Notes under the pieces: model-generated
Told to the model about the DNA's origin: nothing
The model's input: the letters and a program-made list of their open reading frames with translations, nothing else
Database searches by the model: none
Shown here: positions 1 through 64,000 of the stretch, one piece after another
How positions within the stretch are numbered: position 1 is the first letter of the stretch
Layout of the letters: the number at the start of each line of letters is the position of its first letter
Source of the DNA: Nannochloropsis salina CCMP1776
Taxonomy: Eukaryota > Sar > Eustigmatophyceae > Eustigmatales > Monodopsidaceae
Length of the DNA stretch: 64,000 nucleotides
Assembly (NCBI GenBank): GCA_004565275.1
Contig: SDOX01000006.1
Coordinates: forward strand, 868,001-932,000
Direction of reading: 5' to 3'
Position numbers and translations under genes: made by a program

Positions 1-275
1 GTGCTCTCAGCGACATGTACCACAGATCGATTTCCAAAACTTGATTTCTCCTGAGGGAGTGGTATTGAATAGCCTTCTGACGGGGTGGATTTGGCGGTTT
101 GAAGAGCATGGAAGAAGTGCCGATCATCACCACGATGAGGCTCTTCTTTGGAGGGCGAGACGTCCGACTCAGCTTCTCCTCCGACCAAACTCGCAAACAT
201 GGCTGTGGCAATGTTCAAGACGGCCAAACGAGTTTGATGCACATCTGATAGAAGCATATTTTTAAGCTCTGCCAT
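1..275 (-). CDS. Partial hypothetical protein leaving the left edge
   Basis: An ATG whose first base is 275 opens a reading frame on the minus strand that stays free of stops for 91 codons up to the window edge. It begins MAELKNMLLSDVHQTRLAVL and then becomes rich in Ser, Glu and His (for example a GDDRHFFHAL stretch). The N-terminal 30 residues look like an amphipathic helix; the rest looks disordered. No domain is recognised. The 3' part lies outside the window, so length and function cannot be judged. A 91-codon open frame with an ATG is moderate evidence only; the competing 74-codon frame on the plus strand over the same bases is less protein-like. Confidence 0.4.
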   Translation of the reverse strand, partial: MAELKNMLLSDVHQTRLAVLNIATAMFASLVGGEAESDVSPSKEEPHRGDDRHFFHALQTAKSTPSEGYSIPLPQEKSSFGNRSVVHVAES

Positions 276-1192
276 GACGCGTATTTCGGGTGTCGTGCTT
301 GATCGAATAACTGTGACATGTTCAGGCGTAGAGCACGATGAGAATAACCTCCCGCACCAAATGACGGGATAATAGAATCGCTTCAAGCGTCTTCTCGAAT
401 AGGTAGAACGAAAAGAATTACCAGCTTTTTTGACTTTAATCGTAAAAAAGAGAAGTAAATGAACAAACAGGGACCGAGAAATGGGCCCGTCAAGGCAAGT
501 GCAACAGCAACTTAAGAAAAGCAATCAAAAAGAGCCGACGAACCTTGCTCCCGAAACAAGATCAGGGTAACGCCTGAAATGTCGATCATGACGAGTGATA
601 AATTCGTACGAACGGGTATGATAATACTTCCGTTGTGTAATTTCCCCCCTGACTTTGCAGTACCCATCTTCTTCTTTGTCTGTGCTAATCAATTTCCTTC
701 AGGGCAAAAAAAAGTGGAGAGGTAGAAATATCTCTGAGGAAAATTTATTTGTCATGTTCTTCGGCCGTTTCACCCATGAAGCATTTTCCTAGCGAATATG
801 CGTGTCACGTACGAGTGTATTGTGTTCTGATGAGGATATACCATTTAATTGGTCCTATCTGGTTGTGTAGGTTCCTGGCCAATTTTATCTGCCGTCGACG
901 TGGGGTTACACGAGTCATCGGCCACAAAGCTGTTCTTCGATCACGTAATACATGTTCTCTGTCCAACGTATCATTCAAGTTCGTATTCATATGGTCTTTT
1001 TTACAGAAGTTTTTCATAAAAAGCCAAAACTTGTAATTTGCAGCGAAAATGTCGGGTGTCGGAGAACGCATGTAGGTCGGGGGGGTGAATCGGGGTCAAG
1101 GGTGTTCGTTTGATGCGCCTTATCGGCGACAATAATTTTTTGGAAAAGATGAATCTTATCTGGTTACGCGACAACGATATAGTAACGAGGCT
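276..1192. other. Intergenic, no gene seen
   Basis: About 0.9 kb between the left-edge minus-strand ORF and the LEA-like ORF. Short ORFs exist on both strands (for example 749-1036 plus) but none has a recognisable composition or domain. The block near 400-480 is A-rich. It probably holds two divergent promoters. Confidence 0.4.
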
Positions 1193-1447
1193 ATGGAAGG
1201 CGCTAAGGAAAAGATAAGCGACGCGGGGCAATCCATCCGTGAGGGTGTCTCCCGTGCTTCCGAGCGCACTGCAGCAGGGACCCAGCAGGCCACTCACCGG
1301 ATGCAGGAGGCAGGGCAGAATGCTGTGCACTCGGGGAAAGAAAGTGGGCTCGAAACAGGACACTCGGCTGAAGAGACCTACGAGCAGGCCAAACATAAGG
1401 CTCAAGAAAGCGCCCCGTCCACCCGTAGTGGTAGCAGCCACAAATGA
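1193..1447 (+). CDS. Small LEA-like (group 3 type) hydrophilic protein
   Basis: An 84-residue protein starting MEGAKEKISDAGQSIREG. It is almost wholly Ala, Glu, Lys, Gln, Ser, Gly and Thr, with no aromatic residue except one Tyr and no Cys. It carries loose 11-residue periodicity of the AKEK..DAA / EQAKHKAQES type seen in late-embryogenesis-abundant group 3 proteins. Such proteins are unfolded in solution, form amphipathic helices on drying, and protect membranes or enzymes during desiccation, cold or salt stress. There is no targeting peptide, so cytosol or nucleus is likely. The Lys/Glu spacing is what supports the call; with so short a protein, an unrelated disordered protein is possible. 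An antisense ORF (1001-1615) overlaps it but reads as low-quality sequence. Confidence 0.6.
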   Translation: MEGAKEKISDAGQSIREGVSRASERTAAGTQQATHRMQEAGQNAVHSGKESGLETGHSAEETYEQAKHKAQESAPSTRSGSSHK

Positions 1448-2012
1448 AGTGGAGAGTGCGTGAAGTTCACTTACTTGATTGACGAAATGTATGTCATATG
1501 TATATAACTTTGGCGTCGGGACTATCCTTTTAAAAAAGAGCTTAGGGATGTTTCCATTGGGTAACAAGACAGCTATCGACGCAGTGATATCAAAAGACGA
1601 TACAGCACCATCCAATTATTTGGCTTGTCCTCTAGATAATTTTGCCTGCGATAAGGTCAAAGACATAAAAGACTTGTACGAAAAACAATTGCAGTATGAT
1701 TTCAGTGGCTATGTATCAGCACAGGATGGCTCAGAATATGTACGTGTCTCTAATTTTACCCTTCGTATACATGCAGGAGGGGTCGGTGAAAGGTACTACA
1801 CAGAGACGCTTCAATATCTGTAGGTGACATGGCACCGAGAGATGCTGAAGATCAGAAAGAGAAACAAGAAAGAGAAGGAAGCGTGCGATACATGACTGTT
1901 ACACGTCCAACAACCAGCTTTTGGGGATTTTTACTTTAATTTTTTTCCGTCCTACATGTAGTAGCGTCAATTTACACCACACTACAGCCAGGTTGAGGGA
2001 ACATGCAAGATC
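1448..2012. other. Intergenic between convergent genes
   Basis: About 0.56 kb between the LEA-like ORF and the 3' end of ARP1. A 114-codon plus-strand frame (1479-1823) is present but has no recognisable domain and atypical composition. I see no supported gene here. Confidence 0.35.
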
Positions 2013-3756
2013 TCACAGAGTCCTTGTATGAACAATTTGATTGCCGTGCTCTTGGTAATCGCGTTGAGTAATCCAGAGCGATTTAAATGTGGAGAGTGAG
2101 GCAAGAATAGACCTGAACAGGCAAGAAGACGGAAGCAATACAGACGTTACGCGGATGATCGAAATAAGGTCATACATAGCAAATAAGCGCAACGCGGTTC
2201 TCGCATTGTCATTTTTAACTCACCCGCCTATCCACGTGGAATACTTGCGCTCGGGCGGAGCTGATATACGGATCTTCACGTCACGAGGGGCCAGTTTTCG
2301 AGTCTCGTTCAGTAAACGGTCCCCGTAACCAGGGAAAAGTGTAGAGCCTCCTGCTAATACAATTTGTCCAAAAAAGGCTTTGCGCAAATCCAGGTCGGCT
2401 TTCATGATGCTTTGAATGACACATTCATGCACACCTGTCAAAGTCGTATGTGTAAAACAAATGAGCATCGACAGGAGAACGGAAAACTAGAGTACATGAA
2501 GCTTCTACCACTCATGACATTACCTATAACCAGTCACGCAACGTGTCCTTCAGTGTTCCCATCCCCATGGCACAAGTACCCTTGAATTCTCCCTCTCACT
2601 CTACTTAGGACCAACTAACCTTTTTCTTCGCTGCCGATTAGCTCCGGTTGAAACAAAATTTCCGGAGCGCGAAAACGCTCTGATCCCATCGAAATGTGGG
2701 TACCATCTGGAAGGCGAAAAGTGTCGGGTTGCGGCGGCGCTTCCTCATCTTTTCGCGGGTCAAAAGAGAGGTAACATTTTTCCTCTTTAATTTGGCGCAC
2801 TATATCTTTCTCTGCACTTGTATGCAGCTTGTATCCCGACCGCCGAAGAAGTAACTGTACATTCAGCGAAGAAGACAGCAATAATTTTGAGTCATTCCGT
2901 TATTCGACCCTTGGTGAGCTCGAGACAAAACTCACCTGTAAGTGATCCGTAACGTCGCGGCCCGCCACGTCAGTGCGAGAAATGGCATGCGGCAAGGCAA
3001 AGCCTTCATATACGGGAACCACGTGGCTGACTCCATCCCCCGAATCCAGCACTACCCCTGTCGTCCGCCCGGAAGCGTAAAGACTTAAGATAGCCTGTTG
3101 AGAGACAGAGAGAAAGGAAGTGAAGCTGAGCGAATGCAACCTGAAAAGAAAGCCACACAGACCAGAGAGGAGTCTGGTGCCGTCATCGGAGGGATATTTT
3201 GTGATTTGAAGAGGTATCTGCAATCCTCCTCAACCTATCCGCCTCCCTTTTGCCACCCTACCTGGGGTGCAAGGAAGATGGCAGGTACATTAAAGGATTC
3301 GAAAAGCACCTCGGATGCCTTTTCGCGATTCACGAGCGGGTTCAAAGGAGCCTCGGTCAATAAAACCTGGTGAATTTGTAGATCACGGATCAGACAAATA
3401 ACATTTTCAGGTCCCATTCCTCCCTCAAGAGGGCATACCGGATGATCTTCTGATGGTACATTTAAGTTATCCCGCGAGTAGAGATGACCCCAGACCTGCT
3501 CCATTTCTTGCCAGTCCACCACCACTCCATGCTCCATGGGATAACTCCATCTAAATGCACCTCTGTGTTCTTGCAGCTTTTTGCCAACACATAGGTCCAC
3601 GCCCTCTAGGGCGCCGCCAGGCATAATTCGTACATGTTTGGGCCGCCCTACGGCGGATGAAAACACAACTCGAGGCCGGTCTCCGCCTGCAAAACCAGCT
3701 TTCAAAGTACCTGTTCCATTATCTATAACGATAGGCTGATTTGAGATGCCTTCCAT
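2013..3756 (-). CDS. ACTR1: Actin-related protein 1 (centractin), dynactin filament subunit
   Basis: Five exons on the minus strand, read 3756-3262, 3094-2936, 2854-2620, 2434-2224 and 2112-2013, give 399 residues against 376 in human ARP1. Every junction is GT-AG and keeps an alignment to ARP1 in phase: the start [20 protein letters not shown], then [85 protein letters not shown], and the typical C-terminal tail ending in HTRTL. ARP1 polymerises into the short actin-like filament at the core of dynactin, the activator and cargo adaptor of cytoplasmic dynein. The actin-fold nucleotide loops ([17 protein letters not shown]) are present. An insertion of about 13 residues ([20 protein letters not shown] region) before LLTEAPLNP could be a short retained or unusual intron. 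The first ATG in frame is 3756; upstream codons lack ATG. Confidence 0.9.
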
Positions 3757-4867
3757 AGTCTCTTGGTAGAAATTAGCGAATGACAAAGTAGGAAGGTGGG
3801 CTGAATGTACTCGCCGACCGCCTTCACTCGTACACTTGTAGTTGTTAGCGAAGCTCTGTAGGGCAGATGTGAGGAGTCGGGTTGCACGCTCTGGTAAGCA
3901 AGGGTTTTATAGGGTGTGTGCCTGCTCACAAATTCATGAACCTGGGTCGGGGAGGAGCATGAATGAGGGAGAAGGAAGGCTTTTGGAGGGTATAGCGTCG
4001 GGCTGCCCTTAGGTCGCCCTCGCGACCCAGGCCGCTGTTGCCTTCCCTGTGAGAGTGTGCGATTTGCACGTCGGCTGGTGCCGCGATTCAAGCATGTTAT
4101 AATCAGTAACAAGAAGACTTTTGACGTCGCACATCCCTAACGCTTCATAAGCGCAAAATTTTCCGTCCCTAGTAGACGCGAAGAGAATGTTTACCTAGTA
4201 CTCCAATCTCCGTCTGGCTGTAATCAGCGTGCTTTGCCCATCTTTATGACAACATGCTTCCTATTTGATTTTAATATCAGATGCGGCCACAATTCTTGCT
4301 ACTTGTCATCCTGATCTTGGTAAGGTAGCAAGCCAGGCATCTTCGGCCCAATCCACGTGCTTGAAGGCCCCTAATAGTAGGGCGTTGAGCGGTCTTTCAC
4401 GATCCGGGCTCGGGACGACATGGATTGTCCTTTCCCGTGCGTCACATACCAGACAAGAGAGGCGATTCTTCTACCTTAAGTTACGCTTTATCATTAAGCT
4501 ACGATAAGCAGATCGCCTCTTCTCCCTGAGGCGCGGTCTCGAAACCAAATCTAACGAGTATCTTATTTTCCAAATACGCCACTTGGATTGTCACAGTTAC
4601 GGCTAACAGGCCAAAACTATCGGCACAATTCCGCCCCAAGCATAGTAGTCTTCTTCTGCGCTATTTTTTGCTAATTTTGTCGTAGGGGAGGCCAGAGGCC
4701 CATACGCCTCACTAAATAAATTTACCTTCGATGCGAAGGCATGGCTTTCCGTGTTCCTACTCCCTCACTAATGAGCTCCTGAATGAAGCAGCACAACTTG
4801 GATAATATTCCTTTTCAGACAATCCGCCGCGTCAATTATTGGAATCTGTATCTGTGTATCACCAGAA
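3757..4867. promoter_or_regulatory. Divergent spacer between ARP1 and the ABTB1-like gene
   Basis: About 1.1 kb separating the ARP1 start (minus) from the ABTB1-like start (plus). It must contain both promoters and 5' UTRs. ORFs at 3723-4112 and 4265-4507 are short and look non-coding. I cannot identify specific sites. Confidence 0.35.
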
Positions 4868-6655
4868 ATGGCCGGCAATCCCGCAACTTCGAATATTACC
4901 GTGGCATTTCCGCCTCACCTCGATGTATGGCGAGCTGCGAGGGAAGGCAACCTACAATTGCTGATTTTCTTGATTGAAACCAAGGGTCACAATGTTAATA
5001 TGATAAACGAGGTGGATGCCTCACCTTTATACTATGCAGCGCTTTGCGGCCACGTAGACTGCGTCAAATACTTGCTGCTCATGGGCGCGGTCGCAGACGA
5101 AGGAACGTTCATGGGAGAACGATGCTTTTTTGCCGCGCTCAATGACCCTCTGCGTCATTTGCTTCGATGTAGTAAGATGACGCGCGCTTATCGCGAACCT
5201 TTTCTAGAAAGTTTACGGTTTATGTACGAAAACAAGGAGGTGTGGTGGCCTGACGTAGCTTTTGTGTGTCGTGCCACGGCCTTTGACCCAAAGTGGAAAG
5301 CCAGCGAAGGTGTAGGCAGCGCGGGCGGTGTTCAGGAGAAGTCAGGTCTCTTTTGCCATCAAGTTATTTTGCGCGCCCGCTCAGCATTTCTCATTCAAGA
5401 GTTCAAGAAGCGGCGCGTGGAAACACGATGCGGTCGGCGTGAGGGCCTCGGGGTCGCATGGGGCACCGCATCGTCTTTATCCATTCCTCTTTTACACTCG
5501 CACAAGGCGTTCGCATGTATATTACAGTACCTTTACTGCTCGCGGTTAGAGATGCCTCTCTATCTTCTCGACGACGGCATACGCATCTCTCGGATCCTGC
5601 ATTTGCCTGGACTGGGACTAGAGCTGCAACGAGCATCGGACAAGATTGCTATGGCTAGAGAAAGGGGGATACAATGCCACAGGGAACTGAAAAGTTTGAA
5701 ATACCATTCTTCCTCTAAACACAGCACATTTTACGTGTCTCGGCAGCGACGACAAGAAATGTTAATTGTTGAGCCGAAAAAGGAGACACTGATAGAACAC
5801 TTCAAATTGCTAGCTGAGGAAGTCGTCACTCGCTTTCCCGAAGACGCCGATGTAGTCCTTTTCACGGGGGACGGAAAAAGCTTTGCTTTGCACCGAGTTA
5901 TCCTCGCGGCGCGGAGCCCTTACTTCCGCACCATGCTCAGATCGGGTTTCAAGGAGGGGCAGCAAGCAGGCAGACTCATTGTACCGCATATTCTTCCGAC
6001 GATGGAAGTATCTGCGGAGACGCGCATATTCAGCTCGGAGATAAATTACAAGGGATCCAAGCGTGTCATGGGCGAAAAAAAGGATTTGGAGAAGAAGAAA
6101 CCTTCAAACCAAGATCAGGTCGAAGAGAAAGGGGCAAACGCTTGCTGCGATGCGAGCGAGCCCCAGGCGCTCCCTTCTATCCACTTGTCTCTGTCGGGAG
6201 AGGCCTTGCGGCGGGTGATTGAATTCATGTATTGCGACGAACCCCTCAGCCCGCTGGAGGTCCCCCTGGTTTTTGACGTGTTAGATGCTGCCACCCTGTT
6301 TATGCTCCCCGGTCTTCGAAATTACTGCGTCTCTGCCCTCATGGAGCACGTCGACAAGATCGACATTTTCTCGCTCTTGGAGGTTGCCCGTTTGTACGAC
6401 CTACCACGGCTGGAAAATTTTGTGGTCGAGCGTATGGCCATGAACCTCGAGAAAGTCGTAGAAGCTGATAAGTTTCGACTCCTCGTTGAGGAGAGTGCTG
6501 CCACGGTCAAAGCGCGGGAAGAGAGGGACTCTATTCCTCTGATTGACGATATCCGATACTTTGTCTGTCGACTTCATCGTTTCGATCAAGACGTTCAAGA
6601 AATGAAATTAGCCTTGATTAAAATCCTCCTGGAACGGTTGGGGCTTAAAATTTAG
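4868..6655 (+). CDS. ABTB1: Ankyrin repeat and double BTB/POZ protein, ABTB1-like
   Basis: A single-exon gene of 595 residues. Residues about 17-95 hold ankyrin repeats (VWRAAREGNLQLLIFLIE, SPLYYAALCGHVDCVKYLL) followed by the family-typical GERCFFAALNDPLRHLLR. A first BTB domain lies at about 155-245 (FCHQVILRARSAFLI; ILQYLYCSRLEMP) and a second at about 325-490 (DADVVLFTGDGKSFALHRVI, ARSPYFRTML, VIEFMYCDEPL). The C-terminal block (VARLYDLPRLENFVVERMA; RDSIPLIDDIRYFVCRLHRF) matches ABTB1/BPOZ end to end. Animal ABTB1 is linked to growth control and, as BPOZ-2, to Cullin-3 ubiquitin ligase adaptor activity; a Cullin-3 adaptor role here is inference. A Lys/Glu-rich linker is inserted in the second BTB domain (about 395-435). 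Start chosen at the first ATG, 17 residues before the ankyrin block. Confidence 0.85.
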   Translation: MAGNPATSNITVAFPPHLDVWRAAREGNLQLLIFLIETKGHNVNMINEVDASPLYYAALCGHVDCVKYLLLMGAVADEGTFMGERCFFAALNDPLRHLLRCSKMTRAYREPFLESLRFMYENKEVWWPDVAFVCRATAFDPKWKASEGVGSAGGVQEKSGLFCHQVILRARSAFLIQEFKKRRVETRCGRREGLGVAWGTASSLSIPLLHSHKAFACILQYLYCSRLEMPLYLLDDGIRISRILHLPGLGLELQRASDKIAMARERGIQCHRELKSLKYHSSSKHSTFYVSRQRRQEMLIVEPKKETLIEHFKLLAEEVVTRFPEDADVVLFTGDGKSFALHRVILAARSPYFRTMLRSGFKEGQQAGRLIVPHILPTMEVSAETRIFSSEINYKGSKRVMGEKKDLEKKKPSNQDQVEEKGANACCDASEPQALPSIHLSLSGEALRRVIEFMYCDEPLSPLEVPLVFDVLDAATLFMLPGLRNYCVSALMEHVDKIDIFSLLEVARLYDLPRLENFVVERMAMNLEKVVEADKFRLLVEESAATVKAREERDSIPLIDDIRYFVCRLHRFDQDVQEMKLALIKILLERLGLKI

Positions 6656-6793
6656 AGAAAATAGTCCTGAGAAGCAGCAGTGTACAAAAAGCATGTATTC
6701 TTCCTGGCAAGAGCACCAAAATCTCCATCGCAATTACTTTGTACATATGCTTTTTCCAAACCTATCTCTTCCTCTTCACATCATTTTCTCTCT

Positions 6794-7717
6794 CTACCTC
6801 CCGCCACGTCTCATGTCCGGCAAATATTGGGATTCACATCGAGAACCCTCCACACTGGCCAAATCGGTTTGAAGGTAGCACTTCAAAAAGATGCGTGAGG
6901 GCAACGACGCGAACAAAGTTACGTAGCCATGAAAGTTTCCACTTAAAATGACCTGCTCTCTTTTGCTCGTCAATGGCGAACGCCTTGCAGAGAAAAATGT
7001 GCTGGCTTTTACAGCAGAAACGATTGTAAAATCATGCCCTAAGGTCACGTTCCAGCTCGGCATAGATATCTCTGCGAGCAAAAAATCAGCAAGAGCAGCC
7101 TCATCCCGATGCCCCACCCTCACCTCTTCATCAGCCTCCATGGGGTAAAGCTGCACTTTGCTGGGACCAAATTCCATCTTGAAACGACCTATCCCGCGAA
7201 CATCCAAATCCAGTTCTTCCAAACTCAGCCGATTCGGATCCGAAGGATCTCCACGCCAAGCATAGTGAGTGACGCCCAGCCCAGGCTCTTCTGTCGGCTG
7301 TAATGCGCGGAAAACCACTGCAAGGAGGATTGTGAGTATCAAAGTGGCCGTCCAGGCATTGGTTACCAACATAAGCTTGCCGCGTAGGGTCTTGCGCAGT
7401 TGCTCACGCCATGCAGCTTGAGAGGGAGAGCTTGACGGAGGTAATTTGTCGTTGCTGTTCTCGCTACGAGTGGCGCCGTCTATTTCGTCAGCAATTATTT
7501 CGACTTTCGTTCCATCTACTCCCATGACGCGGTGCCCCTGCTTGCTCCCCTCTTGCAGCAATTGTCGCGGCGTGGTGCCCTCCCTTGATGTGCTCCTCCC
7601 CGCGCGGCGGCCATGCAGCAACGAGGCGCGCGAGGCGACAGACAAACGTGTGCCTAGGGAGGATAAAAGCGATGTTGTAGGCTGTCCCGTTGCAGTGAGA
7701 GGTAAAACGGGAACCAT
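6794..7717 (-). CDS. Hypothetical single-pass membrane protein
   Basis: A 307-residue frame starting at an ATG at 7717. Residues 1-100 are Ser/Thr/Arg-rich and probably disordered. Residues about 110-138 form one strong membrane segment (LMLVTNAWTATLILTILLAV). The rest is a soluble, probably beta-rich domain (LDLDVRGIGRFKMEFGPSKV; MPSWNVTLGHDFTIVSAVKA) with an NVT glycosylation sequon, so the C-terminal part may be lumenal. I do not recognise the family. The last 30 residues are poorly structured and may come from an unspliced 3' intron, so the true C-terminus is uncertain. It is divergent from the MiaB-like gene, separated by about 1.2 kb. Confidence 0.55.
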   Translation of the reverse strand: MVPVLPLTATGQPTTSLLSSLGTRLSVASRASLLHGRRAGRSTSREGTTPRQLLQEGSKQGHRVMGVDGTKVEIIADEIDGATRSENSNDKLPPSSSPSQAAWREQLRKTLRGKLMLVTNAWTATLILTILLAVVFRALQPTEEPGLGVTHYAWRGDPSDPNRLSLEELDLDVRGIGRFKMEFGPSKVQLYPMEADEEVRVGHRDEAALADFLLAEISMPSWNVTLGHDFTIVSAVKASTFFSARRSPLTSKREQVILSGNFHGYVTLFASLPSRIFLKCYLQTDLASVEGSRCESQYLPDMRRGGR

Positions 7718-8877
7718 GGTCAGCTTGAGCTTTGAGCACCACGTGAAGATCTCATTTAGCCTGCTGATTGTAAGAGCAAGATGTCTGGCATTGAGTTCTT
7801 TATCATGGTGATGACTACAAAATGCACCTCACGATGCGATACTTTAGTTCTGCACGATATCCCGTTGTTCCTATCGACGACAACTCCTTCTGTACTAGCG
7901 TTCACCACAGAAATTTTAATATCTGCCATCATTTCTGCTAAGTAAAAGCACTAATGAGGAGATAGTAGCTACATCGCCCCAGAAGACAAAAAGCAAGCGG
8001 CCCAAGTGCCGCCGCCTCATCTCAAAGGACCGAAAGATATAGCTCAAGAGGAAAGAAATGAATACAAAAAGCGCGCTGCCGACTTCTCGTGGAAGTGAAG
8101 GCTTCAATTCAATAGACAAAGCACTTCTCCTTCCCCCGTTGCTTTGTCGGGCCCTAACCATCCTGATGAAAAGCATAAAGCACGCAGGGCCGAATCACAA
8201 AGGGGCGGAGGAAGAAGACTAACCTACGACGGACGAAGCATGCAGCACGAAAGTCGACAGCTTACTGTCTCTTCTCGTGTTTCTTGGCGTCTCATGTTCC
8301 TGAGCGGGCTCGTTGCCGGAGGCGGGCGCGAAGAGGGTGCTGCCCGCTGTTGAACGGCCTCTGCTACCATCCTTCACGCACTATGTTTCTCCAAGCGCAC
8401 CACGACGTACATGACAGCATCTGTCCTCAGTGCCAACACACTAAGTCAGGGAATTGTTTTTGCACTCCTTGTCACATTGCTATTCACATCTGCTTTTCAA
8501 CATTCTTGCTTCGCGTGCAACGCGCCCTTCGCGTGTCAACTTCAGTTGCTAGTCCTCGAGGGGGCTTCTTCTTACGAAGGCCGGTCAGTTCGAAGCTGTC
8601 AAAGCTAGTCGAGATAATTGACCTTCTACACTTGCTTGATAGTCGAGCAGCATGGCGGCTTGGTGCTCATGTGGATTTACGTGCCGTTGGCATGACAGCT
8701 TGGGCAATGGCCCTGAGTAATGCCTGACAGAGCAGATACTGCTCAGCTTACGAAGTCTTCCCTGCAACGCTCACGTATTCAATAAGATGAAGTCTTTCGA
8801 CAAGGACAATACTAACACAAAGTTATTTTCTGGATGTGTGTCTCTTAGTGCCTTTTCCGCCCCAGAGGCTCTCTGTC
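7718..8877. other. Divergent spacer, possible unrecognised 5' exon
   Basis: About 1.16 kb between divergent genes. A plus-strand frame at 8284-8727 and a short frame at 8411-8608 with a signal-like hydrophobic stretch occur here, but neither has a recognisable domain. A 5' UTR or leader exon of the MiaB-like gene is possible. No specific element identified. Confidence 0.3.
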
Positions 8878-10764
8878 ATGCCTCCACGAGGAGCGCCAGG
8901 AGTCAGGACTTTTTTCCTTTGCAGGGCCAGCAGAGAATATTGGCGAGCCAGCAATCATTGCAGGAGGTATAGCCCGAGTATATCAAAGGTAACATCGCAG
9001 GCGCGGCGATTGCCCGTCGATGATGAACGTACCTTGAAAGATTTTCTGTCAGGATCACGGGGAAAACAGGGCGTAGGGCCTGCTACGGCCCACTTGCCAA
9101 TCAGCCAAATGAGTGTAGCCGATGCGTCAACATCTTCCAACAATTTTTCGCAGCCATTTGCTGTCAATCCTGAACCCAAAACCTTTACAATTGAAAGCTA
9201 CGGCTGCCAACAGAACGTTGCGGATTCTGAAGTGGTGCGAGCCATCATGGAGGGAGCTAACTTCAAGTGGATCGAAGGGGGAAGAGTTGATGGTCATTAC
9301 AGCGGATGCGACATCATATTTCTCAACACTTGTGCTATACGGGATAATGCGGAGAAGCGTATCTGGGGTCGACTCAACCATTTAAAGCATCCAGTACGCC
9401 GGTCACCAGGCACCGGTCCTTTGCCAGGTCGGCGCCAGGCACGACGAGACGGGCGAAACAAAAAGCCCATCATCGGATTGCTTGGCTGCATGGCTGAGAG
9501 GCTAAAGGCCAGGCTTTTGGAAGAGGAGGCGGTGGACTTGGTGGTGGGTCCAGACGCGTACAGGGACTTGCCCCGACTCTTGGACATTGTGGAGGCTGGC
9601 GAGAGGGGGGTCAATGTCCAGCTGTCCATGGATGAGACTTACGCGGAAATAAAGCCTGCGCGAATAAGCCCTGATCAATGCAGCGCCTTCGTCTCGATCA
9701 TGCGTGGATGCAACAACATGTGCTCATACTGCATTGTCCCTCACACGCGGGGTCGCGAGCGCTCTCGGCCGCTGAGGACAGTGGTGGAAGAAGTGCGGCG
9801 CTTGGCGGACGAGGGGGTGAAGGAGGTGGTGCTTCTCGGGCAGAATGTCAACTCTTTTCACGATACTTCTACCGTCGTATTCAATGGTGGAGGAAAGTAC
9901 GAGGCTGCAGAAGGATTTTCAAACCTTTATAAAAGCCGGGACGAGGCCGGCGCACGGTTCATCGACCTTTTGGATGCTGTCTCGCGGGTGGATGAGGACA
10001 TGCGGGTACGGTTTACATCGCCGCATCCCAAGGACTTCCCTCTGCCCCTGCTGCAGCTCATCTCCGAGCGACCCTCACTGTGCAAGGCCCTGCACTTGCC
10101 TGCACAGAGTGGGAGCAGCGCTGTATTGCAGCGGATGCGGCGGGGTTACACGCGGGAAGCATATCTATCCTTAGTGCAGAGGGTCCGAGAAATAATTCCT
10201 GGAGTAGCTCTGTCATCCGATTTCATCGCGGGCTTCTGTGGAGAGACTGAAGAGGAGCATCAACAGACATTGAGCTTGCTCAATTTGGTCGGATACGATC
10301 ATGCATTTCTCTTCTCCTATTCCCTGCGGGAGCGCACTCACGCAGCTTATCATTTTAAGGATGATGTGCCTGAATCAGAAAAACAACGGCGCCTTTCCGA
10401 GGTTATCGCTACGTTTCGCAGCATCGTAGAAAAACGCAACCGCGCTGAGATAGGGAGAGAGCACTTGGTGTTGGTCGAGGGTCCCAGCAAGCGTTCAACG
10501 CCTGAAAAGCCTACGTTGACGGGCCGCACTGATACGAACAAGCGATGCATTCTTCCAGCTCGAGAGGTTCCCGTCAGCGTTGGGGAGGAAAGCAAGTCCC
10601 TGGTGAGCTTGCAACCAGGAGACTACGCCTGGGTACGTGTCACCGACGCCAAAGCGCAGACGCTTTTTTGTGACGAGATCCTGGGCCGCAGTAATATACA
10701 AGAATTCGCGACCGATATTCGAAGGACTGAAAGACTCCCTCCGATCCAAAAAGTACAAATGTGA
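8878..10764 (+). CDS. CDK5RAP1: MiaB-family tRNA-2-methylthio-N6-isopentenyladenosine-37 methylthiotransferase
   Basis: A single-exon gene of 628 residues from the first in-frame ATG. The N-terminal UPF0004 domain carries the three Cys that bind the auxiliary iron-sulfur cluster (SYGCQQN at about 107, NTCAIRDNAEKRIWGRL, GLLGCMAERLKARL). The radical SAM core has CNNMCSYC (a CxxxCxxC motif) at about 278-285, then VPHTRGRERSRP and VVLLGQNVNSF. Later blocks VRFTSPHPKDFP, LHLPAQSGS, MRRGYTRE, SDFIAGFCGETEEEH and RTHAAYHFKDDVPESEKQRR are typical, followed by a TRAM RNA-binding domain. The enzyme converts i6A37 to ms2i6A37 in tRNAs reading UNN codons. The roughly 95-residue N-terminal extension is Arg/Ser-rich with almost no acid at first, which suggests mitochondrial (or plastid) import, as for CDK5RAP1. 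A short insertion near residue 340 is lineage-specific. Confidence 0.9.
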   Translation: MPPRGAPGVRTFFLCRASREYWRASNHCRRYSPSISKVTSQARRLPVDDERTLKDFLSGSRGKQGVGPATAHLPISQMSVADASTSSNNFSQPFAVNPEPKTFTIESYGCQQNVADSEVVRAIMEGANFKWIEGGRVDGHYSGCDIIFLNTCAIRDNAEKRIWGRLNHLKHPVRRSPGTGPLPGRRQARRDGRNKKPIIGLLGCMAERLKARLLEEEAVDLVVGPDAYRDLPRLLDIVEAGERGVNVQLSMDETYAEIKPARISPDQCSAFVSIMRGCNNMCSYCIVPHTRGRERSRPLRTVVEEVRRLADEGVKEVVLLGQNVNSFHDTSTVVFNGGGKYEAAEGFSNLYKSRDEAGARFIDLLDAVSRVDEDMRVRFTSPHPKDFPLPLLQLISERPSLCKALHLPAQSGSSAVLQRMRRGYTREAYLSLVQRVREIIPGVALSSDFIAGFCGETEEEHQQTLSLLNLVGYDHAFLFSYSLRERTHAAYHFKDDVPESEKQRRLSEVIATFRSIVEKRNRAEIGREHLVLVEGPSKRSTPEKPTLTGRTDTNKRCILPAREVPVSVGEESKSLVSLQPGDYAWVRVTDAKAQTLFCDEILGRSNIQEFATDIRRTERLPPIQKVQM

Positions 10765-11165
10765 AGTGCGCGTTGGAAACCCTGATGGAAAAGAATTTTG
10801 TGCGTAGGAACGAGGGGGGTCGAATTTCGTGGACGGATCAAAAAGGCTATGCGGGTAACTCCACACAGTTCTTTGAACATTTTTCCAAAATCGAGAACGT
10901 ATTCTGCTTTCGTTGTTTTTGTTTCGAATATCTCGCAATATAATGATTTTGACAACAAATATTTGTTTGTTTCTTCTGGATGGGGGGCAACTCAAGTCAA
11001 ATGCTCGTGGGGCGGTGGTAGTGCATTTCTGAAGCTCACGCGCAAGACAAATGACTACAACCATAAAGCGGATACAGAGGTGTCTTGTGAACCTCGCTGG
11101 TCTTCAAGGTGACACGACCAGACTTTTCAGCCCCTTCGCATGCAGTGGAAGCTTTGGGCGACTGC

Positions 11166-11663
11166 TGTTAAAAATGTCGTGTCGCGCTATAAGTGAGATG
11201 GGTGTTTCTCGATATGTAGAAAGGAATAGCGCATTTGGAGTCGTGGTCCGGCCGAGCCGAGCCGCTATACCACCCGGCGGGATGTTCCCCAGGGGAGTAT
11301 TGACTTTCCCTCGGGGAAGAAGGTGTTGTCATAGTTTTACCTATTTGGTATTTCTCTGGGCCTTTCTTCTCCCTGTGGGTACCGTCGATCCATATGGTTA
11401 TTACAATATCTATGGGACGGATTGGCAGGAGAGGGTGGGACTCCTACCAACGGGTCTGTGTGACCCGGATCTGTTTGCAAAGCACGCGCACGCACGAAGG
11501 AATTATGAACCGAGAGACATTCTGCACAGTTCTTGTCTTTGTGTCTCTGAGCTCATAATGTGAGCTCACCCGGGAATGTCCCAACACTTCCCCGGGGTCG
11601 TCCCCTCACCCTCAAAGAGCTCGCTACTAACTTGCTCTGAGGGGCGACCCCACTGCTTTTACA
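11166..11663 (+). repeat. 5' long terminal repeat
   Basis: Starts TGTTAAAAATG and ends TTTTACA, consistent with TG...CA ends. It is repeated almost exactly at 15553-16052. A single open frame runs through both copies but has no recognisable product and is best read as chance. The internal GAGCTCATAATGTGAGCTCA stretch is an imperfect inverted repeat. Confidence 0.9.
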
Positions 11664-11664
11664 G

Positions 11665-11681
11665 TGGTAGCAGCGGGAACG
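11665..11681 (+). other. Primer binding site, initiator-Met tRNA type
   Basis: One base after the LTR lies TGGTAGCAGCGGGAACG. Its first bases complement a tRNA 3' end ending in GCTGCTACCA. Eukaryotic initiator methionine tRNAs end in (C/G)CTGCTACCA or a close variant, so this is the expected primer for minus-strand synthesis. The exact host tRNA is not in this window. Confidence 0.65.
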
Positions 11682-12639
11682 TTAGGTTGTACATTCAAGC
11701 ACAGAATATGTACCAGTGCAAACGATCCAAATGAGAGAGTGGACGGATGTCACGGGAACGGGAGGGGAGTGATCAACTTTTCCAAATACCCTTCTCACAT
11801 CAGTCAGATAAACATTTCACTCTCTGGAGTTAGCACGAGTTGGAAGGAGCGGTTGCCAGTAAGGTCAGCTGCGACAACTCATCGAAAGACATCAAGTATG
11901 GCGGAAGAGGGGGGCACATACGGCCCCGCGGAGTCGAAACCTCCTAAAGGAGAAGCGTCTTCGGAGGAGGAGCAAAGTCAGCAAGCGAAGGCGGCCCGAC
12001 AGGACATCTTGGCCGACATCGACCGGATATTCTAGAGGGAGGTGTTGCCAAGGTCCACAAAATTGGACCCCAAGGATGCACTATATCTCGTGTACCCAGT
12101 GACCTCGGCCATCGAAGGCATTATGAAACGAGTCCCTACAGCGACTCCCCTGCAAGTAATTGAGCTACTGGATGAAAGCCGGGCGTTGTTGAAACACCAA
12201 CAAACCGTGACACGGCTTAGGTCCATACGCCGGGGGCCAGTAGGAGCCGGATTTAAAACGGTGGGCGAGTTCGGCTGGCCCCAAGGCTGACTGCCAAGCT
12301 CCGGCCGATATCGCTGGGGTCACCTCCTCGCAGCGGTAATTGACCATGTAACCATGTATTGCTTCTTGCGTCTATGTCTTGTATCTTCTCTTCGGAGTCG
12401 TTATTTACATGTGCGATTGTGTCTATTATTCGCCCTCTTCTTATTAACTTGTCCATGCTGGTATGTTTCCGCCCACTGCGATTTCCTACTAAGGATGTCG
12501 AGCGGGCGGCCTCTCGTTTGGGCGGCCTGGGTGTTGAGGGGCCGAATCTGGCATCGATCGTAACTGTCCGGTGGCAAGAAGCCTTTGATGTTCGGAGTAT
12601 GGGAGGGCCGCCCTGATTTGTCGTAGGGAGTAGGGGCAA

Positions 12640-15418
12640 TCTTTCGCTCAATGCCCCCATTCTCGGCACCTAAAGCATTCCACGTTTCTCTGTGGGAAGT
12701 GCCGAGGTCCCGCTGCAGGCGGCTGGTGATTGTCTCGATAAGGCCGGTGCTGATTTTTTCCCTGGCTTGGATTGAATTTTTCCGATTCCCGGTGGAGTGC
12801 AAGCTGCTGAACTTTCTCTCAATCTCGCCCTTCAATGTGCTACGGCTGAACAACATACCAAAGACGTCGCGACAACGTTGGATCGACTCATCGACGCCGG
12901 ACTGACGGTCTCCCCGTCCAAATGTAAAAATTCTCGCGGGCCGAGACAAAATGTCTAGGGTTTATCGTTTCGCAAGAAGGCATCAAACCAAATCCTGAAA
13001 CTATTTCGGCGTCGTAGACTTCCCAGTCCCGCGAGGAGTCCGAGACGTTAGATCGTTCCTATCGCTGTGCTCGTACTACCGACGTTTCGTAAAAGGATTT
13101 TCGACTATTGCAGGGCCTTTGACCAAGTTATTATGCAGGACAAACAAATGGGAATGGATGGAGGAACGAACCCGGGCTTTAGAAAACCTGAAAACGGCAA
13201 TCACGACACCTCCGATACTTGCGTTCCCGGACCTTAATAAAGGATATACGCTATATGCAGATGCGAGCGGTTATGGAGTGGGCGCTATCCTAGAACAAAG
13301 GGATGACAAAGGGGTCAGCCGCGTCATTTGCTATGCAAGTCGGTCGCTGAGTCGTGCGGAGAGACGATACAGCCCGACGCATCTCGAGGCATTGGCAATC
13401 GTGTGGGCGGTGAAGAAATTTCGCCCGTACATCTACGGACGGCATGTCAAGATAGTAACTGACCACAAGGCGCTGGAATTCCTGATCTGCGCAAAGGATT
13501 CGACAGGACAATTGTATCAATGGAGTATTCAATTTCAATAAAACGCTTATAGAGTAGCCTATCGGGAAGGAACGGCAAACGTGAACGCCGATGTGTTATC
13601 ACGAACGCCCTGGAATCCGCCAGAGAAAGACACGGGTTTCTTGATGGCAGTTTCGGATGCCGTAACTGCCAATCCCGACAACGTGCACAACCAAAACCCA
13701 GACTAGTATGCGCCAGATTCGAATTGGACACTGGACCTTTTTGCCGAGCAGCGACAGGACTCACAACTGGGAGAATTAATCGAATATTTGGAAAATAAAA
13801 CAGTCCGACCCCGACTATCCGACGATCCCAAAGCGCTCGCACGGTTCGACGCAGAATCGGAGCAATATATTCTACGTGACGTCGACGGAGTGTTGATGTA
13901 CTTGGGGGGCTCTCATAAAGGTCGCGGGAACGACATGCTCGCGTTAATCGTGGTTTCTCAAACACTGAAGGACCTCATCCTCAAGTCGTATCATACAAGC
14001 TCCCTGGCTGGACATTTCGGGTACGCCAAGACGTACTGTCGAATTCGAAGCAAATACTTTTGGAAGGGTCTCTCTCGGGACGCGCAAGACTTCTCTGCGG
14101 CGTGCACGATATGTCATTCCCGGAAAAATCCAAAGAGGCAAAAACGGAACGAATTAGGACAGCGGCCCACTGTTTGGGCACCGTTTCAGCGAATTTCTTG
14201 TGATTTCCTCGGTGTCGCACCGTCCGCCCGCGGACACGATCACCTAGTATTCACGGACTCGCCGACACACTGGGTCGAGGCATTCCCGACCACGGGACGT
14301 ACGGCTCAAGCTGCCGCGACAATCCTCTACGACTCAATAATTTGCAGACACGGTTGCCCTGTCGAAATCCTCACGGATAAGGGTTCGCATTTTCGGAACA
14401 CACTGGTAGACGAGCTGGTCCGGATCATGCAAATTCGCAAAAGTTACACTAGCCCATACCGACCCCAAGCCAACGGACAAACGGAGTGAGCCAATCAGAC
14501 ATTTCTAGACATGCTCTCCATGTTTTCGGAAGAAGGTGATCGAGACTGGGACACTTACGTACCATCTCTAACTTTTGCGTACAAAACAAGCGTTAATCCC
14601 AGCATCAATGAGACCCCCTTCTATTTGATGAACGGACGGGACCCTTTGTTGCCGGCAGACGTGCTTTTCGACAATCCACAACTCACCTATGGATCTTTGA
14701 ACGAGTACAGGCAGCAACTAGTCCATCGCTTGAGGACAGCGCACGCCCTAGCGACAAGGAATTTTTAGAGCCAACTAGACAGAGTCAAGCACGGTGGGCC
14801 AGGAAACCAGGCCGCAAACAACATTTCGAAATCGGTCAAAAAGTTTGGCTGTATTGCCCTTACCGCAAGAAGGGGGTGTACTACAAGCTAATAAAGCCCT
14901 GGACAGGCCCCTACCGAAATAGAAAGCGATTAGGAGACTATACTTATCAGATTGAATGGGCAGACGGCACGGCGCGTAAACCCTTCCAAGTCCACGTGAC
15001 AAGGCTGAAGGCCTACATCACAGGACGGCCGATAACAGCTCGCCTGCCAAATCCATCTTCATTTGAGGAAAGTCTCACAAATCCGCCCACCAACAAAATC
15101 CCCCCAATACCTGCGACGGACGACACCTCTCGAGATAAGAGAGCGAACAGTCAAAATACCACCCTTCTCCCGAACGAATTGGAGTTAGTGGGCAAATCGT
15201 TCCAAATTGGACGGAAGTGGTTTTTTGTCATCGCAGTCGAATATGATAGAGGGTTCCAAGCAAAAATAGCGCGCTACAAGCCGTGTAAATACAACCCCAC
15301 CACGGGCACATACACCCTGGTAGCTAAGCGCAAACCGCCGTTTATCAGGCCATTAGATCAAGTAGAGGACTTAGTAAAGGAATCCGAAAACTGGTTATCG
15401 AGTCTATCTTTTTAGAGG
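12640..15418 (+). pseudogene. Remnant pol region of the Ty3/gypsy element
   Basis: This block carries the recognisable polymerase-polyprotein parts of the retrotransposon: the end of reverse transcriptase (LIDAGLTVSPSKCK-like stretch), RNase H (ADASGYGVGAILEQ; THLEALAIVWAVKKFRPY), integrase zinc-binding and catalytic core (CTICHSRKN; EILTDKGSHF; SPYRPQANGQTE), and the chromatin-binding-side GPY/F-like tail (WTGPYRN). The region is a fossil with several interruptions and a major loss at its 5' side. Proteins from it are not expected to be functional. Confidence 0.85.
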
Positions 15419-15539
15419 TCGTTCAGGAAAAATACACTTAGGAATATGAAAGAGAGTTAAGGGAGCCTTACATGACAGAAATGGGCCAACATTTTTAAGT
15501 CTCGGACACCGGCGCTGTAAGCCGAGGACGGCTTACGGG

Positions 15540-15552
15540 CAGGGTGGGGGGA
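15540..15552 (+). other. Polypurine tract before 3' LTR
   Basis: GCAGGGTGGGGGGA immediately precedes the 3' LTR and is the expected priming site for plus-strand synthesis in this family. Confidence 0.6.
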
Positions 15553-16052
15553 TGTCTTAAAAATGTCGTGTCGCGCTATAAGTGAGATGGGTGTTTCTCG
15601 ATATGTAGAAAGGAATAGCGCATTTGGAGTCGTGGTCCGGCCGAGCCGAGCCGCTATACCACCCGGCGGGATGTTCCCCAGGGGAGTATTGACTTTCCCT
15701 CGGGGAAGAAGGTGTTGTCATAGTTTTACCTATTTGGTATTTCTCTGGGCCTTTCTTCTCCCTGTGGGTACCGTCGATCCATATGGTTATTACAATATCT
15801 ATGGGACGGATTGGCAGGAGAGGGTGGGACTCCTACCAACGGGTCTGTGTGACCCGGATCTGTTTGCAAAGCACGCGCACGCACGAAGGAATCATGAACC
15901 GAGAGACATTCTGCACAGTTCTTGTCTTTGTGTCTCTGAGCTCATAATGTGAGCTCACCCGGGAATGTCCCAACACTTCCCCGGGGTCGTCCCCTCACCC
16001 TCAAAGAGCTCGCTACTAACTTGCTCTGAGGGGCGACCCCACCGCTTTTACA
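15553..16052 (+). repeat. 3' long terminal repeat
   Basis: Direct repeat of 11166-11663, nearly identical over about 490 bp, ending TTTTACA. The next recognised ORF (16301) starts about 250 bp downstream, so this LTR now sits in that gene's promoter region. Confidence 0.9.
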
Positions 16053-16300
16053 CAGCTGACGCCTTGGCTGCCCCTGGCTGCCCCCAAAGCCGCGCGTAGG
16101 CTTTCTGTCCTGACCTGACCAAAGCCGAAGGCTGCCGGCGTACGCGCGCCTCATGGAAAAACAAACAGTACTAATACACGTGAGGAGCGGGTTCCAGCGA
16201 CATGTCAGCACCCTGAGTGCACGGTCTTAGTCGGAGACGGACAAATGTGCTTCCTCTTCATGTAGTTACTCCATCGGTATGTAATCACAACAGATTGATA

Positions 16301-18541
16301 ATGCGGTACAGTTTACGCGCTGTCGTAGACCAGGTTCTGCAGGAGCGTGGAGGACGACCACTTGATCTTAGAATTCCTGTCGGTGGCCACAAGCTTACCT
16401 CTGGAGTCACAAAAGTGGCACGGAACGAACACCGTTTTCCGTACTCGGCCGCTACCCCGGAGAACCCGGATGAGACTTTACCAAAAGAATCTTCAAGCAA
16501 GTCCTCCAATTCAGCTAGAGGTATTGTAAAGAATATCGAATGTGAATGGGATGGGATGCGAAGAGAGCGGAAAGGAATTGGACAAAGCAAAAGCAAGCGT
16601 CTGGTGGGAGTGAAAGACAAAAGGAAGAGCGAAAAGGGGGGAGACGGCTCAGCGACTGATGTAAAGGCACCACGGGAGGAAAAAGAATCTACTGTAAGAG
16701 AAGCAGAGAAGCGTTGTTACCACGAAGTATTGTGGATACCAATGGGTAGACGAGAAACGAAAAGGAAGGGAAGGGGGGCACGTAGAGCATTGTCAGGGCC
16801 AGCAAGAGGCGCGAGTCATCAAGCGATCTCATATGTCAAGCGTTTGGGCGTCGACCCACCAGAAGAAGAGGTTGTAAGAGATGGCAATTTGCGGCGTAGC
16901 CAGGGGGGGGGGTACGAGGACAAGTGTGGCTCACAGGGACCAGGGCGCGGACCTAAAAAGAAGGAGAAGGGGAGCGGGAGGCTGACAAGAGCAGTGGCGG
17001 CCGTCGAGCAGGAGGGTGAGTGCACGGCTTCGCGCTCTCCAACTTCAAAAATAAGCTCGAAAAAGTGTGATAGACGGGAAATAGCGGGGCGTCCGTCTGG
17101 AGTTGAACGGGTAGGACGACCGAGTCAAGCTGTCTCGAGGAGAGCACCCGGGCAAAGGGGCAGGACCAGGGAAGAGATCTGTGGAGAGGCGATGTCAGTA
17201 AAAGCGGAAGCTAGCCGGAAGCGCACAGAATTTTGGAAGAAAACTGAGGAAAAAACGACGTCGGAGAAAAAAGAGCAGGTGATGGTGGAGGAGGAGGAGG
17301 AGAAGAAGAAGAAGAAGAAGGAGGAGGAGGAGGAGAAGAAGAAGAAGAAGAAGGAGGAGGAGGAGGAGAAGGGGGTGGAGGGGAAGGAGATAGAAATAGT
17401 AGATGAAATGCAAGAGAAAAGAGAGAGGCAAAGAAACAGGTTGAGATTTGGAGTGGATGACGCCGAGCATGAAGAGGAAGAGGAGGAAGCGGTGATGATA
17501 GGCGAGGAGGAAGTTCAGGGAGGTCGCGGGATTGACGATGCGTTGTCCCTCGACGAACAGCCGCTGAGAGAGGGAAAGGGAAATGACCTGTATGAGCAGA
17601 TATCTAGTTTGGAGTCTCAGGTGGCAGCCATGGAGCGATTGGTGAGGCGCGAGCACCTGCGTGTCGGGGAGGAAGGGGAAGGCGACGAGAGCGAGAGACT
17701 GCGCCGATCTGAGCGAGGCTTGGAGGCCAGGCCGGGACCCGCAATGGGTAGAGAAAGAGGAGATCCCGGCACAGGACGGTGTTCCGTCTACTTGCCCTTC
17801 CTGTCGTCGACATCGTCCTCGAAGGACGAGGATGAGCTGGAGGAAGTGGTGGGAGGCTTGAGGAGGGACGCGGGGCAGTGGGGGGCTCGTTCGGGCTATT
17901 TGAGGGACTTAGAGGCCCGTCTATCAAAGATGGAAATCAACGTTCTAGAGATTCATCCACAAATGCAGGGGCGAGGGGATGATGGTGCCACTTGTGGGTC
18001 TCAGCCTTCCTATGAAGGCAAGATACGTTCATCAGGAAACGAAGCGGACGGAGGTAAGGATAGGCGGACGAGCACGCCGAGAGTAGCCGATAATAGAGGC
18101 TTCGAGAAGAGCCCCGTACATTCAAGTATCCTGGACATGTGTTATCGACCCACGTTCCATTCCTCAGTTATTCAAGAGAGGGAGATGCCGGAAGCGGCAC
18201 GTGCGGAGGCGACCAAGCTCTGGACTACTAGAGATGGCTGTGACACCATACAGTCCTTGCTTACGCAGTTGCAAGAAATACAAGACGAATGCTCCGATCC
18301 CAGCTTTCTGGCGTCCTCGAATGGCGGCGCATGGGTGGACAGAGAGCAGCTAGCTAATGGCCTCAATCATCACCCGGCGGGGCTGGAGGAGGTTAAATTT
18401 GCTGCCTCCAGATCTTCACACGGCTCTGAGGGTACAAGTCGTGACGCCAAGAATATCATTTTACGAGAACAGCAATTGGATGCTCTGGAAGCTCGCCTAG
18501 CAGCCATTACCTCCAAAATACGAAGCGAGATACCACTCTAA
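16301..18541 (+). CDS. Hypothetical Lys/Glu-rich coiled-coil protein
   Basis: An intron-less frame of 746 residues from the first in-frame ATG. The first 40 residues (MRYSLRAVVDQVLQERGGRP) look folded; residues about 60-480 are highly charged, with many RR/KK clusters and a pure Glu/Lys run (17288-17370) encoded by a GAG/AAG microsatellite. Three related short helices recur in the second half: ISSLESQVAAMERLVRREHL, YLRDLEARLSKMEINV and the final LDALEARLAAITSKI. They share a L-x-x-L-E-A/S-x-L/V-x-x-M/I pattern and probably form short coiled coils. The composition suggests a nuclear or cytoskeletal scaffold, but no family is recognised. The gene begins about 250 bp after an LTR; its original 5' end could have been altered by that insertion. 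Confidence 0.6.
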   Translation: MRYSLRAVVDQVLQERGGRPLDLRIPVGGHKLTSGVTKVARNEHRFPYSAATPENPDETLPKESSSKSSNSARGIVKNIECEWDGMRRERKGIGQSKSKRLVGVKDKRKSEKGGDGSATDVKAPREEKESTVREAEKRCYHEVLWIPMGRRETKRKGRGARRALSGPARGASHQAISYVKRLGVDPPEEEVVRDGNLRRSQGGGYEDKCGSQGPGRGPKKKEKGSGRLTRAVAAVEQEGECTASRSPTSKISSKKCDRREIAGRPSGVERVGRPSQAVSRRAPGQRGRTREEICGEAMSVKAEASRKRTEFWKKTEEKTTSEKKEQVMVEEEEEKKKKKKEEEEEKKKKKKEEEEEKGVEGKEIEIVDEMQEKRERQRNRLRFGVDDAEHEEEEEEAVMIGEEEVQGGRGIDDALSLDEQPLREGKGNDLYEQISSLESQVAAMERLVRREHLRVGEEGEGDESERLRRSERGLEARPGPAMGRERGDPGTGRCSVYLPFLSSTSSSKDEDELEEVVGGLRRDAGQWGARSGYLRDLEARLSKMEINVLEIHPQMQGRGDDGATCGSQPSYEGKIRSSGNEADGGKDRRTSTPRVADNRGFEKSPVHSSILDMCYRPTFHSSVIQEREMPEAARAEATKLWTTRDGCDTIQSLLTQLQEIQDECSDPSFLASSNGGAWVDREQLANGLNHHPAGLEEVKFAASRSSHGSEGTSRDAKNIILREQQLDALEARLAAITSKIRSEIPL
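17288..17370 (+). repeat. GAG/AAG trinucleotide tract inside a coding region
   Basis: Blocks of (GAG)n and (AAG)n alternate over about 80 bp and encode Glu and Lys runs in the hypothetical coiled-coil protein. The antisense strand reads as poly-Leu, which explains a spurious minus-strand ORF. Confidence 0.85.
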
Positions 18542-19659
18542 AAGCGTTGTTCAAGATGCCCGTCATCTCGCCCCCGAAGTCTCTACGCGGAGGGTCAAAT
18601 GAAAAAAAAAAGCAAAGTTTGTCCTTTTCACGCTTCATACTCTGTTATCAGTTTTGGTTATATTACAGTCGAACTTTGCGCTATATTTTCGTTCCTCACG
18701 GCCTGCGGTTGCTGCCTTTTTCCTCCAAAGCGATCGAGCCTCCCCATGCCTTGAGTGCTCCTCGCCGACACCTGGAGAACCTGTCACGAAAAATTCTGAA
18801 GCCCAGCAGCTCCAAACATGCTACCTCCCAGCATCCTCTCTGGCGGTGGGTTTGTACTGGTGTGAACGTGAAAGCGATGGGCAGTGATTAGAGGGCAGTT
18901 TTTGAAGGCCAAAGTGCGAAGTGCTCGCAGGAAAGAGCGGTTCGTGGACTCCTCAGTCGGACTCGATGTCAGGGAGATGGCGAGGTAGTTGAAGAGGGCT
19001 CAAATGTACCGTATTGGAGGGCAAACGCTAATTTTCCCCGATTCACGACCGCGTTGACAACATGGACAGCTCAGACACGTGCTCAAAGGTTTGAATTTTC
19101 TTGTTGCAGATAATAGCGATATGTAGAATGCATGACCCTTTCATGATCGCCGCGTCGAAGATCAAAGTGCTTGTGAAATATCAAACCTCTCCTGACCAAA
19201 ATAGAAACGTCAGGCTCTCTTTACATCCTCATCCCGGATCATATGTTCAAACACACTTTATTAATCCCAACTCTGGAATTGAAAGGCTCGCCTCGGAGCT
19301 GTGTTACCTCCTCAGTCAGACCCATGTCGCCGCGTCTACATGCTTCCCAAGACCTTCAAGGAGCCTCGACGTCGTCTTCTCGACAGCGTGAGCCTCGATT
19401 GAGGTGCCAAAGGGTAAGAGGATATTCTTATCTCCTTTTCCCTAGATGAACAAAATTTGCCAATGCGTATGAGTACAAAAGGAGCATTTTGACAGTTTCT
19501 GTGACTAGTCGAGGCGTGGGTAGGCGCGCGTTTGAATATAGAATTCTGTTGAATAGGAGACGTTTGCGATTGGCGATGCTATTGTACGTAGAATGTTGGC
19601 CGTATTGATTCGCGGAACTGTGTTTCTCGGCGTACTGCCTGCATTCCCTCTAGGTGGCG
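18542..19659. other. Intergenic, no gene seen
   Basis: About 1.1 kb between two plus-strand genes. Short frames at 18547-18891 and 19101-19449 show no domain and no coding-like composition. The sequence just before 19654 reads like a splice acceptor (pyrimidines then CTAG), so an upstream leader exon of the next gene is possible. Confidence 0.35.
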
Positions 19660-20849
19660 ATGGCCACTCACGACGAGCTTACCAACGACCCGATCGCGTG
19701 GCCCACCCTGGCCCTTTTCGCCGCCTCTCTGGGCACGTACGTACTTCCTCTCCTTCTCTTCTACGATCGACCCACCCTGTGGACGGTGCCAGTGACTGTG
19801 ATGGCAACATATGCCATGTTCACTCCCATGCATGAGGCTGCGCATCGAGCAATTTCCAAGGAATACCGGTGGTTGAACGAGTTTGTGGGAAATGTTGCAT
19901 CTTTGATATGCTTCCAGGCTCCATTTCGCCCATTTCGATACATACATTTGTCTCATCACAAGTATACTAACGATCCGGAAAAAGACCCGTAAGTGTCCAG
20001 GGCCTTGGGGGGTGCGATGACAATCTGTGTGGCTCCGGTAATAGCCTTTATGTCAGTCATTCTGACTTTCCGGACCCCTTGAATGGCAGTCAGTACGTGA
20101 TTTCTGACGACTCTCATTCATATTACTAAAACTTATGAATGCGAGCCATGCCCACTTACCTCCTCCACCTTTTCTACGACACACTAACCCTCACCCTCAG
20201 TGATCACTGGAGCGCCGGCCAAGGCCCTCTTTGGGTGCAGCCCTTCTTCTGGTGCACGCAAACTCTTCATTATTATTATCGATACTTTGCGACCATTTTT
20301 ACCCGCCCCAAGGATGAGGCGCTTGAAGCGCTTGGTGTCACCACCCTCGTTCTCTTCGTGGTCGGCCATCTCCTGGCGGAGGGCTGGTCGTCGCAGCTAT
20401 TTATTTTTGTGGCGCTGCCTCGAATAATCACAGATACCTTCCTGGCTTACTCCTTTGACTTTGCACCACACCATCCTCACGACGTCCCCCGGCATGACAA
20501 CATTTACGAATGCACTGCCATGATAGGCGGCCTTGTCGCGCCCTCTGACGGCGTGGACCTGACTCTTCCTTTGATATACCAAAATTACCACAATATTCAT
20601 CATCTTTACCCCACGATTCCCTTTTATAAATATCCCGTACTGTGGAACAACCACCGGAAAGAGCTGTTAGAACTTGGGACGCCCGTTGGCTCCTGGTTTG
20701 GGCCCTTGGTAACCATATACCGGAGAGCGGAAGGGAAAAAGGGAGGTCTGTGTCGAGGAAAGGCTTCGCAGGAACCACAAGCGAATGCGTCTTTTGAATC
20801 ACCATTGAAGAGTGATAGAGAAGCGACTCTCTGTCGAAAGGCTCAATGA
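19660..20849 (+). CDS. CrtR-like membrane di-iron hydroxylase/desaturase
   Basis: Two exons (19660-19988, 20201-20849) give 325 residues. The splice joins EKDP to DHWSAGQGPLW in phase. Three histidine boxes of the membrane fatty-acid desaturase/hydroxylase superfamily are clear: HEAAH (about 66), HLSHHKYTND (about 100) and QNYHNIHHLYP (about 255), plus an extra DFAPHHPHD. These blocks and the NDPEKDPDH and IPFYKYP contexts resemble cyanobacterial and algal CrtR beta-carotene 3-hydroxylases more than acyl desaturases. Membrane helices flank the boxes. The likely reaction is O2-dependent hydroxylation of carotenoid rings, possibly in the plastid, yet no plastid leader is visible from this start. 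A fatty-acid hydroxylase or desaturase is the alternative. A GTG six bases upstream and an acceptor-like CTAG leave room for another N-terminal exon. Confidence 0.75.
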
Positions 20850-22071
20850 TAAGCTTGAAAATACGATACGCGGGAAATGACGAGAAAGAGTACACATAGG
20901 AGGTACGGTTAACGTAAACTCAAATACATATATTAACATCAAGTTTCAAGACATTGTTAAGCAGCCAAATTGGGGCTCTGGAAGGTGCAGGTATGCTGAT
21001 GATCATATGTATGCTGAACTTTCTTTCGCTTTCAAGGGTGAGAAAAAGTACAGTAAGAAAGATAAAGCAGAATCATACAGTAAAATTTTGAAACCAAGAT
21101 GTCTGCATACGTGCATGTGTGGAAGGATGATGTGAAATACGGACTTAAGCAAAGATTTTGGTAGTCTCGTCGAGGAGTTGCCGAGACTTTGAAGCAAAAA
21201 GGAGAGAATAACAATAAAAGAGTGGGAGGTGGATGAGAACTTAGAGCGGACGGTGGACCAACCTGAACTTTTTGTGCGTGATCACAGGTCTTTCAGGGAC
21301 GGGAGGATGAGTTGAAAAGGCCTGAAGTGTGTACTGCGCCTTATCCTTATGGAGTATCAAGGATATGGGAAGCTGCAATTGCTTCATACATCGAGTAATC
21401 GGCAAAGCCTTTGTATAGGAAAAAAATTGAAGTCATTACAGTGATTCATCAAGAGAGGTCAGGCTTGTCATGGATTGGTAGCCATATCTCGAAGTCAGTT
21501 AAGACTGAGGAAGAAGGACGCGAGCTCACGAGTCTCTGTACATGTTCCCGAAAAGAGAATTGACTGACAGCTGATGAAGCATTATTACTCGTGAATTCAA
21601 ATAGAGGCTGATAAGAAGGCTAGCCTTCTCTCATACCTTGTAACCGGCTCATTAATGTCACGCGTGGCAGACAATTTACACGGTCATCTGTTAAGCTTGT
21701 CTACGGGGAATAAAGCGTTACAAAAATGCAGGAGAAAGCAAAAAGACCGAGGTGCATGCTTTTACAGATTGTAAATCGATCGCGCCGCATTGTTCTTTGT
21801 CGACATCGCTTCACATAAATAAAATCACTGCACATGGCGTGCTACCCTTTCGGATTCGGAATCCTGCTTACCACATTGTTCCACGAGCGTCGGCATGCAG
21901 CGATAAATCCGATAGTGGATGAGCGTTTTGACAGCAAACACATTTCCCGTTTGCTGCAGTGCCATCCCTTCCAACCCCACCGTGCGGGCACACACGGCTG
22001 CAAAGCTGCCACAGTAAGCACACTACAAGTGCAATTTCATCTACGACTATACAAGATGCTATCACAGTTCG
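20850..22071. other. Intergenic between convergent genes, no gene seen
   Basis: About 1.2 kb between the 3' ends of the CrtR-like gene and DCAF7. Only short frames on both strands. It is A/T-richer than the coding sequence and probably holds 3' UTRs and terminators. Confidence 0.4.
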
Positions 22072-23808
22072 TTAAACCCTCAAAACCTGCAACCGGTTAT
22101 CGAAACCAATTCCGACCCAATTTCTCTCGGGGCTTTGCTGGAACCACTCTAAACTATTTATCTCCGCCTGGGCTGTATACGCCAAGATTGGACTTTCTAC
22201 AGGACCTGGAAGAGCAGACAAATCCCAGATCAATGCTTGTCTATCCTCACCACAGGTGCAAATATGACAAGCAGAATGTGGTGCCCAGGACAAGGAATTT
22301 ACAGCACCCTGGTGCTCGCCGAGTTCCGCGACAGTCGAGGACGGCTTCCGGATGTCCAGTAGATATGTCTTGGTGCTGTCTGCCATGATAGTGGCCAAAT
22401 AGTTGGGATCTTGTCGGTTCCACGCGAGACGGAGCAGAGGGACCAGGTCGGGCGACTCGTATATAATGGTGGAGTGAACAAGAGAGCGCAAATCGAACAT
22501 GCGCACAGAACCGTCAGCACCAACAGAAGCGAAAAGATCCTTACCGCGAGCGAAAGCTACAATGAGGGGATACGCAAAACAGGTTGAAGAAATCAGTGGA
22601 TGGCGATCAAACAGCGCCAAGCCACCGACTATTGCCTGGCGGCAATCATGGACAGTCCCCAATAGCCCTTCTCAAATGACCTTCCTCGATGGTATTGTAA
22701 CAAGATACCCCTCCAATTCTCTACCTCACCGATATCGTAGACCTCTTTGTCGTGGGCTATTATCTGAGTTTTTGCCTGCTGCGCGTTCACATCCCAAATC
22801 GTGCAAGTCGTGTCAATGCAGGCCGTACCTAGTAGGGAAGGGTCGTCTTTGTTCCAATCGAAGGAGGTAAGAGGCGCGCAAAATTCACTGTTTTTATTCT
22901 GTATTGAGCGACAAGAGGAAGCGATAGTGGATAAAGCAAGTTGTGAACATGAGTGTGACGTTCGCTTAAAAAGTGACAACAGGCGTTCGGCGTCCATCGA
23001 CGGTTCCTTTCAGCCTCTTCATGTTCCGTCTCCTTTTTGTAATTTTCTCACATTGTTCAACAACGCCTCCAATTTCGCTTCTCCTGAATTGACATTCCAT
23101 ATTCGCAAGTAGTCGCCTGTTGTCGCCAGAAGATCCCGCTGAGGGCTCACAGGCTCTCTATCGGGGCACCACATGATCTTGGTAGCAGGGTAAGGATGGT
23201 CGAATTCCATTACCCTCTGAAGACTTCCGTCTCCGTTTGCGCTCGATGTAGGTGAGGGGATGCGCTCAATAATGCGAATTTTATTGTTATATTCCTCAAT
23301 GTATGAGCCAAGTGCGATCCTGAAACGATTTGACATGTCGGTGCGCTGGTTCCAGGCCATCGCAAAGATGAGCCAGCTCGTCTCGTAATTGTAGATCTAG
23401 TAGGCATTGAATAAGACAAATAGCGTTTTATTAGGTACGTTTGAAAAGAAGCTTTGCACCGCCGAGTTAATTGTCAGTGATAAAGCCCGAAGACGACTCT
23501 TGTCCTGAGGCCGTATACCCCAACATCACCAAATTCGCATGGACCGCCACCAAACACAATGACCCAGAGCCCTTCCGTGATAGTAATTTTTCACAAAAAC
23601 AACAGCATACGCGTCCGATGCGCGTTCACCTTCGAAATGTAGCGAGATATTTTACGGGAAGGTCCTCTAACTTGACATGACTGTCCGGAGGCTGGAAAGA
23701 TGTCTTTGATATTCGCACCCACCCTGGTATTTAATCAATCTACATATCATCTGAGAGACTAGTTGAGTTACTTACTTCTTTTTTGCTTTCGTTCGCGTCG
23801 TCTCCCAT
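22072..23808 (-). CDS. DCAF7: WD40 adaptor DCAF7/WDR68 (TTG1-like)
   Basis: Four exons on the minus strand, read 23808-23776, 23396-23052, 22898-22730 and 22556-22072, give 343 residues against 342 in human. Exon 1 encodes only [11 protein letters not shown] and is followed by a GTAAGT donor. Exon 2 opens [18 protein letters not shown]. All junctions stay in phase with the family: [135 protein letters not shown], ending in LQVLRV. DCAF7 is a seven-blade propeller that scaffolds DYRK/HIPK kinases and serves as a CUL4-DDB1 receptor; plant TTG1 homologues partner MYB/bHLH factors. Here the partner is unknown. The gene is divergent from the ALKBH8-like gene. Confidence 0.93.
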
Positions 23809-24186
23809 GCTTGTCTGAGGTGGGTAAGAGACCCGGGCTCTGTTGAAGACGTCGCTCGGTAGTTCCCGTGACGGACTCGCAGGCTGCGGATGCTGTGCGA
23901 AATGATATCCATAGGGTTGTCAGACGAAGGCTCTAGAACCATCGACAACGCTTGCTCCTGCAACTGAGGAAGTGCTTGGAGTCCTCGCGCTCGACCCTTG
24001 CCTGGAAGACATTAGTGGGACTATACCCGGGATCACCGGCGCGACTCCTCAGGTCACACCGACTCGGAGCGCCGGCGACGCCCATGCTGCCCGACCTCCT
24101 CCCTAGGTCTCGTGACCCTAATACAACCCGTGACCACGTCTGCCTCATTCAGACCTCTTCCATCAAGCACAGACAACTTTCATTTC
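23809..24186. promoter_or_regulatory. Bidirectional promoter region, DCAF7 / ALKBH8-like
   Basis: About 380 bp separate the divergent start codons at 23808 (minus) and 24187 (plus). Both promoters must be here unless the ALKBH8-like gene has a farther 5' exon. The plus frame is open from 24112 but lacks an earlier ATG. Confidence 0.45.
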
Positions 24187-25230
24187 ATGCCATACTGCCC
24201 TTCGGTCCAATCCTCCGACACACTGTGCTTCCTGGGCGTAGGCATTAAGGGTGACGACGTCGCGAGGAGCGAGTGGGAGACGCGTTTTCGGTCACTTTTT
24301 TCGACAGACGCGGCTATCATTGCTGTTCAAATTCTTCCTGGGAAAACATATATGACATTTGATTCCATCAAAACAGCAGAAAAGGTCAGGCAGGAGTGGC
24401 AGGGTCGAGTGCTTCCACGTCGACTTTCCCGTCATCCAGTCACAGTCCTGTTCGGGCAAGCGTATGAGGCCAAAATTAATCCCGAGCCTGAAAATGTTCT
24501 TGTGGATCCTCTCGCAGACACCCTAACTCCTGCGACATGTCTTCCTAAAGGACTACAGCTTTTCATGTTTCTGAACGAAGCAGAGGAATCAGTGCTACTA
24601 ACCCTGCTTGACTCAAAGCAATGGGACAAGTCTGGTGTAACTCGGCGGACGCAGCACTATGGCGCGGCGGCTATCGATTTTCGATCTAGAAGCCTTGACA
24701 CAAAGCGACCTACCGTTCCAATTCCTATCCAATGTCGAGACTTGCTGGCGCGTGCACGGCGACAGCAACAGGCGTGCGGCGTTGCCTGGCCGAGCGGGCC
24801 ACTCGCCGATGCGAACGCTTCCTGCCTCGGCCGTGATCAGATGACTGTCAATGAATACCTACCAGGAGACGGCATTGCGGCCCATATAGATGCACATTCC
24901 TTATTCGAGGATGGACTGTTGATCATGTCGTTGGGAAGCGCTTACGTCATGGACTTTAGGGAACAAAGGCATAGCGATCTTCAGGACGGGGAAGCGGGCC
25001 CCCGATGCTCCTTGCTGCTTCCTCGGAGGTCTTTGCTTGTGCTGCAGGGGGAAGCTCGCTATAATTGGACCCATGGACTAGCTAGTCGCAAGACAGACAA
25101 AGTGAATGGCCGACTTGTCTCACGTGGGCGTAGGGTCTCGCTGAGCTTCCGGCGGTTGCGGAATGGCAATCCGCCCTTTTGCGAGTGCCTCTTCCCCGCC
25201 TCATGCGACAAAAGAATACCGGGAAAGTAG
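24187..25230 (+). CDS. ALKBH8: ALKBH8-like tRNA 2-oxoglutarate/Fe(II) dioxygenase (RRM + AlkB)
   Basis: A single-exon gene of 347 residues. Residues about 10-95 match the N-terminal RRM-like fold (DTLCFLGVGI; PGKTYMTFDSIKTAEKVRQE). Residues about 115-330 form the AlkB dioxygenase: GLQLFMFLNEAEESVLLTLL, MTVNEYLPGDGIAAHIDAHS with the HxD iron ligands, FEDGLLIMSLGSAYVMDF, LLPRRSLLVLQGEARYNWTH with the distal His, and RRVSLSFRRLR with the 2-oxoglutarate Arg. ALKBH8 hydroxylates mcm5U34 in the wobble position of certain tRNAs. The protein ends in a Cys-containing tail (FCECLFPASCDK) and lacks the C-terminal methyltransferase domain of animal ALKBH8, so methylation of cm5U would need a separate TRM9-type protein. 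The start is the first in-frame ATG; an extra 5' exon is possible. Confidence 0.85.
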   Translation: MPYCPSVQSSDTLCFLGVGIKGDDVARSEWETRFRSLFSTDAAIIAVQILPGKTYMTFDSIKTAEKVRQEWQGRVLPRRLSRHPVTVLFGQAYEAKINPEPENVLVDPLADTLTPATCLPKGLQLFMFLNEAEESVLLTLLDSKQWDKSGVTRRTQHYGAAAIDFRSRSLDTKRPTVPIPIQCRDLLARARRQQQACGVAWPSGPLADANASCLGRDQMTVNEYLPGDGIAAHIDAHSLFEDGLLIMSLGSAYVMDFREQRHSDLQDGEAGPRCSLLLPRRSLLVLQGEARYNWTHGLASRKTDKVNGRLVSRGRRVSLSFRRLRNGNPPFCECLFPASCDKRIPGK

Positions 25231-25877
25231 GTCAATTGTTGAAAATCGGTATTATTCAATTCTTGAAAAACGAAGCACGCTACGTGGGCTCGCCTTTTTC
25301 TTTCATATTCAGCACCAACCACGTATGTTGAGTGGAGGGCTTGGAAATCGTTAGAGACAGGATCGCAGCATACAACCGATCTCTCCTTTTAGCCGTTTCT
25401 CGTCATTAAGGAGTCAAAAATTCCGTACGGCGCTGCGACAAAAAATGACAGGAGAGAAACATTCGAAGTGTTCATAACGTCTATCTTGGTAGTCTCTCAT
25501 TTGCCGCTGCTGCCCTTTCAGCCATCACTTTGCATTCTTTCCACAGGCACGCGGTTGGACCTATATTTTCGCGTGCCCTGGGCCAGACATGGATTAAAAA
25601 AACACGTTACACAAAAAAGCCAAAACCGCGTACGTTTCTAACGGATTATTTGAAAGAAAAGGTAACCCTTCCATCACTTCATACACGTGCCGCATTTTTT
25701 TAGTTATCCTCCAAATACCAATGAATAATTGTTAGCTATACATATTGACAATATGTTTTCGGTCAAATCGAGTTTAGGCACAAAAATTCCTCTCGATTTC
25801 CGGATGTACTTTTTTCTGTCCAAAAAATTCCAAATTTAACAAAAATTCTTGATAGAAGATATCCTCACTCCCAAGCT
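25231..25877. other. Intergenic between convergent genes
   Basis: About 0.65 kb of A/T-rich sequence with homopolymer A and T runs, between the 3' ends of the ALKBH8-like gene and the STAND gene. No gene seen; it probably contains both terminators. Confidence 0.4.
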
Positions 25878-28580
25878 TTAGGAACTTTTGTAACGCCGCA
25901 TTTGCGTGAGGGCCTGAGCTTTAGGAACGCCGGGATAGAATTCTAGCAAGCTTGCAGAGGACATGATCAAGTCTTCCAACGAGGCGTGTCGGGAGCGACC
26001 GGGCTCCATGAAAACCACGCATCTCCGGTCTTCTTCCGCTTGGACCAAAAAATGTCGTATGTGCAAAGCCTTTGCCTTTTTTTCACCTTCCTCATCGTTT
26101 GGATGAATTTTGCGACTTTTGCCGACGAAGGAGAGAGAAAGAAGCCCTAGGTGGCTCGTGCTGAAACGGAATAGAAATGTACCTTCTTTGTACCCCTGAA
26201 GCAGGGCTTCTGTCTCTTTCCGCGATAAAAAGCCATGTAACAGCCGTGGCTTATTGCAAAGCCATTCCCTACATAGCAAAGCGATCGAGTTTTGCGCAGG
26301 GACCCAGCCCTCACAAAACACCGCAAAGTCCGTGATACGCACCAAATCACTCTCCGGCGTTCGAATGACTAATCGGTCTTTGATAAATTGAATATCTCCT
26401 GGCTCAAGGCCCCGAATGGTTCCCTCCTTATCCGCGATGGAAATAGTGGCTCCGTCAGCGACCTTGCTGTCCTCCTTTGTTTCAGATACTGCAGGCGGAC
26501 TGAAGGCTTTACTGCCCTCAGCGCCTCCATTCCCATTGGTGGAGCAATGCGTGGCGCAAAAGTCCTCGATATGGAATCGCGATAGCCTTAATGCATCGAT
26601 CAAGGCTTTGCGGAGCTCCTCTTGCAGCGCGTCGGTCAAGCGATACCAAGGAACTCCTTGGTGCATGCTTGACGACTGCCGAGCTCCGCCCTGTCGTACA
26701 ACCTCCAACCACAGGCGCTGAGAAGTAGGCTCTCGCAGGAACTGTCGAGCCTCTTCCGTTTCCCGCGCTAACGCCAGCGCATCTAATTCCCGCTTTTCGT
26801 CTCTCCCGTTCTCTGCACTGCTGATTCTCGACCCTCCTCCACCTCCTCCTCCTCCTCCTCCTCCTCCTCCTCCTCCTCCTCCTCCTCCTCCTCCTCCTCC
26901 TCCTCCTATGCCACTTTCCTCTTCCCCCATCGAGGGCGTGTCAACTTCCACAACCTGACTAGCATCCACGTAGCATTGCTTAGCTTTGTCGTACAAATCT
27001 TCCAACCGATGATCCTCTAGAAGAGGAGCGAACATGACGATCGCCTTTGGATGACCCCGCAGCTCTCGTATGACAGGAGAAGCTGCTAGTTCCGCGTACG
27101 CCTCCTCCCTCGTCGCATACGGCCTGCTCATCATCTCCTCCAAATCAAAGCCAGGCGGGGCGATGTTTGCAAGCATATGTGCGGTGGCTACATCAGACAA
27201 CGGTCCCAGGTGCACCACTTTCTCGGATGAGCTTTCCAAGCGCCCTGAACCGCTTCCCAAAACGGAGCCCTCCGCGGTGACGAGCAGATGGAGACCGTGT
27301 ATCCGCGAAAGCAAGTAGCTGAGGACTTGGACGAGGGAGTTGGAACGATTGAAGAAGCGATCTGGCCCATCCAACACCATGATAACGCGGCCAGAAGGAT
27401 GCTTATCCTGCAAAAGGAAGACGATCTCTCTCTCATTCGAAGCGTCCTCGAAGCCTATCGCCGCGCCGATCACCTTGCAGAGCGTTTCCTTCTCGTAAGA
27501 TCGATACTCTTTTCGGCGCAACGGAACCATATAAATAGCGTCGAATTGGTTGCGCTCGGCCAGGTACTGGCAGACCTTCGAGGCCAGGGCGGTCTTCCCT
27601 ACCCCCGGCCGGCCCCGCACAGTGATGCAGCGGTTTCCCTGGGAGACCATCGAGAGCAGTCCTATGACTTCTTGCGCTGCCACATTTCGCCCGACAAATG
27701 GGACAGGTGGGGGATCACACGTGTTAGGAACGGGAGGGGGCGATTCGTCTACGAACTCGCCCATCTCCGCGTCGTCAAACACGGCTAGGTCGTGCTCCCC
27801 GTCCGCCGGCAACAAGAGAAACTGCTCATCCTCTGACGAGACCCCCGTCTCTGTCACCGCTGCCGTGCTGGCTACTTCGAAGGCCTGCCGCACAGTCCGT
27901 CCCATGGCAATCGACAAATAGAAGAATTCGGCGAAAATGCAGGCGGCGCGGTCCGAGACCTTGGCGTCCCACTTCATTGCCACCACGTGCCGCACCCCCG
28001 CAGCGATGAAAGCTCTGCCGACTATTTCGGAATGCCGGGCGCTGACAAATACCAGCTGAGTCCTGACCCCTCCTGCTGCGAAGAGCTCAGTTAGGGTCTC
28101 AATGCTCAACACGTTGGTCTCTCCGACAGGTTTTTCTTTCTCGAATATCAAGCAGGACGGCTTGCCAATTCCCGTGTAGTGTAGCATCCGACACCCTATA
28201 GTTAAAAGCTTTCTGCAATTCTTCACAGTCGCAACTTCGGCACGAAAGAGAATGCGGCGTTGGGCATCATGAAGCGTATGTTTCAGCCGGCCAAGCTCTT
28301 GGCCTATGTCGATGTGCATCCCGTCCTGCATGTCCAACTCTTTGGCCTGCCCACCTGCCTTGTGCACCAAAGGGGCCGAGTATAAATATCCAAGTCGGCA
28401 GGGCGATAAAGGATCTCGAGTAGCCCCTCCAGAGTGCAGCGCGAAAGGAGGAGATCGGGAGGGTACATCCTGACTGGATGATGTCGGAAGCTGTGTGTGA
28501 CTTCCGTTGCCATTTACCTCCTTGGCTTTGGATCTTGCGGACTTGGCGTGGTGGCCGGGGAGGTGAAATCTTGCAAACAT
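25878..28580 (-). CDS. STAND NTPase with CHAT-like and SH2 domains
   Basis: An intron-less gene of 900 residues from an ATG at 28580. Residues 1-90 are disordered. Residues about 105-260 resemble a CHAT (caspase/separase-like) domain: MLHYTGIGKPSCLIFE, TQLVFVSARHS, AAGVRHVVAMKWDAKVSDRA, FFYLSIAMGRTVRQAFEVAS. The usual HxxGHG and LxAC motifs read HYTGIG and VSARHS, so the catalytic His and Cys appear replaced (Ile about 138, Arg about 182). Next is an NB-ARC-type NTPase: FVGR at about 295, Walker A RGRPGVGKT at about 322-330, Walker B GRVIMVLDGPD at about 397-406, and LRGHPKAI (the GxP motif) at about 507. A poly-Gly linker (about 558-583) comes from a CCT repeat. The C-terminus (about 785-890) is an SH2 domain closest to STATs: GFLSRKETEALL, GTFLFRFSTSHLGLLSLSF with the phosphotyrosine-binding Arg, and a final LLEFYPGVPKAQAL. 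It is likely a ligand-triggered, phosphotyrosine-linked signalling switch; the ligand is unknown. Confidence 0.8.
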   Translation of the reverse strand: MFARFHLPGHHAKSARSKAKEVNGNGSHTQLPTSSSQDVPSRSPPFALHSGGATRDPLSPCRLGYLYSAPLVHKAGGQAKELDMQDGMHIDIGQELGRLKHTLHDAQRRILFRAEVATVKNCRKLLTIGCRMLHYTGIGKPSCLIFEKEKPVGETNVLSIETLTELFAAGGVRTQLVFVSARHSEIVGRAFIAAGVRHVVAMKWDAKVSDRAACIFAEFFYLSIAMGRTVRQAFEVASTAAVTETGVSSEDEQFLLLPADGEHDLAVFDDAEMGEFVDESPPPVPNTCDPPPVPFVGRNVAAQEVIGLLSMVSQGNRCITVRGRPGVGKTALASKVCQYLAERNQFDAIYMVPLRRKEYRSYEKETLCKVIGAAIGFEDASNEREIVFLLQDKHPSGRVIMVLDGPDRFFNRSNSLVQVLSYLLSRIHGLHLLVTAEGSVLGSGSGRLESSSEKVVHLGPLSDVATAHMLANIAPPGFDLEEMMSRPYATREEAYAELAASPVIRELRGHPKAIVMFAPLLEDHRLEDLYDKAKQCYVDASQVVEVDTPSMGEEESGIGGGGGGGGGGGGGGGGGGGGGGGGGSRISSAENGRDEKRELDALALARETEEARQFLREPTSQRLWLEVVRQGGARQSSSMHQGVPWYRLTDALQEELRKALIDALRLSRFHIEDFCATHCSTNGNGGAEGSKAFSPPAVSETKEDSKVADGATISIADKEGTIRGLEPGDIQFIKDRLVIRTPESDLVRITDFAVFCEGWVPAQNSIALLCREWLCNKPRLLHGFLSRKETEALLQGYKEGTFLFRFSTSHLGLLSLSFVGKSRKIHPNDEEGEKKAKALHIRHFLVQAEEDRRCVVFMEPGRSRHASLEDLIMSSASLLEFYPGVPKAQALTQMRRYKSS
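26842..26907 (+). repeat. (CCT)n microsatellite encoding poly-Gly
   Basis: About 22 perfect CCT units, read on the minus strand as GGA/GGN Gly codons in the STAND protein between the NTPase and the SH2 side. It is in frame, so length changes alter only the linker. Slippage is expected. Confidence 0.9.
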
Positions 28581-29206
28581 AGGCTTTCTCGCCCTTTCCT
28601 ATACATGAAATGGTTGTGTGAGATGCATGTCCTGCCGAGTAGCCTCCCCTGGTAGCAGCGAGGCAGTGGCGAAACGGGGAAGTTGCGTGGGCGATGTGCG
28701 TGATGGAGGCCGAGCATGCTGGGGCGCCCCGCTGGATCTGCCAGGATACAATCGCCCGTCACGCGACGTGTCACGTGCCCGTGTTCCAGACACCGTCAGG
28801 GGCACATGTCTCATCTATTGCATGAAAAAATGCTCTAGCACTGTCTCGTCCTTTGGTATTTGGAGCTCGAGGTGGCGTCGCGTCGCATTCAGGCGGGTCT
28901 GACCACTCGTGCCATATCTGCTGTCGGAACGGCAGAGCCCGTCGCTCCTACCCTGCCTTTCTGCCTGTCACACGTATTGACACACTATTTTTCCCCTCTT
29001 GCAATAAAGTGCGAACTTACTTTACGCAGGAGTGTATCAGTGCAGCAGGCGCGTGCCCACTACATTTGGATAGAGAACAGGGCAAAGCAAGACCTCCTCC
29101 ACCTCCTCCTCCCCATCCTAGAGGGTGGTCTGTCCGATTGCCAAGCTGGAAACACTGTCAACTTATCAGATCCATTCACGTGTCGCGTTTGGACGGAAGT
29201 CATAAC
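28581..29206. promoter_or_regulatory. Divergent spacer, STAND gene / ABCG gene
   Basis: About 620 bp between divergent start codons. The plus-strand frame of the ABCG gene is open from 28853, but that part is Pro/Arg-rich and unlike protein, so I treat it as 5' UTR. Shared control of the two genes is possible but not shown. Confidence 0.4.
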
Positions 29207-31366
29207 ATGACAGGCACGTCCGACATCGAGCTCGGCAAACTGTGTAATGCGTCGTCTAACCTTAAACTCAGCGGGAGCGATGAAGGTCAAAATCGGAAAG
29301 GTTACGACGCATCAAAACCAAGTTCCGCGACATCATTGCGGTGGAATATCCGGAAGCTCAGCGTACCCATAAAAAGAAAGCACCTCGCCAGACTACAGGG
29401 CAATTTGGAATTCCTGGGTCAGCAACACGGTTCGGGACGCGATACCAATATGCCATTTCGAGGCAACGGGGGCGACGTCCTCACAAACAGTAGGGCGGGG
29501 GGTCGAGGCACCACGAGGGGTACCTCCATCAATGAGAGTCTAGGTAGTAAGACAGCAGAGCGGCACATTTTATATAATGTGGTCGGACACGCCGAGAAAG
29601 GGCAAATGTTGGCCTTGATGGGGGCGTCAGGAGCCGGCAAGTCATCTCTGCTTGATTGCATATCCCTGCGCAACCATCGCTTTGAGGGCTGCGTGTACTT
29701 GGATCGGAATCCGGTAGACACGCACTTTTTCTCGACAAGTGCGTACGTACATCAGGTGGACCTCTTTTTCGCGACACTGACAGTCCGAGAGCACCTGACC
29801 TTTCATGCCATGGTGCGTGTGAAGCAGGAAGTGCCGATCGCAGACCGTCTACGTAGAGTGGAAGAGGTAATCGACGCTGTCAATTTGACCAAGGTTGCTG
29901 ACTCCCTGATCGGCGGACCTCAAGCTTTCATCCGAGGCGTCTCGGGGGGGGAGCGGAAGCGCCTGTCCGTTGCGACAGAGCTCCTGTCGGACCCGGAGAT
30001 CATCTTCGCCGATGAGCCAACTTCAGGTTTGGACGCGTTCATGGCACTATCGGGTACGATAAATGAAAGATTACTGAGGAGAAAGAAAAATTTGCCCACA
30101 TATCATGACGGCATCATGAAATTTCTCATGTACGCATTTTAAATTCCAAATACAGTTTGCAAGATACTCAAGGGACTGGCTGACAGTGGGAGGCTGGTGG
30201 CATGCGTCATCCACCAGCCATCATCCGAGATATTTGAGCTTTTCACTCATCTGATGCTTCTGGCCAGGGGCCAGACGGCATATTTCGGTACGCGTGCAGG
30301 CGGTGTCGAATATTTCGCATCGATGCTTGGTCTCGAATGCCCGCAATTTTACAACCCGGCAGACTACCTGATCGAGAAGCTGGCGGTCAACGTGCTGTTG
30401 GAGAAGCCTGAAGTGGCTGTGGAAGATATGCTACGAGTATATCAGTCGTCGGAACTTGCGCGAGATAACGAGGCCTGGATGGCGGACGTGGAGGAGACCG
30501 CAGGTTCAGGAATGGGCGTGGCTGCTCTAGTTTCCAGTCGGGAATTTCCGGCAACGTCGTGGACCCAGTTCGTGGAGAGCTACAAGCGCACGGTCAAGTC
30601 CTACGGACGAGAGCCTGTGCTGGCTAAGGTCCGCTTGGGGCAGGCGATCTCGATGGGGTTGATATTGGGTTTGGTGTATCTGCAGCAGCCGTTTGATTCA
30701 AGTGCTACCAAGAACCGTCTGGGCGCCATGTTCCTGCTAATTATGAATCAAAGCATCGCATCCATGTTCACAGTTTCGCAAGTCATTCCCAAGGACATGG
30801 CTGTTTTTATGCGCGAGTATTTGACAAGCGCCAACCGACCATCGTCCTACTTCCTAGGCCTCTCTCTTGCAGAGGTCCCTTACCAAGTCCTTTTCCCCTG
30901 CATTTTCGGGTCTATAGCTTACTGGCTGATAGGTTTTGCACCAGAAGCGAGCCGATTTTTTATCTTCATCGTGACCCTAGTGCTAATGGCCAACGCGTCG
31001 TGCTCCCTTGGGTATGCTCTTTCCACTCTCACTGGTCATGATGGCGTAGCAGTGGCGCTGGGACCGGTTTTAATGTTGCCTATGAGTCTATATGCCGGCG
31101 TGCTGCATTCATCAGACCACGTTCCCTGGTACTTTGTGCCGTTGGACAAGGTTTCCATGATCAAATATGCATTTCAGGCTATTGTCCTAAACGAGTACGG
31201 TTCAGATAAGTACACACCGCAACTCCGCAACTTCGTATTCGAGTACATCGGCGTGCAGGAAGGGCAAATTGGCTTTTGTATTGCGATGCTAGTTGTGCTC
31301 CTTTTCGGATTCCGCTTCCTTGCTTACGTCTTCCTTCTAATTCGAGCAAAGCGAGCATTGATGTAA
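29207..31366 (+). CDS. ABCG-family half ABC transporter (NBD-TMD)
   Basis: Two exons (29207-30053, 30156-31366) give 685 residues. The 102-bp intron interrupts the nucleotide-binding domain just after the D-loop, and the join reads MALSVCKILKGLADSGRL in phase. Features: Walker A GASGAGKSS at about 139, Q-loop area TSAYVHQVDLFFATLTVREH, signature VSGGERKRLS, Walker B IIFADEPTSGLD, and the H-loop CVIHQPSSEIFEL. The NBD precedes the membrane domain, the reverse order that defines ABCG/White. About six membrane segments lie between residues 440 and 685 (QAISMGLILGLVYLQQ; IFGSIAYWLIGFAPEASRFF; IAMLVVLLFGFRFLAYVFLL). Half transporters work as homo- or heterodimers, usually exporting lipids, sterols or xenobiotics; the substrate here is unknown. 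The first 95 residues are basic and disordered. The start is the first ATG close to the conserved region. Confidence 0.88.
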
Positions 31367-31816
31367 AATTGTCTGGCGAGGACATCATGCCGTAGAATTT
31401 CAAATCGAAAAATTAAGCATGCTCTAAATCAGATGCGTCCTAAAGCACATCGGTATAATCGGCGGCTGGTGTGTGTGTGTGGATAAGATCGCGTGTCCAG
31501 GACAGCTGTATCGTGCAGCATTTGCACAACTTTGAGGAAATAACAAGTGGACGAGCTAAATGTTGAACCTCATTATCGTTATATTGTTTTCTTTTTGTTT
31601 TTTCGAGGAGGAGAGCTGCATTACCGGTCTTGGGCCTTCAACATAACTGAGGCGACGGGAGGTTAATATTGAACTTGTTTCTGGCCCATACAGCTTTCGT
31701 CCAAAATATAAAAAGGTCTTTTATGTCAGAAATTTGGTTTCGCGTGCGTTCAATAGGTCTTAAAACTGACAGTCTGATTTTTATGCCAACCAATAATTCT
31801 AGCGGTCAAAGAAAAG
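31367..31816. other. Intergenic, no gene seen
   Basis: About 450 bp between two plus-strand genes. It contains a short GTGTGTGTGTGTG run near 31470 and T-rich stretches. No supported ORF; a plus frame at 31669-31923 overlaps IFT57 exon 1 in another frame and is rejected. Confidence 0.35.
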
Positions 31817-32986
31817 ATGCCTATCGCAAGTCAAATGGCATCCGCCGCCGAAATTGGGATAGGAAGCATAACGGAGCCTCAAGACTGGGACGCTATCGAG
31901 GTATTTGTGCCTTTTCGGACTAAATGGCATTAAAAAACGTTAGACAATACCTAATTTCATATACTCATATATATTCAGGGCACATGTTATCTCACAATGG
32001 AGTCTATAGCCGAAAAACTGAAAATACTTGATTCAAGGATTGGTACATCCTCCATGTCTCCTCCTAGCGTGGATCGCCTTTCCTTTGTTGTACAGCAGCC
32101 AACTCAGCGCGAGCTATTTCTTGAGGTGGGATTTTGGTTGATTGAAAGGTTAGATAGGACGCAGAGCGAGTTTTCGTATGCACAGCGCCGTAAAAGTGTT
32201 GAAGATCTTGTCACAGATGTTTCGGAACGAAAAATCTTGCAGCAGTGTGGCGAAGAAGCTATGAGAGACTTTGAGTTGGGCCGCGGAAAAGCGGTCTGTC
32301 GTGTCCTTGATAGCCTTTGTGATCTCGTATTAGCCAAAGTAGGGTTTCGCTGGCAGAGGCCTCTCCATACAATTTGTAGGGAGATTCCGCTGAAGGCTGA
32401 CAGCAAGGAGACAGAAGCCGTCCTAACATCCATAAAAGAATCATTTCCAATGCTCTTGCACCTTCAGGATCCCTCAGCTGATGACCAACAGAATACTAAT
32501 AGCGTAAAGGGATGTAAGGCAGAAAGGAAGAATAGCGATCACACGTCTTACCGACTTCATGATCAGAGTGAAAGTAAGGAGCAGCGGTATAAAGCACGAG
32601 TTCTCCAGCTGAAAAGTCAAGTCATCGATCAGCAAAACGTATGTCAATTACAATCAAGACGGATACAAGTCCTCAAAAACGATCTACGAAAGCTAAATGA
32701 GCGTTGCGTGCGACTGCAGCAAAAAGAAAGGGAGGCATTAAGTGATAACCCACTAGGATGCATGTCCTCACCAGAAGCCAGTGCTGACAGTAAAGATGTA
32801 ACTTGCACTCCTCCAATTGTAAGGTTGAAAATTGCGGACATGAAAATGAAGGAGGAGATCCCAGCTCTGAAATTCAAGATGGGTATAATCCGGCATTCTC
32901 TCTTCAGTGAAGTGAGCTATTCAAATTCTACCCACAATGATTGTGTGAGTGCGACACCTGTTAACGATTACGATGAAGATGAATAA
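31817..32986 (+). CDS. IFT57: Intraflagellar transport protein IFT57 (IFT-B subunit)
   Basis: Two exons (31817-31900, 31979-32986) give 363 residues; human IFT57 has 429. The join reads DWDAIEGTCYLTMESIAEKL in phase. Matches along the length: the N-terminal YLTMESIAEKLKILD (human VMEDLVEKLKLL), the calponin-homology-like block REVELFLEVGFWLIERL-type region, LGRGKAVCRVLDSLCDLVLA with VGFRWQRPLH (human YGEHVCYVLDCFAEEAL, GFTWKRPIY), a shortened acidic linker, a coiled coil at about 225-285 (RVLQLKSQVIDQQNVCQLQS), and the diagnostic tail PPIVRLKIADMKMKEEIPAL followed by MGIIRHSLF (human IGIVEHTLLQ). IFT57 pairs with IFT20 and helps tether the IFT-B complex to kinesin-II. The YFA...NPGEQF block typical of animals is poorly conserved. 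The N-terminal exon is short and its ATG is the first available in frame. Confidence 0.8.
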
Positions 32987-33335
32987 GATAAACAATATAC
33001 AGGACATCGCGTTGATCATCGGGTCGGAGATAAAGAAAAAACTATCTTCTATAGATATCATGACGACTGCGGAGAGAGACTTTGTGCGCTCACATTTCTA
33101 TTTATGATTCATATTGGATGGTGCGATAGCCGTCTCTATTTAAATCTCTCGTAGACTACATCCTCAAGATGCATCTGGTAGACAGCTCTCATAGATTATT
33201 CGACACGCACGTGCTCGCGCGATCCATATCGAGTTTCTCCCTGACTCCTAGTCAAAATCTATGCAAGGCAAAGCAACATCAATAGCTGACGGCACGATGG
33301 CCTTTTATACCCGTTCGCTCCCTTCCACGCCGAAT
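32987..33335. other. Intergenic between convergent genes
   Basis: About 350 bp between the 3' ends of IFT57 and the thioredoxin gene. No ORF or RNA gene recognised. Confidence 0.35.
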
Positions 33336-34042
33336 TCATATATTTTGGGAGATCACGTCCTCGAGCCGTTCTGGGTCCGCACCAGAAATGGAGTCCACAC
33401 GCTTTCCGTTCTTCCAGAAGTGAAAGGCCGGAACCGATCGCACGCCCTCGCGTTTGAGGAGCTGTCCCGCTTCAGGTGTGGAGTCACCAATTACCTTCAC
33501 GAAAACTGCATCAAAGCGCGAGGACATCTCATCAAATTTCGGAGCCATCATCTTGCAGGGTCCGCACCATGTCGTGGAGTAATCGACGATCAGGAGCTTT
33601 TCACCAGCGCCCGTTACCAGCTGCAGATGAAGTAGACAAAGAGACGTTAGATAATGCTAAATACTGACTAGACCAAGAAAAACGAACAGCAGTGAGGGCG
33701 GGTGAAAAATGATTGCACGCGCCATCAAGGGAGAGGGTTGAAGAACGAGACAGACGTCAGGCCGCGTAAGGAAAGAGCAAGTAAATCCAGACTACACTCG
33801 GTGCCAATCCATTGCGGTGCCGGATATATAACGGGCAACTGATGATGTCAAGCATGATTTAACAAGGGGGGACACCTTACCTTATCGAAGTCATCAGGGG
33901 AGGACGCTTCGACTACTGCCTGCTGGCGAACGAGCTGAACCCTTGATGCCCTGCTGCCTTGGACGGGTGGTGCAACGAAGGCGTCCGACACAGAAAGGAG
34001 GACGGCTCCAAGAAGGAAAAAGTAAAGCAAGGTTCTCGTCAT
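33336..34042 (-). CDS. Plastid-targeted thioredoxin
   Basis: Two exons on the minus strand (34042-33881 and 33620-33336) give 148 residues; the join reads DDFDKLVTGAGEKLL in phase. The N-terminus is a bipartite plastid leader of the stramenopile type: a hydrophobic signal peptide (LLYFFLLGAVLLSVS) ending at SDA-FVAPP, with the Phe at the cleavage site, followed by a basic Ser/Arg-rich transit stretch. The mature part is a thioredoxin fold of about 105 residues with the active site TTWCGPCKMMAPKF, the cis-Pro block RSVPAFHFWKNG and the final ALPERLEDVI-type helix (here PERLEDVISQNI). It would reduce disulfides of stromal enzymes using ferredoxin- or NADPH-dependent reductase. The WCGPC site and length fit m/f/y-type plastid thioredoxins; which subtype cannot be told. 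The gene is divergent from CPN10. Confidence 0.9.
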
Positions 34043-34576
34043 AATGCTTTGCTACGACAGGGGAATTTTCACAGCAACCTCCAACTTTTGCGGGTCCTAG
34101 TGGCACCTTGCGGTAAGGCGAAGGTTGACGGGGTCGGACAATGGAGAGATGCATGAGGACGAAGTACGAGGGGAAAAAATCAAGGCCGGCGAAGCACACC
34201 TCTCAGTCCCGAAGGTCAGGATCTCCGAGTCGCTGTCTCGCGTTCACTCCCAGCTTGAGCCTGCGGCGTATGCGGCAGCGTGGATCTAATTGCAAGGCGC
34301 CGGGGGGCCGCATTCTCTCATTTCGCCCCTGGAGGCGAGTCGCAGCGACGCCCTAAAGAACACTCGAGAAGGACCGCGAGGTTCTCGCGGTCGCTTTGGG
34401 GTGGGAGCAGGCCGCGTGTGAGCGGTGTTGCACGTGTCCACAAAAACCAGACCCACAGTATCATATCGTCCTCATATTTTTTTCAACGCGTACAATTCCA
34501 AGTTGTTTCACCCAGCAGGAAAAACCACGTACTAGCCAGACCTCCCCCACTCCATCCACTACCTAGTCAGTCAGAC
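34043..34576. promoter_or_regulatory. Bidirectional promoter region, thioredoxin / CPN10
   Basis: About 530 bp between divergent start codons at 34042 (minus) and 34577 (plus). A near-palindromic sequence around 34360-34400 (CTCGAGAAGGACCGCGAGG then TTCTCGCGGTC) could be a regulatory or structural element; CPN10 genes are often heat-inducible. No specific heat-shock element is claimed. Confidence 0.35.
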
Positions 34577-35140
34577 ATGGTGAGTGCCAAGTCCTTGAAA
34601 TACTGCCAGAGGGCTCAATCCCTCGCACACTTTTCTGGATCACGTAATGATGTAATTTTATAATATCATTATAATGTGCTTTTAGTGCTTGGCACTCAGG
34701 GTGTGGATTTTGAAGTTTCGAGATGGAGGGAAAGAAATAATGCCCCATCTCATCCTCTTACAACTTTTGCGGCTGTGTAAGGCTAGCTGTACTGCGTAAG
34801 CAATCATATTTACATCATTCATTTCCGTTCACCCGTTGTTCACCAGTCCCTCCGCAAGCTTATTCCTCTCGCCGACCGCATCCTTGTGCAGCGCATCTTG
34901 CCAAAGACCCAGACAGCTGGCGGGGTCTTCCTCCCGGAGACCAAATTAGACAAGCCGAATGAAGGCAAAGTCATTGCAATTGGTGCAGGTGGACGCAAGG
35001 CAGACGGAACGCTGATCCCCCCCAGCGTCAAGGAGGGGGACACAGTGCTTCTGCCTGAGTATGGCGGCCACACGGTGAAATTGGGGGATGAAGAGTACCA
35101 GCTGTTTAGGGACGAGGATCTGCTGGGAAAGTTTACGTAG
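34577..35140 (+). CDS. HSPE1: Chaperonin 10 (GroES/CPN10)
   Basis: Exon 1 contributes only the ATG at 34577-34579, followed at once by a GTGAGT donor. Exon 2 (34847-35140) follows an acceptor in TTCACCAG and completes a 98-residue protein: MSLRKLIPLADRILVQRI, then GGVFLPET, GKVIAIGAGGRKADG, VKEGDTVLLPEYGG, YQLFRDEDLLGKF. These are the GroES roof, mobile-loop and core blocks. GroES heptamers cap Hsp60/GroEL during ATP-driven folding. The short N-terminus without a clear leader suggests the mitochondrial form, whose import signal is usually uncleaved; a cytosolic start cannot be excluded. A plastid form would carry a bipartite leader, which is absent. The start-codon exon is notable because simple ORF callers would miss the true ATG. 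Confidence 0.92.
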
Positions 35141-35516
35141 AGGGGCGAGGGCGGTAAATAAGGTGCTGAAGCTGCATTCGGAAACAGAGTGAAGGCTTGG
35201 TTCGCATAGCGATGGCTTCTCACATACCGCACTAGCGGCATGGAACGGCCTCTTTCAAGTGCGGATAGGGGAATGACTTCAGATATGTAGTATACGTTGC
35301 ATGACGGCCCCTTGACATAATCACTCGAAAAGAAGCTCCATGTCACTCTCTTTTTTCGATGTTTACATCCAGGGGTTTTCCACGTCGGGAGATCTCTGTT
35401 TCTTTCACGTTGGGACATTGAAAAGTACCTCGTACTATGCTTTTAGTAGAATGCACATCTGCATCCTAAGATAGACTGATTAACATCAGAAAAATAACCC
35501 ATTAGGGTTGTTTAGA

Positions 35517-38500
35517 CTAGATATTTTCGTTCACGGCCATTCTCACGTCGTATGAAACACCCTCAGAGGCCACTGACTGGTCTCCACCCTGACCTTGTGC
35601 GCACAAACGGTTGAAGATGACCTCAATCTGAGTCTCGCCCAAGGCGTACTCGATGATGCTGCACATTGCCTTGCCTGACTCCAGCCGTTCGAACATGTCA
35701 GCAAGTGACAAGGGTCCCGTACATCCTCTTCCTCCCCCCCCCTCCTCACTCGAGCTCGCTCGTGCTGGCAGGCTGAAGCGAGATGTCAGCCACGAGGCGC
35801 GCTCGATGAGTCGCACCCCTGTCCCGAATTGTTCTGTCAGGAATTCGCATAAGCGTTCGGCACTTTCTTCTGCCAACAGCCACTCGGCCAGTGTCAGGGC
35901 AGGGACTTCGCCCCCGTCCCGGACTATCGCCCATATTATCGCTCCTGAACCCGTCTCACACACAAGCCCCGCCCAATCAGGCCGGCCCCATGCCCTACAA
36001 GCGTCCTTAACATCTGGCAGAGTGAGAGAGCGGCGGCTACCCAGGCGGTCTTGCACCACGCCAGCCAGCTCCGCCGGAGTTGAAGCTCTCACCTTCACTT
36101 CCAGCTCGAAGCCTTCCCCAAATTTGGACTTGAGGTGCTGCGGCGTACCAAGACAGCGAAGTTTACCCGCAACCATGATTGCAATTCTTGTGCAAAGCGC
36201 TTCTGCCTCCTCCATAGAGTGCGTGGTGAGGACAATGGAGCTCTGCTTGCTCCGAATGGCGGACAGGACGTCCCAGACCTTGCGTCGACTAGCAGGGTCC
36301 ATCCCCGTCGACGGCTCGTCGGCAAAAATGACACTGGGATCGCCGATGGTGGCTATGGCCATGCTCACCTTGCGCTGGTTCCCGCCGGAAAGAGACCCAG
36401 CGGCCTTGTCAGCAAAATCCAGCAGATCCATCTCGTTCATCTTGGCAACGACCAAGGCCGGGATACTTGGTTCCGGCAGCCCCTTGATGCGCGCAAACAG
36501 CGTAAGATGTTCCCGTGTGGTAAGGACATCGATCAATGCTGAGAATTGTGGACAAAAGCCAATATTTTTGCGCAATTTTGATTGCTCGGTCGTGATGCTG
36601 TACCCAGCCACGTAGGCGGCGCCCGAAGTCGGTGGGAATTCGCCGGACAGCATGGAAAGGGTCGTGGTCTTGCCCGCCCCATTGATGCCCAAGAAACCAA
36701 AGGTCTCACCCTTGGGAATCCCGAAACTCAGGCCCCGGACTGCAACCTTCGGGCCTCGTGCAGTCTGAAAGACCTTGCGGAGTGCCTCAAGCCGAATCAC
36801 ATCATTAACACGTCTGCTTTCTCCGCATAAAACACGCTCAGCCTCTGCCTTCACGTCTTCGTCGTCGTAGTCGTCCTCCTCGCCACCTTCGACGTCAGTT
36901 GCACCCCCTTGTGCCCCTTTCTCAGTGCTTTTACGGGTATGTCCCCTAGTAGGTCCAAGCTTTGTTTTTCGCCCCAATACCCACGACTTGGGTCGCCACG
37001 CAGCCAGAGCGGCGATCCAAGGTTGAGCGCGGGCGTGCTCGATGATGAGTGTGATGAGGAAGTATAATAATGCTTCCACCAACATAAAGATGATGTTTGC
37101 CAAAGTAACATCCCAGTGCAGTGGTGTCAAAGGCTCTGTGATAGAAATGCCTGCGGCTGTGATTTTGGGACACACATCATCTACGCATAATGCTAGCTGG
37201 AGAAGGCCATCTCCAAAACAAAACGGTGGAAAGAGCCTGAAGACATAGCGAAGTTTGAGATTGATGGCTCGCGTGCTGTCGATCAGGGACAGAACGAATG
37301 ATACGATGGAAAGAACGAGCCCGGTTAAAAAATTGATAAAGAGGACCACGGTCTGCGCGGCGCTATGACTAGAAAAGCAGAAGGTCCAAACGTAGGTAAA
37401 TGCCGTCGCAGCTGGTGCAAACGCGATAAAAAGGAGCACGAAAGCGCCTCCAGCTTGACCTGTCGTGTAGGACTTGACTCCGAACGCGTACATTAATGCG
37501 AGTGTTATCCCCAAGGACGGGAGCCAAGAGAGCACGTCCCATGCGAAGTTGGCCAGCCAGTAGGCCAGAAGTGAAATTCCGCTTATTATCTGCTGATGTT
37601 TTGCCTTCGACTCAGCCTCTTTGACGATGAAAATCGCGATACTCGCACTGATGAAGGATAACCCAATCAAAACAAACGTACTGGCTGTGTTCGCTTCGAT
37701 CAAAAATGAAGCTCGCTGCTCTTCATGTGTCAACGGCAAAGGATGATTTCGGATGATGATAAGAGGCTGGTCGTCTGCAGTCGTTGCCGGAGACCCTACC
37801 AAATTCCGTAGGATGGCATTCGATGCAAGGTTCATGTACACACCTGCCCCGTGCAAGGCGGAGGCGTTCAGCAATATATTATACGTATAGTGTGTTGGAT
37901 CAGTCGAATTCGCAAAAGTTAAAGCGCCGTAGCGCGATGCAGGGCCCGTGGTGCGGGCAATGGCCGTGTTAGCCAAGTACCTGCTCATTCTCAGGACATC
38001 CGTGGCACCCACGGCACAGGTGTAGAAGGGATCCTCATCGGCTGCGTCATCGCTGCTATCAGAAGCCACATCGATGTACGATGCATAAAGTCCGCGATCA
38101 TAATCGAATTCGCTCATAATAGCGCGAGAAGCAGGAGAATGTGCGAGTACAGGGAATGGATTGCGAGCCTCCGGGACAAGGTCCGCATTCAGCATGTTGG
38201 GAGAAAGAACCAGACTGTCTTGAATCAAGGGGTTACCCAGAAGTTTTATGAGACTGAGCCCGAAAAGAATAAGGATAGCAGGCAAAACGAGCAAACAACA
38301 TTGGGATTTTCGGTCCCTCGCTGCGTAAATGTACCGTTTCACCAGGAGAGCTTTCACGTGACGTTCGAAAGAGACGTTCCTGTTGTCCATATTGGTCGCA
38401 ACCGCCGGAGAATTGCCTGTGTCGCTAGCACTCCCCTCTGCGGAATCCAACCCCTGCACAGGAAGGGACGGCGATGCTACAGGCGCACAAGGCTTACTGC

Positions 38501-41500
38501 GAGTCGAGACCCTGTCTTCTCCAATCCGCAGGAAGACTTCGAATAGCGTTGTGACAGAAATCCCGTAGGTAGAAATCTGCAGTTCCCCGTGGTCTTTACG
38601 CGCATCAATTTCTCTAAATAAGCCTGGAAAAACAGGACTGGCGCTAAATGGAAGACGGAAGGCCAGTTCAGCGCCCGCATCGCTTATCACCTCGGCTGCA
38701 GGAACAGCTCCACGAACTGCCTCCACGATGGGTGCCGAGGGCGTAGCTTGCTCTTTTTTCACTATTACAAGGGTGTATCCTACTCCGTACCTCGATTTCA
38801 AGAAAAGGCTGGAGCCTAGGGCCTTGAGCCGGCCGTCCGCCATGACGGCGATACGGTCACCCAACATGTCGGCCTCATCCATAAAATGCGTGGACAGAAG
38901 CATGACGCGCCCGCGTTTGTTCCGTTCTAGCACGCTCCAGATCTGCCGTCGCGAGTAGGTATCAACGCCAGATGTCGGCTCGTCCAGCAGAACAACTTTC
39001 GAATCTCCAATCAAAGCCATTCCCAAGCTAAGCTTTCGCTTCATGCCTCCAGAAAGCTGACTGGACTCCACTTGAGCCTTGTCCTGGAGCCCAACCTCCT
39101 GAATCATCCTCTCCACGGCATCTTTTAGCGTCCGCCCCGGCCGCACGCCCTTAAGAACCCCATATACTTCGAGGTGTTCTGCAACTGTCAATTCCGGCCA
39201 GAGGGTGTCATGTTGAGGACAAAGACCCATGTTTTGACGGATGCGAGCCATATCATGATTCAAAGACAGGCCTCTGACCCGCGCATCTCCCGCTGTGGGC
39301 GGCACTAGCCCAGTGAGCATGCTTATTGTTGTAGACTTGCCCGCGCCGTTGTGCCCGAGCAGCACGGTTATTTGCCCTTCGTAGATCGCCATGTCTAGTC
39401 GGTCAACCGCCACTCGATTCCCTGAGGTTGTCGCAAAAACCTTTCTCAGGCTCTGTATCTCTAAGCTTCGTCCCTCCGCTGCTTGTCCGCGTAAAGCTGG
39501 TTCTACGGCTTCAACTAAAGGAGCATTCTCCTCATCGATACCCTCGTGCTCATCTCCCATACCACCTCTGCTGAGGATATCATCTTCTGTCAGCGTCAAG
39601 AGCGGTTCTCCCCTCTCACTGGAGGCATTACTGTCGAGCATCCCTCCAAAGATTCGCCGGCCTCGGCGCCGACCACGAGGTTCCTCGTCCATTCGCCCTC
39701 GCCAATAGGATGGAAGAAACGGGAAGTAAAAGGGTAAATGAGTACCAAACTCAGATGGAAGAACAGCCTCGAGGTAAGCGGCAAGCAGACCGTATAATAC
39801 GGCGTCTAGGAGCAGCATCCCCACCGCCGCAGCGTAGGAAAAATTGGTCTCCGCGGGTTGGAGGAAGACATTGTCCCATTGCAGGCCCATTAGCCCCCCC
39901 TCGAAGGCCGCCAGGACATCTGCGCCCAGGCCAAGACAGGTTGGAGCGAGGAGACACGCAGCAGCTTTCGTTCTGATGCCTGCGACGCCGGGCCCCGTCA
40001 GAGCGTAGTAGGGGAAAAAGGAGGCGAAGAAGATGACCGTTCCTGCGGTGGCCGCCGTCTTGGCCTTGCTGAAGAATGTGGAGACGAGGAAGACGAACAT
40101 GACCAAGGCCAAAGAGAACACCAGCAGGAAGAGGAAGATGAGAAATGAGTTGGAGTAGCTGAAGGCTGTGCGCGCGCCTAGAAGCGTCATGAGGGAGACG
40201 GTCACCGTGGATTGGGCGACCATCGTCAGCACCCAAGAGAGGTTCGCAGCCCAAGAGGACAGGCCCATAATCTTCATAGTTTCCTTGATCTTCGTCTCCT
40301 TCTCAAGGACAAGGGCACGCAGGTAGCGGGAGACTGGATAAAGGAAGGCGAGGACGAAGAAGAGGGCCAGCGAGGCCGCGATCACGGTGAGGAAATCGTC
40401 CGAGTGAAAGGCGGGCTCCGGGAAGAGCCCAAGCGAGATAGTCGTCTCGATGGGTCCGCGACTTGAAGCCTCGTTCAAAATGAAATCATCCACCGCTTTT
40501 TGTAGCGTCGAAAATGCCGTGTAGGTGTAGCCAAAGAGGAAATCTGCCTTGGCGGGTTTGACAAAGGGGTTGACCAGGAACTGGGTGGTGGGGACCGTGT
40601 ATTGGAAGGCGCACTTGGCATGCAAGCATCCCACTGTCTCCTGCACCGTCTCAAACGTCTGAGTGAAGTTAACGCGGACCGAATAGTCCCACCGAGGGCC
40701 CCGCGGATCCACCTCATTGACCACGATGGCGGCGGCCACCTTCACACCGTCTTCGTAACCCTGGGCCGTCACGTTGGCTTCTAGGGCCGCCTGAGAGGGA
40801 AGGAAAACAATCGCTTCTTCAAGTGGACCCACCCATGTCAAAGTGTCTAGCAAGTGCGTGTAGAGAGACTGAGTAGCCGCCACCAGGGAAGGCGAGGACG
40901 CGGTGGCGGGGCACACAACGAGGACAGCCTTGGAGCGGAAGTACGCCTGAGTGACCTGGTCCAGCGTGGGGGAAGGGTTGTTTGCGAGGGCAGAAATATT
41001 CTGCAAAGCTAACAACGAGTTGACTTGCTCGTACAGCTGGCTGTCATCGCCGACGGTCAGGGTGTAAAAGGGATAGCCCTTGCCCGAGGGGGTGTACCCG
41101 TACTCCATGTAAAAGGGTGGCAGGCGGGGATCAAGCTCCGTTAGCTCACCTCGGTAGTACCCTGGCTCCACACACGTGTCGGGTGGTTGTAAGCACTGCA
41201 GAAGAGGGACGCCGGTGAGGTTCGCGGACAGACTGGGCGCGTAAAAATCGAAGCCTTTGGTTTGGCCACAGGCGTAGGCCACGTTCGGCGCGTCACGTTT
41301 TGTGCAAATAGTTTTGATCCAGACCAACAGACCGATGAAAAAAACAGGGATGGCAACCTGCCATTAGATTTATACGAAAATGATGGGCGATGAATGTAAG
41401 CAGCGTGCCCCAATGGAGGTATACGTTGGCGCATATTTCAAAGGAGAAGAGGTCAAGAGCTAGTGCTGCAACGTATGCATATGCAAAGAAGCCAGTTCCA

Positions 41501-41638
41501 TGCAGAGCGAGATGGCATTTCCCACAACGCATTCCAGATCAAGAAACATACCTCACAAAAAGTAGAAATCCAGTGCCGGCGCTTTAGCAGGATATTTTTC
41601 CATAGGATGGCTCGAAGTTGATGTGCCGTGGAGACCAT
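35517..41638 (-). CDS. Full-size ABCA-subfamily ABC transporter
   Basis: Two exons (41638-41552, then one giant exon 41357-35517) give 1975 residues. Exon 1 encodes MVSTAHQLRAILWKNILLKR up to TFCE; exon 2 continues with the first membrane helix (VAIPVFFIGLLVW), as in all ABCA proteins. A large extracytoplasmic loop (about 50-340) is followed by a helix bundle (about 345-570), NBD1 (Walker A GHNGAGKST at about 695; LSGGMKRKLS; LLDEPTSGVD), a regulatory linker, the second membrane half (FVLIGLSFISASIAIFIV and onward, loop about 1110-1290), and NBD2 (Walker A GINGAGKTTT at about 1585; LSGGNQRKVS; FADEPSTGMD). ABCA transporters move phospholipids, sterols or other lipids across membranes. The second NBD has its usual STGMDP. 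The C-terminal tail after about 1800 includes a low-complexity Glu/Gly stretch. Substrate and membrane are not predictable from sequence. Confidence 0.93.
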
Positions 41639-41922
41639 GACTGTATCGTAGTTTTTGACGACGAAGCAAAAACGGATCCCCCAACAACCTCAGCCCACCC
41701 TTGTGAATGGATGAACTTTCCTGCTAACGAGAAAAGAAGATCGGACTAGTGTTTCATACGAAATGGAACGTCACTCACAGAGGTGGCGGGGAGCAGCCTC
41801 CTGGGGCCTGTCTCCTCGCTGGCATCGCTAGCACGGCTTCACTTGCACGCGGCATTTCGCACCTCAGACCCTACCACCCGCACTCCCCTCCCGCCCTCGT
41901 CACGACACAGCCTTCAAGAGGG
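41639..41922. promoter_or_regulatory. Bidirectional promoter region, ABCA / methyltransferase
   Basis: Only 284 bp lie between the ABCA start (41638, minus) and the methyltransferase ATG (41923, plus). The plus frame is open back to 41749 but contains no ATG there, so this stretch most likely serves as 5' UTRs and shared promoter. Confidence 0.5.
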
Positions 41923-43666
41923 ATGCCCCGTCGGTCGAGCAGCGTTGCTTTGCTTGTCCCTTTGGTTCTTCATTCCACGGTCCTATGCTTCGCCTACACA
42001 GCCCATTACCCTGCCGATCCCCGCGTCGCAACTTCGACAAGGCCGTCGTTGAAAAGAAGAGACACATTGCAATGTGTCGTAACCACACCACACGAAAGGT
42101 TGGCTTCCAAGCTGACCGAGAGCCTCATCCAGGAGCCATCAAAATTTGTCCGCTTCAAACTCACTAATTACCCGGCTCCCTCCGAGGACAGCGCCTATCC
42201 TGTGATAGAAAAGCTGCAAGCACGTTTTGTGTCCAATGCTAACACTGACAACGTACCAACTCGACTCCAAGTAGTCTACACTCATCCCACATCAACTACA
42301 ACCAAGAATTACGATCTCACGGAGGCGGCACATATCCTTACGAAGCACTTGTCCCCGACGGGGCCTCTCAAGGCAGCGCGACTCTTCACGACCACTGAGG
42401 ACTGGGTTTTGGAGGCTGGGAGACGCATGGATAAAGCGCGCTTCTACAAGAACAAACCAACTTTTACGACGCTTAAAATTGCGGAGCATGATCGCAAGAA
42501 AAAACGGCGGCTGACATTGACGCCCTTCCATGAGGTCTCAGGTGAAGGTCAGCGTCTCGTTGACCGAGAAAAGCCGTTGTCGTCATCTTCGATGAGAAAA
42601 GAGAGCTTTCTTCACGTGTATGGCATTCTTGGCGCGGATGGAAGGCCAAAGGCTGGAATGAAGGAAAAGTTCCGGCAGATTGAGAAATTTGTGGAAATTT
42701 TGGCGTCCCTGCTTGAGAGAGAGACAGACGAGGCTTTGAGCGTGACAGATTTTAGTCCGTCTGCCGTAAAAGCTTTGTCCGTGCTCGATGCGGGTTGTGG
42801 TAAAGGCTATCTCACGTTCGCCGCCTACGAGTACTTGACGTCCAAAGGGTGGAAGGCGCAAGTCCGAGGGGTGGAGATGCGGCGAGACCTGGTGGACCAG
42901 GCCAATGCGGTTGCGTCTCAGCTGGGATATGCCCCCGGACTGACTTTCATACGGGGTACGATCGCGGATTTAACAGCTGCTGCGGAAGTAGAGGGAGAGC
43001 GGTACGACGTAGTGATTGCGTTGCATGCGTGCGACACGGCCACGGACGATTGTCTTTACCTGGGGGTGCAGACTGGCGCGCGAGTCATAATAGCCTCGCC
43101 TTGCTGTCATAAGGAGATACGGCGGCAAATGAGAAAAGGTCAGCCATGCGATTTAACAGTCTCGTTGCAACCGATTGTCAAGCATGGTATCTTGCTAGAG
43201 CGGCAGGCAGAAATCGTAACGGACAGGTTGGAGCAGAGGGCACTGGGCTGGGGGAAGGAGTGCTAGAAAAGGGTAGAATTAGTCGTCTGGGTATTCGCCT
43301 AGACTCATCTCTCTTCAATTGTACCGCATCAATATTTTCTGATTTTCTTATCTCTACACGAACAGTCTTCGCGTACTTGGCTTGCAGCTTGCTGGTTATC
43401 AGGCCCAAATTTTCGAGTGGATCAATGACGAAGAAACCAGCAAAAATCTGATGCTTACGGCTTCAAAACGGAGACGGCCTTTAAGCGCGAAGAAAGTAAT
43501 TGAGTTGCGGAGGCAACTTGGGGAAATGATAGACATGTTTGGTGTAAAATCTCAACATTTATTGACTTTGCTAAAGAAAGATACGTCACAGAAATTGAAT
43601 GAAACAGCAGAAGACATAAACAAGGATATAGAGGGTGATTTAGACGTCAATCGAAGAAAACTGTAG
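41923..43666 (+). CDS. Methyltransferase_32-type SAM methyltransferase, possibly plastid-routed
   Basis: Two exons (41923-43226, 43366-43666) give 534 residues. The splice joins EIVTD to SLRVLGLQLAGYQ and restores the family C-terminus (AQIFEWINDEETSKNLMLTA), whereas reading through stops 13 codons later. The N-terminus (SSVALLVPLVLHSTVLCFAY) is a signal peptide ending before Phe, in the style of secondary-plastid leaders. Residues about 60-230 have a THUMP-free extension of unknown function with KFVRFKLTNYPAPS. The catalytic domain (about 280-480) has motif I LDAGCGKGYLTFAAYEYL, the acidic loop GVEMRRDLVDQAN, DVVIALHACDTATDDCLYLG and ASPCCHKEIRRQM, all hallmarks of the PF13679 family (METTL25/RRNAD1/GSTCD relatives). 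HACD and PCCH suggest substrate and metal/RNA roles. Target unknown, rRNA is one possibility. The start is the first in-frame ATG. Confidence 0.8.
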
Positions 43667-44306
43667 GCTGCACTGTGAAAAAGGGCGCGATTTGGTTTCC
43701 GATGCCTTACTTCATTGTTAAACCACTTTTTTTTACCTTCATCTTCAAGGTAAATGTGATGCATCATCACTAAACACAGCTTGATTTGAGTGCCTCACAG
43801 CATGTGACCGGTAACCCGGATGTCCTGCTGCCTAGTAGCCCATGTTCCGGAGCGAAAATTGAGGTGGTGGGGAGGTATGGAGGACAAATAAAGCCACCAC
43901 TCCGCCTGCGCCCGCGGTGCTCTTGCCGAAATGCGCAGTGCCTGTAAGACGCATAGAGCTTTATTTGCCACCCCGACGTCACCAGCTCACGCGGTGTCGA
44001 TGGACCTCGGGTCTCCCAGGGGGAGGACGGAGCCTCCAAGGACGTGTGATAGAACAGCGTTTGCCCGCGTCAGCTGCCGTTCTCGGCTGCGGCCGGGGAT
44101 TCAGGTCCGAGATTGGACGCCTTTACGGCGCAGTATTACTGATGCACAAACTTGTCCACATAACCCTTAGACAAGCCTTGTGCGACATCTTCAGCGTCAC
44201 GGGGGAAGGAAACGTGACCGCTCGGGGGCAGTGATAAGCAGCGTCCTGCTAAGGGAACGGAAAGCTCGTGTCGGATCCCGCCGGGGCTCACGAAGTCGCG
44301 GACCTC
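43667..44306. other. Intergenic, no gene seen
   Basis: About 640 bp between two plus-strand genes. Frames at 43770-44039 (minus) and 43917-44234 (plus) have no recognisable domain. An additional 5' exon carrying the signal peptide of the next gene may lie here. Confidence 0.3.
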
Positions 44307-47083
44307 ATGGCTACTCCCGCGACCGCAATCTCTGCACCGCCACCATCATTGCCCGCTCTCCCACCTCCCTTTCTGCAAACGCTTGTCAAAAATCCGAACG
44401 TGTCGGCTGCATGCGTGGCAGGTGGGGTAAATGGAAGAATCCACATGTCGTGTCATGAAATACCGCTGTCCCCTTAGTTCCGTCCCCCTTGAACACGTTC
44501 ATGTGGAGGGATTAAGGGATTATGAAGGCCCCAGCTTTTCCCGTATCTCTTGTCAGGCTTTTTCTCCCTGAATTTCTATAAACGTAACACGATGTGCTCA
44601 CTCCTCTCGTGGACGCTCCTGCATGCTTCTCCACAGGTGCAAATCGTGTTCTGCAGGATTCCGTCCTGGCCCGCCAAGCCGAGTATTTCTCCGGGCGCGT
44701 ATCTGAGGGTTTGAGCCTCCTGCTTCCTCCAGTGCTGAAACATGTCGTTTTCGCGAAGGACAAGCGTTTGGGCCTGGGAGAATTCATTTATCAACCACCA
44801 CTCTGGTCGCTCGGCGTACCGGACTCTTGTGGATACATCGGTTTGGATTACTGTCAAATTGATGTGATCCCCGTGTTCACAAAGTGGGGAGTCTGCGTAC
44901 CTCCCGAGTGCTCTGCGGATGATATCAAGACTGCAATCTTTCCACCCGTTACTCAGGAACTGGCGGAACGGGTCAAAGCACGCTGTGGCCCCATGAACGC
45001 AGACAAGGCGCTTTTCCTGACCGTCGAGCCGCTCAGTGCGGGAGCATGGGCTGCATTGATCCTCATTGCGCTGCTCATTATATTTGCATCCGCAGCGACG
45101 ATCCTGGACGTGTACGGTGGCGAATGGAACATGCCCTATCTCCAGAAGGGCAGGATGCGGAGCGTGGTCGATTCCTTCTCGTTGTCCAGGAACTACGAAC
45201 GTCTGATGGCACCGCCGCGGGCTGGACCATTCGCATCGTTTGATGCGGTCCGAACCTTAGCGATGGGAATGATCCTGCTTGGACACACGTTGTACGTGCA
45301 AATGTGCGGGATTGTTTGAATCCCATCAACCCGTCCTAAGGGTTGCTTTGACATTCAATCGACCGTCTCATCCATGCTTTGTCGCGATTGTTTCATTCTG
45401 AGTTGTCGCGTCCCCTCCCGGGGTTTTTTGAAACCTAACGCAACTCACTAAATCTATTTCGCACGTACGAATAGATACTTCAACCTGACCGTGGTGGGCA
45501 TCACGAATCCCCGCGAGTCCCTCGGGTTCTACGGCCGCGGCTTCCTCGCCACCGGCCCCGGGCTCATTGCCAACGGCAGTCTCTTAGGAGTCGACACCTT
45601 TCTGGGTCTGGCGGGATTCTTGGCGTTCTACATTTTCCTGAAAGAGCTGGAGAAGCGGCTGGACCTGTCCCCGCGGGCCCGCAAGCCTCAGAGCGCGGTA
45701 TCCTTACAGCAAGGACCTCAAGACCGGGCAGGGACGTGCGGCAGGGGCGCATGGAAAGTCACTCAGATGGCATTGGTGGCCTACCTCCGTCGCTACCTCC
45801 GCCTCACTCCCGCTTATGCTGTGATCCTTCTCATCTTCACCTTTTTGGCCCCTCTCATGAGCAGCGCCCCTCCCTCCCCGACGGGCGTGATGCAAGAGTC
45901 CCAGGTCTGCAAGGAGAAGTGGTGGCAGAACCTCCTGTATATTAATAATATCCTTAGCAACCCCTATACCATGTGCTACCAGGCCTCGTGGTTTCTCGCC
46001 GTCGTCCAACAGCTCTTCCTGTTGGTCCCGTGGCTGAGTGCCTTGGCCTTCCTGAGGCCCTGGTTCGGCCTGATGGTGGGCGTGGCGCTATGTGTAGGGA
46101 GCTACGTGTACACATTCCAGCATTCCCAAGCTCAGGGGTGGCGGATCAATAGTATCGACCGACCGGGATTTCCACGATTCTTCGCGGACTTCTACGCCGG
46201 GACCTTCACGCGCATGCCGACCTTCCTGATCGGGGGCATGGCGGCGATACTTTACTTTAAGTACGGGGATCGCTGTCGGGAGTACTGGCAGCGTAAAAGC
46301 TTGCAAGCGCCTGGAACAGTGCGCGTGCAAGTCTGGGCTGTTATTGGGCTGGCACTGGCGCTCTTTGCTGCCGCCATCTTCGGCCCCTATCGGGAGCTTG
46401 CCTTTGCACCCGGCAAGTGGAGTCAGACCACCAGCAGCTCCTACATCACTTTGGCCTTCTCAGCATGGGTGCTGGGCTTGTGTTTCCTGTGTGGTGTGCT
46501 GGCCATGGGCAAGGGCGGCTTGCTAAAGAGGTTCCTTGAGCTTCCATTCTGGGCGGTTACCTCGCGGTTAACGTACAGCACGTACCTCGTGCATCCGATG
46601 GTTGGTAAAGTGGGGGGTTTCTTTCTCTTCTTTCCCTTGCGTTGCACGGTCATGCTCATACAAAACTTTTTCTAGCAGCTCCTCCATATTCACCGCCCAC
46701 GATACTTGCTCTGTCCGCACCACACCTTGCAGGTTATCTTAAGCGTTATTAGTTCAGACGGCGGCCAACCTTTTCACTTTTCCATGCTTCATATTTTTAA
46801 TGCTTTCCTGGGCTATTCAGTGCTTTCGGGCATCTCGGCCGTCATATTCTTCTTCCTGGTTGAAGCACCTTTTGGAGAGCTAGAACGCCTGCTCTTTTCC
46901 AGGTTACCGCCTCCTTCCTTATCTACTACTTTGAAGGAGAAGTGCACCACGGAGGGAAAGGAATATGGAGAAAAGAATAAATGTGGAAAGGAAAAAGAAG
47001 TGCTTGTCATTCTCTCGGAGGCATCGGAAGCGGTGGAGCAGAGAGAGGCTAGAGGTAATGGAAACTCAGACGGTACTCAATAA
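44307..47083 (+). CDS. NRF-6-like multi-pass acyltransferase (acyltransferase 3 family)
   Basis: Four exons (44307-44421, 44637-45291, 45475-46600, 46733-47083) give 748 residues. The N-terminal NRF-type extracytoplasmic domain (NPNVSAACVAGANRVLQ; GVPDSCGYIGLDYC; WGVCVPPECSADDI) has paired Cys. It is followed by the acyltransferase-3 membrane domain with its opening FDAVRTLAMGMILLGHTLYF, containing the expected His, then SLLGVDTFLGLAGFLAFYIF, YLRRYLRLTPAYAVILLIF and RLTYSTYLVHPMVILSVISS. About 10-11 membrane helices. Related C. elegans NRF-6/NDG-4 are involved in lipid and drug uptake; bacterial relatives acylate envelope sugars. The last intron uses a GTTGGT donor; a GTAAAG donor four bases on would put the next exon out of frame. 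The first exon is tentative and lacks a signal peptide, so the true start may be upstream. Confidence 0.78.
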
Positions 47084-47217
47084 GTCGAAGCGGATGTGGA
47101 CTCCAGTTAATGATCTGAAAGCCGTTGTATAAAATGTGGGTTTTGAAGACGCCTGTTTATATGACCTGAAAGAGAAAAAGAAGGTAGAAAGTGAGAGGGA
47201 AAAAAATGGATGTTATG

Positions 47218-47990
47218 TTCCGTGGGTACCGTCATTCTTTAAGGACTGATACTTATAGCTAGTGGACGGGTGGCACAAGAGGGTGGAAATCCTGCCAACA
47301 GGTCTGTGTGACCTGGATCTGTTTGCGAAACACGCGCACCAAATAAGGAAACACTCACGGAGAGACATTCTACACAGTTCTTGCCTTTTTGTCTCTGAGC
47401 TCATAATGTGAGGTCACCTGGGAATGTTACATTACTTCCCCGAGGTCGTTCCCCTCACCCTCGTAGATCTCGCTGCTAACTTGCCAGGGCCGGGTCCATT
47501 TTCCTCGTGAATGGAAGGGTGCCCTTCTTGAGGGTTCTATATAGTTCCGAGAGAGTCTTCTCTCGAGTCGCTGCATGCATTTCTGCCTCCGAGGGCGTCC
47601 CTCCTATAGGGGTTTTTAGTTCCCCCGTGGTACCGTGTGTATCCTCTTCTTTCTGCGTTGCTTCTGTCTATGCGAAGTCTGTCCGGACCTCACCGGCAGC
47701 CGCAGCTTGCAACTCTCGTTGGCTGATTGTAGCGCAATGTCTGGTGACTGAGGGATGTATGGAGATTATGTGGAGGGGTTGACCACTCCCCTGTGTCGAG
47801 GTCTATTCGCACACCACCTCAGTCGGATCGTTTGCATGCGGCACATATTCTGCACTTGCACGCGATAGCACTTTCGTACCCGCTGCTACCACTGTGAAAA
47901 TGGTCGGGTCGCCCCTCAGAGCAAGTTAGCAGCGAGCTCTACGAGGGTGAGGGGAACGACCTCGGGGAAATTATGTAACATCATGTTTTA
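47218..47990. mobile_element. Old rearranged remnant of the same Ty3/gypsy family
   Basis: The segment 47218-47487 is a diverged forward copy of the 3' half of the LTR at 11166-11663 (shared GTCTGTGTGACC-GGATCTGTTTGC and GAGCTCATAATGTGAG blocks). The segment from about 47990 back to 47895 is the same LTR end in inverted orientation, followed on that strand by a primer binding site (TGGTAGCAGCGGGTACG) and, to about 47500, by sequence related to the leader and gag start of the element at 11.7-12.0 kb. So a 5' element end in minus orientation abuts an LTR fragment in plus orientation. It is a fossil, broken and much older than the copy at 11-16 kb. Confidence 0.75.
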
Positions 47991-48800
47991 ACTATTCATT
48001 GCGTAAGACTTGTTTAGACAAGACGTCTCGAATGGTATATTTATACATATGTATATAAGTTTGCGTCAACAAGCTGCGCACGGCCGTCAACGAAGGCAAG
48101 CGACACCTGGACGTGTGTGAGGCTTTATGCAGTCGCAAGGCGTCAGGGGCGTGACGTCACAGGAGGGAGAAATATGCAATTAGGCAAGAAGAGGAGGGAC
48201 AGCATGCTAGAAAAAGGAGCTGTATTTTCATTGTGAGGACGTTCTTCCCTCAAGCAGCATCGTGATGCGGGTGGTAGTTCTCGGGGGGCTTCTCAAATTG
48301 TATAAGTGTTTGCGGTCGCCACTTTGGCGGGCTGCAGGTCCGGATCGTTCGGCGAGCGCGGGCGAGAACGACTGTCACTATGCCAAGTATCACACAATAA
48401 TGATGCGGACCTCCCCTCACACACCCGAGGTGCGAAGCTGTCTTTCGAAGCTTGTTACCTGCTGACGGCTTGGAAATTGTCGCCTTAAATCGTGTCACAC
48501 CCCCGCAACCTCATCGTCAGCGCGTCCTCTTTATCGTGAACGAATTAGACTTCCCATGTCTTCGCTTTTAGCATTTACAATTGGTGCGGGCATGGCCTCG
48601 GCTCTCCTCTATGAGGCAAGTATCGCACTCGATGATTACGCCACCGCATCAAATCCACGACGTTACATTAGTAAGGGAATTGCGCCCGCCCGGGGACCTG
48701 CAAGCTTGAACCTCAGTGTAAGTCGGTAGGAAGCAGGAACAGCAGAAGGACAAGCTGATGTCAGAATTGCTATGAATTTTTGTGCTGAGGGTCGTCAAAT
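47991..48800. other. Intergenic, no gene seen
   Basis: About 0.8 kb after the element remnant. Frames at 48250-48498 (minus) and 48262-48465 (plus) have no recognisable content. Confidence 0.35.
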
Positions 48801-48929
48801 AGCTACAAGTGTGGTATGATATGATAAAAGGTCAAAGGAATTCGACTGGTCAACCGTCACTACACGTTAGCTACACGTGTGGTATGAGATGGTAAAAGCT
48901 CAAAGGCATTCGACTGGTCAACCGTCACT
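48801..48929 (+). repeat. Imperfect 68-bp tandem duplication
   Basis: A unit starting AGCTACAAGTGTGGTATGAT at 48801 recurs at 48869 as AGCTACACGTGTGGTATGAG; the second copy ends with the same GGTCAACCGTCACT at about 48929. The period is 68 bp with a handful of differences. It lies in the 3' flank of the CEP120-like gene and far from the NRF-like gene; function unknown. Confidence 0.85.
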
Positions 48930-49277
48930 CTTACATAAAGGAAAATGTGACTTTCATTCTCTTCGTCTATGCCCTCTCAGACATACAGAGACCATGCATG
49001 GAGTAAGGGGGAACATCCAAAATTCACGGACTTCAGGACCCATTGGAACAATGCCGTCTGGCGGGCTCGCTCGAGCATAGTGGCCTTCGTGGACGACATC
49101 GGGAAATGAATGTGGATGAAAAAAGCCTGGTCGTCATAGAACGTATATTTAGGCCCGGCGTATCTCGGATCTTACTTTACTTGTCTTTGTTATATGCATG
49201 TTTTTGAAAAACTTTCAAGGTGGTGGGGTGATAATATGAACTGTTTGATTGCTTTCCAAGGCCCCATCTTAAGGGGG

Positions 49278-52200
49278 CTACACAGCCTGTCGCGACTGCG
49301 CTTCTCGCGAAGGAGCTTCGAAGGTGATTGTTGACGCCTGTGACTCGTTGGCTGCTTCGGCAGCCCTTGCAGCGCTGGCACTCTCACGGTCCTGGATCAG
49401 GCGTGTAAGTGTCTGTATGATGGGGTCCTCGGGCCCGTAGTTCCCGGTGGACAACAACAAGTCCCGCTCGGAGCGAAGCCGGTGCGTCTCTTCGAGCAGG
49501 AGCCGACTCTGAGCGGGCGTGTCTTCCGCGTGCGGTCTGGGCAAACTGGTCTCTCCCTCCTCGTCCTCGCTCATCATCATCCGCATCAGCTTGTTGTGCT
49601 CCATGCGAGCGCGACTCAGAGGGGGATTCACGTCCCTCCCCCTGGCGGCCCCCTCCAAGTCTGCCCGCCCGTCTGTCTCCAAGAAAGAGCGCCCCGATTT
49701 GGACTCCGAGGAGGAAGAAATCAGGTCCCACCGAGTGGAAGAGGCGCCCAGGTTCTCCTTGTCGCCCGGCGAGGAGGAGGCAGGAGAGGGACGGGGTCGT
49801 GACACAGCCTTTACAGGAGCGGGCCTGACTCTCCTTCCGCGAGCTTCCAAGGGGCCTCCACCAGTCCCCTCCGATCCCGTCCCCAGCGCGTCTTGTGGCG
49901 GCTGCTGCTGAGCCTCAGGCGGCTTCTTGTTGTACATGGTCACTGGGGGGGGCTTCGACGACTGCCGCACTGCGTCGAGGGTCCGCTTGATGTCGAGGAG
50001 CTCCTCCATGCGCCCGTCCACACGGTACTGCCCTTCTCGCGACAGATACTCCAGGCGCACGTCTCCGGCCTGTCGCCGGAGTGCCATCTCGAATTTCCGC
50101 GTGTCCCGCCTCCATGCCCGTGCCGTCCGCTGCAGGGCTGTCCGGTACTGCTCCTTCTCCAGCAGCGCCTGCGTCTTCTCCGCCCTCTCCCGCTCCCACC
50201 GCGCCGCAAGCTCCGCTTTCTCCCCTTTCAGCGCTGCCACCTCCGCCTGCAGCGCCGCCGGGGTGTTTTTTCGGGTCTCGCGTCGGAAGCGCGCATACTC
50301 CTCCTGCACCTCCTTCGTCCTGGTCTCTGCCTCCTGTCTCGCCTCCTTGAGTCGATCGAGTTGCCCCTCAAGCTCTCGCCTCCGAAGTGCCTCCACTTCC
50401 TTCTGATATTTGGCCTCGGCTCGCAGCCGTCGCTGGAGACTTTGACACTCCTCCACCTGCTGCGCCGCCCTCGCTTTCATCTCCTCCTCCTTCGCCGCCA
50501 GCTGCCGCTCCGTCCCCTCCACATCCCCCAGTCTGCGTCGCAACTCCCTCTCCAAGCGGGCCAAGGCGGCTTGTCCTCGCTTCAAAATCGCTTTCTGCTC
50601 GTTATCTCTCTTCTCGTGGAGCTGGTCTAGGAGCGCCAGTCTCTCCGCTTCCTTAGCCCGCAGCCGCTCCGACCACTCCACCTCGGTGCGATGCCGCCAG
50701 TCCTCGAACTCAAGCTTTTCTCGCCTCACCTCCAGTAGGGAGAGGGCTGCGGACAGGTCGGGTTGGGCGGAGGAGGGAGAAGCCGCTGGCGGGACCGGCG
50801 TATCTGTTGATAGTGCAGGCAGGGTTGCTGAGGGACGACTCTCTTGGTCGCTCTGATACGGCTGTGGCGCCGGCGACATCGCAGACAGCGACGTTCCCTG
50901 GGGTCGCTGCCGGTGGTGAGTGCTCGCGTCCTGGGCCGGGGGCTCGCCTGCCGGTCCCAGATCCTCCAGAACCAGCACCGCTCGTAAAGAGGCCCTCAGG
51001 CCGCCTCCGCTCACCGGCAGGTATGTGTCAATGACACGCATGGCGATGGGCGGAGGGGCGGCTTTCAAGGGCGAGTGACGCTCCACGAAGCGCCTGCAGG
51101 CAGCGTAGGTCTTGAACACACGCGGGTGGACTGCACTCCGATAGGTCACGGCCTGTTTCAGCAGAGCCCTGAGAGGAAGCTGGACCTGTCCGACCTCGAT
51201 ATCTGCCCCCTTTCGCCCCGCCTGCCTCTCCATTACCGAGACTATCAATGGGTGCCGAGCCGCCATGTCCTCGAGCGCGTCATACCGGCCAGGAAGGTCG
51301 TACGTCCAACAGCTCCTATCCATGGCCATCTCCGAGCCCGCAGGTACCAGCACAGGATCCGAAGCGACAGCCTGATCCAGCGCTTTTTTGTCGCTCCCAT
51401 CGCTACCTTCGGGGTCGATGGAGTTGAGGAAGGGATAATGGTAGGCCAGGTACAGGAGACGAGCCTCGGAAAGATCCCGAATGGCCCGCAAGTCCAAAGA
51501 CAACCGGAACCGCCTCCGTCCTACTGGTCTGTCGCGAGTCCATGACGATTCGTGCCCGTGTCGATCACCTGCAGAGGCTATTCTCTCTTCCACATCCTCC
51601 TCCTCCTCCTCCTCCTCCTCCGCGTCTTCCTCTCCTTCGTCCTCACGTCCCTTCTTCTGTCCTCCCTCCTCCAGCCAACCCTGAGGATGGTTCCCTGTTG
51701 TACTCTTCTTCCCTTGGCCTTCTCCCGCTATCTTGTAGACCGATAGAGCCTGACGCTGCGGAGAGCGGCCTGAGGAGAGAGACGGTAGCCCGCAGCCCTC
51801 CTCGAAAACCTCCCTACTCAAGCCCTCGCCCCCGTCTCGTTCCAGGCGCATCCGCACGTCTACCCATACCCCACACCCCTGACCGGATGGCCCCTCCTCT
51901 CCCCACTTCTCCATTTGGAAGCGTCCCGAAGACTCGTGCGGGAAGAAATCGGCTGTCATCTCCTCTGGCCGGCGGCCCTCCAGGAGGAGCTCCCACAAGT
52001 CCAAGCGCACCATTGCCAGGAAGCGCTGGGGTGCGCACAGGAAGAGTTGAAGCCAGCGATTACTTCCAGCGTCAACTTCTTTTCCAGAGCCATCATTGCC
52101 GTCCTCCAACTGTTCCTGCCAAACGCTCGTCCCGGAGAACCAGGCTGCCAAGTCGGCACCGTTTCCCGCACTGCGCAGACGAAAAATGTCCGTGCTTCGT

Positions 52201-52457
52201 CTCCCGCTTCCATTCTTGACGTCTTTGTCGAGTGAGTATACGCGGTCCGTGCAAGCCACAGATTTAAATAATATGTACGAAAGCCAAACGCCCTCCTCCG
52301 TTGCATCGGGCAACACCTGCAGGCCGGCTCCATCCCCTCCCCACCCCGTGATGTCCACTGTGAAGAGAAAGAAGTCCCGCCCCCGGCCGATGGAAAATGC
52401 TGCTTGCTCGTCATCCTGCTCTCCTTCCGGCAGCGGGTGTCCAGGCCCCGAGGGCAT
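49278..52457 (-). CDS. CEP120: CEP120-like centriole protein (C2 domains + coiled coil)
   Basis: An intron-less gene of 1059 residues from an ATG at 52457. Residues about 25-220 form a degenerate C2-like region (DFFLFTVDITGWGGDGAGLQ; WLQLFLCAPQRFLAMVRLDL). A Glu run from a CTC/GAG repeat follows. Residues about 305-510 match the third CEP120 C2 domain: RRFRLSLDLRAIRDLSEARL, YHYPFLNS, WTYDLPGRYDALEDMAARHP, VGQVQLPLRALLKQ, and LRAVLVLEDLGPAG. A long coiled coil (about 570-860) starts LEFEDWRHRTEVEWSERLRA. The tail (about 985-1035) has RLRSERDLLLSTGNYGPEDP followed by IIQTLTRLIQ, similar to the CEP120 C-terminus (ERDTLLRTGVY...ED). CEP120 binds tubulin and daughter centrioles and drives centriole elongation and basal-body maturation. 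The most N-terminal CEP120 C2 domain is not obvious, and an upstream exon is possible. Other C2/coiled-coil centriolar proteins are the alternative. Confidence 0.72.
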   Translation of the reverse strand: MPSGPGHPLPEGEQDDEQAAFSIGRGRDFFLFTVDITGWGGDGAGLQVLPDATEEGVWLSYILFKSVACTDRVYSLDKDVKNGSGRRSTDIFRLRSAGNGADLAAWFSGTSVWQEQLEDGNDGSGKEVDAGSNRWLQLFLCAPQRFLAMVRLDLWELLLEGRRPEEMTADFFPHESSGRFQMEKWGEEGPSGQGCGVWVDVRMRLERDGGEGLSREVFEEGCGLPSLSSGRSPQRQALSVYKIAGEGQGKKSTTGNHPQGWLEEGGQKKGREDEGEEDAEEEEEEEEDVEERIASAGDRHGHESSWTRDRPVGRRRFRLSLDLRAIRDLSEARLLYLAYHYPFLNSIDPEGSDGSDKKALDQAVASDPVLVPAGSEMAMDRSCWTYDLPGRYDALEDMAARHPLIVSVMERQAGRKGADIEVGQVQLPLRALLKQAVTYRSAVHPRVFKTYAACRRFVERHSPLKAAPPPIAMRVIDTYLPVSGGGLRASLRAVLVLEDLGPAGEPPAQDASTHHRQRPQGTSLSAMSPAPQPYQSDQESRPSATLPALSTDTPVPPAASPSSAQPDLSAALSLLEVRREKLEFEDWRHRTEVEWSERLRAKEAERLALLDQLHEKRDNEQKAILKRGQAALARLERELRRRLGDVEGTERQLAAKEEEMKARAAQQVEECQSLQRRLRAEAKYQKEVEALRRRELEGQLDRLKEARQEAETRTKEVQEEYARFRRETRKNTPAALQAEVAALKGEKAELAARWERERAEKTQALLEKEQYRTALQRTARAWRRDTRKFEMALRRQAGDVRLEYLSREGQYRVDGRMEELLDIKRTLDAVRQSSKPPPVTMYNKKPPEAQQQPPQDALGTGSEGTGGGPLEARGRRVRPAPVKAVSRPRPSPASSSPGDKENLGASSTRWDLISSSSESKSGRSFLETDGRADLEGAARGRDVNPPLSRARMEHNKLMRMMMSEDEEGETSLPRPHAEDTPAQSRLLLEETHRLRSERDLLLSTGNYGPEDPIIQTLTRLIQDRESASAARAAEAANESQASTITFEAPSREAQSRQAV
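51595..51621 (+). repeat. Short (CTC)n tract encoding poly-Glu
   Basis: About nine CTC units that read as Glu codons on the coding (minus) strand of the CEP120-like gene, between its two C2-like regions. Confidence 0.8.
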
Positions 52458-53079
52458 GGTCCTATGTATGAATTGTGTGAAGTTTGTTCACGATGTGGGA
52501 AGTTTGCAGATGACGTGTCTTCGCTAGATTTCTCTGAGAAATGTTAGAAAATATCGGACGAGCTTGACTTTTCGCCTGTGCTTCCGGTTTTGTCGAAGCT
52601 TCTGCACCAAAAAAAAGTATGCTTAGCGCCTGTCAGTGACTTCACGCGTCGCGCATGTAAGTGACGGCCCAAAATGCAACTTGGAAATTCAGGCGGGAAA
52701 GGCGAGAGCCGGAAGCACAGAGATGTGTCCCCGTCAGACTCCGAGTAATGCTTTAAAATGCCAAGTCCTGCCCCTATCTGAAACAAAGCTCTATAGATTA
52801 TCAGACAAGGCAAAAGTTTCCGCAGAGAAGTCACGTCTAGAGCTTCGTGAGCCTGGACATGCGAATAATGCCTTGTCCGATGCAAAACGAATTATGTAGG
52901 AGATCAATCGGGGGACCAGAGCATAGAGCATGACTATATGGTGCGGATTGGGATAAATCACGTATGCCAGTGACTAGAAGATAAAGCATGGAAATGTTGT
53001 GAGCAACTTTAATTCTGACCAGCTCATCAAAACTATGTTATGGCTTGCGCAATCGCAGGTTTTTATATCACTACAGGGG
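52458..53079. promoter_or_regulatory. Divergent spacer, CEP120-like / capping protein beta
   Basis: About 620 bp between divergent start codons. Frames on both strands (52544-52885 minus, 52636-52899 plus) have no recognisable domain. A missing N-terminal exon of the CEP120-like gene would be expected here or is absent. The sequence just before 53080 (ATCACTACAG) resembles a splice acceptor, so capping protein beta may have a leader exon. Confidence 0.35.
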
Positions 53080-54254
53080 ATGCGTGACGCTACAGCATCA
53101 TCACAGGAGCAGCTCAGGGCGTGCCTCAATCTTATGCGGCGACTGCCTCCCTATAAGCAACAGAAAAATCTCCAGGAGCTGCAGCTATTAGTTCCGTCAA
53201 TTGTAGGGGAGGAGCTTTTGCAGCGAGTCGACGTACCTCTGGAAGAAGGAATTGATATGAAAACGGTATGCGCTTCTTAAGCATCTGAAAGCGGGAAAAT
53301 GTGATTAACATTCCGCACGCTACATAGTGTATTTTTCTTGCGGATTCTCATTGCTACACGCATATGATCGAACAGAATCAGCCCTATTTGCTATGCGACT
53401 TCAACCGGGAAGGTTCTTCACACCGGTCGCCCTGGTCCAACCTGTATTTCCCCCCCGCGCCCTCGCCGTCCTCCCTCTTCTATCCCTCCCACTACTTGCG
53501 AAGTTTGGAAGTCAAAGCCAACGCCGCGTTCCAGATCTATCGGGAGCTCTATTATGATGGGCAAGGGGTCTCATCGGTATATCTGTGGGAACTGAGCGAT
53601 GAAGACGCGGACATTTCAGGGACGGCCGGTGCGGCCACCACGTCGGGCTCCACAGCCTCTTCACGTGTGGGATTCGCCGGGTGTTTTGCAATCAAAAGAG
53701 GAGTGCTAGGTGAGCGGTCGCGTCGACACGGTACATGGGATGCAACGCATGTCGTTGAGGTCCAGCCCTTGTGCTCGGCGGTCGGCAGAGCAGATAATTT
53801 GGCGCATTACAAATTGACGTCGACAATACAGGTGTCGTTGTTTGCCAATAGTGATGAATCAGAAGATGTATGTGCGGCATGCGTAATTACTAAATGTGTA
53901 GAAGCTGCTCATCCGGTCGTAGAAAGTACAGGGGGACACATATCTAACGTCGGGCGAATGATTGAAGATCTAGAGATTAAATTGAGGGGTGATTTGGGCG
54001 CGCTTTACCTGCAGAGAACGTGTGATATAGTTGAAAAGGTGCGAAGATCCTTAGCAATTACGAAAAGCAAAGGTGGGGGAGTATATGGGGAAAACTCTGC
54101 CGAGGGCACAAGGGCTCGCCAGCGTCCTGCAGAGGTGCATAGTGTCGGTCAAGCTTCTTTTTCCTCCGAGCACCAAAAGTCTTTGTTTGCAGCCATTGCC
54201 AGACGGAATGCAGAGCGAGAAAGAAATCATAAGGACTATGTCTACGAGGCGTAA
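53080..54254 (+). CDS. CAPZB: F-actin capping protein subunit beta
   Basis: Two exons (53080-53265, 53376-54254) give 354 residues; the 110-bp intron falls between GIDMKT and NQPYLLCDFNREG. Family blocks in order: LRACLNLMRRLPPYKQQKNL, ELQLLVPSIVGEELLQRVD, QPYLLCDFNREGSSHRSPWS, LRSLEVKANAAFQIYRELYY, GVSSVYLWEL, HVVEVQPL, AHYKLTSTIQVSLF, HISNVGRMIEDLEIKLRGDL and YLQRTCDIVEKVRRSL. With CapZ-alpha it forms the heterodimer that caps actin barbed ends, and the same dimer caps the ARP1 filament in dynactin. Compared with the usual 270-280 residues, the protein has an inserted Ser/Thr/Gly loop at about 155-175 and a 50-residue C-terminal extension beyond the actin-binding tentacle. The ATG chosen is the nearest before the conserved start. 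Confidence 0.92.
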
Positions 54255-54867
54255 TTGTGGTGGGGGGGAGTTTTGGAAGGGCACAAGTTGATTTTCAACT
54301 GTTGTGCTGGAAACTGGGCGGGGAGGTTACTAGCAAGGTCAGGGCTTGACAGCAAGAAACAAGGATGCTGCTTTTTCAGACAATCTCGCATGAGATGTGC
54401 ATGTGTTTACTCTTTTGAATTGTTAATGAATAACAGGATCAAGGCACGTCACACATCTTGTCAGTGTCTCGAATTCCGAGCGGAGTTTTCAGCTTCAAGT
54501 GCACCGTGAGTGACGACATACTGTTCTGCATGTCTCATGGTCTCGTGCTTGCTGCCTGTATTAGTTGCTTGCCCTTTACTGCTGACTCAAGACACGCTGC
54601 GAAAGCTCTCTTGCGTGATATCTTTGTCAAGCCATAAAAAAAACACTTTTTATGACTTGATTCCTTAAAATTGTACCCATACAGCTAACACCGACTTGCT
54701 GCCAAGTATTACCCCCCGAAAAAGGTGTCGCTGAGTAGAAAATACAGGACTTGCTCTTACGGCTTTGAGGTTGATATACTCGTATATTTTTTTGGTCAAC
54801 CGCTCTTATTTGTTTTGGGTGCATCGCCCCCACATTTGAAAAACAAAATAAAACAGTTCATCGTATC
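54255..54867. other. Intergenic, no gene seen
   Basis: About 0.6 kb between plus-strand genes; T- and A-rich towards its 3' end (promoter side of the next gene). No supported ORF. Confidence 0.35.
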
Positions 54868-56908
54868 ATGTGGCGTTATGGCAGAACATTAGTTTGGAAT
54901 TCGCATGCCTGCAAACGATTCCGGGGCACATTGTCCATACCGCAGAGTAAGCCTTCTTTGAAAATGCCTGCCAACCCTGTCACTTCGCAAGATCATGTAA
55001 AGTGGCCTGCTGTCAAAATTTTTGGCGGCACTCAGGCACAGCGTCAGAATGTTGCAACCCGACTGTTACAAATTCCTGAGTGGCATACCAAGCTCAAGCA
55101 TGAGGCGATCACCATCTGCCTGCTGACTGATGATCTCTTTCATGAGTCTGTGGCTACGGAAGCTTCAACCATCAATGAACAGAGCATAGATCTCCCGTCC
55201 TCTACCTCATCCTCTTCCTCGCCCTCGAGTCCCCTTGCGGAGGCCTTTTTAAAAGGCGATTTAATCGGCACAATCCTCACCATCTTTCACGTGGACGCTC
55301 AGGAGAAGCGTCATCTTATAAAGGTGCACGGCACGGACGTTGTCCGCTCCTGGGCCAAGGATACGCTCCGCCAGCATTTGGCGTCTATGGGAAGCGTCGG
55401 GGCCACAGGGCTCATCCTCGAACCAATCTTAATGGACTTGGCCTCGCAAAATTCGGACGAAACCTACGAAGATGATGCATTGCTGGCACAAGCATTAGTG
55501 AAGAAGATTTCACTAGAAACTAGCGTACTCCTGGGTACATTGATACCCGAAAGACACGCTGGCAAACTTGTCTTGCTCGTATTTCCGCGAAGAGAGACTC
55601 GGCCGTCCGAGGGGTTGCATCGAGTGGAACGTCTCCTTCTTGATTATTGCCGCAAAAACTTGATAACTTTGCAGACGTATTATCTGGCATTGGATCGAGC
55701 CTACTCCTCGGATGTGGAGGTGAGAGACCGAGAAGCTCTGCGCTTCAAGCGCGTGGTGGCTGCCCTGCCCCGGGGGTCCTTGGTGCTGGGCGAGGAAGCG
55801 GCATTGGATGTGCTCATGGAATGGACACTACAGGCGCGATGTCGCGAAGGGCTTCTTTCTCCCCAGCCAAACGCTCATGCCTGTCCCACAAGCGACGGCA
55901 GTCCTACGCATCCCCCGGTCTTAGACGTGGACATGTCGACATTCTACCTAGCTCTCGTCAATTTCTTCTACGGGCCCCCCAGCGACGTCCTGGCAGGGAG
56001 CCATCGCCTGGAAAATCTGGGTCCACAAGACACAATCCTTGTCACTGATGACGGGCACCATCCGTACGATGATGGGCATCACGGCGGGAGTCGTGATTGC
56101 TACGGCCTCAAAAGCGCCGGAATTGGAAAGGGCGGGACTTTTGGCGCGGCCGGTGTGGGAGCTGTTCCATCGATACAGGCAGTTGTGCGGGGGCAGAATG
56201 TGGCAAAAATGCTGCGAAAGCGGTTGGAGGAAAAGTTTGGCTCCGACCAATCCCCGAAGGTTGTGTGTGGAGATCTTCAAAAGCAAGAATTATCCGCGTA
56301 CAGCTTAGTAGTAATTCACTCTGGAAATCATCCAATCGAACCCAGCACATATAGACGTAGACTGGACATATGCAAGAACGCAGGTGTAGCTGTCTCAACG
56401 CCTTCCCAACTCAAGACGTGGTTGCATCGACCGGCAAGTTTGGCAGCCGTCCTAAAGGTATGGCCGCGTTCCTTCAAGGCCCGTGTGCTTGGAGAAGGAG
56501 AGAATCCCGAGGACGTGCACGGAGATCGACTCCGAGAGTGTGACAAGCAAGAAGAGAACCTAGCTGGAGGAAAACAAAAAGATCATATCAACACGTTGAA
56601 GTCGCAAAAGAGAATGATTGGCACGGCGACACATGATGAAAGCCCATGGGGACATGGTTTCGCGAAATTGGGCGACAACGCTTGCAGTGAGTGCGGATCT
56701 TGGTCCTGCGGCGAATGCACCAAGGTAGGTGGTTGACAAGAAAGTGACTGTTAAAAAAATAGCGTGCATGAGAATAATCTTTGTATACTTTGAAGATCCT
56801 CCGAACTGCATTCTTCCTTTTGACATATTTTAGAAGCGCCAGCAGTATGCTGCCAGGCTTGGCAAGCAGCATCAGCATGGCTTGGGACTTGAATGGCGCG
56901 ACTTGTAA
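54868..56908 (+). CDS. Unrecognised protein with Cys-pair tail, possibly mitochondrial
   Basis: Two exons (54868-56724, 56834-56908) give 643 residues. The first 35 residues (MWRYGRTLVWNSHACKRFRG) are basic and free of acids, like a mitochondrial presequence; MPANPV at residue 32 is an alternative start. The body has alternating alpha/beta-looking stretches (VKIFGGTQAQRQNVATRLLQ; AGKLVLLVFPRRETR; TLQTYYLALDRAYSSDVEVR; KVVCGDLQKQELSAYSLVVI) interrupted by Ser-rich and Asp/His/Gly-rich inserts. Near the end, CSECGSWSCGECTKKRQQYA carries two CxxC pairs, the second running into exon 2, which suggests a small zinc or iron-sulfur knuckle. The stop at 56906-56908 overlaps a GTAAGT, so a further exon cannot be excluded. 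I do not recognise the family. It is well-conserved-looking rather than repetitive, so a real gene is likely. Confidence 0.65.
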
Positions 56909-58118
56909 GTGATCTAGCGCTCAAATTTCATCAACAATGAACAACGTGTGGGAACCGACAAGTGAGATATCAGTGTACAAAAGTGTTAATCGACGGCTGT
57001 GTATACGAATACATTGATGTACTCCAACGTAATCAAAAGACAACGTGAAACCAGATGTGACACATGCCACCGCAACTGCTTGAATATGTAAGATACCTGT
57101 AGACGCTTTCCTTTTTATGACTTGGGCTCTATGATGAGGCCGTGACTTTTTAGCGGAAGAACAGACATAACCCTGCTCTGGCTCAGCGGCTCGGATCGGT
57201 AAGAGAACGAGAAGATCAGGACCGGGCGGGAGTCGCTGTCCTCGCCTCGCTTTCCTCCACGGCCAAAGTGTGTCCCTTCTATGCGGTGACGAAGCCTGCC
57301 GCTAAGGTTTATCAGCGTAGTTACCTGGAAATATTGCAAGCGATGCTTTCTTGATGAGCACAACAAGTCTGCGTCGTGGAAGATGGCCGAGGGGGCTCTC
57401 GCCCCATGCGTACGTGGCGCGAGCAGAGCCCCAGACTGCCTGCTGTCACGCGAGACGGTGTTCCTCGTCGTCAGGCCGATCTTGAGCGCACATCACTTGT
57501 GTTCCATTCCCGTGCCCAGCGAGGACCGCGGACGAGAAAGGGTTGCTCTGGTCTTTTATGATGGGGAGGATGTTTGACTATGGCACGTAAGTGCACAAAG
57601 GTAGGGAGATGGTCTATGGGCACGGCAAGCCGTACCACATATTCGACAGGATGGGCTTCGGGGGACAAGCGACACGACGGGCATACGTCGGCTCCAAGGC
57701 GTCGCCTGTCGTATCGCGCACTTTGACTAATGGGTGGGCATAACGGCCTACAAATTACTTATATAGCGAGCAGGTATTGCACCAAGCAAGTTTAGACCAT
57801 CACACGTCTCACCTCAAGGTTGTCACGTGCTGGACAGGGTACACTCGAAAATGCCTTTCACATGTCGACAACTGGCTTGTTTCCAACACCTGGCTCTACA
57901 ATTGTTTTTAAAGCATAATTTCTAGCATTTGAGATCCCAGTGCGTGAGTGAGTTTTTGACAATGTGCAGATTTACTCAAGAGGTTCGCTCTATGCTCCTG
58001 CACTTGAGCAAGCAGGCGACTTCGCATAGGCACGTGCTGGGAGGCGCAGATTTTCTCATTTCTCCTCTCTACGTCCCCTCTCGAGGTTAGCCGGTAGCCA
58101 CACACTCTTCTATTCATC
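56909..58118. other. Intergenic with weak coding-like patches
   Basis: About 1.2 kb. A plus frame at 57383-57577, followed after a GTAAGT donor near 57590 by an open stretch 57610-57727 (GREMVYGHGKPYHIFDRMGF), could be parts of a small gene, but frames and phases do not fit convincingly. A minus frame at 57115-57366 is similarly unsupported. No gene called. Confidence 0.3.
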
Positions 58119-59252
58119 ATGAAGTGGATCCTACGAGAGGGGGTAGACTTCCAGCCCGAAGGCCCCAACAGTCGGGGCTCCACCTTCACGCAGCTTTTCC
58201 AAGTAATCCCGGCCATCGAGCCATTCTACATGGAGTGGGAGAAGAAGTACGACTCCTCTCCCGTTTATGAATGGATGAAAAGCGTGCCTTGGGTCCCCAT
58301 TGCCGGCGTGATCCTCTACGTGGTCGGGATCTTCGGAGGGCAGGCGCTCATGAAGAATCGCAAGCCCTTCGACCTAAAATGGCCCCTGGCTTACTGGAAC
58401 CTGGCGCTCTCCCTCTTTTCCATCATGGGCATGGTCCGAGTCGTCCCCCACCTTATCTACCTAACTGCCACCAAAGGTTTGGGAGTGGTCGCCTGCGGGG
58501 CTCCGGAGCCGCTTTACGGCAATGCGGCCGTGGGTTTCTGGGTCCAAGCTTTCATCCTCTCCAAGCTCGCGGAGCTCATTGATACGGCTTTCATCGTCCT
58601 GCGCAAGAAACCCCTTCAGTTCCTGCACTGGTACGTCGGAATGGAGTCCCTTCGATTAATTGGTGGGGTAGAGAATGCGGAGGATGTCCGAGCGAAGCCC
58701 TTGGCCAGGAGACTCGCAACTAATACTCGGTCTTTCCATGTTCAGGTACCACCATGTCACTGTGCTCCTCTTCACCTGGTTTTGCTACACACACGAGAAC
58801 CCGGGCATCATTTTTGTGGCCATGAATTATTCGGTGCACGCCATCATGTATGGCTACTACTTTCTGGTACGGGCTATTACCATTTCCTCATGTATCGCCC
58901 CACCGGACTTATGACATTCCGGACCTGACCTCTCCGTCTCTCTCACCCCCCTCCGCAACACAACGAGCAGATGGCCATCAGGGTCCGACCGTCCTGGCTC
59001 AAGCCCCAATTTATCACCCTCATGCAGATTTCGCAGATGGTGGTGGGAGTAGCCACTGCGGCCTTTTACATCATGAAGATCCGCGCCGGAGAAGAATGTG
59101 CGGTGGATCAGGACCTGCTTGTGGCATGCGGTATTATGTACTCGACTTACTTATATTTATTCTGTGAATTTGCCGTACGGAGGTTTATTCTGGGCCCGAA
59201 GAAAGAGACAGCCCCTGGCAAGGCAGGGGCCAGCAAGATGAAAGCCCAGTAG
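58119..59252 (+). CDS. ELOVL6-like fatty acid elongase (3-ketoacyl-CoA synthase)
   Basis: Three exons (58119-58630, 58746-58866, 58971-59252) give 304 residues. The first intron splits the Trp codon inside the catalytic histidine box, so LHW joins YHHVTVLLFTW; the second joins GYYFL to MAIRVRPSWLK. Hallmarks in order: the N-terminal lumenal part, KLAELIDTAFIVLRKKPLQF (the KxxExxDT motif), the LHWYHH box, MNYSVHAIMYGYYFL, and ITLMQISQMVVGV. Seven membrane helices are expected in the ER. The enzyme condenses malonyl-CoA with acyl-CoA, the first and selective step of fatty-acid elongation. The HWYHHVTVLL and MNYSVHAIMYGYY wording is closest to ELOVL3/6, which act on saturated and monounsaturated C12-C18 chains, rather than the HVYHH of PUFA elongases. 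The Lys-rich C-terminus (ASKMKAQ) may serve in ER retention. Confidence 0.92.
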
Positions 59253-60141
59253 GTGGGGTACGGGCGTCGAAAGCGAGTCGAAGGGAGGACGATGCGCTTG
59301 TTTTCAGGGCGATCGTGAAGTGAGGTGGGGGGACACGGAAGCTGAGCGGAGAAAGTTGAAAAGCTCATATGTCTTTCGTGGGTACGACGGCGCCTGTAAG
59401 CTATGAGTGGCGGATGGTATGTCTGTAAGAAGTAGGGGGTTAGAATAGCAAAACAATTGAGAGGTGGAAAGGAAAGGGGGCGGATGACTGGATGAAGGGC
59501 GGGAGGTTATTCAAAGGCGGGGCACAGATCACAGAGACCAAGCTGTGGTGCCCGGGAGCCGATGTGGTGGGCCCACAGTCCCCGGCTGGGGAAACCGCCC
59601 GGACAGACAACGCAGTCCACTGCCTAGCACATGGTGAAGGGTGGAGCCCGGTCATGAGACGAGTCAAGACGGCGATCATCAAGGTTCGGAAAGTAACCCA
59701 CAAAGTCCGTCCCCCCTCTATACTTCCTAGCTCTTGTGATTCGTCTCGAGTAATCATAGAAAAGAAACAAAAAACATTTTTGCACCTGCGGATGCGCGAG
59801 GTATCTGCCCTCAAACGTTTTTAATTCCAAAATTTATGGCATATGCTTGACGTGAAATTCATAGCCATCTTGAGCTCACACAACTTTGGTCCTCCACAGC
59901 GAGCAAGTCACTCCGGTCCTCAACACCAAAGTGCGAAAAAAAAAATTGTCACTTTGTAGCGCTAAAGCCCCCAGGAAACGGTGAGAAAGGGTGCGAGGAG
60001 AGCCACAGGCCCACCTCCTCTTCCCACGAACATTGTTGCAGCAAACGTGCCCATCCACGCATAATCCGCGCAAGGCGCTGTGTCGTTCTGTCCGTACAAT
60101 ACTCCACATTTTCTCCGCACCTCTTCCGGGTCGTACAACCC
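59253..60141. other. Intergenic between convergent genes
   Basis: About 0.9 kb between the 3' ends of the elongase and the C2/hairpin gene. Frames at 59440-59830 on both strands are not protein-like. No gene seen. Confidence 0.35.
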
Positions 60142-61604
60142 TCACTCACTGGTCAGTACCTTCTTAACCGTCTCGTATCGGAGCAGCCTCTCGACCAGCG
60201 GCCCTATCACCTTGGACTGCACAGGCTTGGTGCACACCAACACCCACATAAAACTCGTCAGGACAGGCAGCGCCAAAAAGGAGCAGAAGAAGAACCCCCC
60301 TAGCAAGATGAGGGTGACCGGGAGGAACAGGATCGCCGGCACCGCGAGGAAAAAAACCCCCGAGGCCAGGACCGCCGCCAGCACGGCGCCTGTTACCCTC
60401 TTCTGAGTCCGGCCCATGTCCTCTATCTTTCGAGAGACGGTGGAACCAATCCCACTTGTCAACGCCATCGCTCTCTCCAACGCAGGCTCTAAAGGGCGCG
60501 TAAATTCCTGAGTCTTCAGGACTCCCCGCTGTCGTAGTTGCATAAATATATCACACGTATGAGAAGGGAGAAAAGGAACAAAGGAGGGTCGCGGGCAACT
60601 TGCACCGGTACACTGACTCTTACTCTGTCCGCATTACCTCCCTCTCCATCCCCCTCCCCCGATATCATATAACTCTATCTCAAGTGTTAGAGCCGACGTC
60701 CGCATTCATCCCCCCCCTTTCCTGTTCGGTTGACTTATATAGCATGATGTGTGGCAAACAGCGCTATCTTCTTACGCACCTGTAGGAGGCGGACAGCGGG
60801 GCGGTACTGGACTTCCGTCTTCGTCCAGTGGATGTGGAAGTTCAATTCACCGGCATAAATGCCCTCTTTCGTTGCAATAGGTAGCCAGCGATCTTGGGGG
60901 GCCGCATTGCCGGTCGTCCATAAATTGGATCCGGGGCATGCCACGCCCAAGACTTCGTCCGTCTTCCCGGAGCGATAGACAATGGTGATGGATATCTTGG
61001 ACGAAGGGGGGTAAGGCACTTTGTCGAAGGTGACTTCCTCATGCCAGGCAGGGGCGATGTCATTCACCTGGGTCATGAATAACACATATTTAGGCATCTA
61101 AATTCACAGTTAATCTTTTCATACAATATGCCTTGTCCTGTCCTCATGCCATCCTCTAAACACCGACCTTAACAGAGCTCTCTTCCCGTTTTCCTTCAAA
61201 TGTGAAAACGACCAGGCAGTTACTCATGCCTAGGATTTCAGGGCCCTGTTATTGTATTGATTGTGTCAGAAATAGCAAGCTTTTTCAAGACACCATGCTC
61301 GCGAATGAAGTGCATGATTTGACGAACAAACGAGGTTCTCCAAGGGAACGGCTTCCGTCGTAACAAGTTGAATATGATCACCTTTAAAATTTTGCCAGTT
61401 GAATAAGCACTTTCGTAAGAAGAAGAAGATAATCACATAGAGAATTTCACAAGCGGTCAAAAAGTGTGTCCGCGTGTCCTTCCTTCGTCTCCTCAATTTT
61501 CCCCCTCATTGGGTGCATCTGCAAAGCGTCAGCCAAGTACACACCTTGAGGTTGCGCGCACGGTTGAGACGGACTCGCAGACGACCCATCGTACTTCTCG
61601 GCAT
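60142..61604 (-). CDS. C2-domain protein with C-terminal hydrophobic hairpin
   Basis: Four exons on the minus strand, read 61604-61545, 61245-61168, 61097-60780 and 60528-60142, give 280 residues with all junctions in phase 0. Exons 1-3 assemble a C2 domain (MGRLRVRLNRARNLKGPEIL; NCLVVFTFEGKREESSV; FMTQVNDIAPAWHEEVTF; SKISITIVYRSGKTDEVLGV; GELNFHIHW). The first Ca2+-binding Asp residues are not evident, so Ca2+-independent lipid binding is likely. After a basic linker and helix (TRPLEPALERAMALTSGIGS), residues about 195-250 form one long hydrophobic stretch with two Pro near its middle (AVLAAVLASGVFFLAVPAIL then LPVTLILLGGFFF), like a membrane or lipid-droplet hairpin. The 61168 donor is GTCGGT, weaker than the others. 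The family is not recognised; a lipid-droplet or ER-contact protein is an inference from the architecture. Confidence 0.68.
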
Positions 61605-62572
61605 GCTGGCTTGCTGAGGGTTGGCGGATTGGAGTCTGCCGGTAAGAGGACTCATTGACCTGTGAAGGACGAGGAGTAAGGGCCGGAGTCGGAACAAGTG
61701 ATAAAATATTTTTTTGTGGGCGAGTTCAGCCCCACACGCTCGACACACCCACGATGGTCTGGTCGCATGGATAAAAAGGAACACGCCATTTGAAACCAGT
61801 ACGCTTCCCGTCTATGGTGCGGTCATGTCAGTGCCCTGGGGGTGATGACGAGACCGAGGCTCCCACCGGGGTCTATCAGCGAGGGAGACGACAACGCTTT
61901 AAGAAATGCCTATTCCCAGACTTAAGCGAGCAAGCGAGTGCTGTCGGGGAAAGATGGCTGTTGTCGCCGTCCTCTTTAAGAGCTCTAAAAGGTATTAAAG
62001 TGCACGCATGTAGCATTTTAATTTCAAAATCCGTGATTGCCACGATTTCGTGTGAACGCCCTGCTGGGTCACAAGCTTTCTTGCTTGCACGGGCGGGCTA
62101 GCGATGTGAATCGCTATTATCCCAGATAATCCTAGTTGTATTAAACATGGCTTCAAAGAGACCGCATCACCACCAGCGCGCCCCTTCAGGCAGATTATAT
62201 CGCAGACGTAGAGCATGACGTTAGAATGGACTGGCGGTTGTGGCAACGTGAGACGAGCAGGAGAGATTGCTGTCGAAGTATTTATCTGTCGAATAAAGTA
62301 TCGTCTCTTAACCTTCTTCCGAACGGACATCGCGGGACAAATTTTCTTAAACTCCCTGAAAGTTCTCAACCAGCCTCAAATTGTTGTGGTGCTTTCTGGT
62401 GATGCTGCTTTGGAGAAATGACAGTATCACGCCCTCCGCATGGGGGCATGAGTCGATCAGATGGATGTGAGACGCTTTGTTTAACTGATTGTCGCACAGC
62501 CCTAGTGGTGGTATACAGCAGCGATATCTTCAATCTTTTTACGTTTTCCTCCGTATTTGCACAGGACTCCAC
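61605..62572. promoter_or_regulatory. Divergent spacer, C2/hairpin gene / amino-acid permease
   Basis: About 0.97 kb between divergent starts. The C2 gene frame is open further up (to 61784) but that part is basic and unlike protein, so it is treated as 5' UTR. No other gene recognised. Confidence 0.35.
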
Positions 62573-64000
62573 ATGGCTTCATTTTCTCCACCACGTTCTG
62601 TCACGCCAGACGGCAGTCCTCCACCTGCCTCGTCCAGCCTCGCCTCGCATTCGGGGGGCTCAGGCTACCGACAGCTCCGCCATCTCTCACAAAGCACAAC
62701 AGACGTGTCTGCCTCTGGCCCTCCGCAAGAAAAGACAAGCACGCGCATCGCGATCCTCATCTTCTTCAAGGGTCTCTTTGGTGCCGGAGTGCTAGCCATC
62801 CCCGGAGCCTTCAGCAGTACAGGGGTCCCCCTGGGGCTCCTCATTTTCTTGGCCGTCTGCACTCTGTGCCTTGGTACCATGCTGATGCTTCTACGATGCA
62901 AGGTGAGCATCAGTCCATGCATCCATGCGCTAATTACCGGCTTTGTCTCCATCATTCCGCCGTCCTGTCGATCAGTATCACCTCCTCGGACCAACATCTC
63001 TCCCCACTCTCCCCTCACTCTATCCACTCGCCCCTTGGCTTCCCTCAGGACTTGCTTCGAGAGGAGCAGGGTATAGTCGTTGAGAATTATGAGGAGCTGG
63101 CCGGCGCGGTCTTCGGACCTCGGGCCTTCCGCTTCTGCCAGACCCTGATGGCCACCCTGACCCTCATCTACACCTCCGGCTTCGTCATCGTCATTAGCAG
63201 CAGCCTCTACGACGTGATGCCAGCCGTCCCCCGGGCCATGTGGTGCGCCATCGTCTTCCCCATCCTCACCCTGCTCTCCTGGGTCCCGTTCATGAAAGAC
63301 CTCTGGTTCGTGTCCCTGCTGGGTCTGGGCACCTACCTCTTCGGCGTGGTGGGCTCCACCCTCTTCGTGGCGGCCAGAGACTTCGAACCCCCGCCCGCCC
63401 CTATGGCCTGGCGCTGGGAGGGTGCCGCACATTTTTACGGCGTCGCTGTCTACTCCCTGGAAGGTATCAACCTGACGTTGCCGGTGTCGGCGTCTATGAA
63501 AAGCTTGCGGAAGCCTCCCTTGGTCATGACCGTGGGCGTCTGTCTCTTTGCAGGCATCACCGCCTTCTATGCGTCCTTCGCCTACGCCGCGGGGCTTGGG
63601 AGCTGTGACATCATCATTCAGTGCCTGGGCCCGGGCCCCTTCGTGAACGTCATCCGGGTCGCCTTGGCGCTCTCGCTTTTGGCCACGCACCCGGTCTACC
63701 TAATCGTAGCGTCGGAGATTTTTGAGAGGGCTCTCCTTGGAGATCCCTCCGTGCCGGTCCCAGAGGCCTTGGATGGGGCCGCGGAGACGGAGGACGCGGG
63801 GCTGGAGGACGAGACAGAGGGAGCGGGGACGGCCATGACGGGGGCAATGCTCCCCGTTGTCTGCAGGAGTGGGAGCCACCAGAACAGTAGTTGGGTCGAC
63901 CACAGTGAGGACAGTCGAAATCACGCCAAGGCCACGTCTCCGCAACGCCTGGAGGTATCGGTACAGGGAGAGGGCAGTGGTAAAGAAGACGGCCCGCACG
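62573..64000 (+). CDS. AAAP-family amino-acid/auxin permease (SLC36/SLC38-like), 3' end outside window
   Basis: Exon 1 (62573-62902) and exon 2 (63049 to the window edge) are joined in phase by GTGAGC...CAG and give 427 residues without a stop. A Ser/Pro-rich N-terminus (about 1-55) is followed by STRIAILIFFKGLFGAGVLA and IPGAFSSTGVPLGLL, the first transmembrane helix of the Aa_trans family with its broken GxG centre. Further helices: LGTMLMLLRC, FCQTLMATLTLIYTSGFVIV, AIVFPILTLLSWVPF, LWFVSLLGLGTYLFGVVGST, HFYGVAVYSLEGINLTLPVS and MTVGVCLFAGITAFYASFAY, then FVNVIRVALALSLLATHPVY. The family couples amino-acid transport to H+ or Na+ at the plasma membrane, vacuole or lysosome. An acidic hydrophilic loop with DETEGAG begins near residue 355 and runs to the edge. 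The remaining C-terminal helices lie outside. A long minus-strand ORF over exon 2 is a shadow. Confidence 0.88.

Follow-up and report, generated by a model that had tools for sequence, protein, structure and literature searches.

A CHAT–STAND–SH2 protein of Nannochloropsis salina with an apparently dead protease domain points to an undescribed signaling family

Results

Gene and domain layout

The window analyzed here, a stretch of 64,000 nucleotides from the alga Nannochloropsis salina CCMP1776, comes from C72, one of the 103 contigs that make up a genome of 26.5 Mb. Within it, one uninterrupted open reading frame of 900 codons occupies positions 25878..28580 of the minus strand, beginning with an ATG that is preceded by an in-frame stop seven codons upstream. 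An initial annotation made from the letters alone had placed a single 900-residue gene at exactly these positions and supposed an algal source, which is also supported; the strand, absent from that annotation, is minus by our analysis. All features described below are on this strand. The encoded protein opens with a variable N-terminal tail (residues 1–57, 28410..28580), followed by a caspase-like CHAT domain (residues 62–265, 27786..28397) and a STAND NTPase of the NACHT/NB-ARC class (residues 293–545, 26946..27704). Next come a low-complexity spacer, in which a run of 25 glycines can be read (26832..26906), and a conserved Trp-containing segment that has no Pfam match (residues 621–668, 26577..26720). 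The chain ends with a putative STAT-type linker (residues 722–779, 26244..26417) and an SH2 domain with a STAT-like end, FYPGVPK (residues 780–900, 25881..26243).

The three domains were claimed to stand on one chain in the order CHAT, NB-ARC, SH2, and the profile search suggested as a check agrees. The Pfam models exceed their curated cut-offs for CHAT (residues 94–243, E 6.5e-8, 32.8 bits vs a cut-off of 24), NACHT (318–469, E 1.9e-10), NB-ARC (303–525, E 5.4e-6), and SH2 (782–873, E 1.3e-9, 38.5 bits vs a cut-off of 21). At E up to 10, Pfam returned no LRR, TPR, or WD40 repeats and no STAT N-terminal, coiled-coil, or DNA-binding domains in the protein, and NCBIfam gave no match. The PADLOC 2023 antiphage families likewise had no match at E 1e-5 in any of four proteins, the window protein included.

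Four close relatives, P0001–P0004, share 75–98% identity with the window protein, the nearest named one being a Nannochloropsis oceanica protein at 75%. They are collinear with it except in the N-terminal tail, the low-complexity spacers, and a loop inside SH2. Because they align along the whole of the rest of the protein, an intron or a two-gene artefact is unlikely, and the latter was rejected. Their frames, as deposited, hold no stops. P0001 (98% identity) begins at residue 72 and has a shorter glycine run; since it differs by little else, it probably comes from the same species and would not be independent. The longest glycine runs are 8, 7, 4, and 3 residues in P0001–P0004, vs 25 in the window protein. 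The fusion of CHAT, STAND, and SH2 is real and unusual, and the wider relatives below show that it recurs.

Loss of the catalytic dyad in a conserved CHAT domain

With an 18-row family profile, the best CHAT match in the PDB was 8tl0, a "CHAT domain-containing protein" (E 1.8e-13), whose GHG and NAC pair with the GHG and SAC of the family in the profile alignment. For Csx29, H615 and C658 are given as the catalytic residues, and their double mutation is reported to abolish cleavage (PMC10028731). By homology to these two proteins, both catalytic residues are replaced in the window protein: GHG has become GIG (Ile138, ATT, 28167..28169) and SAC has become SAR (Arg182, CGG, 28035..28037). In the 18-row alignment, the His column holds Ile in 5 rows and His in 11, with Gln in P0012 and a gap in P0016, whose gene model lacks this part of CHAT; the Cys column holds Arg in 5 rows and Cys in 13. 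The Ile/Arg rows are exactly the window protein and P0001–P0004, that is, all five Nannochloropsis-type rows. The caspase-like CHAT named in the initial annotation therefore holds as a fold. Since the dyad is replaced in all five of these rows while a sister gene keeps it (see below), a working caspase-like effector is unlikely, and the domain is apparently a dead protease.

To see how evenly the protein is conserved, invariant columns were counted in four rows (the window protein, P0002, P0003, and P0004, with P0001 left out) across nine stretches whose bounds we set ourselves. CHAT is the most conserved of the nine, its dyad loss notwithstanding: of the 208 columns that span residues 58–265, 191 do not vary (92%). 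It is accompanied by the junction (24/27), STAND (219/253, 87%), the Trp segment (43/48), the linker (41/58), and SH2 (79/121), while the tail (9/57), the low-complexity spacer (19/75, 25%), and a second spacer (7/53, 13%) vary most. A domain that ranks highest among the stretches compared is not what simple decay following dyad loss would leave.

The STAND NTPase

Alignment finds the nucleotide-binding motifs of the window protein intact, namely Walker A (GRPGVGKT, residues 323–330, 27591..27614) and Walker B (RVIMVLDGPD, residues 398–407, 27360..27389, with VIMVLDGPD as the motif proper). Among the NTPases of the PDB, the 18-row family profile matched Apaf-1 best (E 2.2e-9). The sensor motif reads TAE in the window protein and the sister gene, TSR in P0009, P0010, and P0013, TSE in P0006, P0008, P0011, and P0012, and TAC in P0005. 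Because the sensor Arg is replaced (TAE vs TSR), the ATP cycle of the window protein may differ from that of Apaf-1.

A putative STAT-type linker and an SH2 domain

A profile of nine family C-termini was run against 177,635 PDB sequences at E up to 0.1. It gave 195 matches, the top 21 of which were STATs (E 1.6e-11 to 2.1e-7), followed by HSH2D at 2.5e-7. STAT2 and Dictyostelium STATa are collinear with this profile from its position 5, upstream of SH2, in a stretch that we take to be the STAT linker. With a family profile of SH2 only, the first 13 PDB matches were STATs, and Dictyostelium STATa moved from E 1.6e-5 with SH2 alone to 4.3e-10 once the linker was added. When the linker was searched by itself, with four rows of its alignment trimmed manually, 8 PDB sequences matched at an E of 10 or lower, with Dictyostelium STATa on top and weak at E 0.24. 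STAT-specific Pfam models matched neither the window protein nor the nine linker-SH2 rows, three of which had a weak match to Cbl_N3 (best E 0.011). No usable pattern emerged when viruses were scanned with the linker-SH2 alignment.

The motifs from which a STAT-like SH2 had been proposed, FLFRFS (residues 802–807) and EFYPGVPKA (880–888), are where they were said to be. That proposal stands at the level of the family profile, which even extends it into the linker; it is not specific for the window sequence taken singly. As a single sequence, the window C-terminus ranks HSH2D (7.1e-5) and SHP-2 before STAT6 (7.6e-4), so the idea that this sequence by itself is STAT-like was dropped; only the family profile favors STATs. 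STAT6, STATa, and STAT1 are nonetheless among the best 60 of its 105 PDB matches. A control SH2 open reading frame of the same genome (L002), also run as a single sequence, had no STAT among the best 60 of 123.

Four residues that we take to form the phosphotyrosine pocket are retained across the linker-SH2 alignment: Arg805 (26166..26168) and Ser807 in 9 of 9 rows, and Arg787 and His843 in 8 of 9 each. Judged by these residues, the pocket of the window SH2 is intact. The chain terminates 13 residues past FYPGVPK with Tyr897 as the sole Tyr there, and a STAT-like C-terminal tail with a phosphorylated Tyr is absent on reading the sequence.

A sister gene that keeps the dyad

The genome has two loci at which CHAT exceeds its Pfam cut-off: the window gene and a sister gene on the minus strand of contig C70. 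The domains of the sister were assembled from the genome CHAT search and from motifs read frame by frame: in successive frames lie a CHAT with GHG and SAC, GEAGIGKS, a VPWYRL segment, REWLCEAP, GTFLLRFSTSHLGLL, and FYPDVPK. The gene is multi-exon, and frame continuity leaves one solution for its first two introns. Its CHAT–STAND core shares 55% identity with that of the window protein. In a tree of 19 rows (the window protein, the sister, and P0001–P0017 of 29 hits, with P0018–P0029 left out), ultrafast bootstrap is 100% both for the window clade and for the larger group that joins the sister to it. Since the dyad-bearing sister groups with the window clade at this support, the sampled rows place the loss of the dyad later than the duplication. 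An uninterrupted frame in the window gene beside a sister split by introns suggests that the former may be a retrocopy of the latter; the alternative is intron gain in the sister.

A protein search of the genome with the sister core found five places. It brought out two more STAND genes of this family that the Pfam search misses, and the reading of a lone NB-ARC gene in this genome was dropped. Among the five places is a third gene, on C99, which has the order LRR–CHAT–NB-ARC with GHG and SSC; LRR_6 is above its cut-off there, and CHAT (16.6 bits), NACHT, and NB-ARC are below theirs. No SH2 was present at C99 among open reading frames of at least 120 residues in the stretch read.

Relatives beyond the genus

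Residues 640–900 as a query returned P0001–P0004 again. A query with residues 64–545 yielded 29 hits with E no higher than 10, from the 8000 candidates sharing most words, which were the ones scored; the sister is absent from these 29. SH2 is marked in eight of them: P0001–P0004, P0005 (JGI), P0006 (Scytosiphon), P0008 (eukprot), and P0011 (Ectocarpus). When 10 of the 29 were rescanned with Pfam, P0005, P0006, P0008, and P0011 had both CHAT and SH2 above cut-off, and only P0005 of these four had an NTPase model above cut-off as well. In P0006 and P0008, alignment shows a retained P-loop; the P0011 model is missing that stretch, and its NACHT match is below cut-off. In P0016 (Chrysoparadoxa), Pfam identifies CHAT, but the SH2-like end is seen only in the alignment. 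The orthologue search proposed earlier is borne out for CHAT and SH2 around an NTPase region, in Ectocarpus, Scytosiphon, P0005, and P0008, and for the complete order above cut-offs in P0005 only. The presence of CHAT together with SH2 in proteins from other genera speaks against a chance fusion, and by these matches CHAT–STAND–SH2 is a family that includes brown algae. A scan of prokaryotes yielded three relatives from 53 candidate stretches, one in an Anaerolineae metagenome-assembled genome (MAG) and two in Theionarchaea MAGs. The Anaerolineae protein L013 has the order EAD7–CHAT–NACHT/NB-ARC–TPR and the Theionarchaea protein L014 the order CHAT–NB-ARC–TPR, with each domain above cut-off.

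Phosphotyrosine signaling in the genome

The genome has 135 matches to the Tyr/Ser-Thr kinase model, and the best 3 of the 135 look Ser/Thr-type by their loops. Classical tyrosine phosphatase (PTP) matches above cut-off are two short fragments of 58 and 34 positions. SH2 exceeds the Pfam cut-off at three places when introns are ignored, and the intron-split SH2 of the sister is not among them. From the lineage of this alga, no immune pathway based on phosphotyrosine is known to us. The intact pocket suggests that the window protein may depend on tyrosine phosphorylation.

Discussion

The reading we lean toward, at somewhat less than an even chance, is that the window protein is a pseudo-protease paired with the active sister on C70 and serves as a scaffold or regulator; ATP would switch it, and phosphotyrosine would position it. 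Its SH2 domain would dock on a tyrosine-phosphorylated partner, and docking together with ATP binding would lead the NTPase to assemble. In dyad-bearing members, such assembly would bring CHAT proteases together. The window copy would be a non-cutting subunit that either co-assembles with the sister or holds the sister's substrates. It could thereby limit, scaffold, or direct the sister, somewhat as cFLIP, an inactive caspase, does in animal cell death. The weakest point of this reading is the phosphotyrosine writer, given the Ser/Thr-type look of the best three kinase matches and the two short PTP fragments. The altered sensor motif, the ranking of HSH2D and SHP-2 before STAT6 by the window sequence taken singly, the lack of a Pfam STAT match, and the weak Cbl_N3 matches also count against it. 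Since dyad-dead copies are known only from Nannochloropsis-type algae, the pairing idea draws on one genome. A bolder version, which we regard as doubtful, is that ochrophytes have a phosphotyrosine-gated "apoptosome" on one chain, made of a protease, an Apaf-1-like platform, and a STAT-type reader, and that Nannochloropsis-type algae operate it as a pair, in which a live protease would be licensed or braked by its dead but conserved partner.

The initial annotation had instead proposed a receptor-type, NLR-like sensor. Since Pfam finds no LRR, TPR, or WD match, the SH2 domain is the one basis left for this part of the claim. An NLR-like sensor could have SH2 as its sensing or autoinhibiting arm and recruit proteins through the CHAT fold as its output, with the sister unneeded. 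The intact P-loop is consistent with this, as is the place of SH2 at the C-terminal position that TPRs hold in P0009, P0010, P0017, and the prokaryotic L013 and L014. However, the window protein has no Pfam repeat domain and no known ligand, and such a sensor leaves unexplained why dead and live copies are kept in one genome, so we rate it as rather unlikely. It is less probable still that SH2 does not read phosphotyrosine and instead binds phosphoserine or an unphosphorylated ligand, or contacts another subunit, which would wire the protein to Ser/Thr kinases or to dimerization. The Ser/Thr-like best kinase matches, the paucity of PTP matches, and the small number of SH2 places would fit, but the four pocket residues, each shared by 8 or all 9 of the rows, argue against it.

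The remaining alternatives concern the CHAT domain and the gene as a whole. CHAT might still be enzymatically active if its catalytic pair had shifted, for instance through His134, which is invariant in the 18-row alignment, although the His of P0016 is probably a chance fit given that part of its domain is missing. In dyad-bearing relatives, however, His134 occurs alongside the normal dyad, and no Cys substitutes for position 182; we consider a shifted pair very improbable. That the window gene is a decaying duplicate without function hardly deserves credence. The lost dyad and the single open frame beside an intron-split sister are what such a gene could look like, but a decaying pseudogene was rejected on the column conservation of CHAT and STAND, which far exceeds that of the spacers, and the uninterrupted frames of the relatives also speak against it. 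The pairing of a pseudo-protease with its active sister remains the explanation to which we give the most weight.

In the systems known so far, a STAND switch, a caspase-like protease, and a phosphotyrosine reader mostly sit on separate proteins. The window protein joins a STAND switch, a caspase-like domain, and a phosphotyrosine reader on one chain, and their order points to an undescribed signaling family. Judged from sequence, the new element is a conserved dead protease alongside a dyad-keeping sister in the same genome. The two CHAT–STAND–SH2 genes found in 26.5 Mb offer a small target for studying the control of cell death or immunity in algae, and for asking whether pseudo-proteases regulate such switches beyond animals. 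A STAT-type linker-SH2 would, moreover, enter the ochrophytes, beyond the STATs of animals and amoebae.

Comparison with known systems

The initial annotation knew of no named family with this order, and our literature search, which covered few subscription papers, agrees. Among the papers listed, titles and opening lines of abstracts gave nothing for CHAT–STAND–SH2, and none of 5.39 million papers had "CHAT domain" and "SH2 domain" together. Given this coverage, we regard the novelty of the order as provisional. STATs bear a C-terminal phosphotyrosine tail, and STAT-type linker-SH2 proteins have been reported in plants; our literature search found none of the plant papers. The window protein resembles STATs in its collinear linker and SH2 (by family profile), its pocket residues, and a YPxxPK motif, but it lacks the other STAT domains and any such tail after FYPGVPK. 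With Apaf-1 and NLR-type STAND proteins it shares the P-loop, Walker B, and a GxP motif, as well as the best PDB NTPase match; unlike them, it has no WD40 or LRR match, its sensor Arg is replaced, and CHAT and SH2 are on the same chain.

CHAT proteases such as Csx29 (TPR-CHAT), 8tl0, and the fungal CHAT-NLRs are alike in fold by profile, whereas both catalytic residues are replaced in the window protein. Fungal NLRs can have an N-terminal CHAT, and some adjoin gasdermin genes; the word SH2 is absent from two papers on them. A near precedent is found among metazoan cell-death adaptors, where the variable C-terminus of TRADD-N proteins of the NCOA6 clade can be either SH2 or a caspase (PMC8195603), but these proteins are built on Death-like and TRADD-N domains, and their description there names no CHAT–STAND–SH2 order. 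Candidate immune receptors of brown algae with NB-ARC–TPR (Zambounis 2012) share the wider lineage and the NTPase class and differ in their TPR arm. The CHAT–STAND core is shared with P0009, P0010, and P0017 (31–38% identity to the window protein over it) and with the prokaryotic L013 (33%) and L014 (27%, both over the best segment). Unlike the window protein, these five carry a TPR arm in place of linker-SH2 and have the dyad residues on reading, and L013 has an extra N-terminal EAD7. The algal SH2 branch looks like such a CHAT–STAND core in which the TPR arm may have been swapped for linker-SH2.

An LRR-CHAT-NB-ARC gene on another contig (C99:227870-228739, +; L019/L020) is a third member of the CHAT-STAND family. 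Its CHAT dyad motifs read GHG and SSC. The gene was missed by the Pfam CHAT search, which has a cut-off of 24 bits; its CHAT domain scores 16.6. Among the database relatives is also P0018, a 1477-residue LRR-CHAT-STAND-Macro-like protein whose CHAT and Macro matches both fall just under the cut-off. By eye, its dyad positions are GYG and SAV, residues that would perhaps represent an independent second loss of the dyad.

The window gene encodes a run of 25 glycines (26832-26906). This repeat probably varies in length among strains or assemblies, because the 98% identical relative P0001 has 8. An ABC transporter (28853-31366, +) lies divergent from the CHAT-STAND-SH2 gene, its ATPase part followed by an ABC-2 membrane part in a second ORF, probably with an intron between the two. 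On the opposite flank is an AlkB-like 2OG-Fe(II) oxygenase (24112-25230, +).

Two further SH2 loci were found in the genome. The frame at C1:165276-165434 (+), with FLLRRYDE, directly follows a Ras/Roc-like GTPase ORF, and the two possibly form a single spliced gene. In the SH2 gene at C52:826203-826340 (+), FLVRFS is preceded by a linker-like stretch, and a TPR-like frame lies downstream (both by eye). Among the PDB matches listed for this gene (best 60 of 123), STAT was absent, and the top ones were SH2B1, SHIP2, and SYK.
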